IMG/VR virus record: IMGVR_UViG_3300037109_000027
Coordinates: 1-29,361 of that record
Length of the DNA stretch: 29,361 nucleotides
DNA from: a virus
Reading direction: 5' to 3' (one strand)
Part shown: positions 1-29,361 of the stretch, piece by piece
How the letters are laid out: every line of letters begins with the position of its first letter
Position numbering within the stretch: position 1 is the first letter of the stretch
Position numbers and translations under genes: made by a program
The notes under the pieces: generated by a model
Told to the model about the DNA's origin: nothing
Seen by the model: the letters and a program-made list of their open reading frames with translations, nothing else
Database searches by the model: none

Positions 1-270
1 GATTTGTCCTTGTATCTCAGATTGTACAATAATAGAAGCTTTGAATCTTCCTCCTGGACGTTCAAATACAACAAGATTAATTCTTTCACTTTGTATTACT
101 TCTATAAGTTTAGCACGAAGTCTGATTAACCTCATGCCTATAGATTCATCTCTCTTAGCTGTTAAGTTCCATACACCGTATAAAGCACGGCTAATTGCGT
201 AACCGCAATGAGTTGCAGGATCTAATGCAAGTATCCTCAGATCGTGCATTTTATGTTTCGTTCTTTCCAT
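1..270 (-). CDS. RuvC-like Holliday junction resolvase (partial, C-terminus outside window)
   Basis: The first 90 codons of a gene that runs off the left edge. The N-terminus reads LRILALDPATHCGYAIS, matching the first RNase-H-fold strand of RuvC-type resolvases with its catalytic Asp, followed by a second strand with LVVFERP, where the Glu fits the second acidic residue. The remaining catalytic acids would be downstream, outside the window. RuvC-like phage enzymes cut branched recombination and replication intermediates before packaging. The start (ATG at 270) opens with MERT, a beginning shared with four other genes here, and overlaps the end of the preceding gene by 20 nt. It follows RecA-, SSB- and UvsY-like genes, which fits recombination. 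Family call is good; exact subfamily unknown. Confidence 0.75.
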   Translation of the reverse strand, partial: MERTKHKMHDLRILALDPATHCGYAISRALYGVWNLTAKRDESIGMRLIRLRAKLIEVIQSERINLVVFERPGGRFKASIIVQSEIQGQI

Positions 271-451
271 CCTCATTCTTTATTAGGACTAGTTCTTGAG
301 CAACTGGTCTGTTTAAATAAGAAACCAACCAATATTCCATATCTATTGGAAGAAAAGATTTTTCTATTTTCTCGATAAGAGTGGCTTGTCCTGCTTCTAC
401 GGTACATGTTTTAGGATCACAATAAATCATTACAACATCTCCTGGTTTCAT
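251..451 (-). CDS. Small hypothetical protein between RecA-like and RuvC-like genes
   Basis: A 66-residue protein that I do not recognise. The first part (GDVVMIYCDPKTCTVEAGQA) looks like a small beta-rich fold and the C-terminus is charged. Its start codon overlaps the stop of the RecA-like gene (ATGA, 448-451) and its end overlaps the RuvC-like start by 20 nt, so it is almost certainly translated as part of the recombination operon. The content gives no basis for a function. Confidence 0.6.
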   Translation of the reverse strand: MKPGDVVMIYCDPKTCTVEAGQATLIEKIEKSFLPIDMEYWLVSYLNRPVAQELVLIKNEDGKNET

Positions 452-1515
452 CTTCTTTTAGGTTTGCGATTTGATTCAAACTTCCCTTCTACTTCTTCCC
501 AAAGATCTATAACCTGTTCTTTAAGTTCATCCTCAAGCTCATATTTCTCAACCATCCTAATGGATTTAGTCATAGACACATCCAATTTTCTGTCTCCTAC
601 TTTGTACACCTTATTATTTGTATAGTCTTTGATGTATTGAAGATTTATCCTTATATCATCAATCCCATAGTCAAAAATAATAGTAACAGGAGCACTATGA
701 TATGGTTTCCAAATAGAACTCTTAGCAACTTCAACAAGTATATTAACACCAATTATCCTTGTACGTTTAGAACCAGCAATAGTTTTATCAAGTGTAAGTT
801 TTGGCGTTTTATTGAACTTAAATTGTAATCTTAAACTTGAATAAAATCCCATTGCTACACCTCCTGGTGTATTAAATTCCTGTCCATACCCTGAAACATT
901 TGTACGTATTTGATTACTACAAACCATTAAATAGTTCTTTTTTTCAATAATACGACAGGTTCTACGAAGTTGCTCACTAAACTCTTTTGGACGCCTCATC
1001 CCCATCTTATCACCTTCATCCTTCTCCATTTCTAGATCAGTAGAAAGTGCAGCAAGAGAATCAGCAAATATGCCATGGATAGGTCCTATTCCTTTTCTAG
1101 GAATCTCAGGCTTCCACTTCCTTACTGCATTAAAAACTTCTGTGACTGTATCAGGTTTAGTATAGTTCTCATCCTTAATATCCAATCCAAACATCAAAGC
1201 AAATTGTTTATTAAGTCTAGCCTCAGGATCTGCAAACATAATCTCACCATCCTGTCTTTGTACTGCACCCGCAATCTCTGATAGAAGTACAGTCTTGCCT
1301 GATCCACTAGGACCAAATGCCTCTACTAATATGCCTCCGGGCAACCCTCCTCCTCTAATTCTCCCTCCTGATATGGCTAAATCCAACAATGTGGATCCTG
1401 TACTTATAACAGTGCCAAAATCTCCATCATACTCCTTCTTTTTCTTAGAAGTAGGATTAGAGATTTTTCTCTTCATTTGGGAACTTAAAGGCTCATTATG
1501 ATTAGTTCTTTCCAT
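448..1515 (-). CDS. RecA/UvsX-like recombinase
   Basis: A 355-residue RecA-fold ATPase. The Walker A motif GPSGSGKT is at residues 68-75. A Walker B-like strand (GIFADSLAAL) and the segment MVCSNQIRTNVSGYGQEFNT follow, which resembles the RecA L1/L2 DNA-binding loop region. Length suits phage UvsX/RecA proteins. It should form filaments on ssDNA and drive strand exchange for recombination-dependent replication and repair. The SSB- and UvsY-like genes upstream are its expected partners, and a RuvC-like resolvase lies downstream. The start at 1515 shares the last base of the preceding gene's stop codon (TAATG-type) and begins MERT. The C-terminus is basic (NRKPKRR). Confidence 0.88.
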   Translation of the reverse strand: MERTNHNEPLSSQMKRKISNPTSKKKKEYDGDFGTVISTGSTLLDLAISGGRIRGGGLPGGILVEAFGPSGSGKTVLLSEIAGAVQRQDGEIMFADPEARLNKQFALMFGLDIKDENYTKPDTVTEVFNAVRKWKPEIPRKGIGPIHGIFADSLAALSTDLEMEKDEGDKMGMRRPKEFSEQLRRTCRIIEKKNYLMVCSNQIRTNVSGYGQEFNTPGGVAMGFYSSLRLQFKFNKTPKLTLDKTIAGSKRTRIIGVNILVEVAKSSIWKPYHSAPVTIIFDYGIDDIRINLQYIKDYTNNKVYKVGDRKLDVSMTKSIRMVEKYELEDELKEQVIDLWEEVEGKFESNRKPKRR

Positions 1516-1862
1516 TATAAATCTTTTAGACCTTTTAATATTGTACCAACCTGTTCCTCATTTAATCCTTTGTGGATAAGTTCCTTATGAATGACTTCTT
1601 TGAACCTTGCAAAAGTCATATGATCGGATTCATCCTGTCGTTTAGTATTAATCCTTTTAATAATTTCTAGGATTAATTTGTCCGCTGGATTCTTTTCCTC
1701 TTGCCTAGATTTCCAATTCTCAATAAGACTCATTAAGAGTTTAGACTTGGTTGTCCCTTTAGCTTGAGTATAAAGAACCATATAGTTATGAAGTGACAGG
1801 GGTAGTGAAACCCCTGCCATCTTATAACCTGCTCTTTTATATTTAATTGTTAGGTAATTCAT
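1515..1862 (-). CDS. Putative ribbon-helix-helix-like small protein
   Basis: A 115-residue protein. Residues 15-50 (MAGVSLPLSLHNYMVLYT and following) look like a ribbon-helix-helix unit: a short strand, then two helices with TTKSKLLMSLIENW as the second. The C-terminal half is helical and charged. Such proteins usually bind DNA as dimers. A second possible start is the Met at residue 15, but the first ATG lies directly after the SSB-like stop and fits the packed operon. The RHH reading comes from pattern only, and a nucleoprotein role with RecA or SSB is equally possible. Confidence 0.5.
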   Translation of the reverse strand: MNYLTIKYKRAGYKMAGVSLPLSLHNYMVLYTQAKGTTKSKLLMSLIENWKSRQEEKNPADKLILEIIKRINTKRQDESDHMTFARFKEVIHKELIHKGLNEEQVGTILKGLKDL

Positions 1863-1863
1863 A

Positions 1864-2964
1864 CTACCTTCTTCGCGTTACTGTTTTATGCTTTCTGACG
1901 GGTTTCTCATCTTCCTCTTCCTCCTCTTCTTCTTCGTCATCGTCCTCATCCTCATCATCTTCGTCTTCTTCGTCATCATCATCGTCATGACCCTTTTTAA
2001 CAGGCTTCTTTTTTGAAGACTTCTTTACTGGTTCGTCATCATCTTCCTCATCCTCATCATCTTCGTCTTCGTCTTCTTCCTCCTCTTCATCATCGTCATC
2101 ATCCTCAACCTTTTTCTTTGTAGGTTTCTTCTTTAAAGACTTTTTAGTCCTTGATGGTTTTTCATCCTCTTCCTCATCATCCTCATCATCAAGATCCCCT
2201 CCGTCATCCTCATCCTCATTTTCTAAGAACTTAGCCTGGAGTTCCTTGTAGGATAATATACGCAACATGTCGTCTAAACATGGGGATTCTTCCATTATTT
2301 CCTCATCGTAATCCGATTCCCTTTCCTCAAATTCTATCTTTGTAGCTTCTGGGAATGGTTTACCTTTACCTATTGATTTAGAACTAAATCTAACTCTTAA
2401 TGTTTTACCACCCTCAAGTTGTGGAAATACTTCGTTTTCTTCCTTCTCATCCAACTCTTCCTTAAGTAGCTTTCCAAACATTGCAAAACTAATGTCAAGA
2501 ACATGGACAGTCTCTTCGTACTTTTTATTCTTGATAGGAATAACAACGTATAAAACTCTATCAGAAGAATTAAGGGCCTTTACTTCATCCTCATCTGCAT
2601 CAGAGTTCCGTAATTCTTCCCTCTTAATACATACAGGACATTTCTTTCCAATAGACTGTAGGCAAACAACTGTCTCTCCATTACCGGCACCTATGTTTTT
2701 ATGTACCTTGTACGGAAGTCTCCACCATGGTGAACCTTCCATTGCGGATTTACTTTCAACATCACGATCTGGATGTTTAGGGTTGGACACAATATACGGT
2801 AAGAAGTCTAACAAGACACTCTTACTTCCTGGTTCCGGTTTAAACAATGAGATACCTTTTGGGAGTTTCAGATACTTTGTACCTCCTCCACTTTGGTCTC
2901 TTCTTGCACTATTTGCTACCTTTCCTTTAAAGCTGTAGCTACTGCTCTTCTTCTTTGTTGTCAT
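1864..2964 (-). CDS. gp32-like single-stranded DNA-binding protein with very long acidic tail
   Basis: A 366-residue protein. Its N-terminal two thirds resemble T4 gp32: a basic N-terminus, then a zinc site of H88-x12-C101-x7-C109-x2-C112 (including CPVC), close to the H-x12-C-x9-C-x2-C of T4 gp32. From about residue 245 to the end the chain is almost only Asp/Glu blocks separated by Lys-rich patches such as KKSSKKKPVKK. Acidic C-tails of SSBs recruit replication and recombination partners, but this one is unusually long (about 120 residues). It sits two genes upstream of recA and one after the UvsY-like gene, the usual SSB/UvsX/UvsY trio. Confidence 0.82.
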   Translation of the reverse strand: MTTKKKSSSYSFKGKVANSARRDQSGGGTKYLKLPKGISLFKPEPGSKSVLLDFLPYIVSNPKHPDRDVESKSAMEGSPWWRLPYKVHKNIGAGNGETVVCLQSIGKKCPVCIKREELRNSDADEDEVKALNSSDRVLYVVIPIKNKKYEETVHVLDISFAMFGKLLKEELDEKEENEVFPQLEGGKTLRVRFSSKSIGKGKPFPEATKIEFEERESDYDEEIMEESPCLDDMLRILSYKELQAKFLENEDEDDGGDLDDEDDEEEDEKPSRTKKSLKKKPTKKKVEDDDDDEEEEEDEDEDDEDEEDDDEPVKKSSKKKPVKKGHDDDDDEEDEDDEDEDDDEEEEEEEEDEKPVRKHKTVTRRR

Positions 2965-3103
2965 TTTTCGTTGATTTAGTGAATTGATTCAATTTATGAT
3001 TAATACCATCCATAATTCCTGATGAAAAGAACCTACCTACTCCATATGCAATTGCAAATAGAAGTATTAGAGTCACTATACTATATAAAATCTTCTCAAG
3101 CAT
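2939..3103 (-). CDS. Small single-pass membrane protein
   Basis: A 54-residue ORF. Residues 5-25 (ILYSIVTLILLFAIAYGVG) form one clear transmembrane segment, followed by a soluble, charged C-terminus ending KEEEQ. The start overlaps the UvsY-like stop codon (TAATG at 3105-3101) and the end overlaps the SSB start by 26 nt, so the operon structure supports it as a real gene. I do not recognise a family. A membrane protein embedded among recombination genes is unexpected. Confidence 0.6.
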   Translation of the reverse strand: MLEKILYSIVTLILLFAIAYGVGRFFSSGIMDGINHKLNQFTKSTKNDNKEEEQ

Positions 3104-3621
3104 TACTTTTCACGCTTTAGTGCATTTGCCATTCTAGAAGTTCTTTCCTTTTCCTGCTGTTGTTCCTTTTCTCTGTCTACTCTTCTACTTTTCATTTCCT
3201 TTATAAGATCTCTGGGAACCTTAGGTCCTGCAAAGTAACTACCTAAGAACAGTTTAACAAGATGCTCTAATGCAGCTTTCCTGGTAAAACTAATCTCATT
3301 CTTAGCAATCTCAGCAATATCCAAATCATATTGTGCTTTTACCCACTCCTCCTTAGCTGCAATATGTTTAGGATGCATTCGATAATAAGCCTCAATATCT
3401 GCAGCATTTGGTTTGTCCTTGTGACAGTATTTCTCAGGATCAGAGTTAGCTCGTTTTATTAACTCAGCACGAACTACTTTTACCTTCTCATCTGCTTCAG
3501 TTAATCTCTTTTTACACAAAGCATAATGCCTACCATATCTCATAGAAAGCTCAGCCTGCTCGAGCCATTCCACGTCTAGGGCAGTTTCGTCGATTTGTAC
3601 ATCTTGTTGATAATCTAACAT
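3103..3621 (-). CDS. UvsY-like recombination mediator (putative)
   Basis: A 172-residue, mainly helical protein without catalytic motifs. The pattern (an N-terminal DVEWLEQAELSMRYG, long charged helices, then KAALEHLVKLFLGSYFAGPK and a basic C-terminus) resembles phage proteins generally annotated as UvsY-like mediators, which load UvsX/RecA onto SSB-coated ssDNA. The match rests on general pattern and on its place with SSB- and RecA-like genes, not on a diagnostic residue. A coiled-coil replication accessory protein is the alternative. It starts just after the clamp loader stop. Confidence 0.55.
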   Translation of the reverse strand: MLDYQQDVQIDETALDVEWLEQAELSMRYGRHYALCKKRLTEADEKVKVVRAELIKRANSDPEKYCHKDKPNAADIEAYYRMHPKHIAAKEEWVKAQYDLDIAEIAKNEISFTRKAALEHLVKLFLGSYFAGPKVPRDLIKEMKSRRVDREKEQQQEKERTSRMANALKREK

Positions 3622-3622
3622 A

Positions 3623-4537
3623 TTAATGATTTTTAGTGACTACATAACATGCTTGAACGAGTTGTGGAAATCCACTGTCGAAGAAAGGATTAATAAATAC
3701 CTCAAGAATTAATCCATATAAAGCATCATCTTTATTTAATAATGTATTTTGACAATAGACTAACATTAATCTGCGAATACCTTCTGCTTCCTGATCCTTT
3801 AATCCTTTTAATATAGATGATACTTCTTTCCATGAAGCGCCTCTTCCTAATGCCCTACATAGATTTATAGCATCCTCAACCTCTTCCTCAGTCTTTTTGG
3901 CAATCTCAAGTCTATGCTCAGGATCTACACTTAATACCTGTTCTAATACTTGTAAGGCATTACGTGGATGTCCATTAGCGTGCTCAATTATTTGCTCATA
4001 TATTTTATCGTCTAACTCCTCTTCTTCTCTTTTAACTACACTCTTGAGGAGAGCTAGCATCGTAGCCTCTGTCAAAGGCTTTAAATTAAATGTACTACAA
4101 CGTCCTTTTATTGTTCCAAGTAATTTACCAGGCTCTGTCGTACACAGAACCAAATAAACATGAGGAGGAGGATCCTCTAGTAATTTCAATAAGGCATTTT
4201 GAGCTTCTTTCGTTGACTGGTGGATCTCATCTAAGAGCCATCCTCTATTACTTCCTTCACTTGCTTTATAATGACTTTGAGCTCTTATATCCCTAATTGT
4301 GTCTATGCCTCTAAATTGTCCGGAGTCAACTTCTATAAGATCATTACCTATACAACCTAATCTCTTTAGAATGATACGTCCTGTGGTTGTTTTACCACAT
4401 CCTGTCTCACCAGTTAATAAAAAAGCATGAGGACAATCCTCACCTTTATTAAGTAGTTTATCCAGAGCATTAATTGCCTGGACATTTCCTCTGACTCTTT
4501 CAAGCGTACGTGGACGGTATTTGTGATATAGACTCAT
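3623..4537 (-). CDS. AAA+ clamp loader ATPase subunit (DnaX/RFC-like)
   Basis: A 304-residue AAA+ ATPase. The N-terminal KYRPRTL motif is typical of clamp loaders. Walker A is GETGCGKT (residues 43-50), Walker B LLDEIH (101-106), sensor 1 LVLCTTEP (129-136), and the SRC-type arginine finger motif is KGRCSTF (144-150). It should load the sliding clamp encoded at 7749-8765 onto primed DNA. It lacks the cysteine zinc module of bacterial DnaX and resembles the shorter phage and RFC small-subunit type. Start at 4537 abuts the stop of the preceding gene. Confidence 0.87.
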   Translation of the reverse strand: MSLYHKYRPRTLERVRGNVQAINALDKLLNKGEDCPHAFLLTGETGCGKTTTGRIILKRLGCIGNDLIEVDSGQFRGIDTIRDIRAQSHYKASEGSNRGWLLDEIHQSTKEAQNALLKLLEDPPPHVYLVLCTTEPGKLLGTIKGRCSTFNLKPLTEATMLALLKSVVKREEEELDDKIYEQIIEHANGHPRNALQVLEQVLSVDPEHRLEIAKKTEEEVEDAINLCRALGRGASWKEVSSILKGLKDQEAEGIRRLMLVYCQNTLLNKDDALYGLILEVFINPFFDSGFPQLVQACYVVTKNH

Positions 4538-4719
4538 TATCCTTTAGCTATTTTTTCAACATTATCTATTACTTCTAAGCATCTGATTAAATATTCTTCT
4601 AAGTATTTAATATACTCATCATAAGAAGCATGTTGTGTTATTTCTCTACTATAACTCATCATTGGTGAGTATTTTCCTGTTTCTTTAAGAAACTGCATTC
4701 TTAATTCTGTTAAAGTCAT
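4537..4719 (-). CDS. Small hypothetical protein upstream of clamp loader
   Basis: A 60-residue, predicted helical protein (MTLTELRMQFLKETGKY at the N-terminus, DEYIKYLEEYLIRCLEVI later). No family recognised. Its stop overlaps the start of the clamp loader gene, so it may be translationally coupled to it. It could be a small replication accessory, though nothing in the sequence proves this. Confidence 0.6.
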   Translation of the reverse strand: MTLTELRMQFLKETGKYSPMMSYSREITQHASYDEYIKYLEEYLIRCLEVIDNVEKIAKG

Positions 4720-4753
4720 AATCTCTTGTATTAGTTATAATTAAACGATAAAT

Positions 4754-4954
4754 TTATAAATCCTCAATTCCATATCTATTATAATGCCTTTGTAGAAATC
4801 TATTTCCATGAACTTGTTTTGTTAATGCACCTAAATGTTCTGAAAATAATCTTCTTTTAAGATCTACAGAACTTCCAATATACTCTGTGTTTTTACAAAG
4901 TGATTTAATTAAATAAATACCTGAAGAATGTATTATTTTAGTTCTTGTTATCAT
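4754..4954 (-). CDS. Truncated GIY-YIG endonuclease ORF downstream of the polymerase
   Basis: A 66-residue GIY-YIG domain fragment. SGIYLIKS and NTEYIGSS provide the two signature strands, LKRRLFSEHL holds the expected Arg and His, and RFLQRHYNRYGIEDL fits the next helix. The ORF stops just before the strand that normally carries the catalytic Glu, and no DNA-binding region follows, so it looks inactive. I chose the ATG at 4954, directly after the polymerase stop; an upstream ATG at 4987 would lie inside the polymerase gene. The element probably derives from a free-standing or intronic homing endonuclease. Confidence 0.75.
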   Translation of the reverse strand: MITRTKIIHSSGIYLIKSLCKNTEYIGSSVDLKRRLFSEHLGALTKQVHGNRFLQRHYNRYGIEDL

Positions 4955-4955
4955 C

Positions 4956-6341
4956 TTAAATCTCTTTCTTTTCACTCCAAGGTGCATTTATTGGAGCAAG
5001 GGCCATATCTACAACCATTGGGGTTAGGATCCAAGGAAAGTGTTCTGCTAACCTAACAGTTGTTATCTCTTGTGCTGTATCTATTATATGTTCTCTTTCG
5101 TCAGGATGTACATCAAGAATAACAGAGTCGTGGATTTGATTTACTAATCTTGTATCCCACTTCTCTTTTCTCATCCTAGCATCAAGTTGTATAAAGGACC
5201 ACAATAAACAATGGAATGCAGTACCCTGTCCTGGATAGTTACAAACTTGTTTCCTATCCATTACACCGTTACATCTGAATCCTGTTAATAGATCAAAGTA
5301 ACCATATTTTTTATATTGTGAGTACCATTTGTCTTTCCAATCAGAGTAAACCGTAAACCTTTTATGCCAAAAATCATCCTCAATTACTTTTAGATGTTTC
5401 TCAAATTTAAGAAATGAACCTAACCCTACACTTATAAGATGATCAGCTAATGTTCCTTCTGGCATTGGGATTCCTTGTCCTGAATGAAACCTTCCTTGAG
5501 GTAATTTCCCCCAGTTACAGAGTAGATTGCCTGAACAATGTTTATAATAATCTCCATAAAACTCAGGAAATATAAAACCGTTTTTAGTAGCTTGTCTTAA
5601 TCTATAATGCTCCTTTATATGTTTATCAAAGTTCTTAACCTTAAAGAGTTGTTTTGCAACATCAGCATGCATATCCTTTGTAGGATCACTTACATACTTA
5701 ATAAGATTTGGGTCTTTATTATAACAACAATTAATTGAAACCTCAATTCCCTTGAAATCAATCTCAAGTAGCTGATGTCCTGGACGTGGAAGAATTGCTC
5801 CTCTACATATCTGCATAGATTCCTCATCTCTTGCAGGTATATTATGTAAATTCGGATGGTCTGAACTAGACCTAAATGATACAGCTAAATTGAGATTTAG
5901 ATTTGTATGAACATATCCGTCTACTTGTTCTCTAAGAAAGGATTCTAAGTATGTATCCCTAACCTTTTTAAGCTTACGGATTTGAAGTAAGTTCTCAAGT
6001 TCAGGAATGCTCATCTGTCTTAATGTTTCATCATCTGTAGATCCTAATCCTGACTCTGTTTCCTTTTCAATCTTTAATCCTTTTATCTTATAAAGGAAGT
6101 TCTTTAACTGAGGATCTGAGTGTATATTAATCTTACCTCTTACTGAGTGCTGCCAGTGTTTAAAAAGATTAGTATCTTTAAATTCCCTTTCCAGTCTCTC
6201 CATCTTACGTGTAATGGTTTCCATCTTCTTATTAACATACTCAAAATCTATTCTAATACCTTGTCGTTCCGCACGAGCAAATGCTAATATACCATCATGG
6301 AATAGGTGGTATGCATCTATTGTATTTGGATTTATATTCAT
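4956..6341 (-). CDS. Family A DNA polymerase, polymerase domain only
   Basis: A 461-residue polymerase module without exonuclease. Motif A is LEIDFKGIE (residues 192-200, Asp195). Motif B spans YRLRQATKNGFIFPEFYG (246-263) with Arg and Lys of the O-helix. Motif C is NQIHDSVILDV (401-411), a phage variant in which HDE is HDS. The conserved SSDHPNLHNIPAR segment is at 159-171. It resembles the C-terminal half of SPO1-type polymerases. The matching 3'-5' exonuclease is in the separate upstream gene (6493-7749), with a GIY-YIG ORF between them, so the polymerase is split but both parts look intact. The two proteins probably assemble to act as the replicative polymerase. Confidence 0.88.
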   Translation of the reverse strand: MNINPNTIDAYHLFHDGILAFARAERQGIRIDFEYVNKKMETITRKMERLEREFKDTNLFKHWQHSVRGKINIHSDPQLKNFLYKIKGLKIEKETESGLGSTDDETLRQMSIPELENLLQIRKLKKVRDTYLESFLREQVDGYVHTNLNLNLAVSFRSSSDHPNLHNIPARDEESMQICRGAILPRPGHQLLEIDFKGIEVSINCCYNKDPNLIKYVSDPTKDMHADVAKQLFKVKNFDKHIKEHYRLRQATKNGFIFPEFYGDYYKHCSGNLLCNWGKLPQGRFHSGQGIPMPEGTLADHLISVGLGSFLKFEKHLKVIEDDFWHKRFTVYSDWKDKWYSQYKKYGYFDLLTGFRCNGVMDRKQVCNYPGQGTAFHCLLWSFIQLDARMRKEKWDTRLVNQIHDSVILDVHPDEREHIIDTAQEITTVRLAEHFPWILTPMVVDMALAPINAPWSEKKEI

Positions 6342-6490
6342 AAAATTGCTTTTACGTGAAATTCATTCATCCTTTTATATCTTTTTTTTGCAGCATCATT
6401 ATGACTTTTTAATCTAGCTGTTAATGTTCTTTCAGTCTTTCCTATATAAATCTTATTATTTACAATATTTATAATTTTATAGATAATCAT
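6338..6490 (-). CDS. Short GIY-YIG endonuclease fragment between exonuclease and polymerase ORFs
   Basis: A 50-residue ORF with IYKIINIVNNKIYIGKTERT and LTARLKSHN, which match the N-terminal GIY-YIG strands and the following Arg helix. The rest of the domain, including the catalytic Glu and any DNA-binding part, is missing. Its stop overlaps the polymerase start (ATGA, 6341-6338), and it begins directly after the UDG-exonuclease stop, filling the gap exactly. It looks like the remnant of a homing element that separated one polymerase gene into two. Confidence 0.72.
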   Translation of the reverse strand: MIIYKIINIVNNKIYIGKTERTLTARLKSHNDAAKKRYKRMNEFHVKAIL

Positions 6491-6492
6491 AA

Positions 6493-7749
6493 TTAAAATG
6501 GAAGTTGACTTTCCTCTATTAGATTTTGTTGGATGATGCTGAGCCGCATTTCATTAATACTATCGTATCCGCAGTATTTTAACAGTTTAGATTTCCCTTC
6601 TGGTTTAGCTACTAATTCAAGAATCCTATTTAAACTGTTACCGTTCTTTTTATCTATAGACTCAAGATAAGGAGCTATTTCACTAGCATAATCTACAATG
6701 CCAAAATTAACATAGGTTAAAAACTTTAATCCTGATGCACCTCTCCTATTATCAATTATATGTGCTGCTTGCATTGTATCCCATAGCCATCCTTGTACTT
6801 CTGTCCTTAAACGAACAGCACTCCAAGTATCCTCAAACTTCATATTCGCTGCTATCTTCCTGACACTTTCATCCTTTATAAGATCCTTAAACGGACGTCG
6901 ACCTTCTTTAGTTTTAGGCATCATAAATACATAAACATGATTAGGTCCTGTAGCAATAGAGCAACAGACAATCTTATGTCCTACTCCGTGAGGTTTCAAT
7001 CCAGTTGTCTCATAATCAAATGCTATTTTAGAACCAATTTTAATGTCATAAAGTACATCTAAGTCTGTTATAACTTCAATTTTAGGTTCCTGATATATAG
7101 GAAAGGGTTTCTTTCTACATTCAATAGCTTGTTTTAGATCATCTACCCAGATTGTTTCCTCAGCACTTCTTCCGTCAAAGTTGTATGGATTGTTTTTAGC
7201 ACGTTCTACATAACTAGGATGAAATGTTGGGCATAGCCAAGTTTTAAAGTCTTGATCAGGTATTTGCCATCCTCTCCACTTTGTTATGCCTCCTAAGTCG
7301 TTCTTCCATCTATTGCCTAGAAGGCTATAAATCGCAGTATTGCCAAACAGTACAATAACCTTAGGCTTACACTCGTTTACAAGTTTTACCAATGATCTGC
7401 GGCAGCATTCAGCCTCAAAGTTAGTAGGAGCCCTGTTAGCTCCTTTTGTATCCATTGGACGACATAGAACAGCATTGACATTAAGACAATCCTCAAACAA
7501 GTCAATACCTAGTTCTGCATAGGTTCTTTGTAACAGTTTACCTACCTTACCTTGCCATGGTTTACCTCTTAAGTCTTCAACCTCTCCTGGAGCTTCACCT
7601 ATATTAAGTATCTTCTTCTTAAAGTTACCGAATGGTTTTATTCTAGGGCTCTTACAATCCCTATATAAACCACAGGCAGCGCAAGAATACTTCTTACCGT
7701 CTGGTCTAGACTTTGAGGCTGTTTCCTTCTTTGTAAAGAATCCTTCCAT
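6493..7749 (-). CDS. Fused uracil-DNA glycosylase (family 4-like) and DEDDy 3'-5' exonuclease
   Basis: A 418-residue two-domain protein. Residues 20-210 form a family 4-type uracil-DNA glycosylase: Cys23, Cys26 and Cys96 with other cysteines as Fe-S candidates, motif GEAPG at 51-55 and FHPSY at 176-180. Residues 225-418 are a polymerase-type proofreading exonuclease: FDYETTG (Asp245, Glu247), NMKFED (to Asp307), and KYCGYD (Tyr392, Asp396). Together with the polymerase ORF downstream it has about 880 residues, near the size of SPO1-type phage polymerases, so it is probably the detached N-terminal half. The start at 7749 overlaps the clamp stop (TAATG); an ATG at 7782 lies inside the clamp gene. 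Confidence 0.85.
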   Translation of the reverse strand: MEGFFTKKETASKSRPDGKKYSCAACGLYRDCKSPRIKPFGNFKKKILNIGEAPGEVEDLRGKPWQGKVGKLLQRTYAELGIDLFEDCLNVNAVLCRPMDTKGANRAPTNFEAECCRRSLVKLVNECKPKVIVLFGNTAIYSLLGNRWKNDLGGITKWRGWQIPDQDFKTWLCPTFHPSYVERAKNNPYNFDGRSAEETIWVDDLKQAIECRKKPFPIYQEPKIEVITDLDVLYDIKIGSKIAFDYETTGLKPHGVGHKIVCCSIATGPNHVYVFMMPKTKEGRRPFKDLIKDESVRKIAANMKFEDTWSAVRLRTEVQGWLWDTMQAAHIIDNRRGASGLKFLTYVNFGIVDYASEIAPYLESIDKKNGNSLNRILELVAKPEGKSKLLKYCGYDSINEMRLSIIQQNLIEESQLPF

Positions 7750-8765
7750 TAATCGTTTCTTAGACGTGCTATATAAACCCAACCTTCTCCTTCAAACTTC
7801 AATTTATTCTCTGTCAACTCACAAGCATTTGTTTCAGATAAAATACTCCTTAACAAATATGGAGTGATATTGAATGTGATTGAAGTACCTTCATATTTCA
7901 TAGGAACTTCTTCTTCAAACCATCCTGAGTCTGCTTCAGAGGATATTATAAGTTTACCTTTCTCTAATGTTATTGTAATAGACTCATCTAACACATGATC
8001 CCTTTTAGCAAACACACCTGCTCTGTCTAAAACAGAATCAATTATCTTAGGTAAAATAAGTCTTACACCTTTTACATTCAACATCTTTGCTGTCTTAGGA
8101 AACTCATCCTCAAGTACTCTACAAGAAATGATTGTACCTTGAACTGTTTTAAAATGAACCCATCCTTTCCCTTCTGCAATCTTTGTAGGTTTAAGTCTGA
8201 GCATATCTATTACCGATCCTGCAGGAATTAAGAAAGTCTCTATTGGCATTTCCTCTCCTAACTCGCATCTCGTTATTCTTTGATTGTCTGATGCCTCAAG
8301 GAATCCTTGTTGATTGACATGTACACTTTTTAATATAGGATCATTATTTGATGTTGTACAGGATGACACAGCAAATGCCATAAACTTGAGGAATGTAGAA
8401 GGTAATAAAAACCATTTACCATGTTGTGTTACTTCCTCTTCGTCTAATGGAAGTTTAATTTCTTGATGTAATGTCAGTCCAGCATGAGATCTACCTGATG
8501 TGATAAGTATTTCTTTCTTATCAATTGTTAGCTCAACTTCTTCCTTTTTAATCTTAGCAAGGAAGGCATACAGTCTGTCAGCCTTAACAGCTCCTTCTAA
8601 TTCCAATCCTTTTATAGGATGTGAGATACTAATCTCATCATTGTAGGTTACAACTCTGCCTGACATAAATGCAAAGGATGTTGATTGTTCTATCAACTCC
8701 TTATTTGCTAAACCAGGCTTTACAATCTCCAATGCATTTTGTAATTCAATCTTGTTTACTTTCAT
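7749..8765 (-). CDS. DNA sliding clamp, DnaN-like
   Basis: A 338-residue beta-rich protein matching divergent phage beta clamps. The recognisable parts are VRLILPKIIDSVLDRAG, an EKGKLIISSEADSGWFEEEVP segment similar to the third domain of DnaN, and ITFNITPYLLRSIL followed by a C-terminal strand (VYIARLRND). It should encircle DNA and tether the polymerase encoded immediately downstream, loaded by the AAA+ protein at 3623-4537. The gene lies between an unknown gene and the polymerase halves, with a TAATG overlap to the latter. Sequence divergence leaves some uncertainty. Confidence 0.75.
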   Translation of the reverse strand: MKVNKIELQNALEIVKPGLANKELIEQSTSFAFMSGRVVTYNDEISISHPIKGLELEGAVKADRLYAFLAKIKKEEVELTIDKKEILITSGRSHAGLTLHQEIKLPLDEEEVTQHGKWFLLPSTFLKFMAFAVSSCTTSNNDPILKSVHVNQQGFLEASDNQRITRCELGEEMPIETFLIPAGSVIDMLRLKPTKIAEGKGWVHFKTVQGTIISCRVLEDEFPKTAKMLNVKGVRLILPKIIDSVLDRAGVFAKRDHVLDESITITLEKGKLIISSEADSGWFEEEVPMKYEGTSITFNITPYLLRSILSETNACELTENKLKFEGEGWVYIARLRND

Positions 8766-8767
8766 AT

Positions 8768-9481
8768 TTAATGTTTTAAATCAATTTGTTCTCTAGGTGT
8801 TATATTGTATAGATTATTTTTATTCCAATAATACATCAACGTCAGCATTCTTTCATGAAACTCTTTCCTTACACTCTGAAATTGAGCAACTTGTTTTCCT
8901 GGTCTACAAGCTATCCTATCCAAATGATCTTTCCTGTTTCTATAAGTTAAACGATAAGACTGCCAATCCATATCCGTAAACTTACCTGCCCAGAACATAC
9001 CAGTCTTAGTTACAATAAGAAAATGGAGATCCATTGTGAAGAACATACCATGAAGAACTCTTACTCTTATATTCTCATGTACCGCTTGCATGTGTTCATA
9101 AAGTTCCTCATTTAGATTCCATCTAGGTCTGTTTCCTAGGAACTCTGTCTTAGTTTTCTCAATAACAAATGGTTTAAAGACAATTCGATATTTTGGATTA
9201 TCCTTAGGCCATACCTCAAGAAACAAACCAGCTCCTTTTAATATTAACCTTGGCTTTATCTTAGGATAAGATTCACACTCTTTTATCTTAAGTCCTTTTC
9301 TAAATTCCTGCCCTTGGATAATCCTAGCTCTATATCCTGCTTCTCTTAATAGAGGAATAATCACTTCTTCTATATCTGCCCCTACCTTGTCTACTGCAGC
9401 ATACATGCCTTTTTTAGTTCTCTTCAATTCAGTATCCGAGAAGAGTCCTCTTTGCATAACCGCCTTTTTTGTTCGTTCCAT
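8768..9481 (-). CDS. Unknown protein between the dpdA-like gene and the clamp
   Basis: A 237-residue protein that I do not recognise. The N-terminus is basic (MERTKKAVMQRG), then VDKVGADIEEVIIPLLREAGYRA and a mixed region with LFLEVWPKDNPKYR, followed by helices and a Trp-rich C-terminal part. The alternation of strands with Glu/Lys (LEVWPK) and later helical segments could fit a nuclease fold such as PD-(D/E)XK, but I see no complete motif. It begins just after the dpdA-like stop and ends just before the clamp start. It may belong to either the modification or the replication group. Confidence 0.65.
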   Translation of the reverse strand: MERTKKAVMQRGLFSDTELKRTKKGMYAAVDKVGADIEEVIIPLLREAGYRARIIQGQEFRKGLKIKECESYPKIKPRLILKGAGLFLEVWPKDNPKYRIVFKPFVIEKTKTEFLGNRPRWNLNEELYEHMQAVHENIRVRVLHGMFFTMDLHFLIVTKTGMFWAGKFTDMDWQSYRLTYRNRKDHLDRIACRPGKQVAQFQSVRKEFHERMLTLMYYWNKNNLYNITPREQIDLKH

Positions 9482-9482
9482 A

Positions 9483-10481
9483 TTACTTTTTTAGATTGAT
9501 AACATGCTCAAGATTTCCTTTATAAAAGAAGGATTGGAGTCTTCCTTTTAACTTTGTAATCTCAGGATCCGTTACACCTTTCCAAAACACTTCTTCTTCC
9601 TTCTTAGACAAGGATCCTGCAAAATAGAATGTTAAGTATTCCTCAGCGTCTTTTTTAGCTTTCCTAGTTTTAAAGTTCCAAGGAAAAGCTGGTACATTCC
9701 TTTGTATCTGTTCTGAGAATGTGATATAATTCCATATAACTCTTTGAATGATACTATCGCTTAATATATCTATGGTTAATCCTAACCTGTTTGCTCTCCG
9801 TTCCAATTCCTTTATTACTCCCGATGTTAATCGATCTTTAAGAGCAATGTCTCGAGATGAGACTTGAATTGTCTTAAGTTTCTCAGAGCTATATTCAGGT
9901 AATGTAATCCAACCATACATAGCAAGTTTCCTACATGTTGCACTATCTACCGAGTACCAAGGGTAACGAGTCATTAAAGGAATCGCCGTACAGGCAAAGC
10001 CGTGTACCCTTACTTTAGGAAATCCGTCCTTGTCAAGTATATGCTCCTTCCATATCTTATCTAACCAGGGAATAAGAACGCTTGTCGGGTTAGGTACAAG
10101 TCCTCCTAGTGCAATGTAGTCGTAAGAGTCAATCATAGCATCTAGCCACTTTGTATCACTGCCTAAATGGAAGACTGGTATAGGTGTTAATCCAGCTTTC
10201 TCAAGGATTAATTGATTTTTCCAAGTTAACTCAGGATTATTAATAACATCCAAATTAGAATAGAAATCTATCGTCCCTTCATTAGCCTTTATAAACTTAA
10301 TAAAGTCTTTTCTATATTGTAAGTATTCAGGAGTCTCAGTATAGGAAAAATCATCATATTTCCTTTCTGAGAACTTTGTTCCCATGATTCCTTTATGTGC
10401 TGTTTTCCTAGACAGTTTATTGTATAGAGAAGGGGCTCCACAGTCTGCAAAGATTTTGTAATCAAACGGATTCTTTTTCAT
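9483..10481 (-). CDS. dpdA: DpdA-like guanine transglycosylase (7-deazaguanine insertion in DNA)
   Basis: A 332-residue TGT-superfamily protein. FADCGAPSLYNKL (Asp13 at the N-terminus) corresponds to the first catalytic Asp of transglycosylases. YIALGGLVPNP (122-132) fits the GG motif, VHGFACTAIP (159-168) the HGFG-like motif, and YSVDSATC (176-183) the second catalytic Asp. The C-terminal zinc module of bacterial tRNA TGT is absent, as in phage DpdA. DpdA enzymes swap guanine in DNA for a 7-deazaguanine base, protecting phage DNA from restriction. FolE, QueD and QueE genes upstream make the base precursor. Its start overlaps the glycosyltransferase end by 20 nt. The DpdA subfamily is not determined. 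Confidence 0.87.
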   Translation of the reverse strand: MKKNPFDYKIFADCGAPSLYNKLSRKTAHKGIMGTKFSERKYDDFSYTETPEYLQYRKDFIKFIKANEGTIDFYSNLDVINNPELTWKNQLILEKAGLTPIPVFHLGSDTKWLDAMIDSYDYIALGGLVPNPTSVLIPWLDKIWKEHILDKDGFPKVRVHGFACTAIPLMTRYPWYSVDSATCRKLAMYGWITLPEYSSEKLKTIQVSSRDIALKDRLTSGVIKELERRANRLGLTIDILSDSIIQRVIWNYITFSEQIQRNVPAFPWNFKTRKAKKDAEEYLTFYFAGSLSKKEEEVFWKGVTDPEITKLKGRLQSFFYKGNLEHVINLKK

Positions 10482-11511
10482 TTACTAATTGTTTAATTTG
10501 ATAGATCATTTTTGGTATTGCCCTTCTTCCCTTCTCTAAGATGTCTAATTGCAACATATTGAGTTCTTGGTAATCCTTGTCATGTCCCATCATAAAATGA
10601 ATAATCATCTTTTTAGCCTGAGCTAAATTACTGTCATTATATGTGTATGTAGGAGGGTACATTTCAGAATAACTTAATCTGTTAGGCACAACAGGAAAAC
10701 ATCCATATAAAACAGCTTCCTGCATTGCAATACCCCAAGTCTCTTGTTTAGAGCAAGAAACAGCAACTTTTGCTCTACCTAATAAGTCATAATACTCTGC
10801 CTTTGTTTTACATTCTTCCTTTGTCTTTAACCATTTCCATCCCATCATTTCCGATTCCTCTCTGCACATCTCATGCAAGGCATCAAATTGATCAGGACAT
10901 TTCTCTGAATCAAGTCTGTGAGGAAATACAATTATGTTTTCTTTCTTTGTTGATATTGAAGATACAAAATCAGGGTATATTGGAAACCCTGTTACAATAA
11001 CCTTGGTTGGATGGACTGCAACGGTTTTACAAAGTAAAAGTTTATGAAAATCTGTTGCCACATAGATTTGATTAACAATAGAACCAAACCAAGCATCTTC
11101 TATAGGCTCTGCCCAATCATGCATTCCTTGTTTAGCTAAGAAGTCGTTTGGGTCATAACTTCCTGCATGCAAACATCCTACAATCTTAAGATTGGTTAAC
11201 CCTAACCCGTCTCTTATATAAGCTATAGTTGTTAAACCAGGATCCCAAAGATCGTAATAAAACAATACAAGAGGTTCTTTATTGTCGTATTTAGACAATA
11301 TTTTAATAAGTTCTTCCAACTGTGATACTTTATATTGATGTGTTTCCACAACATCTAAAAAAGATCCTTTATTAATCTTTCCTGAGGTAGGAATTCCATA
11401 AACATGTGAGGCATTTAAACCGCCTTCATGAAATGCTTTAGTTATCCATCTGTCCCATTGAATGGAATATCGTTCCTCTAAAGGTTCGATCGGAATTAAA
11501 ATTACTTTCAT
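10462..11511 (-). CDS. GT-B fold glycosyltransferase in the 7-deazaguanine cluster
   Basis: A 349-residue protein with a C-terminal GT4-type domain. FPHRLDSEK (196-204) fits the start of the second Rossmann domain, and ETWGIAMQEAVLYG (257-270) the E-x7-E nucleotide-sugar motif, followed by CFPVVPNRLSYSEMYP. The N-terminal half is Rossmann-like (MKVILIPIEP at the start; LVLFYYDLWDPGL). It should transfer a sugar from an NDP-sugar, acceptor unknown. Its end overlaps dpdA by 20 nt, so the two are likely coupled. DNA base glycosylation is an attractive but unproven role; host surface or protein glycosylation is also possible. No signal peptide or membrane segment is seen. Confidence 0.8.
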   Translation of the reverse strand: MKVILIPIEPLEERYSIQWDRWITKAFHEGGLNASHVYGIPTSGKINKGSFLDVVETHQYKVSQLEELIKILSKYDNKEPLVLFYYDLWDPGLTTIAYIRDGLGLTNLKIVGCLHAGSYDPNDFLAKQGMHDWAEPIEDAWFGSIVNQIYVATDFHKLLLCKTVAVHPTKVIVTGFPIYPDFVSSISTKKENIIVFPHRLDSEKCPDQFDALHEMCREESEMMGWKWLKTKEECKTKAEYYDLLGRAKVAVSCSKQETWGIAMQEAVLYGCFPVVPNRLSYSEMYPPTYTYNDSNLAQAKKMIIHFMMGHDKDYQELNMLQLDILEKGRRAIPKMIYQIKQLVNEKESV

Positions 11512-11533
11512 GTGATTAATGAATTAGTGAATA

Positions 11534-12898
11534 TTATCTTATTACATCAAATCTTGCGAGTATAGCAAAGCCTATAACAGTTTGCATTTGTTTGAACATA
11601 GGTATATAATCAAAAGAACGTACTAAGTCCTCAAGTCTTATGCCTGTCTTAATGCATGCAGGACGAAAGTCCTCTACATTTATGTTATATAGCTCTAAGT
11701 AAGGAACCGCAGACTCAAAGTTCTCAGGATGAACTTCAGTAATTACATCTAGCAGTAAGGAATTTGGGATATAACTAGGCAATAACCTCACTGGACGTTC
11801 TGTTATGAAATGTCCTTTATTATACAACGTCTTATAAATTGCTGTACCGTGATATGGTTGAAAGAATTGTCCTAGCCCTCCTTTGGTTCCGTTTGTACGT
11901 AATCTGCCTACAACATCCTTCATATCAAATCCATACTGTTGCATAAACTTTCCTGTATCATTTAAAGACTTAATATTCTCTCCTGGGAAGAATGTTTGTA
12001 CTAACCAGAATATATCGAAAGGATATAGATGTTGATTAATTGCTAGATGTTGACAATCTAATAAGGATTTACCTACTCCCATGCTTTGTGAGACATCTTC
12101 AGATCCAGATTCAAAACCAATCTCAATTACTTCTAATCCTGCCTTCTTAATAACTTCTGTTCCGTATTTATCTATAAAATCCCAAACAGCTTTTGCAGAT
12201 CCTAGAGCAATTAAATGAAATCCTAAGTCTTCTATATCATTAAGAATCCAATAAGCTCGATCAATATCAAAAAAGAAATCCTCATCAGTAAAGTGAATAT
12301 TTTTTATATTATTTACAAGACAATATCTGAGCATTAATTTAACATCACTTTGTGGAAGTTCAATTCTTGTCTTTTCACAGTTTCTTGTTGAAGGACAAAA
12401 TGCACATCCGTTAGGACATCCATAAGAAGTAAATAAAGGATAAACCTTTTCACCTTTGTTGAGATGTTTAAGGTGCATATCACAATCGCTGAGTAATAAA
12501 CGATAAAGGTTTTTATAGTTCTTTGGATAAGCTCTCATCGCCATACTAAGAAAGTCTTTATCTATTAAAGGATTAAATCCTAATACCTCTTCACAGTTTC
12601 TCAAACCTAATTCTTTTATCAATGGACTATATCCTATAAAGTAGACATTATCTTTACCAAATTGGAAGGGTAACATCTGTGCTAATAACATTGCACATTC
12701 TATCTGAGGATAGGACCAAAGTGTAACAATGTGAGCATCCGCATCAGGAATCTTATCTATATCCTCAGGCTGAAATGCTTCCATAAAGAATACATCTTCT
12801 TTTATCTCTTTTAATCCGTTATAAAGAAGATAAGGAGCATAACAGAAACTTCCTCTGTTGAACTCTGTACTTGTTGAATCTATTATATTAATTTTCAT
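11534..12898 (-). CDS. Radical-SAM enzyme with N-terminal Rossmann-like domain
   Basis: A 454-residue protein. CPNGCAFC (Cys161, Cys165, Cys168) is a CX3CX2C radical-SAM Fe-S motif preceded by FTSYG. EIGFESGSEDVSQSMGVGK fits the strand and helix that follow in Elp3/MiaB-type barrels. The first 125 residues look like a Rossmann or B12-binding-like domain, but I see no DxHxxG cobalamin motif. Radical-SAM enzymes of this layout modify nucleosides, lipids or small molecules. I chose ATG 12898; an ATG at 12940 would overlap the QueD-like gene by 53 nt. The gene sits between a QueD-like gene and the glycosyltransferase, so modification of the 7-deazaguanine or its sugar is a reasonable inference. 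Confidence 0.8.
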   Translation of the reverse strand: MKINIIDSTSTEFNRGSFCYAPYLLYNGLKEIKEDVFFMEAFQPEDIDKIPDADAHIVTLWSYPQIECAMLLAQMLPFQFGKDNVYFIGYSPLIKELGLRNCEEVLGFNPLIDKDFLSMAMRAYPKNYKNLYRLLLSDCDMHLKHLNKGEKVYPLFTSYGCPNGCAFCPSTRNCEKTRIELPQSDVKLMLRYCLVNNIKNIHFTDEDFFFDIDRAYWILNDIEDLGFHLIALGSAKAVWDFIDKYGTEVIKKAGLEVIEIGFESGSEDVSQSMGVGKSLLDCQHLAINQHLYPFDIFWLVQTFFPGENIKSLNDTGKFMQQYGFDMKDVVGRLRTNGTKGGLGQFFQPYHGTAIYKTLYNKGHFITERPVRLLPSYIPNSLLLDVITEVHPENFESAVPYLELYNINVEDFRPACIKTGIRLEDLVRSFDYIPMFKQMQTVIGFAILARFDVIR

Positions 12899-13217
12899 AA
12901 ACTTCGGCTCCGTTTTCGTTATCCTCAAAGACAGATACATAAATTGCAGAAAAGGCTTTTAATAAATATTCTGCAAGTCCTTCACAAGACATTTGATCCA
13001 TTGCTCCGTCTGGGAATTTGGATAGTAATAAATCATTCAATTGATGTTTTAATTTAATAAACTCCACATCCCTGTCATTATGTTTAACAGGTATTTTTAA
13101 TTCTATATGAAATAAATGCCTATGTGGGTATTTTAGATAATTAACTTCAGGAACATCACAATTCCTCCAAGAATGAATTCCTTCGAAGATTGTTCTAACT
13201 ATAACATTTGTTCTCAT
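12888..13217 (-). CDS. QueD/PTPS-family paralog lacking the catalytic cysteine
   Basis: A 109-residue T-fold protein of the 6-pyruvoyl/6-carboxy-tetrahydropterin synthase type. Zinc ligands His15 (EGIHSW), His32 and His34 (PHRHLFH) are kept, and SCEGLAEYLL (77-86) matches the PTAENLA helix of QueD. The catalytic Cys, four residues before the HxH pair in QueD, is Leu28 here, and the DH pair is also missing. It therefore probably does not make 6-carboxytetrahydropterin; the other gene (16839-17219) does. A derivative role such as CDG decarboxylation (the predicted DpdL step) is possible, but I cannot confirm that DpdL has this fold. Start overlaps the folE stop (ATGA). Confidence 0.75.
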   Translation of the reverse strand: MRTNVIVRTIFEGIHSWRNCDVPEVNYLKYPHRHLFHIELKIPVKHNDRDVEFIKLKHQLNDLLLSKFPDGAMDQMSCEGLAEYLLKAFSAIYVSVFEDNENGAEVYEN

Positions 13218-13771
13218 TTTAACATAGATAATAATTCCATTTTAATTGACGGATCTTCTAAAAATACTCCTTTTAATGAGAATGTTTTCATTATGGAGTT
13301 TTGTTTATTACATCCACGAGCACACATGCAAAAATGACGTGCTTCTATAAAACAAGCAGCACCTTTTGGTTTTAGATGTGTCATTAAAGCCTCAGTAACC
13401 TGTTCACTTATTCGTTCCTGGATTTGTAATCTACGAGCGTATATATCTACAAGACGTGCTAATTTAGAAATACCTATCACATGTTTGTCTGGAAGATATG
13501 CGACATGTGCCTTACCATAGAAAGTTATCATATGGTGTTCACAAGAACTGTACATTTCGACATCTTGTAAAAGAACAATCTGGTTATAGGTTCCCTTCTC
13601 AAAGACGGTTAGAATATCTTTGGGATCTTGCCCATAACCAGAATATAGTTCTTTCCAAGATTTAAGAACCCGAGCGGGGGTGTCTTTTAGTCCTTCCCGC
13701 TCAGGATCCTCACCAATCCACTCTAATTGTTTTTTAATTAGAGCTTCGGTAATTGAATTAATTTCAAACAT
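13214..13771 (-). CDS. folE: GTP cyclohydrolase I, FolE
   Basis: A 185-residue FolE with the full motif set: SSCEHHM (Cys77, His79, His80), HVIGISKLARLVDIYARRLQ, QERISEQV and HFCMCARG (Cys148). Cys77, His80 and Cys148 fit the zinc site. It converts GTP to 7,8-dihydroneopterin triphosphate, the first step of the 7-deazaguanine pathway. Length and motifs are normal, so activity is likely. It lies between an acidic protein gene and a QueD paralog, and its stop overlaps the latter's start. Together with QueD and QueE it would make CDG independently of the host. Confidence 0.93.
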   Translation of the reverse strand: MFEINSITEALIKKQLEWIGEDPEREGLKDTPARVLKSWKELYSGYGQDPKDILTVFEKGTYNQIVLLQDVEMYSSCEHHMITFYGKAHVAYLPDKHVIGISKLARLVDIYARRLQIQERISEQVTEALMTHLKPKGAACFIEARHFCMCARGCNKQNSIMKTFSLKGVFLEDPSIKMELLSMLK

Positions 13772-13777
13772 CCCCGG

Positions 13778-14782
13778 TTACTTCTTTACCTTTTTGACAG
13801 GTGCTTTGTCTTTGGCAATCTTCATGTAAGTATCAATTCTCTTCTGAATGAAGGCCATGTCAGTGATGTCTTTTTTCTCTTTGTATGCCTTAACAAATTC
13901 CTTTTTGATGGTAGCTTTGTCTGCTCCTTCTTTGAGAAGTTTGTCAGCAATGTCCTGCATAGAAGGACCGTTCTTTACAAAAGGATTCGGTTTCTTTTTC
14001 CCGTCAGTAGCTTTTGCTTTCTTTGCCGGTTTCTCATCTTCTTCCTCTTCTTCCTCTTCTTCGTCTTCAACAGGAGCCTTGTGTCCTTTTACATCATTGA
14101 CTTTCTTGTCTGCGATGTTCTTTTTGTGACCTTTTTCGGCAACTTCCTGCTGTTCTTCTTCTTCGTCTTCAATCAGGCCGGACATTTCTTCATAAAGTTC
14201 AGAGGCTTTCTTGAAAGAGTGCAGACGTTTTTTGATCGATTTGAATTCGACATTGTCCTCAGCAATACTCTTCAATACTTTGAGATCTTTCTTGTTTTCG
14301 TCGAGCTGATCTCTTAATGAAGTCTCTTCTTCCTCTTCCTCTTCTTCTTCATCTTCTTCCTCATCATCGGTATCGTCGTCATCATCTTCTTCCTCTTCCT
14401 CTTCTTCCTCAACTTCGACTTTTTTACCTTTCTTTCCCTTTTTTACCGGGACTTCTTCTTCCTCTTCTTCTCCCTCTTCGGCATCATTACCGTCTTCGTC
14501 CTCATCCTCTTCTTCGACATCCTCAACATCATCATCTTCCTCTTCTTCTTCTACAGGAGCTTTCTTTCCTTTCTTACCGGCAGGAGGATTCAATGCTGTG
14601 ATTACTTCAGTGGTAACTTCTGTAAACTCATCTTCCTTAGGGTTAATAAGTTTAATAGCTTCCATGACCTTTTCAGTCAATTCCTTGTCACCTAATTTGA
14701 CATTAATCGGAGGTTTAATTCCGAGAACTTCATTGAGTTCCTTTGCGGCTGTCCGCAACTTTTTTGCATCAATTTTGCTCAT
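13778..14782 (-). CDS. Highly acidic low-complexity protein in the modification island
   Basis: A 334-residue protein. The N-terminal 70 residues (with LRTAAKELNEVLGIKPPI) and a C-terminal segment (MQDIADKLLKEGADKATIKK) look like two ordered helical domains. Between them lie long Glu/Asp runs broken by Lys/Gly patches such as KKGKKGKK. The region reads as more G/C-rich than its neighbours. The acidic stretches could mimic DNA or bind basic proteins; this is inference. A run of 91 non-coding bases lies upstream, so it may start its own transcript. I recognise no family. Confidence 0.7.
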   Translation of the reverse strand: MSKIDAKKLRTAAKELNEVLGIKPPINVKLGDKELTEKVMEAIKLINPKEDEFTEVTTEVITALNPPAGKKGKKAPVEEEEEDDDVEDVEEEDEDEDGNDAEEGEEEEEEVPVKKGKKGKKVEVEEEEEEEEDDDDDTDDEEEDEEEEEEEEETSLRDQLDENKKDLKVLKSIAEDNVEFKSIKKRLHSFKKASELYEEMSGLIEDEEEEQQEVAEKGHKKNIADKKVNDVKGHKAPVEDEEEEEEEEDEKPAKKAKATDGKKKPNPFVKNGPSMQDIADKLLKEGADKATIKKEFVKAYKEKKDITDMAFIQKRIDTYMKIAKDKAPVKKVKK

Positions 14783-14873
14783 TTTTGATTAAATTTAATT
14801 GTGAAACAATAAAAATATATATAATAATGTGAAATAATATTCCGTCTGTAAGAACATTATACGATAATTTATT
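14783..14873. other. AT-rich intergenic gap between queE and the acidic protein gene
   Basis: 91 bases, very A/T-rich, with a run of TA repeats (tatatataata). A promoter for the acidic gene would fit here, but I see no exact TAnnTTTG box and no terminator-like hairpin. Confidence 0.4.
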
Positions 14874-16655
14874 TTAGCAACCTACCGTCTTGTCCCAGAG
14901 GATTATATGGAGTCTGTCTGAGTAACGCACACCATGTTGAATAGCCATGTTAACAACCATCTCTCGTTTCTTGAGTAAGTCCATTCTTGTACATCCTTCT
15001 GGCATTAGAATAACTTGTTCCTTCTTGATTAGCCCTGGTTCTAAGAAATCCATTTGTATCTCTTCCCAATCCTCTTCACAGTCTACAACAAATTTAAACC
15101 ATGAATTACAGAAACTGGACAATGTCATTAACACATCAGGTTTGTATCTATCCTTTTTAGGAACTCCGCTGCTTGATAATTTAGGAGAGTTATTCCAGCA
15201 ATCAACATTATGTGCAAAATAAGTCTTAGGCATTATTACACACTCATTCTCAATCTCTATAAAAGGAGAGAAATTAAATCTATCAATAAAATACCTTACA
15301 AAGTTATACAATCGTTGTTGCTGTAATAAAGGACTTCCTCCAGTTAATACAAGGTGCATTTCTTTGTCCTCTAACTTCTTAATCAAAGATCCTGTGTTCA
15401 TTAATGTGAGAATTTGTTCAAAGTTAAATGGACTTCCAACTCTCCACACCTCAGTTGTATCGCAATTATGAACTAATATACGATTTGCAAGATATGTAGG
15501 ATATGGAGTGCAAGAAAGATTGTAAACCTCTGTCTTAGTAACATCAGAGGAACCAAATAATCTTGCATAGGATTTTGAAGGAATATTTGTTGTTATATCC
15601 GTAATAATGGAGCCATTAAATACAAAATCAAATAATTTTTCTTGCAATCTGTCCTCTTCTTTTAGATCTTTTTCTGTTAAGAACAAAACATCATATCCAA
15701 ATTGTTTGTAATGTTGTAGCCTATTCCACTCATAGTCTCCTCTTTTTCTATATCCTGTTTTAGCATACCAAGGAAATGTTGTATTATATATTTCAATTAT
15801 CTTTTTCTTCCCATCTATAATAAAATCCGGAAATCTGTATCCTGTTTTTCTATTACCAATTGCTAATTTATTATCCCCTATATATGTAATAGGTAGTTCC
15901 TTTCTTTGAAATATCTTTTCATATCTTTTTTCTAAAGAACTCTTAGACTTCCAATGTCCTAACATACTTCTTTTAGCAACTTCAGGATCCTTCATTGGAT
16001 TTTTGTCTCCTTTCATTCCTAATGATAATCCAAGTCGTAATTCCTCAGATCTTGTATATGGAGTAATCTCTCCAGATTTTATTCTAGCTTTATATGTATT
16101 ACTCATTTTCTTTCGTGTTCTTTTATGCTTCATAGGATTAAATTTTGTCATCTTATATGAAACAACCTGAGACCCTAATAAAGATATTAAAATATCACCT
16201 TTTTGTAGTTCTCCTGCTTTAATCCATCCTTTTTCTTTTACATAGATTTTATGATTTTTTGTAAGGACTAGTGGATGATCTGTTTTATAATCTATTACAA
16301 TTTTTAGCATTTGTTCTTTAATATCCACAATTCTTTTCATTGTTTCTTTAACAGTGGTTTGAACAATGTTTTTATGTTTATCCAAGGTAAGAAGAACTTC
16401 CCCTTTTTGAATGTCCTTAATTTTCTTAAGACCTCCTTCTAAGGTTTGAATTAAGGTATTTTCATGAAAGCAATAAACACAATCTAAGGTACATTGTTGT
16501 AAACGAAGGAAACAAGCGGGAAATCCTGCATATATTCCTTCTCCTTGAATTGTATCATAAAAGAACTCGGAGATATTTAGATAATTCTCTCCATCCTTTT
16601 GAAAGATACTTCTTGTAGCATGTACATCCGCAGAAATGATTTGTTTTATTATCAT
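14874..16655 (-). CDS. queE: 7-carboxy-7-deazaguanine synthase QueE, interrupted by an intein
   Basis: A 593-codon ORF. Residues 1-61 and 398-593 form a QueE of 257 residues when joined; residues 62-397 are an intein. The joined protein reads QQCTLDCVY-CDTTEVW, restoring the CX3CX2C radical-SAM motif, with FYDTIQGEG upstream and LVLTGGSPLL downstream, as in QueE. QueE converts 6-carboxytetrahydropterin to CDG using SAM and an Fe-S cluster. The intein sits exactly at the third cluster cysteine, so activity depends on splicing. The start overlaps the stop of the membrane-protein gene (ATGA, 16655-16652). Confidence 0.93.
   Translation of the reverse strand: MIIKQIISADVHATRSIFQKDGENYLNISEFFYDTIQGEGIYAGFPACFLRLQQCTLDCVYCFHENTLIQTLEGGLKKIKDIQKGEVLLTLDKHKNIVQTTVKETMKRIVDIKEQMLKIVIDYKTDHPLVLTKNHKIYVKEKGWIKAGELQKGDILISLLGSQVVSYKMTKFNPMKHKRTRKKMSNTYKARIKSGEITPYTRSEELRLGLSLGMKGDKNPMKDPEVAKRSMLGHWKSKSSLEKRYEKIFQRKELPITYIGDNKLAIGNRKTGYRFPDFIIDGKKKIIEIYNTTFPWYAKTGYRKRGDYEWNRLQHYKQFGYDVLFLTEKDLKEEDRLQEKLFDFVFNGSIITDITTNIPSKSYARLFGSSDVTKTEVYNLSCTPYPTYLANRILVHNCDTTEVWRVGSPFNFEQILTLMNTGSLIKKLEDKEMHLVLTGGSPLLQQQRLYNFVRYFIDRFNFSPFIEIENECVIMPKTYFAHNVDCWNNSPKLSSSGVPKKDRYKPDVLMTLSSFCNSWFKFVVDCEEDWEEIQMDFLEPGLIKKEQVILMPEGCTRMDLLKKREMVVNMAIQHGVRYSDRLHIILWDKTVGC
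15465..16472 (-). mobile_element. Intein in QueE with a Vsr-like homing endonuclease domain
   Basis: 336 residues from Cys62 (CFHENTL) to Asn397 (ILVHN), followed by the extein Cys398. The first block has Cys1 and a Hint-fold beginning; a block B-like region is TDHPLVLTKNH (residues 125-135), and the C-terminal blocks are VYNLSCTPYP and NRILVHN. All residues needed for standard Cys/His-Asn/Cys splicing are present. The central part has a NUMOD3-like stretch (GDKNPMKDPEVAKRSM) and then a nuclease-like segment with YRFPDFIIDGKKKIIEIYN and FGYDVLFLTEKDL, similar to Vsr-type or PD-(D/E)XK homing nucleases. No LAGLIDADG or HNH motif is seen. Confidence 0.85.
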
Positions 16656-16855
16656 AATGAAACTATTTTGTTTATAATGTAATTAACATACAAGCCTAAA
16701 ACAACGGCTGACACAATAAAAGATCCTATGATTGCCAGCCCACAATATGTTTTAAATAGTGTTACTATTGTAAGTAACATAAGGCCGACATCTGTAAGAC
16801 AAATAAGTATCATCAAAGATACTATTATCCCTATTATTTTAAATAATCGTTTCAT
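16652..16855 (-). CDS. Small membrane protein between queD and queE
   Basis: A 67-residue protein with two predicted transmembrane segments: residues 4-30 (IIGIIVSLMILICLTDVGLM) and about 40-60 (GLAIIGSFIVSAVVLGLYV). I chose ATG 16855, which overlaps the queD end by 17 nt; an ATG at 16897 would lie further inside queD. Its stop overlaps the queE start. No family recognised. A membrane protein within the queD-queE pair is unexpected and could be incidental; transport of a precursor is one speculative idea. Confidence 0.6.
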   Translation of the reverse strand: MKRLFKIIGIIVSLMILICLTDVGLMLLTIVTLFKTYCGLAIIGSFIVSAVVLGLYVNYIINKIVSL

Positions 16856-17219
16856 CGTGATTCGGTACATAACGGGCATTCGTTTTAGGTGTTTCACTTA
16901 CTTCTACAGCAGTCATTTGAGGGAATCTCAATTGAAACAGGTTAAAGATATATTTTGCAAGATTCTCTGCTGTTGGATTTAGATTAGGAGGTAACACTTC
17001 ATTAAGACAACGATGATCAAAGTTCTCATCTATTATCTTTTTAACTTCATTCAGTTCATTATAATCCTTCACAAAGCCTACTTTATCAAGTTTTAACGAA
17101 CTTAATTCGATCTTAACGGTATAGGTGTGTCCGTGTAATCTAGAACATTTATGCTCTGCTGGTAATCCTTCTAACCTATGAGCAGCATCGAATGTAAATA
17201 GTTTTGAAATTGTGTACAT
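16839..17219 (-). CDS. queD: 6-carboxytetrahydropterin synthase QueD
   Basis: A 126-residue QueD. FTFDAAHRL (His14) and CSRLHGHTY (Cys25, His29, His31) give the catalytic Cys and zinc ligands; FDHRCLN (Asp68, His69) and NPTAENLAKY (Glu86) complete the site, with VEVSETPKTNARY as the C-terminal substrate motif. It makes 6-carboxy-5,6,7,8-tetrahydropterin from FolE's product. Residues and length are canonical, so it should be active. It precedes the membrane gene and queE, with a 17-nt overlap into the membrane gene. Contrast with the cysteine-less paralog at 12888-13217. Confidence 0.93.
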   Translation of the reverse strand: MYTISKLFTFDAAHRLEGLPAEHKCSRLHGHTYTVKIELSSLKLDKVGFVKDYNELNEVKKIIDENFDHRCLNEVLPPNLNPTAENLAKYIFNLFQLRFPQMTAVEVSETPKTNARYVPNHDETII

Positions 17220-17223
17220 ATGA

Positions 17224-17439
17224 TTATGATTTAGGTAAGTGTTTTATATATTCAATAATCTTATTAGTCCCATCCGACCATAAATCTAATGCAAAGGTAA
17301 GCGAAATTGCTTCCTTAAGGTGTTCAATTAATGATGCTCTACCTATCACAATTAATTGTGAGTAGTCGTTGTTCTTTAATCCCATCTTCTTTCTCATTTC
17401 CTCAAATGCTTTCTTTAATTCTTGATCTGTTGGTTCCAT
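17224..17439 (-). CDS. Small hypothetical protein before queD
   Basis: A 71-residue, mainly helical protein (ELKKAFEEMRKKMG at the N-terminus; ASLIEHLKEAISLTFAL). I do not recognise a family. It begins with MEPT, close to the MERT starts noted elsewhere. It lies between the helicase and queD with almost no gap, so it may be on either transcript. Confidence 0.6.
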   Translation of the reverse strand: MEPTDQELKKAFEEMRKKMGLKNNDYSQLIVIGRASLIEHLKEAISLTFALDLWSDGTNKIIEYIKHLPKS

Positions 17440-17458
17440 AATTTTAAATATTTAGTTT

Positions 17459-19003
17459 CTACCAATAACTTCCTAAAAATGGTCTACCACGTTTTAAATT
17501 CTGTAATACTGTAATCTCATTTGATACAGAAAAAGCTCCTTTACGTTTCGTTAAATCATTTATCCTCATTAAACCTATCAACTTCTCTCTATCGTTAGTA
17601 TCTTGATTTAAACCCCACATTGCTGTGACATGCCCATACTTTCTTTTATCCTCAGAAAAGTTACTCTGTTTTAACCTGTTTTGATCATAACTTTTAGCAT
17701 CAGCTTGTGTTGCTGTTATTACAAGTGGTTGTCCTTTCTCTTGTGATAAACTCCTTAATCCTTTCCATATCTCATTCTGTAAATGTCTAAAGTCTTTGGA
17801 GTCTCCTGTCAACAAATCCGCATAATCTACAAGTATAACATCAGGAACAAAATCATCCTGCTTTTCCCAATTAGCTAAAATAGATTTAATATTCCTTACA
17901 GATAGTGTTCCGTTTGGATGAGTAGATAATTTAAAATGTCTTCCGTTCTTAATAAAGAACTCGTCAACAGCTTTTTTAGCCTCATAAACTGTTAAAGGAC
18001 TTCCAGTATTCACTTTCTTAATCCATACCGTAGCCCAATGTTTCTTCCAAAATTGTGTACAGTTAGTGCATGGTCTATACCCTTTAGATTCCTTATAAGC
18101 CTCAGTCAACATCTCTAAGGAAATAGTATTCTTTAACTCTATAGGATCCTTTCCTGCAAAAGGACTAATTTTTCCTTCTCTGTCTTCCGGGGATTTACAA
18201 TCATCTATCTGATTATAGATACAATCACGAACAGGTTCCCACATCCTACCTGAGTATTCTTCCTCATTAGACTTCTTTGTCAAATAAATACAAATTCTCA
18301 TCAATTGTTCATCCTCAGTCATATCCCCTGCTTGGAAGAATGCGATGTTCCTTTTCTGTCTACAACCTCTAATTGCCATATCCAATAACCAGAATGTCTT
18401 ACCACGTTTCTCAGGTCCCATCAGAGCAACAAAACCTCCACGTATTAATTGACTATTCCAATATTGTCCTAATTGTCTAGGATATGTTATTAAACTTTGA
18501 GTCGTTGTTTGAAATGCCTTCTCTACCCTATCTAGTACAACAGGATTGCCTAAATCTAGATCAGTTAAAGCTGCGTTTGCTATAGGCTTGAAATCACAGG
18601 CTAATTGGTTTGCCTCCTCTACTTGTCCATTAGACAATAAAGCATCAATTGTATCTTTATGAATAGATAGATGACGTTCATCAAAATGCTTTTTAGTCTC
18701 TTCTAAAAGATAGTTGAGATTAAAATTATCGTTTTCATACTCCTCAGATAATCCTGGTAGAATGTCTTCCTCAATCTCAGAGAATAGATCTTTAGGTAGT
18801 TTTCCTTTCTTAAGTTTAGCATAATAAATTGCTTCAATATCTCTGTTAGGTGCTTTGTCATACTTCTCGAAATACTCCCAACACCATCCAGCAATTCGTT
18901 TAGCTGTAGCAGACTCTAAATACCTAGGATCCCAAATATTACGAATCTGTCTTAGGTAGTCTGTAGAAGTAATTAGGCCGATTATTATTTTCCTCTCTAT
19001 CAT
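17459..19003 (-). CDS. DnaB-like replicative helicase with cysteine-containing insertion
   Basis: A 514-residue protein with a DnaB-like plan: an N-terminal helical domain (to about 150), then a RecA-fold ATPase. Walker A is GPEKRGKT (196-203) and Walker B VILVDYADLL (389-398), with PLVITATQADAKSYD after it. Between them lies an unusually long insert with Cys261, Cys269 and C312-x2-C315, possibly a zinc-binding module. It should unwind the replication fork together with the primase at 22253-23164 and the loader-like protein at 19205-20083. Its start overlaps the stop of the small upstream gene (ATGA). Nearest match is phage DnaB. Confidence 0.8.
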   Translation of the reverse strand: MIERKIIIGLITSTDYLRQIRNIWDPRYLESATAKRIAGWCWEYFEKYDKAPNRDIEAIYYAKLKKGKLPKDLFSEIEEDILPGLSEEYENDNFNLNYLLEETKKHFDERHLSIHKDTIDALLSNGQVEEANQLACDFKPIANAALTDLDLGNPVVLDRVEKAFQTTTQSLITYPRQLGQYWNSQLIRGGFVALMGPEKRGKTFWLLDMAIRGCRQKRNIAFFQAGDMTEDEQLMRICIYLTKKSNEEEYSGRMWEPVRDCIYNQIDDCKSPEDREGKISPFAGKDPIELKNTISLEMLTEAYKESKGYRPCTNCTQFWKKHWATVWIKKVNTGSPLTVYEAKKAVDEFFIKNGRHFKLSTHPNGTLSVRNIKSILANWEKQDDFVPDVILVDYADLLTGDSKDFRHLQNEIWKGLRSLSQEKGQPLVITATQADAKSYDQNRLKQSNFSEDKRKYGHVTAMWGLNQDTNDREKLIGLMRINDLTKRKGAFSVSNEITVLQNLKRGRPFLGSYW

Positions 19004-19200
19004 AATATAGTTCTTCTCAAATATGAATAACCTTCTTGTGTGCGACGATGAATAAACTTCTTAACATCAGAATATATTATCAAAGCATCCCAAACAACTT
19101 TACCTTGTCTTGTCTCCTTTACACTTACTAACCAATCATCAAACATTCTGAGAATGATTGTTGACTGTCGCTTCTTAAATACAATAAATGGAGTTCTCAT
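19000..19200 (-). CDS. Small hypothetical protein before helicase
   Basis: A 66-residue basic protein (MRTPFIVFKKRQSTIILRMF, ending SYLRRTIL). The middle (VVWDALIIYSDVKKFI) suggests a small alpha/beta fold. No family recognised. Its stop overlaps the helicase start, and it begins just after the initiator gene, so it belongs to the replication operon. Confidence 0.6.
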   Translation of the reverse strand: MRTPFIVFKKRQSTIILRMFDDWLVSVKETRQGKVVWDALIIYSDVKKFIHRRTQEGYSYLRRTIL

Positions 19201-19204
19201 ATTT

Positions 19205-20083
19205 CTATTCTATTAAACGTTCTCCGTCTTTGTTGTAATAAAAACCATTATCTCTTAAGGTCCATGGTCTACCAAATCTTATAATCATTTTATCCTTATT
19301 GTCTATTTTTCTATTAAAAGACTTCATCTCATCTGGATCATCTAACCAACGTGCATTATTTAACCAAGTTGTTGGGTGTGGTATAAATTTAGGGTCTTGC
19401 CACCGTTCACTTTCTTTTTGGAGTTTTAATGCTCTTCTAAGTTCCTTCCAGGTAGGACGATCTTTTGGAGGCTTCTTACATATTTTATTCCAGGCTGTAA
19501 GAGCTTTACCTTTATCTGGGTGTTTAGGATATAATTTCCAAAATGTCTCGAATAGATTTGGAACTATAGGAAAGTCTGAATTAGGTTTCAAAGAAGATTC
19601 ATCGGAATTATTATTATAGTATTTAGTCTTGTTAATTAGAGATGTGGTTTCTTGTATCTTTGTTCCTCCTGGAATATATATGCCTGTAACCAATAATGAA
19701 TTCAACCTTAAAAAGTCTATATAAAACCACTCTTTTGCTGGAATTCCTTTGCTTTTGATTTTCAATATATCATTATCAATCAGATAGTTTTTACATCTTC
19801 TAAGAGTTGTTATTGTAAGACCTAACTCTTCCATAATTTGCTTATGTGTACAGAAAAACCAATTATTATGCGTTAGTTTTTTCTTATGAAGAAATGTATA
19901 TTTATCAATATATGTAGATAGTAAAACAGAAGGAACAAGTCCTAAAACTGTAATCATTCTTCTATCTATTTTGATAAAACCATCAGGAGAAAGCATACCT
20001 CTTAGATCCTGGTTTGGTACACCCACCCATTTCTTTTCATCTGTACCATAATGAGGACGACCTTTTGTTCTTTCCATAATCAT
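19205..20083 (-). CDS. Winged-helix replication initiator / helicase-loader-like protein
   Basis: A 292-residue protein (start 20083, or 20077 if the MERT start is used). The N-terminal half includes THKQIMEELGLTITTLRRCK, a winged-helix DNA-binding segment. The C-terminal part has FWKLYPKHPDKGKALTAWNK and FIPHPTTWLNNARWLDD, a repeat-like helical module found in phage replisome organisers and DnaT/lambda O-related loaders. It should bind the origin and/or deliver the DnaB-like helicase encoded downstream. It is the first large gene after the promoter, leader and hairpin at 20098-20285. No Walker motif is present, so it is not a DnaC-type ATPase. Confidence 0.68.
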   Translation of the reverse strand: MIMERTKGRPHYGTDEKKWVGVPNQDLRGMLSPDGFIKIDRRMITVLGLVPSVLLSTYIDKYTFLHKKKLTHNNWFFCTHKQIMEELGLTITTLRRCKNYLIDNDILKIKSKGIPAKEWFYIDFLRLNSLLVTGIYIPGGTKIQETTSLINKTKYYNNNSDESSLKPNSDFPIVPNLFETFWKLYPKHPDKGKALTAWNKICKKPPKDRPTWKELRRALKLQKESERWQDPKFIPHPTTWLNNARWLDDPDEMKSFNRKIDNKDKMIIRFGRPWTLRDNGFYYNKDGERLIE

Positions 20084-20214
20084 AATCTATTAAAGATAAA
20101 AAAGTTCTGAGGTTTCACCGAAGCGGCGGATACTCCCTCAGAACTCCAACTTAGAAAAAAACTACCTAAACTAAAACTACATCCTAGAACACTCAAACCT
20201 ATCTTTGTATCCAT
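20080..20214 (-). CDS. 44-codon leader ORF spanning a terminator-like hairpin
   Basis: An ORF from ATG 20214 to a TGA that overlaps the initiator start (ATGA, 20083-20080). The peptide is hydrophobic (MDTKIGLSVLGCSFSLGSFF at the N-terminus) with no recognised family. It contains the 10-bp hairpin and T-run at 20098-20145, so ribosomes translating it would run through the terminator. It may be a leader peptide controlling readthrough, or only a chance ORF; the exact ATGA overlap favours translation. Confidence 0.4.
   Translation of the reverse strand: MDTKIGLSVLGCSFSLGSFFLSWSSEGVSAASVKPQNFFIFNRL
20098..20145 (-). terminator. Terminator-like hairpin in the leader of the replication operon
   Basis: A perfect 10-bp stem (AGTTCTGAGG / CCTCAGAACT, 20136-20145 with 20103-20112) followed by a T-run on the minus strand (20103-20098). 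The 23-nt loop contains a CTTCGG segment that can form a small stable inner hairpin. It looks like a rho-independent terminator, but it lies only about 15 nt upstream of the initiator start, so it may be an attenuator of the replication operon or end the upstream transcript. Confidence 0.7.
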
Positions 20215-20337
20215 AACCGCATTTATGAATTGAAAATAACAAATAACAAGACAACAAATGTATAAAACATTAAACGATAAAACAAGTAAATGATAATAAA
20301 AGGCATGTTGTAATTAAGTCTCAATTATTTATCAAAT
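20215..20337. other. Non-coding stretch upstream of the leader ORF
   Basis: With the leader ORF this forms the longest gap between established genes (about 250 bases). It is very AT-rich and holds the predicted promoter; I see no tRNA, repeat array or further ORF. Confidence 0.5.
20255..20285 (-). promoter_or_regulatory. Predicted Bacteroidota-type promoter of the replication operon
   Basis: On the minus strand a TTG (20285-20283) lies 20 nt upstream of TACATTTG (20262-20255), which fits the Bacteroidota -33 TTG and -7 TAnnTTTG consensus and spacing. Transcription would start near 20249 and give a leader containing the 44-codon ORF and the hairpin before the initiator gene. Confidence 0.5.
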
Positions 20338-20736
20338 CTATAGTCGTACCTGAATACTATCCCAATAGATAACAGTCATCGGACCAGAACCATTCCAATC
20401 CTTTGCAGCTTGCTCATATGTCTTGCCTTTAGCAAACTTCATAAACACCTCTTGACTTACAGTTAAGTCAAAACAGTCCCAGGTTTTATAATTTGAGCCA
20501 GTTATCTTGTTATAGTGGTTTATTCTACAAGGTCTTATTTGCATTGGACCACAGGCTTGTTCTTTAAAGTTAAAGGCATATATGTCTCCTCTGCTTTCAT
20601 AATCTATGATTGCCTTTATTAGAGGTTCATAATAGTTTATGCTTTCCGCTCGAACAATGTATAAGCTTCTAAACTCTGCTGATGGCATGCTAATCCACCA
20701 TAGAGACATTATTAAAATCAAGATTAGTTTTTTCAT
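20338..20736 (-). CDS. Secreted lysozyme/lytic transglycosylase-like protein
   Basis: A 132-residue protein. Residues 1-20 (MKKLILILIMSLWWISMPSA) are a signal peptide. The mature part resembles the SLT/goose-lysozyme fold: IIDYESRGD supplies the catalytic Glu (about residue 47), CGPMQIRP fits the conserved GxMQ loop, and AAKDWNGSG the final motif. It should cleave peptidoglycan in the periplasm. The context of small membrane and cysteine-rich genes could be a lysis or host-envelope group. The start overlaps the stop of the upstream gene (ATGA). It is short for the family, but the core appears complete. Confidence 0.72.
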   Translation of the reverse strand: MKKLILILIMSLWWISMPSAEFRSLYIVRAESINYYEPLIKAIIDYESRGDIYAFNFKEQACGPMQIRPCRINHYNKITGSNYKTWDCFDLTVSQEVFMKFAKGKTYEQAAKDWNGSGPMTVIYWDSIQVRL

Positions 20737-21065
20737 TCACTATATCCTTTCATTTGTCTTAACAATAAATAATCAGTTACAGTCATAGGAATGAAAGGTG
20801 CAGAATATTCTTCTCTTTCTTCTTCAATCTTGATTAACTTTGTTCTTAATCGGGCAGCTTTTAAAGCACGATCAAAATCTAAATTCTCTGGAGAATGCTC
20901 ATCAATAGAATCTACATATTGTAACAAACCAGCTTTTCCTGTTTCATAATGATAAGTAGTTCCATCAGCAGGATCATGATACGTATTCTTTTCAGCCCAT
21001 CTATAGATATAACAAATTGCAAGAATAAGTAAAAGTCCGATTAAAAACCAAACATTTTCATTCAT
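20733..21065 (-). CDS. Small protein with N-terminal membrane anchor
   Basis: A 110-residue protein. Residues 5-23 (VWFLIGLLLILAICYIYRW) form one transmembrane segment, followed by a soluble, charged, largely helical domain (ALKAARLRTKLIKIEEEREE). No family recognised. Stop overlaps the start of the secreted lysozyme-like gene, so the two may act together, for example in lysis, but this is inference. Confidence 0.65.
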   Translation of the reverse strand: MNENVWFLIGLLLILAICYIYRWAEKNTYHDPADGTTYHYETGKAGLLQYVDSIDEHSPENLDFDRALKAARLRTKLIKIEEEREEYSAPFIPMTVTDYLLLRQMKGYSE

Positions 21066-21082
21066 AGTATTTAAGTTTTAGA

Positions 21083-21259
21083 TTATTTAGTTTCACATCT
21101 TGGGGTATTATAAGACATCTTTCCGTTAGCGGTCATAAAGATATATCTTTTAAATCCAGTGTCATAGTAATGCTCACAACTACATTTTTCACACTTCTTG
21201 TAATTCAATTTATTATACACGAAGCTTGGAATCCATTTATGCATAGATGTTCTTTCCAT
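21083..21259 (-). CDS. Short cysteine-containing protein
   Basis: A 58-residue ORF. KKCEKCSCEHYYD gives a compact C-x2-C-x-C-x-H motif and a further Cys lies near the C-terminus (TPRCETK), consistent with a small metal-binding fold. It starts with MERT and lies directly after the stop of the upstream gene. No function recognised. Confidence 0.5.
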   Translation of the reverse strand: MERTSMHKWIPSFVYNKLNYKKCEKCSCEHYYDTGFKRYIFMTANGKMSYNTPRCETK

Positions 21260-21260
21260 A

Positions 21261-21521
21261 TTACTTCTTTCTCATTACGTCATGATAAATAGCACGTCCA
21301 CTTGGAGTAAATTGAACATATCTTCCTCTGGTATTCTTTCTGTTATTATGTTGTGGAACTATTCTCTTAGGACGATACTTTGGTTTAGGACCAGCCTCTT
21401 CCATCCTCTCCTCAAGAGTTTTCTTAGGAGGTGCAGCATTCACGGTTTTAACAGCTTTCTTACCAAATAAGAAAACCCAAATAGATACAAAAAATGCAAT
21501 AATACTTTTAATAGTTTTCAT
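21261..21521 (-). CDS. Small basic protein with N-terminal membrane segment
   Basis: An 86-residue protein from ATG 21521 (a longer ATG at 21563 overlaps the upstream gene). Residues 1-20 (MKTIKSIIAFFVSIWVFLFG) form a membrane segment or signal anchor; the remainder is strongly basic (PKYRPKRIVPQHNNRKNTRG). No family recognised. Confidence 0.55.
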   Translation of the reverse strand: MKTIKSIIAFFVSIWVFLFGKKAVKTVNAAPPKKTLEERMEEAGPKPKYRPKRIVPQHNNRKNTRGRYVQFTPSGRAIYHDVMRKK

Positions 21522-21532
21522 GATTTTACGTT

Positions 21533-21856
21533 TTATAGATTTGTATTTATGATTTGTTTCCAAATAGGAATGTTATAAAAGTAAGTCGTTGTAAGAATCC
21601 TTTCAGGAACATCAAATACTTCCACTTCGGTTGGATTAATAACCCAAGACATTTGATAGATATGTCTCCAGAACTGCCACCACTTAGGAGCATTAAGCTT
21701 TTTCTCATATTTGATACATAAAGCTTTCCAATAATCAATAGTATGAGAAAGCTCTGTATTCTTTTCAGCTAATTCTCTATTGTGAAGAATTGTCTTATTG
21801 TATAAAGCATTTCTCTTCTCAATAGCAACCGCTAATGATTTCTTTCTGTTTTTCAT
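21533..21856 (-). CDS. Small hypothetical protein, coiled-coil N-terminus
   Basis: A 107-residue protein. The N-terminal half is a likely coiled coil (VAIEKRNALYNKTI, NRELAEKNTELSHTI), and the middle is Trp-rich (APKWWQFWRHIYQM). The Trp-rich segment could touch the membrane. The start shares a base with the upstream stop. No family recognised. Confidence 0.55.
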   Translation of the reverse strand: MKNRKKSLAVAIEKRNALYNKTILHNRELAEKNTELSHTIDYWKALCIKYEKKLNAPKWWQFWRHIYQMSWVINPTEVEVFDVPERILTTTYFYNIPIWKQIINTNL

Positions 21857-22053
21857 CAGTCTTCAATATTATAAAATACTTTACCACACAAACAGGCAAT
21901 CTTAATTGTATGCCAGAATTGAACCTTACCAATACGGAACCAAGGCTCAGAAAGAAGATATCCTCCATTTTTAGTACAAGGATTAGACCAAGAACAATGT
22001 TTAGGATCGTTACAGTGAATCCAATACTTAAAATAAGCTTTTAGTTTTTTCAT
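21856..22053 (-). CDS. Cysteine-rich small protein
   Basis: A 65-residue protein with cysteines at HCNDPKHCSWSNPC and CLCGKVF, consistent with a zinc-ribbon-like fold. The N-terminus is basic (MKKLKAYFKYW). Its start overlaps the upstream stop (ATGA, 22053-22050). Function unknown. Confidence 0.6.
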   Translation of the reverse strand: MKKLKAYFKYWIHCNDPKHCSWSNPCTKNGGYLLSEPWFRIGKVQFWHTIKIACLCGKVFYNIED

Positions 22054-22256
22054 TTTAGTATATTATTAAATCCGTTTTCAATACTAACAAGTCTTTTCTT
22101 TAGATTGGTAAGATACTGCTTTTGTTCAGGAGTCATATCCAATATGTTTTCTTTCTCATCTTTCTCCATACATTTGATGGTTGCTTTTACAATACCTTGC
22201 TCATATAGCATGTTTTTCAAAGTCTTGATTCTTTTATTAACTGTTCCTGTTTTCAT
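22050..22256 (-). CDS. Small helical hypothetical protein
   Basis: A 68-residue charged helical protein (VNKRIKTLKNMLYEQG, TPEQKQYLTNLKKRL). Its start overlaps the primase stop (ATGA, 22256-22253), so it is in the same transcript. No family recognised. Confidence 0.6.
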   Translation of the reverse strand: MKTGTVNKRIKTLKNMLYEQGIVKATIKCMEKDEKENILDMTPEQKQYLTNLKKRLVSIENGFNNILK

Positions 22257-23164
22257 TTTATTAACTGTTTTACCAAATAATCTGCTTCACTTTGTTCCAT
22301 ACTTCCTGGGTCACCTTCAATATCTACTCTGAAGGAATCTACACCACGGAACTTTAATTCAGCCACAGCTTTATTAGCTTGTATAAGTGCTTGGGTCTCT
22401 CCCCCGTCAAAACACACGGCCACCCTTTTAAAATGAGCTGAGATTGATCTAATCTGATTAGGTGTGTATTTGATTCCAGATACGGCAAAGCTGTTACAGC
22501 CAAATCTCCAGACATCAGTTGGCCCCTCAACCATAACACCTTTCTCTGTCCACTTATCTTCTTTTCCATACAATATGTTTTTATGAGGTATAATTTCACG
22601 CTCTAAAGGACATGCCATATACTTGTAAGGATGTTTGTTAGTAATGTCGCGTGAATCAAAGGATATTTCACGTCCTTCCCATATAAAGGGTATTATTATA
22701 CGGTGTTTGTAATTTAAGCCGTCTAGCAGGCTGACAGGACCTGTACCTAACAAATGATATTCCTTTTGTAAGTACACAGGATCAAACCCACGTTTTTCCA
22801 AATACCTTTTATGGTGTTCAAGTAATGGTTCCGCATGACTTGGAAGTATGTGAGGTTTAACATTGAATTTCTTTGTACCTTCTTTAACCTTAGAAACAGT
22901 TAAACCATACAACTTGACAATACCTTCTACTTCTCTCTTGTCTAAGTTAATGAGTTTAGCAATAGTGCTAACAACAGGATGCCAGCCACAACGCCAACAG
23001 AGGAAGTAATCATCATCCAGATTGTAACTTAAATGATATCCTTCATGTCCAGGATCAGATACACACCATGGACAAGGTGTATTAACCCATCCTTCCCGAC
23101 AATGTTTATGACCCTCAGTTAGAAAGTCTACACTATAATCAGCATATAATTCTATAATATTCAT
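22253..23164 (-). CDS. DnaG-type primase with zinc finger and TOPRIM domain
   Basis: A 303-residue primase. The N-terminal zinc finger is C31-P-W-C34 with C56-x2-C59 and His20 nearby. A linker follows, then the TOPRIM domain with VEGPTDVWRFG (Glu213) and VCFDGGETQ (Asp253). It is shorter than bacterial DnaG and lacks a clear helicase-binding C-terminus, as is common in phages. It should make RNA primers at the fork for the split polymerase, together with the DnaB-like helicase. The usual DxD at the TOPRIM second motif appears as DGG, so one acid may be replaced. Start overlaps the upstream stop (TAATG). Confidence 0.85.
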   Translation of the reverse strand: MNIIELYADYSVDFLTEGHKHCREGWVNTPCPWCVSDPGHEGYHLSYNLDDDYFLCWRCGWHPVVSTIAKLINLDKREVEGIVKLYGLTVSKVKEGTKKFNVKPHILPSHAEPLLEHHKRYLEKRGFDPVYLQKEYHLLGTGPVSLLDGLNYKHRIIIPFIWEGREISFDSRDITNKHPYKYMACPLEREIIPHKNILYGKEDKWTEKGVMVEGPTDVWRFGCNSFAVSGIKYTPNQIRSISAHFKRVAVCFDGGETQALIQANKAVAELKFRGVDSFRVDIEGDPGSMEQSEADYLVKQLIK

Positions 23165-23439
23165 TATTGTTTATTAGGGTGTAACATTTCATCAACTCTT
23201 TTAAATGCTTCAAATTCCTTTATAAGTTTAAAAGGATCTTTTTCATCTCCATGGTATCTTGTTAGGAACAATGAAGCATAAAAAACAATGTCGTGTTGAA
23301 GTTCTTTCATTTCTTCAACAGGACGTTTTAAGGATATTCCGTCTCTATATCTATCAATTGACATCTCAATCTTTTGTAAGAATACATCTTCTGGTATCAG
23401 TTGTACCATAACAAGAATCGCTTCAGTTGGTTTTTCCAT
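23164..23439 (-). CDS. Small hypothetical protein upstream of primase
   Basis: A 91-residue helical protein (PEDVFLQKIEMSIDRYRDG, MKELQHDIVFYASLFLTRYH). Not recognised. The stop overlaps the primase start, so coupling is likely. Confidence 0.6.
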   Translation of the reverse strand: MEKPTEAILVMVQLIPEDVFLQKIEMSIDRYRDGISLKRPVEEMKELQHDIVFYASLFLTRYHGDEKDPFKLIKEFEAFKRVDEMLHPNKQ

Positions 23440-23448
23440 TTTCTAAGT

Positions 23449-23949
23449 TTATAATAAAGCTAATTGTAAATCTTTTATTCCTATCCAAATCTGAGACATC
23501 TTAATTCCTTTCTCTTCTAATATATCTGCTACCTGTATAATAGTCTCATCAGGAGAAATAGAATCAAATAACTGAGGATTCTCTATAATAACACTAGCAA
23601 TTCTTTGGGCATCTTTGCTAAAGGATTCAAATAAATGATTGTAAGAAACAGGTTTATCTATATCTAACTCTTCAATAGAGAAGTATTGACGTTTCATATC
23701 AAGAGCTTCCTGATGCGTCTTAACCCTTTGTCGCTTACATTTGAACTCTTCTTGTGTTTTAAGATAATCCTTTAAATGGTTTGATATTCTCCACCACATA
23801 TAGGTAGATGTTTTCATCTTCTTAGACTTAAAAGTTCCTAATGCTTTACAATAAGCTAAAGCAGCTTCTTGAAAGAGATCATCAAATTCTAATCCTGTAG
23901 TGATAGAGAAGTTCCTGGCTATCTTCTTTATAAGGTTGATGTTTTCCAT
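23449..23949 (-). CDS. Sigma-70 family region 2-like protein
   Basis: A 166-residue protein. FDDLFQEAALAYCKALGTF and TSTYMWWRISNHLKDYLK (about residues 22-61) match sigma region 2, which binds core RNA polymerase and melts the -10 region. The C-terminal half is helical (DAQRIASVIIENP, ETIIQVADILEEKG) but I see no clear region 4 helix-turn-helix. It could be a phage sigma factor directing middle or late transcription, or an anti-host regulator. Function is inferred from region 2 only. Confidence 0.68.
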   Translation of the reverse strand: MENINLIKKIARNFSITTGLEFDDLFQEAALAYCKALGTFKSKKMKTSTYMWWRISNHLKDYLKTQEEFKCKRQRVKTHQEALDMKRQYFSIEELDIDKPVSYNHLFESFSKDAQRIASVIIENPQLFDSISPDETIIQVADILEEKGIKMSQIWIGIKDLQLALL

Positions 23950-24216
23950 TTAAAATGATTTTTCTTTTAATGTTTGAACATTAATCTGTAACTCCTTTTG
24001 CATTTTGTAGAGTAACATACTTAGACTACCTTTGGAAACCTTCTGTGCAGTTTCTAACAATTGATCTGTAAATTGAATATCAGGTCTTTTGCGAATGTTT
24101 TCTTTTCCTTTATATTTCTTTTCAATTGCCGTAACAACATCTTTCCAATTTAGGGAATATCTTTGAATGGAAGAGTCGTTGAGTATTCCATTATAAAGCT
24201 TTTTGATAGCATTCAT
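23950..24216 (-). CDS. Small hypothetical protein
   Basis: An 88-residue helical protein (MNAIKKLYNGILNDS, LLETAQKVSKGSLSMLLYKMQ). No family recognised. It directly precedes the sigma-like gene and its start overlaps the upstream stop (24213-24216), so it is co-transcribed. Confidence 0.55.
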   Translation of the reverse strand: MNAIKKLYNGILNDSSIQRYSLNWKDVVTAIEKKYKGKENIRKRPDIQFTDQLLETAQKVSKGSLSMLLYKMQKELQINVQTLKEKSF

Positions 24217-24443
24217 AACAATTTATTATTACCTTTGTTTAGTAATTGATTATATTTAACATTGACAAATCTCGATACGAGTTTTTCATTTGGTTTACAA
24301 GGGCAAGGAAAATCACCGCAATCAAGTTCTTTTCCTCCAATACATTCCCGGCAATGATAACCTACAGTTGGGAAGACAATGTGTTCTTTCTTAAACTGTA
24401 GCTTCCATAGAAAGAATAGGAATAATCCAATTAGTTTTTTCAT
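24213..24443 (-). CDS. Small membrane-anchored cysteine-rich protein
   Basis: A 76-residue protein. Residues 1-15 (MKKLIGLFLFFLWKL) are a short hydrophobic anchor or signal; then HCRECIGGKELDCGDFPCPC gives five cysteines. No family recognised. Its start overlaps the helicase stop (ATGA). Confidence 0.6.
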   Translation of the reverse strand: MKKLIGLFLFFLWKLQFKKEHIVFPTVGYHCRECIGGKELDCGDFPCPCKPNEKLVSRFVNVKYNQLLNKGNNKLL

Positions 24444-26116
24444 ACTCTTGATTTAATTTTATAACTATAAATGGTTCGTTTCATTATTTCATTATGTTCA
24501 ATACCTTCTCTGTATTCTTTTATCAATTGTTTGAGTAATGTATCTTGAACAGCAGCCTCTCCGTCTATAATAGAGCTGGATACTTTGCGTTTATCGTCAA
24601 GTATATAAGCTATCTTCTCTTCAATTGTACCTTCCGTCATCAAGTAATAATAGGTAACACTTCTTAACTGTCCTATCCTATGTAATCTGTCTATTGCCTG
24701 ATCTACTAATGCAGGATTCCAAGGATATTCAATTATTGCAACATTCGAAGCAGCAGTCAATGTAATGACAACTCCTGCAGCTTTCATCTGTCCTACAAAT
24801 AAATGTATCTTAGGATTAGTTTGAAATTCATCTTCTGCCTTCTGTTTCTGTTTCTCATTATCTCTTCCGTCTAACTTAACAGAGATATTAGGAAATGCTT
24901 CCATTAAAGCATCTATAACAAATGTATGCCAAGCAAATACAACCAATTTGTCCTCAACTTCAAGAAAGTCCTTTATCCATTCTATAACTTCTGGTAATTT
25001 ACCTTCTACAGCTAATCGTTTTAATGCTGCTATTTTAACAAGCGTTTCTGCCTTTTTAGCCTTGTTAGCAACAGCATTGCCTTCCTTTTCCCTTAAATAG
25101 GCTATGAAATCAGCCTCAGCAGCCTTATATTCCTTTTTATTATGTAACAGTATAGGTACAAACGATCCTACTTTAGCAGGCAGTTCTTTAAGTACATCGA
25201 CCTTTTTACGTCTTAACATTATTGTACTACTAAGAGCAGCATTGAGTTTATCCTCATTTGAATGTCCTGAAACATCCCAGCCTCTTCCTCTCCATCCTTT
25301 CTTCCTATCACAATACCAATATGTAAAATGCCAGTAATCAGGACAACGAACAGGATCAAGTATATGCCAAATATTATATATCTCAATAGGTCTGTTTTCA
25401 ATAGGGGTTCCTGATAAGCCTAACACATGAGGAACACGTTTTGCTAATCGTTTACAAGCCTTAGTTCTCTTCGCAGTATCAGATTTAATATAATGTACCT
25501 CATCTATTATTAATACTTGGATGTGAAGTGCTTTAAGTCTTTTAATCCATTTAGGAAGTATATCATAATTAATAATTAGAATATCTCCTGTAGGTATCCA
25601 AGGACTTTCTCCATATAACACTTCTGTATTAGGTTCAGGTAACCATTTATTAGCAGTTCTTTCCCACATTAATTTAGCTACGGAAGGACATACAATAAGA
25701 ACAGGAATTCTTTCCCTATGTAATTGTAACCAAGCCAATGACTCAATAGTTTTACCTAATCCCATCTCATCCGCAACAAGAACCTTTCCTTTTCTATCTT
25801 CTATAAAGGAAACTCCAACACTTTGAAACGGTCTTAATACACCTTGTAATCCAGGTATTTCAATAGCAGGTTCCTCTACCTTAGATCCTTTAAAGAAAGC
25901 ATCTAATTTAGAGTCAATTGTGAAACCCCATTTGATAAGTGTCTTTATATTACTATCGTAGAGTGGAATAGACCAACAATCGTACTGTTTATGATATTTC
26001 CTGCCTATGATGGATCTTACCTGTTGTAACATATCAAGATCATAAGAGAAGGAAAGACGTATCACTTTGTCTCCGTTCTCATTTCTTGAGATAGTTGCAA
26101 CATTTTTATTCTTCAT
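24440..26116 (-). CDS. SNF2-type DNA helicase/translocase with HARP-like N-terminus
   Basis: A 558-residue SF2 helicase. Residues 20-70 (YDLDMLQQVRSIIGRKYHK, CWSIPLYDSNIKTL) resemble the HARP domain of SMARCAL1-type annealing helicases. Motif I is DEMGLGKT (116-123), motif II IIDEVH (203-208), motif III LSGTPIEN (234-241), and motifs V/VI are VITLTAASN and QAIDRLHRIGQ. Such proteins remodel forks or rewind DNA and are common in phages. Its context with primase and recombination genes fits repair or replication restart. It overlaps both neighbours: the preceding gene by 11 nt and the following gene by an ATGA. Confidence 0.88.
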   Translation of the reverse strand: MKNKNVATISRNENGDKVIRLSFSYDLDMLQQVRSIIGRKYHKQYDCWSIPLYDSNIKTLIKWGFTIDSKLDAFFKGSKVEEPAIEIPGLQGVLRPFQSVGVSFIEDRKGKVLVADEMGLGKTIESLAWLQLHRERIPVLIVCPSVAKLMWERTANKWLPEPNTEVLYGESPWIPTGDILIINYDILPKWIKRLKALHIQVLIIDEVHYIKSDTAKRTKACKRLAKRVPHVLGLSGTPIENRPIEIYNIWHILDPVRCPDYWHFTYWYCDRKKGWRGRGWDVSGHSNEDKLNAALSSTIMLRRKKVDVLKELPAKVGSFVPILLHNKKEYKAAEADFIAYLREKEGNAVANKAKKAETLVKIAALKRLAVEGKLPEVIEWIKDFLEVEDKLVVFAWHTFVIDALMEAFPNISVKLDGRDNEKQKQKAEDEFQTNPKIHLFVGQMKAAGVVITLTAASNVAIIEYPWNPALVDQAIDRLHRIGQLRSVTYYYLMTEGTIEEKIAYILDDKRKVSSSIIDGEAAVQDTLLKQLIKEYREGIEHNEIMKRTIYSYKIKSRV

Positions 26117-26447
26117 ATATTTCGGCGTTTTCTACATTATAAACAAATCTAAAGACTTTTATCTTTTGTACAGTATTTAAACTGTTCCATATTCCTGTCC
26201 AACCATATAAAGTAAGAAGAGATTGTGGATGTATCTTTTCTGCTCTATATGTTTTATTAGGGTCAATGTCTTCATGAAAATATAAATTTCCCGAATCATC
26301 CATCATAGTTTCTTGCCATGGATGCTGCCCTCTGATTCTATCATGAGTTTCTTGTCTTATCTTTTCCGCTGTCTTTTTAAGAGCATCTATTATTCTTTTA
26401 TCAAATAACAATTCATCAAAATCAGGATAAAAGTTACTCATTGACAT
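26106..26447 (-). CDS. Hypothetical protein upstream of helicase
   Basis: A 113-residue protein (start ATG 26447 or 26441). It is helical at the N-terminus (KTAEKIRQETHDRIRGQ) with a mixed C-terminal part (LTLYGWTGIWNSLN, KIKVFRFVYN). Not recognised. Overlaps both neighbours. Confidence 0.55.
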   Translation of the reverse strand: MSMSNFYPDFDELLFDKRIIDALKKTAEKIRQETHDRIRGQHPWQETMMDDSGNLYFHEDIDPNKTYRAEKIHPQSLLTLYGWTGIWNSLNTVQKIKVFRFVYNVENAEIYEE

Positions 26448-26700
26448 TGTGATTAAATTTAGTACGTTTCATTTCAGGATTATCTTTTAGATACTGAGCA
26501 ATAAGAAGAAGTTTCTTTTCCTTCTTCTCAGTAACAACTCTTTTTGGAAACTTTGTGCGTTTCATTTTGCTTTTAAGGATAGGCACTTTGTTCTTTCTTG
26601 CCCATGATTTGAGTTCCGCTCCTGTCATTCCTTCCGCAATCTCGAATACCTTATGCTCGTTTTTTCCTACGAAGCGTGTTCGTTGCAATTCTTTTTTCAT
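26434..26700 (-). CDS. Small basic hypothetical protein
   Basis: An 88-residue protein. FEIAEGMTGAELKSWARKN could be a small helix-turn unit; KSKMKRTKFPKRV and PEMKRTKFNHN contain the MKRTKF sequence twice. Basic overall, perhaps nucleic-acid binding. Not recognised. It overlaps the upstream gene by about 50 nt. Confidence 0.5.
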   Translation of the reverse strand: MKKELQRTRFVGKNEHKVFEIAEGMTGAELKSWARKNKVPILKSKMKRTKFPKRVVTEKKEKKLLLIAQYLKDNPEMKRTKFNHNVNE

Positions 26701-26815
26701 CTTTACCTTTTTCTAAGTTGTCTAAATCAATCTTCATACATAACTCCATGAGATACACTTCATCCCAAGGAGTGTTACATACTGGACAAATGTATTTCCG
26801 CTTCTTGTTTGTCAT
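26651..26815 (-). CDS. Small zinc-ribbon-like protein
   Basis: A 54-residue protein from ATG 26815, whose first bases overlap the upstream stop (ATGA, 26815-26812). KYICPVCNTPWDEVYLMELC gives C-x2-C plus a later Cys, consistent with half a zinc ribbon; the C-terminus is basic (NTLRRKKRA). A longer reading from ATG 26878 would overlap the upstream gene by more than 60 nt. Confidence 0.55.
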   Translation of the reverse strand: MTNKKRKYICPVCNTPWDEVYLMELCMKIDLDNLEKGKDEKRIATNTLRRKKRA

Positions 26816-27273
26816 TTTGATAGTCTTAAATATACGTATAACGCGAATGATTTCCTTTTTGAAGGGGATAGGTCCCACATAGCACTTTTGAGTTGATCGA
26901 TTAGGCTATCGACATCCTGAGTCGAGTCCCGAAGTTTATTAACTGCTCTTTGCTCTAACATACCCGCTTTCTCCTCAGCAGAAGCCTTTAGAATATCTGA
27001 TATAGGAATAGGATTAGAAGGATCGATACATCTTTGGAAGTTCTTAAACTGTTTATCATCTTCCGTTTCGGCACGGAGATAATCACCTACACGTAGATTT
27101 TTAACAGCAACATGTCCAAATGTCAATGTAGAAGGTTGAGGCCAATCCTTTTCTGGAATAGTGAGGATTGTTAGGAATTGATCATCAATTTCTGTGATCT
27201 GTATAATACGGAATTTGTAGGAGCGTTTAGAGCCATAGCGGCCTCCTAAATAGCACATTTCATATTTCTTCAT
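26812..27273 (-). CDS. Hypothetical protein
   Basis: A 153-residue protein that I do not recognise. The N-terminal half looks like a beta barrel (FRIIQITEIDDQFLTIL, LTFGHVAVKNLRVGDYL), similar to small OB- or SH3-like folds; the C-terminal part is helical. It follows an AT-rich gap, so it could head a transcript. Confidence 0.6.
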   Translation of the reverse strand: MKKYEMCYLGGRYGSKRSYKFRIIQITEIDDQFLTILTIPEKDWPQPSTLTFGHVAVKNLRVGDYLRAETEDDKQFKNFQRCIDPSNPIPISDILKASAEEKAGMLEQRAVNKLRDSTQDVDSLIDQLKSAMWDLSPSKRKSFALYVYLRLSK

Positions 27274-27362
27274 GATTAGATTACGTATAAAATTTACACA
27301 ATATACAACAAACTTTTATAAAAACAATAAAAAGATGTATTTATTTTATAACTGTTTAATTC
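27274..27362. other. AT-rich intergenic gap
   Basis: 89 bases, about 85% A/T, with all-AT inverted repeats (TTATAAAA / TTTTATAA). No exact TAnnTTTG promoter box and no G/C-stem terminator seen, although a promoter for the gene at 27273 is plausible. Confidence 0.35.
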
Positions 27363-27563
27363 TCAGAAGTTTCCTTCCATTATTCCTTCAGCCTCTTCAC
27401 TTATTTCAATTTCTTCTTCCCCTTCATATTTATTGATAACTTTCTCAATAGTCAAGTTATTGCAAAGGAAACCATGCCCTTCTGTGGCTTCTTCTATGAG
27501 AACAATAGCTGCTTCAAGCAATCCTTGTGCTCTTTCCAATAATTCTACTTTTGTACATTTCAT
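27363..27563 (-). CDS. Small acidic hypothetical protein
   Basis: A 66-residue protein from ATG 27563. KVELLERAQGLLEAAIVLI is a helix and the C-terminus is strongly acidic (KYEGEEEIEISEEAEG). Not recognised. A longer start at 27638 would overlap the upstream gene; 27563 directly follows its stop. Confidence 0.5.
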   Translation of the reverse strand: MKCTKVELLERAQGLLEAAIVLIEEATEGHGFLCNNLTIEKVINKYEGEEEIEISEEAEGIMEGNF

Positions 27564-27565
27564 AA

Positions 27566-27796
27566 TTAGTCCTCCAATATTGTATCCATTAATACTCGTA
27601 TTTTCTTTCCTTTGTAGGAAATGATAGCACCTGCCCAATTACCAAACATATAAAAGTAAATTGGAGTTCGTGTAATTGATTTACCTGATTTTGTCTGTAA
27701 GGTGATTTTATCTCTTTCTCCTTTTGTCCAAGAAACCCAACGACTTCCTGAATTATTCAGATAAAGAGAACCTGTAAAATTATTAAATCGTCTCAT
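27566..27796 (-). CDS. Small hypothetical protein
   Basis: A 76-residue, beta-rich basic protein (LYLNNSGSRWVSWTKGERDK, IISYKGKKIRVLM). Not recognised. It lies just after the stop of the 54-codon ORF at 27800-27964. Confidence 0.5.
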   Translation of the reverse strand: MRRFNNFTGSLYLNNSGSRWVSWTKGERDKITLQTKSGKSITRTPIYFYMFGNWAGAIISYKGKKIRVLMDTILED

Positions 27797-27799
27797 TAT

Positions 27800-27964
27800 T
27801 TACCATATTAATAAAAAACCTTGTTCAATTATCACTGTAAAGATATAATTCTCGTTAAGGAACTCTAATCTATTACTCATGATTTGAATAGCTTTAGTTG
27901 GAACAATCTTTTTAAGTTCATCATATGTTCCCTGCCATTTTGTTTCTTTCTTTTTCTTTGTCAT
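27800..27964 (-). CDS. 54-residue hypothetical protein
   Basis: An ORF starting MTKKKKETKWQG, then helical (YDELKKIVPTKAIQIM) and ending hydrophobic (YIFTVIIEQGFLLIW). Its ATG overlaps the upstream stop (ATGA, 27964-27961) and its stop lies four bases before the next start, which supports a real gene. Not recognised. Confidence 0.55.
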   Translation of the reverse strand: MTKKKKETKWQGTYDELKKIVPTKAIQIMSNRLEFLNENYIFTVIIEQGFLLIW

Positions 27965-28221
27965 AATTCATTTGGTTTAAAGTAAAACGGTCCAACATAT
28001 ATGTATGAGAACATATGATGTGGTATTTGTTTTTTTACGTATTTAGCAATCAGTCTGCATTTATCAAAGGATATTGGATAATAAATGTGACAGCATATTA
28101 TACAAGTGCCTGATTCTTCTCCGTAGGCCTCAAGCCATAGGAATCCTTCATTAAACAGTCTATAATGCTCCATGAGTTTTGCACTCAGTTCATTATAACT
28201 GCTACTCTTTTTTAATTTCAT
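27961..28221 (-). CDS. Small hypothetical protein
   Basis: An 86-residue mixed alpha/beta protein (SYNELSAKLMEHYRLFNEGF; CIICCHIYYPIS). Not recognised. It is tightly packed between its neighbours. Confidence 0.55.
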   Translation of the reverse strand: MKLKKSSSYNELSAKLMEHYRLFNEGFLWLEAYGEESGTCIICCHIYYPISFDKCRLIAKYVKKQIPHHMFSYIYVGPFYFKPNEL

Positions 28222-28479
28222 TTACTCCTCCTCAATAATTGATAAGTTATTACGACCGATTGCATATTTCGTTTTGTAGATGTCATTTGTAACATCATTT
28301 AATATGCCATAAGACACCTCAACAAAAAAGAACATATTGTTCCATTGTGTTAGACCGCAGGATGAATACCCGCCAGAGATTAATTTGAACGGAAGATAAT
28401 GCTCCTGTTCAAGTTTAGCCATGACTAGAGCAAGCTTAGCGAGCTCTGATGTCGATAAGAAAGGAATGTTCTTTGCCAT
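28222..28479 (-). CDS. Small hypothetical protein
   Basis: An 85-residue protein (STSELAKLALVMAKLEQ at the N-terminus, FFVEVSYGILNDV later). Not recognised. It abuts the next gene. Confidence 0.55.
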   Translation of the reverse strand: MAKNIPFLSTSELAKLALVMAKLEQEHYLPFKLISGGYSSCGLTQWNNMFFFVEVSYGILNDVTNDIYKTKYAIGRNNLSIIEEE

Positions 28480-28492
28480 TTGTTTATCAATA

Positions 28493-28858
28493 TTAATAAT
28501 GTATTTCGTGTTCTTCTGCGAAGTTTAATAAAACAGATATATCGTAATCAGCTTCCCAACTTCTACCTAAGAACCATTCACCATCCTCATCAATAGTAAC
28601 ACAATCCAATTCTTCATGATTCTCACAACGAGCATGGTAAATACTAATGCTGTCAAAGATAAAGTGTTGAAAGCCTTCTAATAGTGTGACTTTTGTACCA
28701 TTTATAATAAGTACATCTCCTTTTTTACATTCTTTTTGATTGTATCTGATCTTATCTAAGATAAAACCATCAGGTATTTCATAACCACTACCCATACAAT
28801 CAGGGCAAGGGTCTTCTTCCCATTTGCCTGTGCCATGACAAGAGTTACATTTTTCCAT
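28493..28858 (-). CDS. Protein with DnaJ-like CxxCxGxG zinc finger
   Basis: A 121-residue protein. CNSCHGTG (residues 4-11) and CPDCMGSG (18-25) are two CxxCxGxG motifs forming one zinc centre as in DnaJ; the rest is a beta-rich domain (KKGDVLIINGTKVTLLEG). No J domain is present. Such fingers occur in many small phage proteins; the function is not evident. Confidence 0.65.
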   Translation of the reverse strand: MEKCNSCHGTGKWEEDPCPDCMGSGYEIPDGFILDKIRYNQKECKKGDVLIINGTKVTLLEGFQHFIFDSISIYHARCENHEELDCVTIDEDGEWFLGRSWEADYDISVLLNFAEEHEIHY

Positions 28859-28891
28859 AGTTATCCTAAGTTAATTTATTTGTGATTTTGT

Positions 28892-29164
28892 TTAGCTAAC
28901 TTTGTATATCAAATTACCATTTCCGTCAATTATGGAGAGAATGTAATCACCTCCATCACTTCCTGTACCAGACAAGAAGTTTAGCAGTCCTTTTTTGTCC
29001 AATTTAGACAGGAATTTAGGATCGTCCTCCTCTAAAGACATTGGACAATGTTTTCTTATGATTCGTCTCAATACTTCGTCCAAACTTAATTTAGAACGAT
29101 AAATCCTGACAAATCCATTCCAACATTCATCATTGTAATAAGTAATGTAATACTTCTTTTTCAT
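28892..29164 (-). CDS. Small hypothetical protein
   Basis: A 90-residue protein (MKKKYYITYYNDECWNG; LSLDEVLRRIIRKHCPM; DYILSIIDGNGNLIYKV). The layout suggests one small alpha/beta domain. Not recognised. Confidence 0.5.
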   Translation of the reverse strand: MKKKYYITYYNDECWNGFVRIYRSKLSLDEVLRRIIRKHCPMSLEEDDPKFLSKLDKKGLLNFLSGTGSDGGDYILSIIDGNGNLIYKVS

Positions 29165-29199
29165 GATTAGAGTGTATTTAATTTTAATGGAAATTCAAC

Positions 29200-29361
29200 T
29201 TATCTAGCCTCTACATAACTAAACTCTTCCCACTTAACCACATTATGAAATCCAAAGCGTATAATGACGGCTTCAAATAGCATATCATACATTTTATGTA
29301 AACCTGTTATATATGGTCTAATCATTGTATATGTAATAATATGAGTGGCATACGGGTTTTT
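29200..29361 (-). CDS. Partial hypothetical protein at right edge (C-terminal part)
   Basis: An open frame enters from the right edge and ends with TAA at 29202-29200, giving at least 53 residues (ending FHNVVKWEEFSYVEAR). No internal start is needed; a Met occurs at the 13th residue. Not recognised. Confidence 0.45.
   Translation of the reverse strand, partial: KNPYATHIITYTMIRPYITGLHKMYDMLFEAVIIRFGFHNVVKWEEFSYVEAR

Follow-up and report, generated by a model that had tools for sequence, protein, structure and literature searches.

The 29,361-base virus record analysed here (the window), which may be a fragment, carries a cassette of 7-deazaguanine genes on its minus strand at positions 9483–17219 (Table 1). 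In transcription order, these are QueD, a small ORF, QueE, an acidic protein, FolE, a QueD paralogue (QueD2), a radical SAM enzyme (rSAM), a glycosyltransferase (GT) and a DpdA-like transglycosylase. The cassette sits within the replication module, downstream of a DnaB-like helicase and upstream of a beta-clamp-like protein, a UDG-exonuclease protein, a family A polymerase, a clamp loader and RecA. Overlaps of a few bases connect FolE with QueD2, QueD2 with the radical SAM gene, and the GT gene with DpdA, so that the genes within FolE/QueD2/rSAM and within GT/DpdA appear to be translationally coupled. Counterparts of the small ORF between QueD and QueE are absent from relatives. Proteins resembling the acidic one occur in or beside the cassettes of most relatives. 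A search of the window for known RNA families, group I introns for example, gave no match.

Table 1 Features of the cassette, with the matches and properties on which each assignment is based
Feature	Positions	Strand	Basis or remarks
DpdA-like DNA-guanine transglycosylase	9483–10481	-	phrog_887 E=2e-40; HMM and hhalign to 9g DpdA
DpdA C-terminal segment, residues 284–332 (FAG...SFFY)	9486–9632	-	
GT4-like retaining glycosyltransferase	10462–11511	-	Pfam Glycos_transf_1, below cut-off; model; conserved residues
Radical SAM enzyme, type 1	11534–12898	-	Likely start at 12898, in an ORF open from 12940
QueD2, QueD paralogue, 109 residues	12888–13217	-	phrog_17812
FolE (GTP cyclohydrolase I)	13214–13771	-	NCBIfam FolE NF006825, 238 bits, over cut-off
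Acidic low-complexity protein	13778–14782	-	
QueE (7-carboxy-7-deazaguanine synthase), intein-interrupted, exteins of 61 and 196 residues	14874–16655	-	phrog_2076 E=8e-44
Intein, 336 residues (QueE residues 62–397)	15465–16472	-	Pfam Hint/PT-HINT/Intein_splicing; NCBIfam intein_Cterm
QueD (6-carboxytetrahydropterin synthase)	16839–17219	-	TIGR03367, 96 bits, over cut-off

FolE, QueD and QueE together make CDG (PMC13329287, PMC6884629), and DpdA exchanges guanine in DNA for a 7-deazaguanine (PMC6884629). The sequence-only reading had described an island of these three genes and a DpdA-like gene, all with intact key residues. The four genes were recovered by profiles, and the QueD motifs CSRLHGH and FDHRCLN are intact, with the catalytic Cys, the HGH zinc motif and the Asp-His pair present. 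That reading did not mention QueD2, the radical SAM enzyme or the GT, however, and it overlooked that the QueE gene is split by an intein. In the SAM-binding motif of QueE, GGSP replaces GGEP, a change shared with the closest relatives and with phiST.

The intein consists of a Hint splicing domain and a central insert, which is likely to be an endonuclease. It has Cys1, the Thr..His of block B, a C-terminal His-Asn and a +1 Cys, and it lies in a conserved motif, directly before the third Cys of the QueE CxxxCxxC cluster (extein junction ...CTLDCVY/CDTTEVW...), this Cys being the +1 splicing residue. Since the third cluster Cys follows the intein, QueE is expected to be inactive until the intein has been spliced out and functional only thereafter. 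The QueE proteins of 17 related cassettes align through the insertion point, and none has an insert there. An intein with an HNH nuclease occupies this point in one further contig, L083; no near relative of the window intein was found in phage records.

The window DpdA is approximately 35% identical to that of phage 9g, and a search of PDB sequences with its profile gave chance-level matches only. In the DpdA proteins of three relatives (L107, L110 and L021) an opening strand segment, xFAG...SYY, stands about 50 residues before the DSGA/DCGA motif, and the 9g protein opens similarly. The order differs in the window protein and those of its near relatives, where DCGA lies at residue 13 and the FAG...SFFY segment at the C terminus. 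Many other relatives encode this segment in a small ORF of its own immediately downstream, in some cases more than once. The arrangement looks like a circular permutation combined with gene fission of the first element of the barrel. Phrog_10773 and the neighbours in phiST and Paride were considered as DpdA and rejected, having no profile match to the window-type protein. A protein of phage X1 is annotated as a queuine tRNA-ribosyltransferase.

QueC was sought with PF06508, and in each search no fewer than 12 of the 14 named control genomes gave a match (phage 9g at 191 bits). No match was obtained in the window, as the sequence-only reading had stated, nor in the first six related records or the 20 records of the rSAM clade, and of 29 further records with a GT, 28 lacked QueC. 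Counting the window, it is missing from 53 of 54 distinct records, which are not certified complete and include some near-copies of one another, and from 20 of the 21 that are at least 60 kb long. The QueC-less relatives of 61–167 kb are stronger evidence than the window itself, given that the latter may be incomplete. The absence is real and conserved, which makes preQ0, preQ1 and archaeosine unlikely products. The lone exception, an 86.5 kb record (L110), has the arrangement FolE-GT-rSAM-DpdA-QueC, with QueC scoring 220 bits, and no QueD2 was found anywhere in it. Because L110 has QueC without QueD2, it seems that either gene can serve at the point where the pathway branches from CDG. Among cultured phages with QueD2, 10 of 12 gave no QueC match of any kind in a search in which the control phage 9g was positive; the remaining two gave a partial match (Vibrio phage D479) and a sub-threshold match (X1).

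QueD2 aligns with QueD in a profile–profile comparison (hhalign, E=4e-6 over 106 columns), and its PDB match is 2dj6 (hypothetical protein PH0634, E=0.002), which we take to be a PTPS/QueD-like protein. An alignment of 31 QueD2 sequences retains the zinc-binding His triad (H15, H32 and H34), E98 and the S77-C78-E79 motif, whereas the catalytic Cys and the Asp-His pair that characterize QueD as an enzyme are not conserved. QueD2 was found in 27 phage records, phiST included.

The GT was modelled with a pLDDT of 91.6 and adopts a GT-B fold like that of BshA/MshA; BshA is the closest structure (Z 27.3), other GT4 enzymes follow at slightly lower scores, and two tetrahydrobiopterin glucosyltransferases are among the matches, although not at the top. 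The catalytic residues form an EX7E motif (E257/E265) and an R..EK motif (R199..E203-K204), both invariant in 20 sequences, and fold and donor motifs together place the protein in GT4. Fold and EX7E are shared with BshA/MshA at approximately 12% identity. CDG and 7-deazaguanine have no ordinary hydroxyl to accept a sugar. The sugar could be linked as a glycosyl ester on the carboxylate, as a C-glycoside at C7 or through a group that the radical SAM enzyme adds.

The radical SAM enzyme of the window (type 1) has an N-terminal Rossmann-like domain and a CxxxCxxC motif (C161/C165/C168) that is kept in 21 type-1 sequences. The structure nearest to its model (pLDDT 89.6) is AprD4 of apramycin biosynthesis with bound paromamine (Z 22.6, rmsd 3.4, 365 residues; next family 18.5), followed by CysS, TsrM and MgmA near Z 18. 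AprD4 shares the CxxxCxxC motif at about 15% identity, and the score of the window protein against the NCBIfam AprD4 model NF033070 is 24.5 bits, with a curated cut-off of 500, so that the likeness is one of fold only; no AprD3 partner was identified. Relatives of the type-1 enzyme were not found in cultured phages at E 1e-5, and those in bacterial genomes are weak. A different radical SAM gene (type 2), which is not in the window, is usual in cassettes without type 1. The best solved relative of this phage protein is BtrN, the butirosin radical SAM dehydrogenase (E=3e-18), with which it shares conserved C-terminal cysteines, followed by MoaA and cytosylglucuronate decarboxylase. BtrN oxidises a cyclitol. 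AprD4 is a diol dehydratase of sugars, and its reaction takes place on a sugar ring (PMC5461906).

A profile search with the type-1 enzyme yielded 27 loci, about 20 of them distinct, on divergent IMG/VR contigs, and the order QueD-QueE-FolE-QueD2-rSAM-GT-DpdA is found in all that extend far enough. The GT profile retrieved 62 loci, and nearly all of those extending far enough have QueE, QueD2 and DpdA. The 47 distinct GT cassettes, in which the two closest GTs share 67% identity, comprise 25 with a type-1 (AprD4-like) enzyme, 16 with a type-2 (BtrN-like) enzyme (the calls for L089 and L101 having weak scores) and 6 with neither. None has both, where 8.5 would be expected if the two were independent (P=5e-8, with related contigs counted as independent). 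Wherever either rSAM type was seen in these cassettes, a GT accompanied it, which for type 2 follows by construction from finding the loci through the GT, whereas the GT was seen without rSAM. One such cassette, in L063, is a sister to those of the window and L001 and lacks a recognised radical SAM gene. To fit the GT tree, the type-1 gene must have been gained or lost at least four times, and a single addition in evolution was rejected in favour of repeated gain or loss. Cultured phages with both GT and QueD2 comprise the Paride/PA5oct group, X1, ACP17, Phosso and BUCT-ZZ01; in the jumbo phages with this pair neither rSAM type was found nearby, and window-type DpdA was undetected.

From gene content, order and conservation, the identity of folds and motifs, the mutual exclusion of the rSAM types and the exchange of QueC for QueD2 in one contig, we infer a pathway, with its reactions and their order, the sugar, the acceptor atom and the structure of the base. 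By a modest balance of probability, the cassette is a phage DNA hypermodification operon in which QueD2 consumes CDG, DpdA inserts a 7-deazaguanine, a sugar is added and the radical SAM enzyme remodels it. FolE, QueD and spliced QueE would make CDG, which would be taken by QueD2, a putative zinc enzyme derived from QueD, in place of QueC. Its simplest reaction would be a decarboxylation, considering that this zinc protein keeps the presumed pterin-binding Glu and not the acid/base residues, or it may make another one-step change to CDG. DpdA would swap guanines of the phage DNA for the 7-deazaguanine base, and the GT4 enzyme would put a sugar on that base before or after insertion. The radical SAM enzyme would then alter the attached sugar, the AprD4-like type by dehydration or deoxygenation and the BtrN-like type of related phages by oxidation; such a step is suggested by the interchange of two families in the cassette, by nearest relatives that act on sugar or cyclitol carbinols, and by the absence of rSAM genes without a GT. 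Virion DNA would in this way carry a sugar-bearing 7-deazaguanine and be hidden from restriction enzymes. The GT and the radical SAM enzyme are independent of QueD2, since L110 pairs both with QueC. This independence counts against the proposed pathway, as do the lack of an ordinary hydroxyl as sugar acceptor, the 6 GT cassettes with no recognised radical SAM gene, the jumbo phages that pair GT with QueD2, and the likeness of the type-1 enzyme to cobalamin methyltransferases. Nor did a nucleoside analysis of these phages come to light.

Several other readings share part of this evidence. The sequence-only reading had the pathway apparently stop at CDG and offered dCDG, its decarboxylated form or another derivative as the possible product. 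A plain CDG or decarboxylated base (dCDG/dDG), with the GT and radical SAM enzyme as mere operon travellers that have other functions, would agree with the missing QueC and with the occurrence of QueD2 without a GT in phiST, MA9V-3, Bakedbeans and others. Moreover, Cui et al. (2023, NAR) are said to have reported dCDG and dDG in phage DNA, and DpdL is reportedly the CDG decarboxylase of that 2023 study. Against this, dozens of divergent contigs have a GT and usually one of the two rSAM types inside the operon, where they overlap or adjoin DpdA, and passengers would not be expected to be kept and swapped so regularly; a plain base of this kind is improbable. A halt at CDG is unlikely, given that QueD2, the radical SAM enzyme and the GT4 enzyme are conserved in the operon with DpdA, and 'another derivative' was the better half of the earlier proposal. 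It is quite improbable, too, that a host QueC turns phage CDG into preQ0 for insertion as dPreQ0. Although the 9g DpdA expressed alone in E. coli inserted host preQ0 (PMC6884629), QueD2 is present in the cassettes wherever QueC is missing, and the sole QueC cassette lacks QueD2, a pattern that points to phage-encoded use of CDG.

The radical SAM enzyme might instead be a cobalamin-type methyltransferase that modifies the base and thereby makes or protects the site to which the GT adds its sugar. This would ease the problem of the missing acceptor, and the type-1 protein does have NCBIfam matches to B12-binding radical SAM P-methyltransferases and the fold similarity near Z 18 to CysS, TsrM and MgmA, so that C-methylation is possible; yet AprD4 is nearer by both sequence and fold, and the alternative type-2 enzyme is BtrN-like and no methyltransferase, which leaves this assignment improbable. 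Finally, the GT could act on a pterin intermediate in the manner of biopterin glucosyltransferases, the operon making a glycosylated pterin and DNA modification being separate. FolE, QueD and QueD2 have pterin-handling folds, and the two tetrahydrobiopterin glucosyltransferases among the fold matches fit such a role, but these were not top matches, GT4 enzymes fold alike, and the GT is accompanied throughout by DpdA and QueE; a pterin product is thus very improbable indeed.

The favoured reading, a sugar-bearing 7-deazaguanine in DNA, can be set beside known systems. Like the dPreQ0/dG+ phages 9g, CAjan and Rosebush (Hutinet 2019, PMC6884629), the window has clustered FolE, QueD and QueE genes (the last after splicing) and a related DpdA, but it lacks the QueC or Gat-QueC of their preQ0/archaeosine branch and has QueD2 in its place, together with the GT and the radical SAM enzyme. 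Mycobacterium phage Bipper is QueC-less as well, and CDG in its DNA was already raised as a possibility in 2019 (PMC6884629). In phiST, a QueD2 homologue lies near FolE, with no GT or tailoring rSAM found beside it and with a different candidate transglycosylase. Further 7-deazaguanine phages without QueC are Cellulophaga phages and, reportedly, those of the 2023 work on dCDG and dDG. For the GT step, tRNA offers a functional analogy in mannosyl-queuosine, a glycosylated 7-deazaguanine derivative (PMC8654956, PMC12518689), although the target proposed in the window is DNA. Glycosylated phage DNA is described for T4 (glucosyl-hmC; PMC13216743) and for phage Thanatos (a pentose on cytosine; PMC12838424); both place a sugar on a modified base against restriction, as proposed here, but on cytosine rather than on 7-deazaguanine.

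The cassette is best regarded as a variant form of phage 7-deazaguanine DNA modification, and there is a fair chance that it makes a new sugar-bearing DNA base. As a tentative proposal, with somewhat less than an even chance of being right, this base would belong to a class of its own: a 7-deazaguanine that is glycosylated and then has its sugar reworked by one of two interchangeable radical SAM enzymes, AprD4-like or BtrN-like. It would be made independently of QueC, through a QueD paralogue that consumes CDG. Mannosyl- and galactosyl-queuosine are examples of 7-deazaguanines that carry a sugar in tRNA, and a literature search, mostly without subscription papers, found no report of one in DNA. 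An operon that is widespread and conserved, with DpdA, a GT and usually one sugar-type radical SAM enzyme, makes the idea testable, including in the cultured phages that have GT and QueD2. If true, it would provide candidate substrates for orphan radical SAM enzymes and would reveal a disguise of DNA of a kind so far undescribed, adding a chemically rich way of protecting phage DNA.

The transglycosylase barrel of DpdA has apparently undergone circular permutation and fission, judging from the placement of its xFAG...LxSFYY segment, which is C-terminal in the window protein, whereas it is N-terminal in other DpdAs and elsewhere forms a free small ORF, sometimes as three or four paralogues. The third cluster cysteine of QueE is a recurrent intein insertion point, because a second phage carries an HNH-bearing intein at the identical site. 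The ORF for the acidic protein is kept across the clade, either in the QueE/FolE interval or immediately upstream of QueD.

Locations of features in the window and related loci (L-numbers)
Feature	Location	Description
DpdA xFAG...LxSFYY segment	window 9486-9632; L019, L025-L031, L071, L078, L082, L084, L087, L111	Loci cited for its arrangement
QueE intein	15465-16472	Inserted at third cluster cysteine
Intein of another phage	L083:604-2250	HNH-bearing; site identical to that in window QueE
Acidic, low-complexity protein	13778-14782	N-terminal segment recognisable; equivalent ORF in most relatives
L110 cassette	L110:168-4654	FolE-GT-rSAM-DpdA-QueC, then phosphoribosyltransferase-like ORF
UDG-exonuclease and polymerase region	4754-7782

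The 3'-5' exonuclease part of the family A DNA polymerase carries a fused uracil-DNA glycosylase (UDG) domain. In the window the polymerase reads as a pair of ORFs, 6493-7782 and 4956-6341, whereas that of the near relative L001 is a single ORF of 934 residues. Short ORFs for GIY-YIG-like endonucleases lie between the two window ORFs and also follow them.

Among the GT cassettes found, only that of L110 contains QueC, and QueD2 was not found in it. Three Campylobacter phages (OP654737, MW074125 and MW373745) encode a protein distantly similar (24% identity) to the type 2, BtrN-like radical SAM protein of related cassettes, annotated as BtrN in one of them. GT adjoins QueD2 in the cultured phages Paride, ACP17, BUCT-ZZ01, X1 and Phosso (L008, L009, L010, L037 and L038), with one gene separating the two in X1. 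Neighbouring this pair are a 540-residue protein in Paride and phrog_10773 in ACP17 and BUCT-ZZ01, which may be divergent transglycosylases.

Follow-up and report, generated by a model that had tools for sequence, protein, structure and literature searches.

What would a glycosyltransferase (GT) and a radical-SAM enzyme do beside dpdA, in a viral gene group devoted to 7-deazaguanines? Glycosylated 7-deazaguanines are known in tRNA, in which the queuosine mannosyltransferase (QTMAN) acts on a 7-deazaguanine nucleoside, queuosine. The first-pass annotation of the DNA shown here proposed that both enzymes act in the dpdA pathway and add a sugar to, or restructure, the inserted base, and held that no DNA example with this gene set was known. 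None appeared in the open literature, most subscription journals lying outside our search, and the same searchable literature described no glycosylated 7-deazaguanine from DNA. The sequence analysed, called the window below, is a whole virus record of IMG/VR with 29,361 bases. Our reading, which we regard as fairly probable, is that it encodes a QueC-independent phage 7-deazaguanine branch which makes a glycosylated base, placed in DNA by DpdA.

Gene organization of the window

The cluster lies on the minus strand in the order queD, queE (interrupted by an intein), a gene for an acidic protein, folE, orf109, the radical-SAM gene, the GT gene, dpdA and a gene for a 237-aa protein (Table 1), beyond which come three genes whose products, judged by reading their sequences, resemble a sliding clamp, a uracil-DNA glycosylase and a DNA polymerase. 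The placement of the GT and radical-SAM genes inside a 7-deazaguanine group, as first annotated, is confirmed by the folE/queD/queE/dpdA cluster, and the reported distances are exact: GT and dpdA overlap by 20 nt (10462-10481), and the radical-SAM gene, ending at 11534, lies 22 nt upstream of the GT start at 11511. The radical-SAM start at 12898 is also where its homologues begin, the mechanical ORF extending to 12940. QueC (PF06508) was sought in the whole window record and none was detected. The arrangement is not a matter of chance, since dozens of viral contigs carry the same gene block, with protein identities that fall to about 35-40%.

Table 1. Genes of the 7-deazaguanine cluster in the window, with the evidence for each assignment
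Feature	Position	Strand	Evidence
DpdA, DNA guanine transglycosylase (predicted modified-base insertion)	9483..10481	-	phrog_887, E 2e-40 over residues 56-253
GT-B, GT4-type glycosyltransferase with QTMAN-like donor domain	10462..11511	-	AF2 model, GT4 folds, profile matches
Radical-SAM enzyme, type A, AprD4-like fold, accessory	11534..12898	-	PF04055, E 1e-8; AF2 model
orf109 (phrog_17812), QueD-like T-fold protein, core GT partner	12888..13217	-	hhalign to QueD
FolE, GTP cyclohydrolase I	13214..13771	-	NF006825, E 3e-71, above cut-off
QueE, CDG synthase, intein-interrupted	14874..16655	-	phrog_2076, E 8e-44
Intein coding part inside QueE	15465-16472	-	TIGR01443 intein C-terminal region, above cut-off; boundaries from extein reading
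QueD, 6-carboxytetrahydropterin synthase	16839..17219	-	TIGR03367, 96.2 bits, above cut-off

Association of the glycosyltransferase with transglycosylases

In DpdA, Asp13 (in DxGA) and Asp179 (in SVDS), which we take to be catalytic from what is known of TGT enzymes, are invariant across 29 relatives. A tblastn search with DpdA found matches in 210 phage records, among them DpdA of the 9g type, and the window protein reaches about 36-39% identity with DpdA from cultured phages; its score against the NCBIfam DpdA equivalog NF041059 is 11.4 bits, below the cut-off of 200. A sequence search of the PDB with the GT and DpdA profiles gave no match. The DpdA of phage 9g inserts 7-deazaguanines into DNA and does not replace the tRNA TGT (PMC6884629), and by homology the window DpdA is predicted to exchange a modified base into DNA.

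GT and radical-SAM relatives were collected from viral contigs, and profiles of the window families were run against every ORF. The GTs formed 91 clusters at 90% identity, of which 62 loci with at least 4 kb on each side made up the context-complete set. DpdA or another TGT-family gene stands beside the GT in 59 of these 62 loci; 58 of them contain orf109, and 51 have QueE within reach. The three loci with no transglycosylase nearby are those of phage Phosso, of the outlier GT of PhiXhv-12 and of a lone Paenibacillus gene. For Phosso a transglycosylase was found elsewhere in its genome (E 3e-64), which makes it the 60th GT locus with a TGT-family partner; Paenibacillus polymyxa (L067) carries its GT outside the module setting; the PhiXhv-12 group, an outlier whose locus has no orf109, QueE or DpdA, was rejected as the same system and not counted. 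A GT without a TGT-family gene is therefore rare in context-complete loci, while frequent occurrence of the two genes without dpdA/queE was what the first-pass annotation had named as speaking against its proposal. The functional coupling of GT and dpdA is supported by these counts.

The GT is found with two very different transglycosylase groups, namely phage DpdA and phrog_10773-like proteins, and so travels with two different base-exchange enzymes. The latter group comprises phrog_10773 and relatives in ACP17, X1, BUCT-ZZ01, PAC2 and Magnetospirillum; its members carry a DSGG(F/L)Q motif (DSGGFQ type), can be aligned with each other across phages and bacteria, and in one case match Pfam TGT weakly. 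Among cultured phages the core module is present in the PA5oct group, ACP17, X1, BUCT-ZZ01 (Synechococcus) and Phosso (Sinorhizobium). The common neighbours in GT loci look like sliding clamp, DNA polymerase, helicase and ParB-like genes, and no nucleotide-sugar gene recurs among them.

Replacement of QueC at the CDG branch point

With DpdA as the seed, 65 loci with sufficient upstream sequence were obtained, in which GT and orf109 occur together in 25, neither occurs in 40, and one alone occurs in none. QueC (PF06508, searched in whole records) is present in all 32 GT-less dpdA records and absent in 46 of the 48 GT-positive viral records, the window included, all 46 having orf109, although these records may be fragments. 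The remaining two, L132 and L102, combine GT, a radical-SAM gene and QueC with no orf109 anywhere in the record, the GT match of L102 being weak, and hence the GT does not strictly need orf109. Two partial QueC rows were also seen: one in X1, below the cut-off, and one above it in Vibrio phage D479, which has orf109 and no GT; the latter row is probably another PP-loop ATPase. Since viral records have orf109 or QueC and never both, the two are mutually exclusive, and since QueC acts on 7-carboxy-7-deazaguanine (CDG), orf109 most likely does too. That the GT/orf109 module takes the place of QueC at the CDG branch point is well supported.

Just two changes of the GT label suffice on a DpdA tree with 92 rows, so the record counts are not independent and Fisher values overstate the evidence; the Fisher test of the GT/orf109 association was consequently kept as descriptive only and not as proof. 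Nested in the GT-positive part of this tree is locus L167, whose flanks carry the same clamp-, glycosylase- and polymerase-like genes. It reads queC-queD-queE-folE-dpdA, and GT, orf109 and any extra radical-SAM gene of these families are missing. This is one real reverse swap to QueC.

The orf109 profile matches QueD over its length (hhalign 96.7%, E 4e-10; FolE control 3%), and weak matches to the T-fold structures PH0634 and QueD were also obtained. Residues H15, H32, H34, R49, E52, S77-C78-E79 and E98 are invariant in 43 relatives, and H15, H32 and H34 fit a putative zinc site. In QueD the Cys ahead of the HxH pair is catalytic; at the place ahead of the HGH zinc motif it is not conserved in the 43 orf109 relatives, and its loss rules out orf109 as a second QueD. 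Both orf109 and the replacement of QueC had been overlooked in the first reading of the window, and they are the strongest clues to the chemistry.

Sequence and structure of the glycosyltransferase

The GT scores 21.4 bits against PF00534, below the cut-off of 26.4, and has these features of a retaining GT4 enzyme: a GT-B fold, an E-X7-E motif (E257-X7-E265) and the donor-phosphate R/K (R199, K204), these residues being invariant in 31 relatives. Structure prediction, by which the first-pass annotation hoped to see the acceptor pocket, yielded a confident AF2 model of a GT-B, GT4-type fold (pLDDT 93.7). This model matches many GT4 folds in the PDB equally, including BshA, MshA and sucrose-phosphate synthase, and because of these equal matches the structure names no acceptor.

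The profile comparison is more specific. With PF12038 carriers from 299 genomes as the QTMAN set, the GT profile matches 20 of 20 QTMAN-family proteins (E 4e-20 to 6e-11), and the best score among the loci of 30 generic GT4 genes is 10.8 bits. When the comparison is reversed, 35-67 bits are reached by nearly all phage-type GTs (two outliers score about 22), against at most 25 for the generic pool. The likeness is confined to the donor domain (residues 136-312; hhalign 99.3%), where the motifs PHR...K.P and GxAMxEAxxxGCxPxxPxRLxYxE are shared. The tie to queuosine glycosylation drawn in the first-pass annotation is thus real at the sequence level. The acceptor domain QTMAN_N (PF12038) is absent from the window GT and from the whole genomes of two phage relatives, and hence the GT is not a QTMAN; it also differs from QTMAN in adjoining dpdA and in that the cluster has no queuosine cyclopentenediol pathway. 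The GT may nevertheless work like QTMAN, and mannose would be a guess for its sugar.

The radical-SAM enzyme as an accessory component

The radical-SAM protein of the window (type A) has an invariant cluster-binding Cys motif, C161xxxC165xxC168, and its AF2 model (pLDDT 90.6) shows the AprD4-type combination of an N-terminal Rossmann-like domain with a radical-SAM barrel. AprD4 is its best solved relative both by sequence (E 1e-11) and by structure (Z 23.0, rmsd 3.4 over 368 residues at 14% identity; next entry Z 18.7), whereas the score against the AprD4 family NF033070 is 24.5 bits for a cut-off of 500, and no AprD3-like reductase was recognised near the window gene. The reaction of AprD4 is the dehydration of a diol in paromamine, an aminoglycoside (PMC5461906), and a sugar substrate would fit an enzyme adjoining a GT.

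In loci seeded with the radical-SAM protein, type A occurs together with GT in 34 of 35, the 35th being a marginal match. The reverse dependence is looser: among the 62 GT loci the window type is found in 22 by HMM (L074 marginally), an unrelated SPASM/MoaA-like gene occupies the same block in 14, and 26 have neither. These 26 rule out GT and radical-SAM enzyme as an obligate pair and make the radical step an add-on, while the use of two unrelated enzymes speaks for a shared need for radical chemistry. The proposal that both genes act in the dpdA pathway is supported in part, through the coupling of the GT to dpdA and the near-constant company of type A with the GT; the radical-SAM enzyme is optional and replaceable.

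Proposed pathway and alternative explanations

In the pathway that we propose, FolE, QueD and QueE would make CDG, a step in which our confidence is strong as the families are established. The protein orf109 would then process CDG in place of QueC, which converts CDG to preQ0, in the simplest case by removing or activating the carboxylate on a zinc site. The GT would move a sugar from a host nucleotide-sugar to the resulting 7-deazaguanine; glycosylation of the base or of the DNA is supported by the coupling and by the QTMAN likeness. The AprD4-like enzyme could then alter the sugar or its linkage, for example by diol dehydration, a remodelling that the fold and gene context suggest. Either ahead of glycosylation or following it, DpdA would put the base in place of guanine in DNA, and by analogy the modified DNA may resist host nucleases. 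What the analysis shows is the gene coupling, the replacement of QueC, the fold assignments and the conserved active-site residues; the substrates (acceptor and sugar among them), the linkage, the order of steps, the DNA target and the protective role are what we infer. A narrower version, in which CDG leads with no preQ0 to a carbon- or ester-linked sugar on the 7-deazaguanine of DNA, orf109 acting on the carboxylate, the GT at C7 and one or other of the two unrelated radical-SAM enzymes reshaping the sugar, would amount to a new class of DNA base and is offered only tentatively.

The nearest alternative concerns orf109. The phage bases dDG and dCDG were reportedly described by Cui et al. in 2023 together with a decarboxylase, DpdL, which is predicted to act on CDG, as orf109 should; orf109 may be this enzyme. 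It also occurs with folE/queE in phages that have no GT, such as Cellulophaga phage phiST, all of which would agree with DNA carrying plain dDG or dCDG while the GT and radical-SAM enzyme have another target encoded in the same operon, e.g. a protein or the cell surface. We consider this reading as a whole unlikely, as in dpdA contigs the GT lacks orf109 only where QueC is present; nor should one expect a GT for a protein or the cell surface to follow the base pathway or to look like an enzyme that mannosylates queuosine.

Two other acceptors deserve weighing. Glycosylation of a pterin, like that of tetrahydrobiopterin by the cyanobacterial BGluT, could be served by FolE, QueD-like proteins and a GT4 enzyme, for FolE and the QueD/T-fold enzymes work on pterins too, and BGluT structures are among the folds matched by the GT model. 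BGluT is, however, mid-ranked among many similar GT4 folds and the GT profile favours the queuosine-glycosylating family; together with QueE within reach in most GT loci, a transglycosylase near nearly all of them and the replacement of QueC at precisely the places where the module is found, this renders a pterin target improbable. Slightly less probable still seems a tRNA target, the phage using a glycosylated 7-deazaguanine to remodel its own tRNA or that of the host. In its favour, queuosine in tRNA is the substrate of the closest characterised GT relatives, tRNA is also the substrate of TGT enzymes, and a Vut_1-type transporter adjoins the alphaproteobacterial relatives. Yet the window transglycosylase groups with phage DpdA (phrog_887, 9g type), whose 9g member modifies DNA (PMC6884629). 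A glycosylated base in phage DNA therefore remains the preferred reading.

Comparison with known systems and implications

T4 differs from the system proposed here in that it modifies another base, which is replaced in the nucleotide pool, while here the base would be exchanged. What is shared with its alpha- and beta-glucosyltransferases on hydroxymethylcytosine DNA is glycosylation of phage DNA bases as protection (PMC13216743). Phages 9g, CAjan and Rosebush, which use QueC and DpdA, share with the window FolE, QueD, QueE, DpdA and the exchange of a free base into DNA (PMC6884629), whereas the window has no detected QueC or amidotransferase and carries orf109, GT and the radical-SAM gene instead. 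The term "glycosyl" does not occur in the text of that paper (PMC6884629), a review of jumbo phages gives deazaguanine bases only as predictions, and the search of the open literature yielded no paper that deals with the DNA chemistry of PA5oct-group phages.

If the proposed pathway is true, a sugar-bearing G joins the phage DNA modifications and the use of CDG by QueC-less phages is accounted for. Two unnamed families, phrog_17812 (T-fold) and phrog_10773 (transglycosylase-like), would also gain a function, and a pair of radical-SAM enzymes with possible activity on nucleosides or DNA would be added. The cultured phages with the core module, from the PA5oct group to Phosso, make the proposal directly testable.

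Arrangements of the module genes in other phages and in bacteria

Two records, L132 and L102, carry the GT4-type glycosyltransferase (GT), the type-A radical-SAM enzyme and DpdA together with QueC and without the QueD-like T-fold protein orf109, the GT match being weak in L102, and these records represent a second, hybrid arrangement. orf109 is also met in other company: in both Cellulophaga phage phiST and Chryseobacterium phage MA9V-3, two unnamed proteins come after it, one of about 156-159 aa and the other of about 259-264 aa, a set which is perhaps another branch from CDG.

In bacteria, the GT occurs with a TGT-like protein in four alphaproteobacterial genomes (L066, L069, L074 and L075; Methylobacterium, Aurantimonas, Azospirillum and Pseudooctadecabacter), two of which have orf109 and three a transporter of the Vut_1 type, a family in which some members import queuosine precursors. 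This alphaproteobacterial set could be a bacterial counterpart of the phage module. Four Magnetospirillum loci (L070-L073), on contigs of up to 1.4 Mb, present a single gene run in which GT and orf109 are joined by a DSGGFQ-bearing TGT-like protein, a protein of 114-116 aa and QueD, and a Verrucomicrobia MAG contig (L068) shows GT, orf109 and a TGT-like protein before the contig ends.

An outlier GT in Xanthomonas phage PhiXhv-12 adjoins an aminotransferase and a GlcNAc-malate-deacetylase-like gene; a distant TGT-like protein (E 1e-11) is encoded away from this locus.

Inserted and additional sequences

The QueE of the window is interrupted by an intein whose insertion point, between CTLDCVY and CDTTEVW of the extein, coincides exactly with the third Cys in the CxxxCxxC radical-SAM motif. 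As the Cys motif is thereby split, QueE is predicted to be inactive before splicing and should gain activity only when the intein is spliced out. The intein contains the stretch DFIIDGKKKIIEI, which looks like a PD-(D/E)XK nuclease motif. No insert was found at the corresponding site in the relatives' QueE proteins that were read.

The FolE ORF of the related locus L167 looks as if a phosphoribosyltransferase-like part were fused at its N-terminus and an intein-like stretch inserted after EAQHFC. Between folE and queE of the window lies a very acidic, low-complexity protein, whose C-terminal part is kept at the same place in relatives.

Coordinates of the features
Feature	Record	Positions	Strand	Length
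orf109 and two unnamed proteins, phiST	L056	7983-9568		
orf109 and two unnamed proteins, MA9V-3	L057	8001-9609		
GT, radical-SAM, DpdA with QueC	L132	749-4651		
Region in PhiXhv-12	L221	217298-217849		
Acidic protein	window	13778-14782	-	
Intein within QueE	window	15465-16472	-	336 aa
FolE ORF	L167	8224-10005		594 aa
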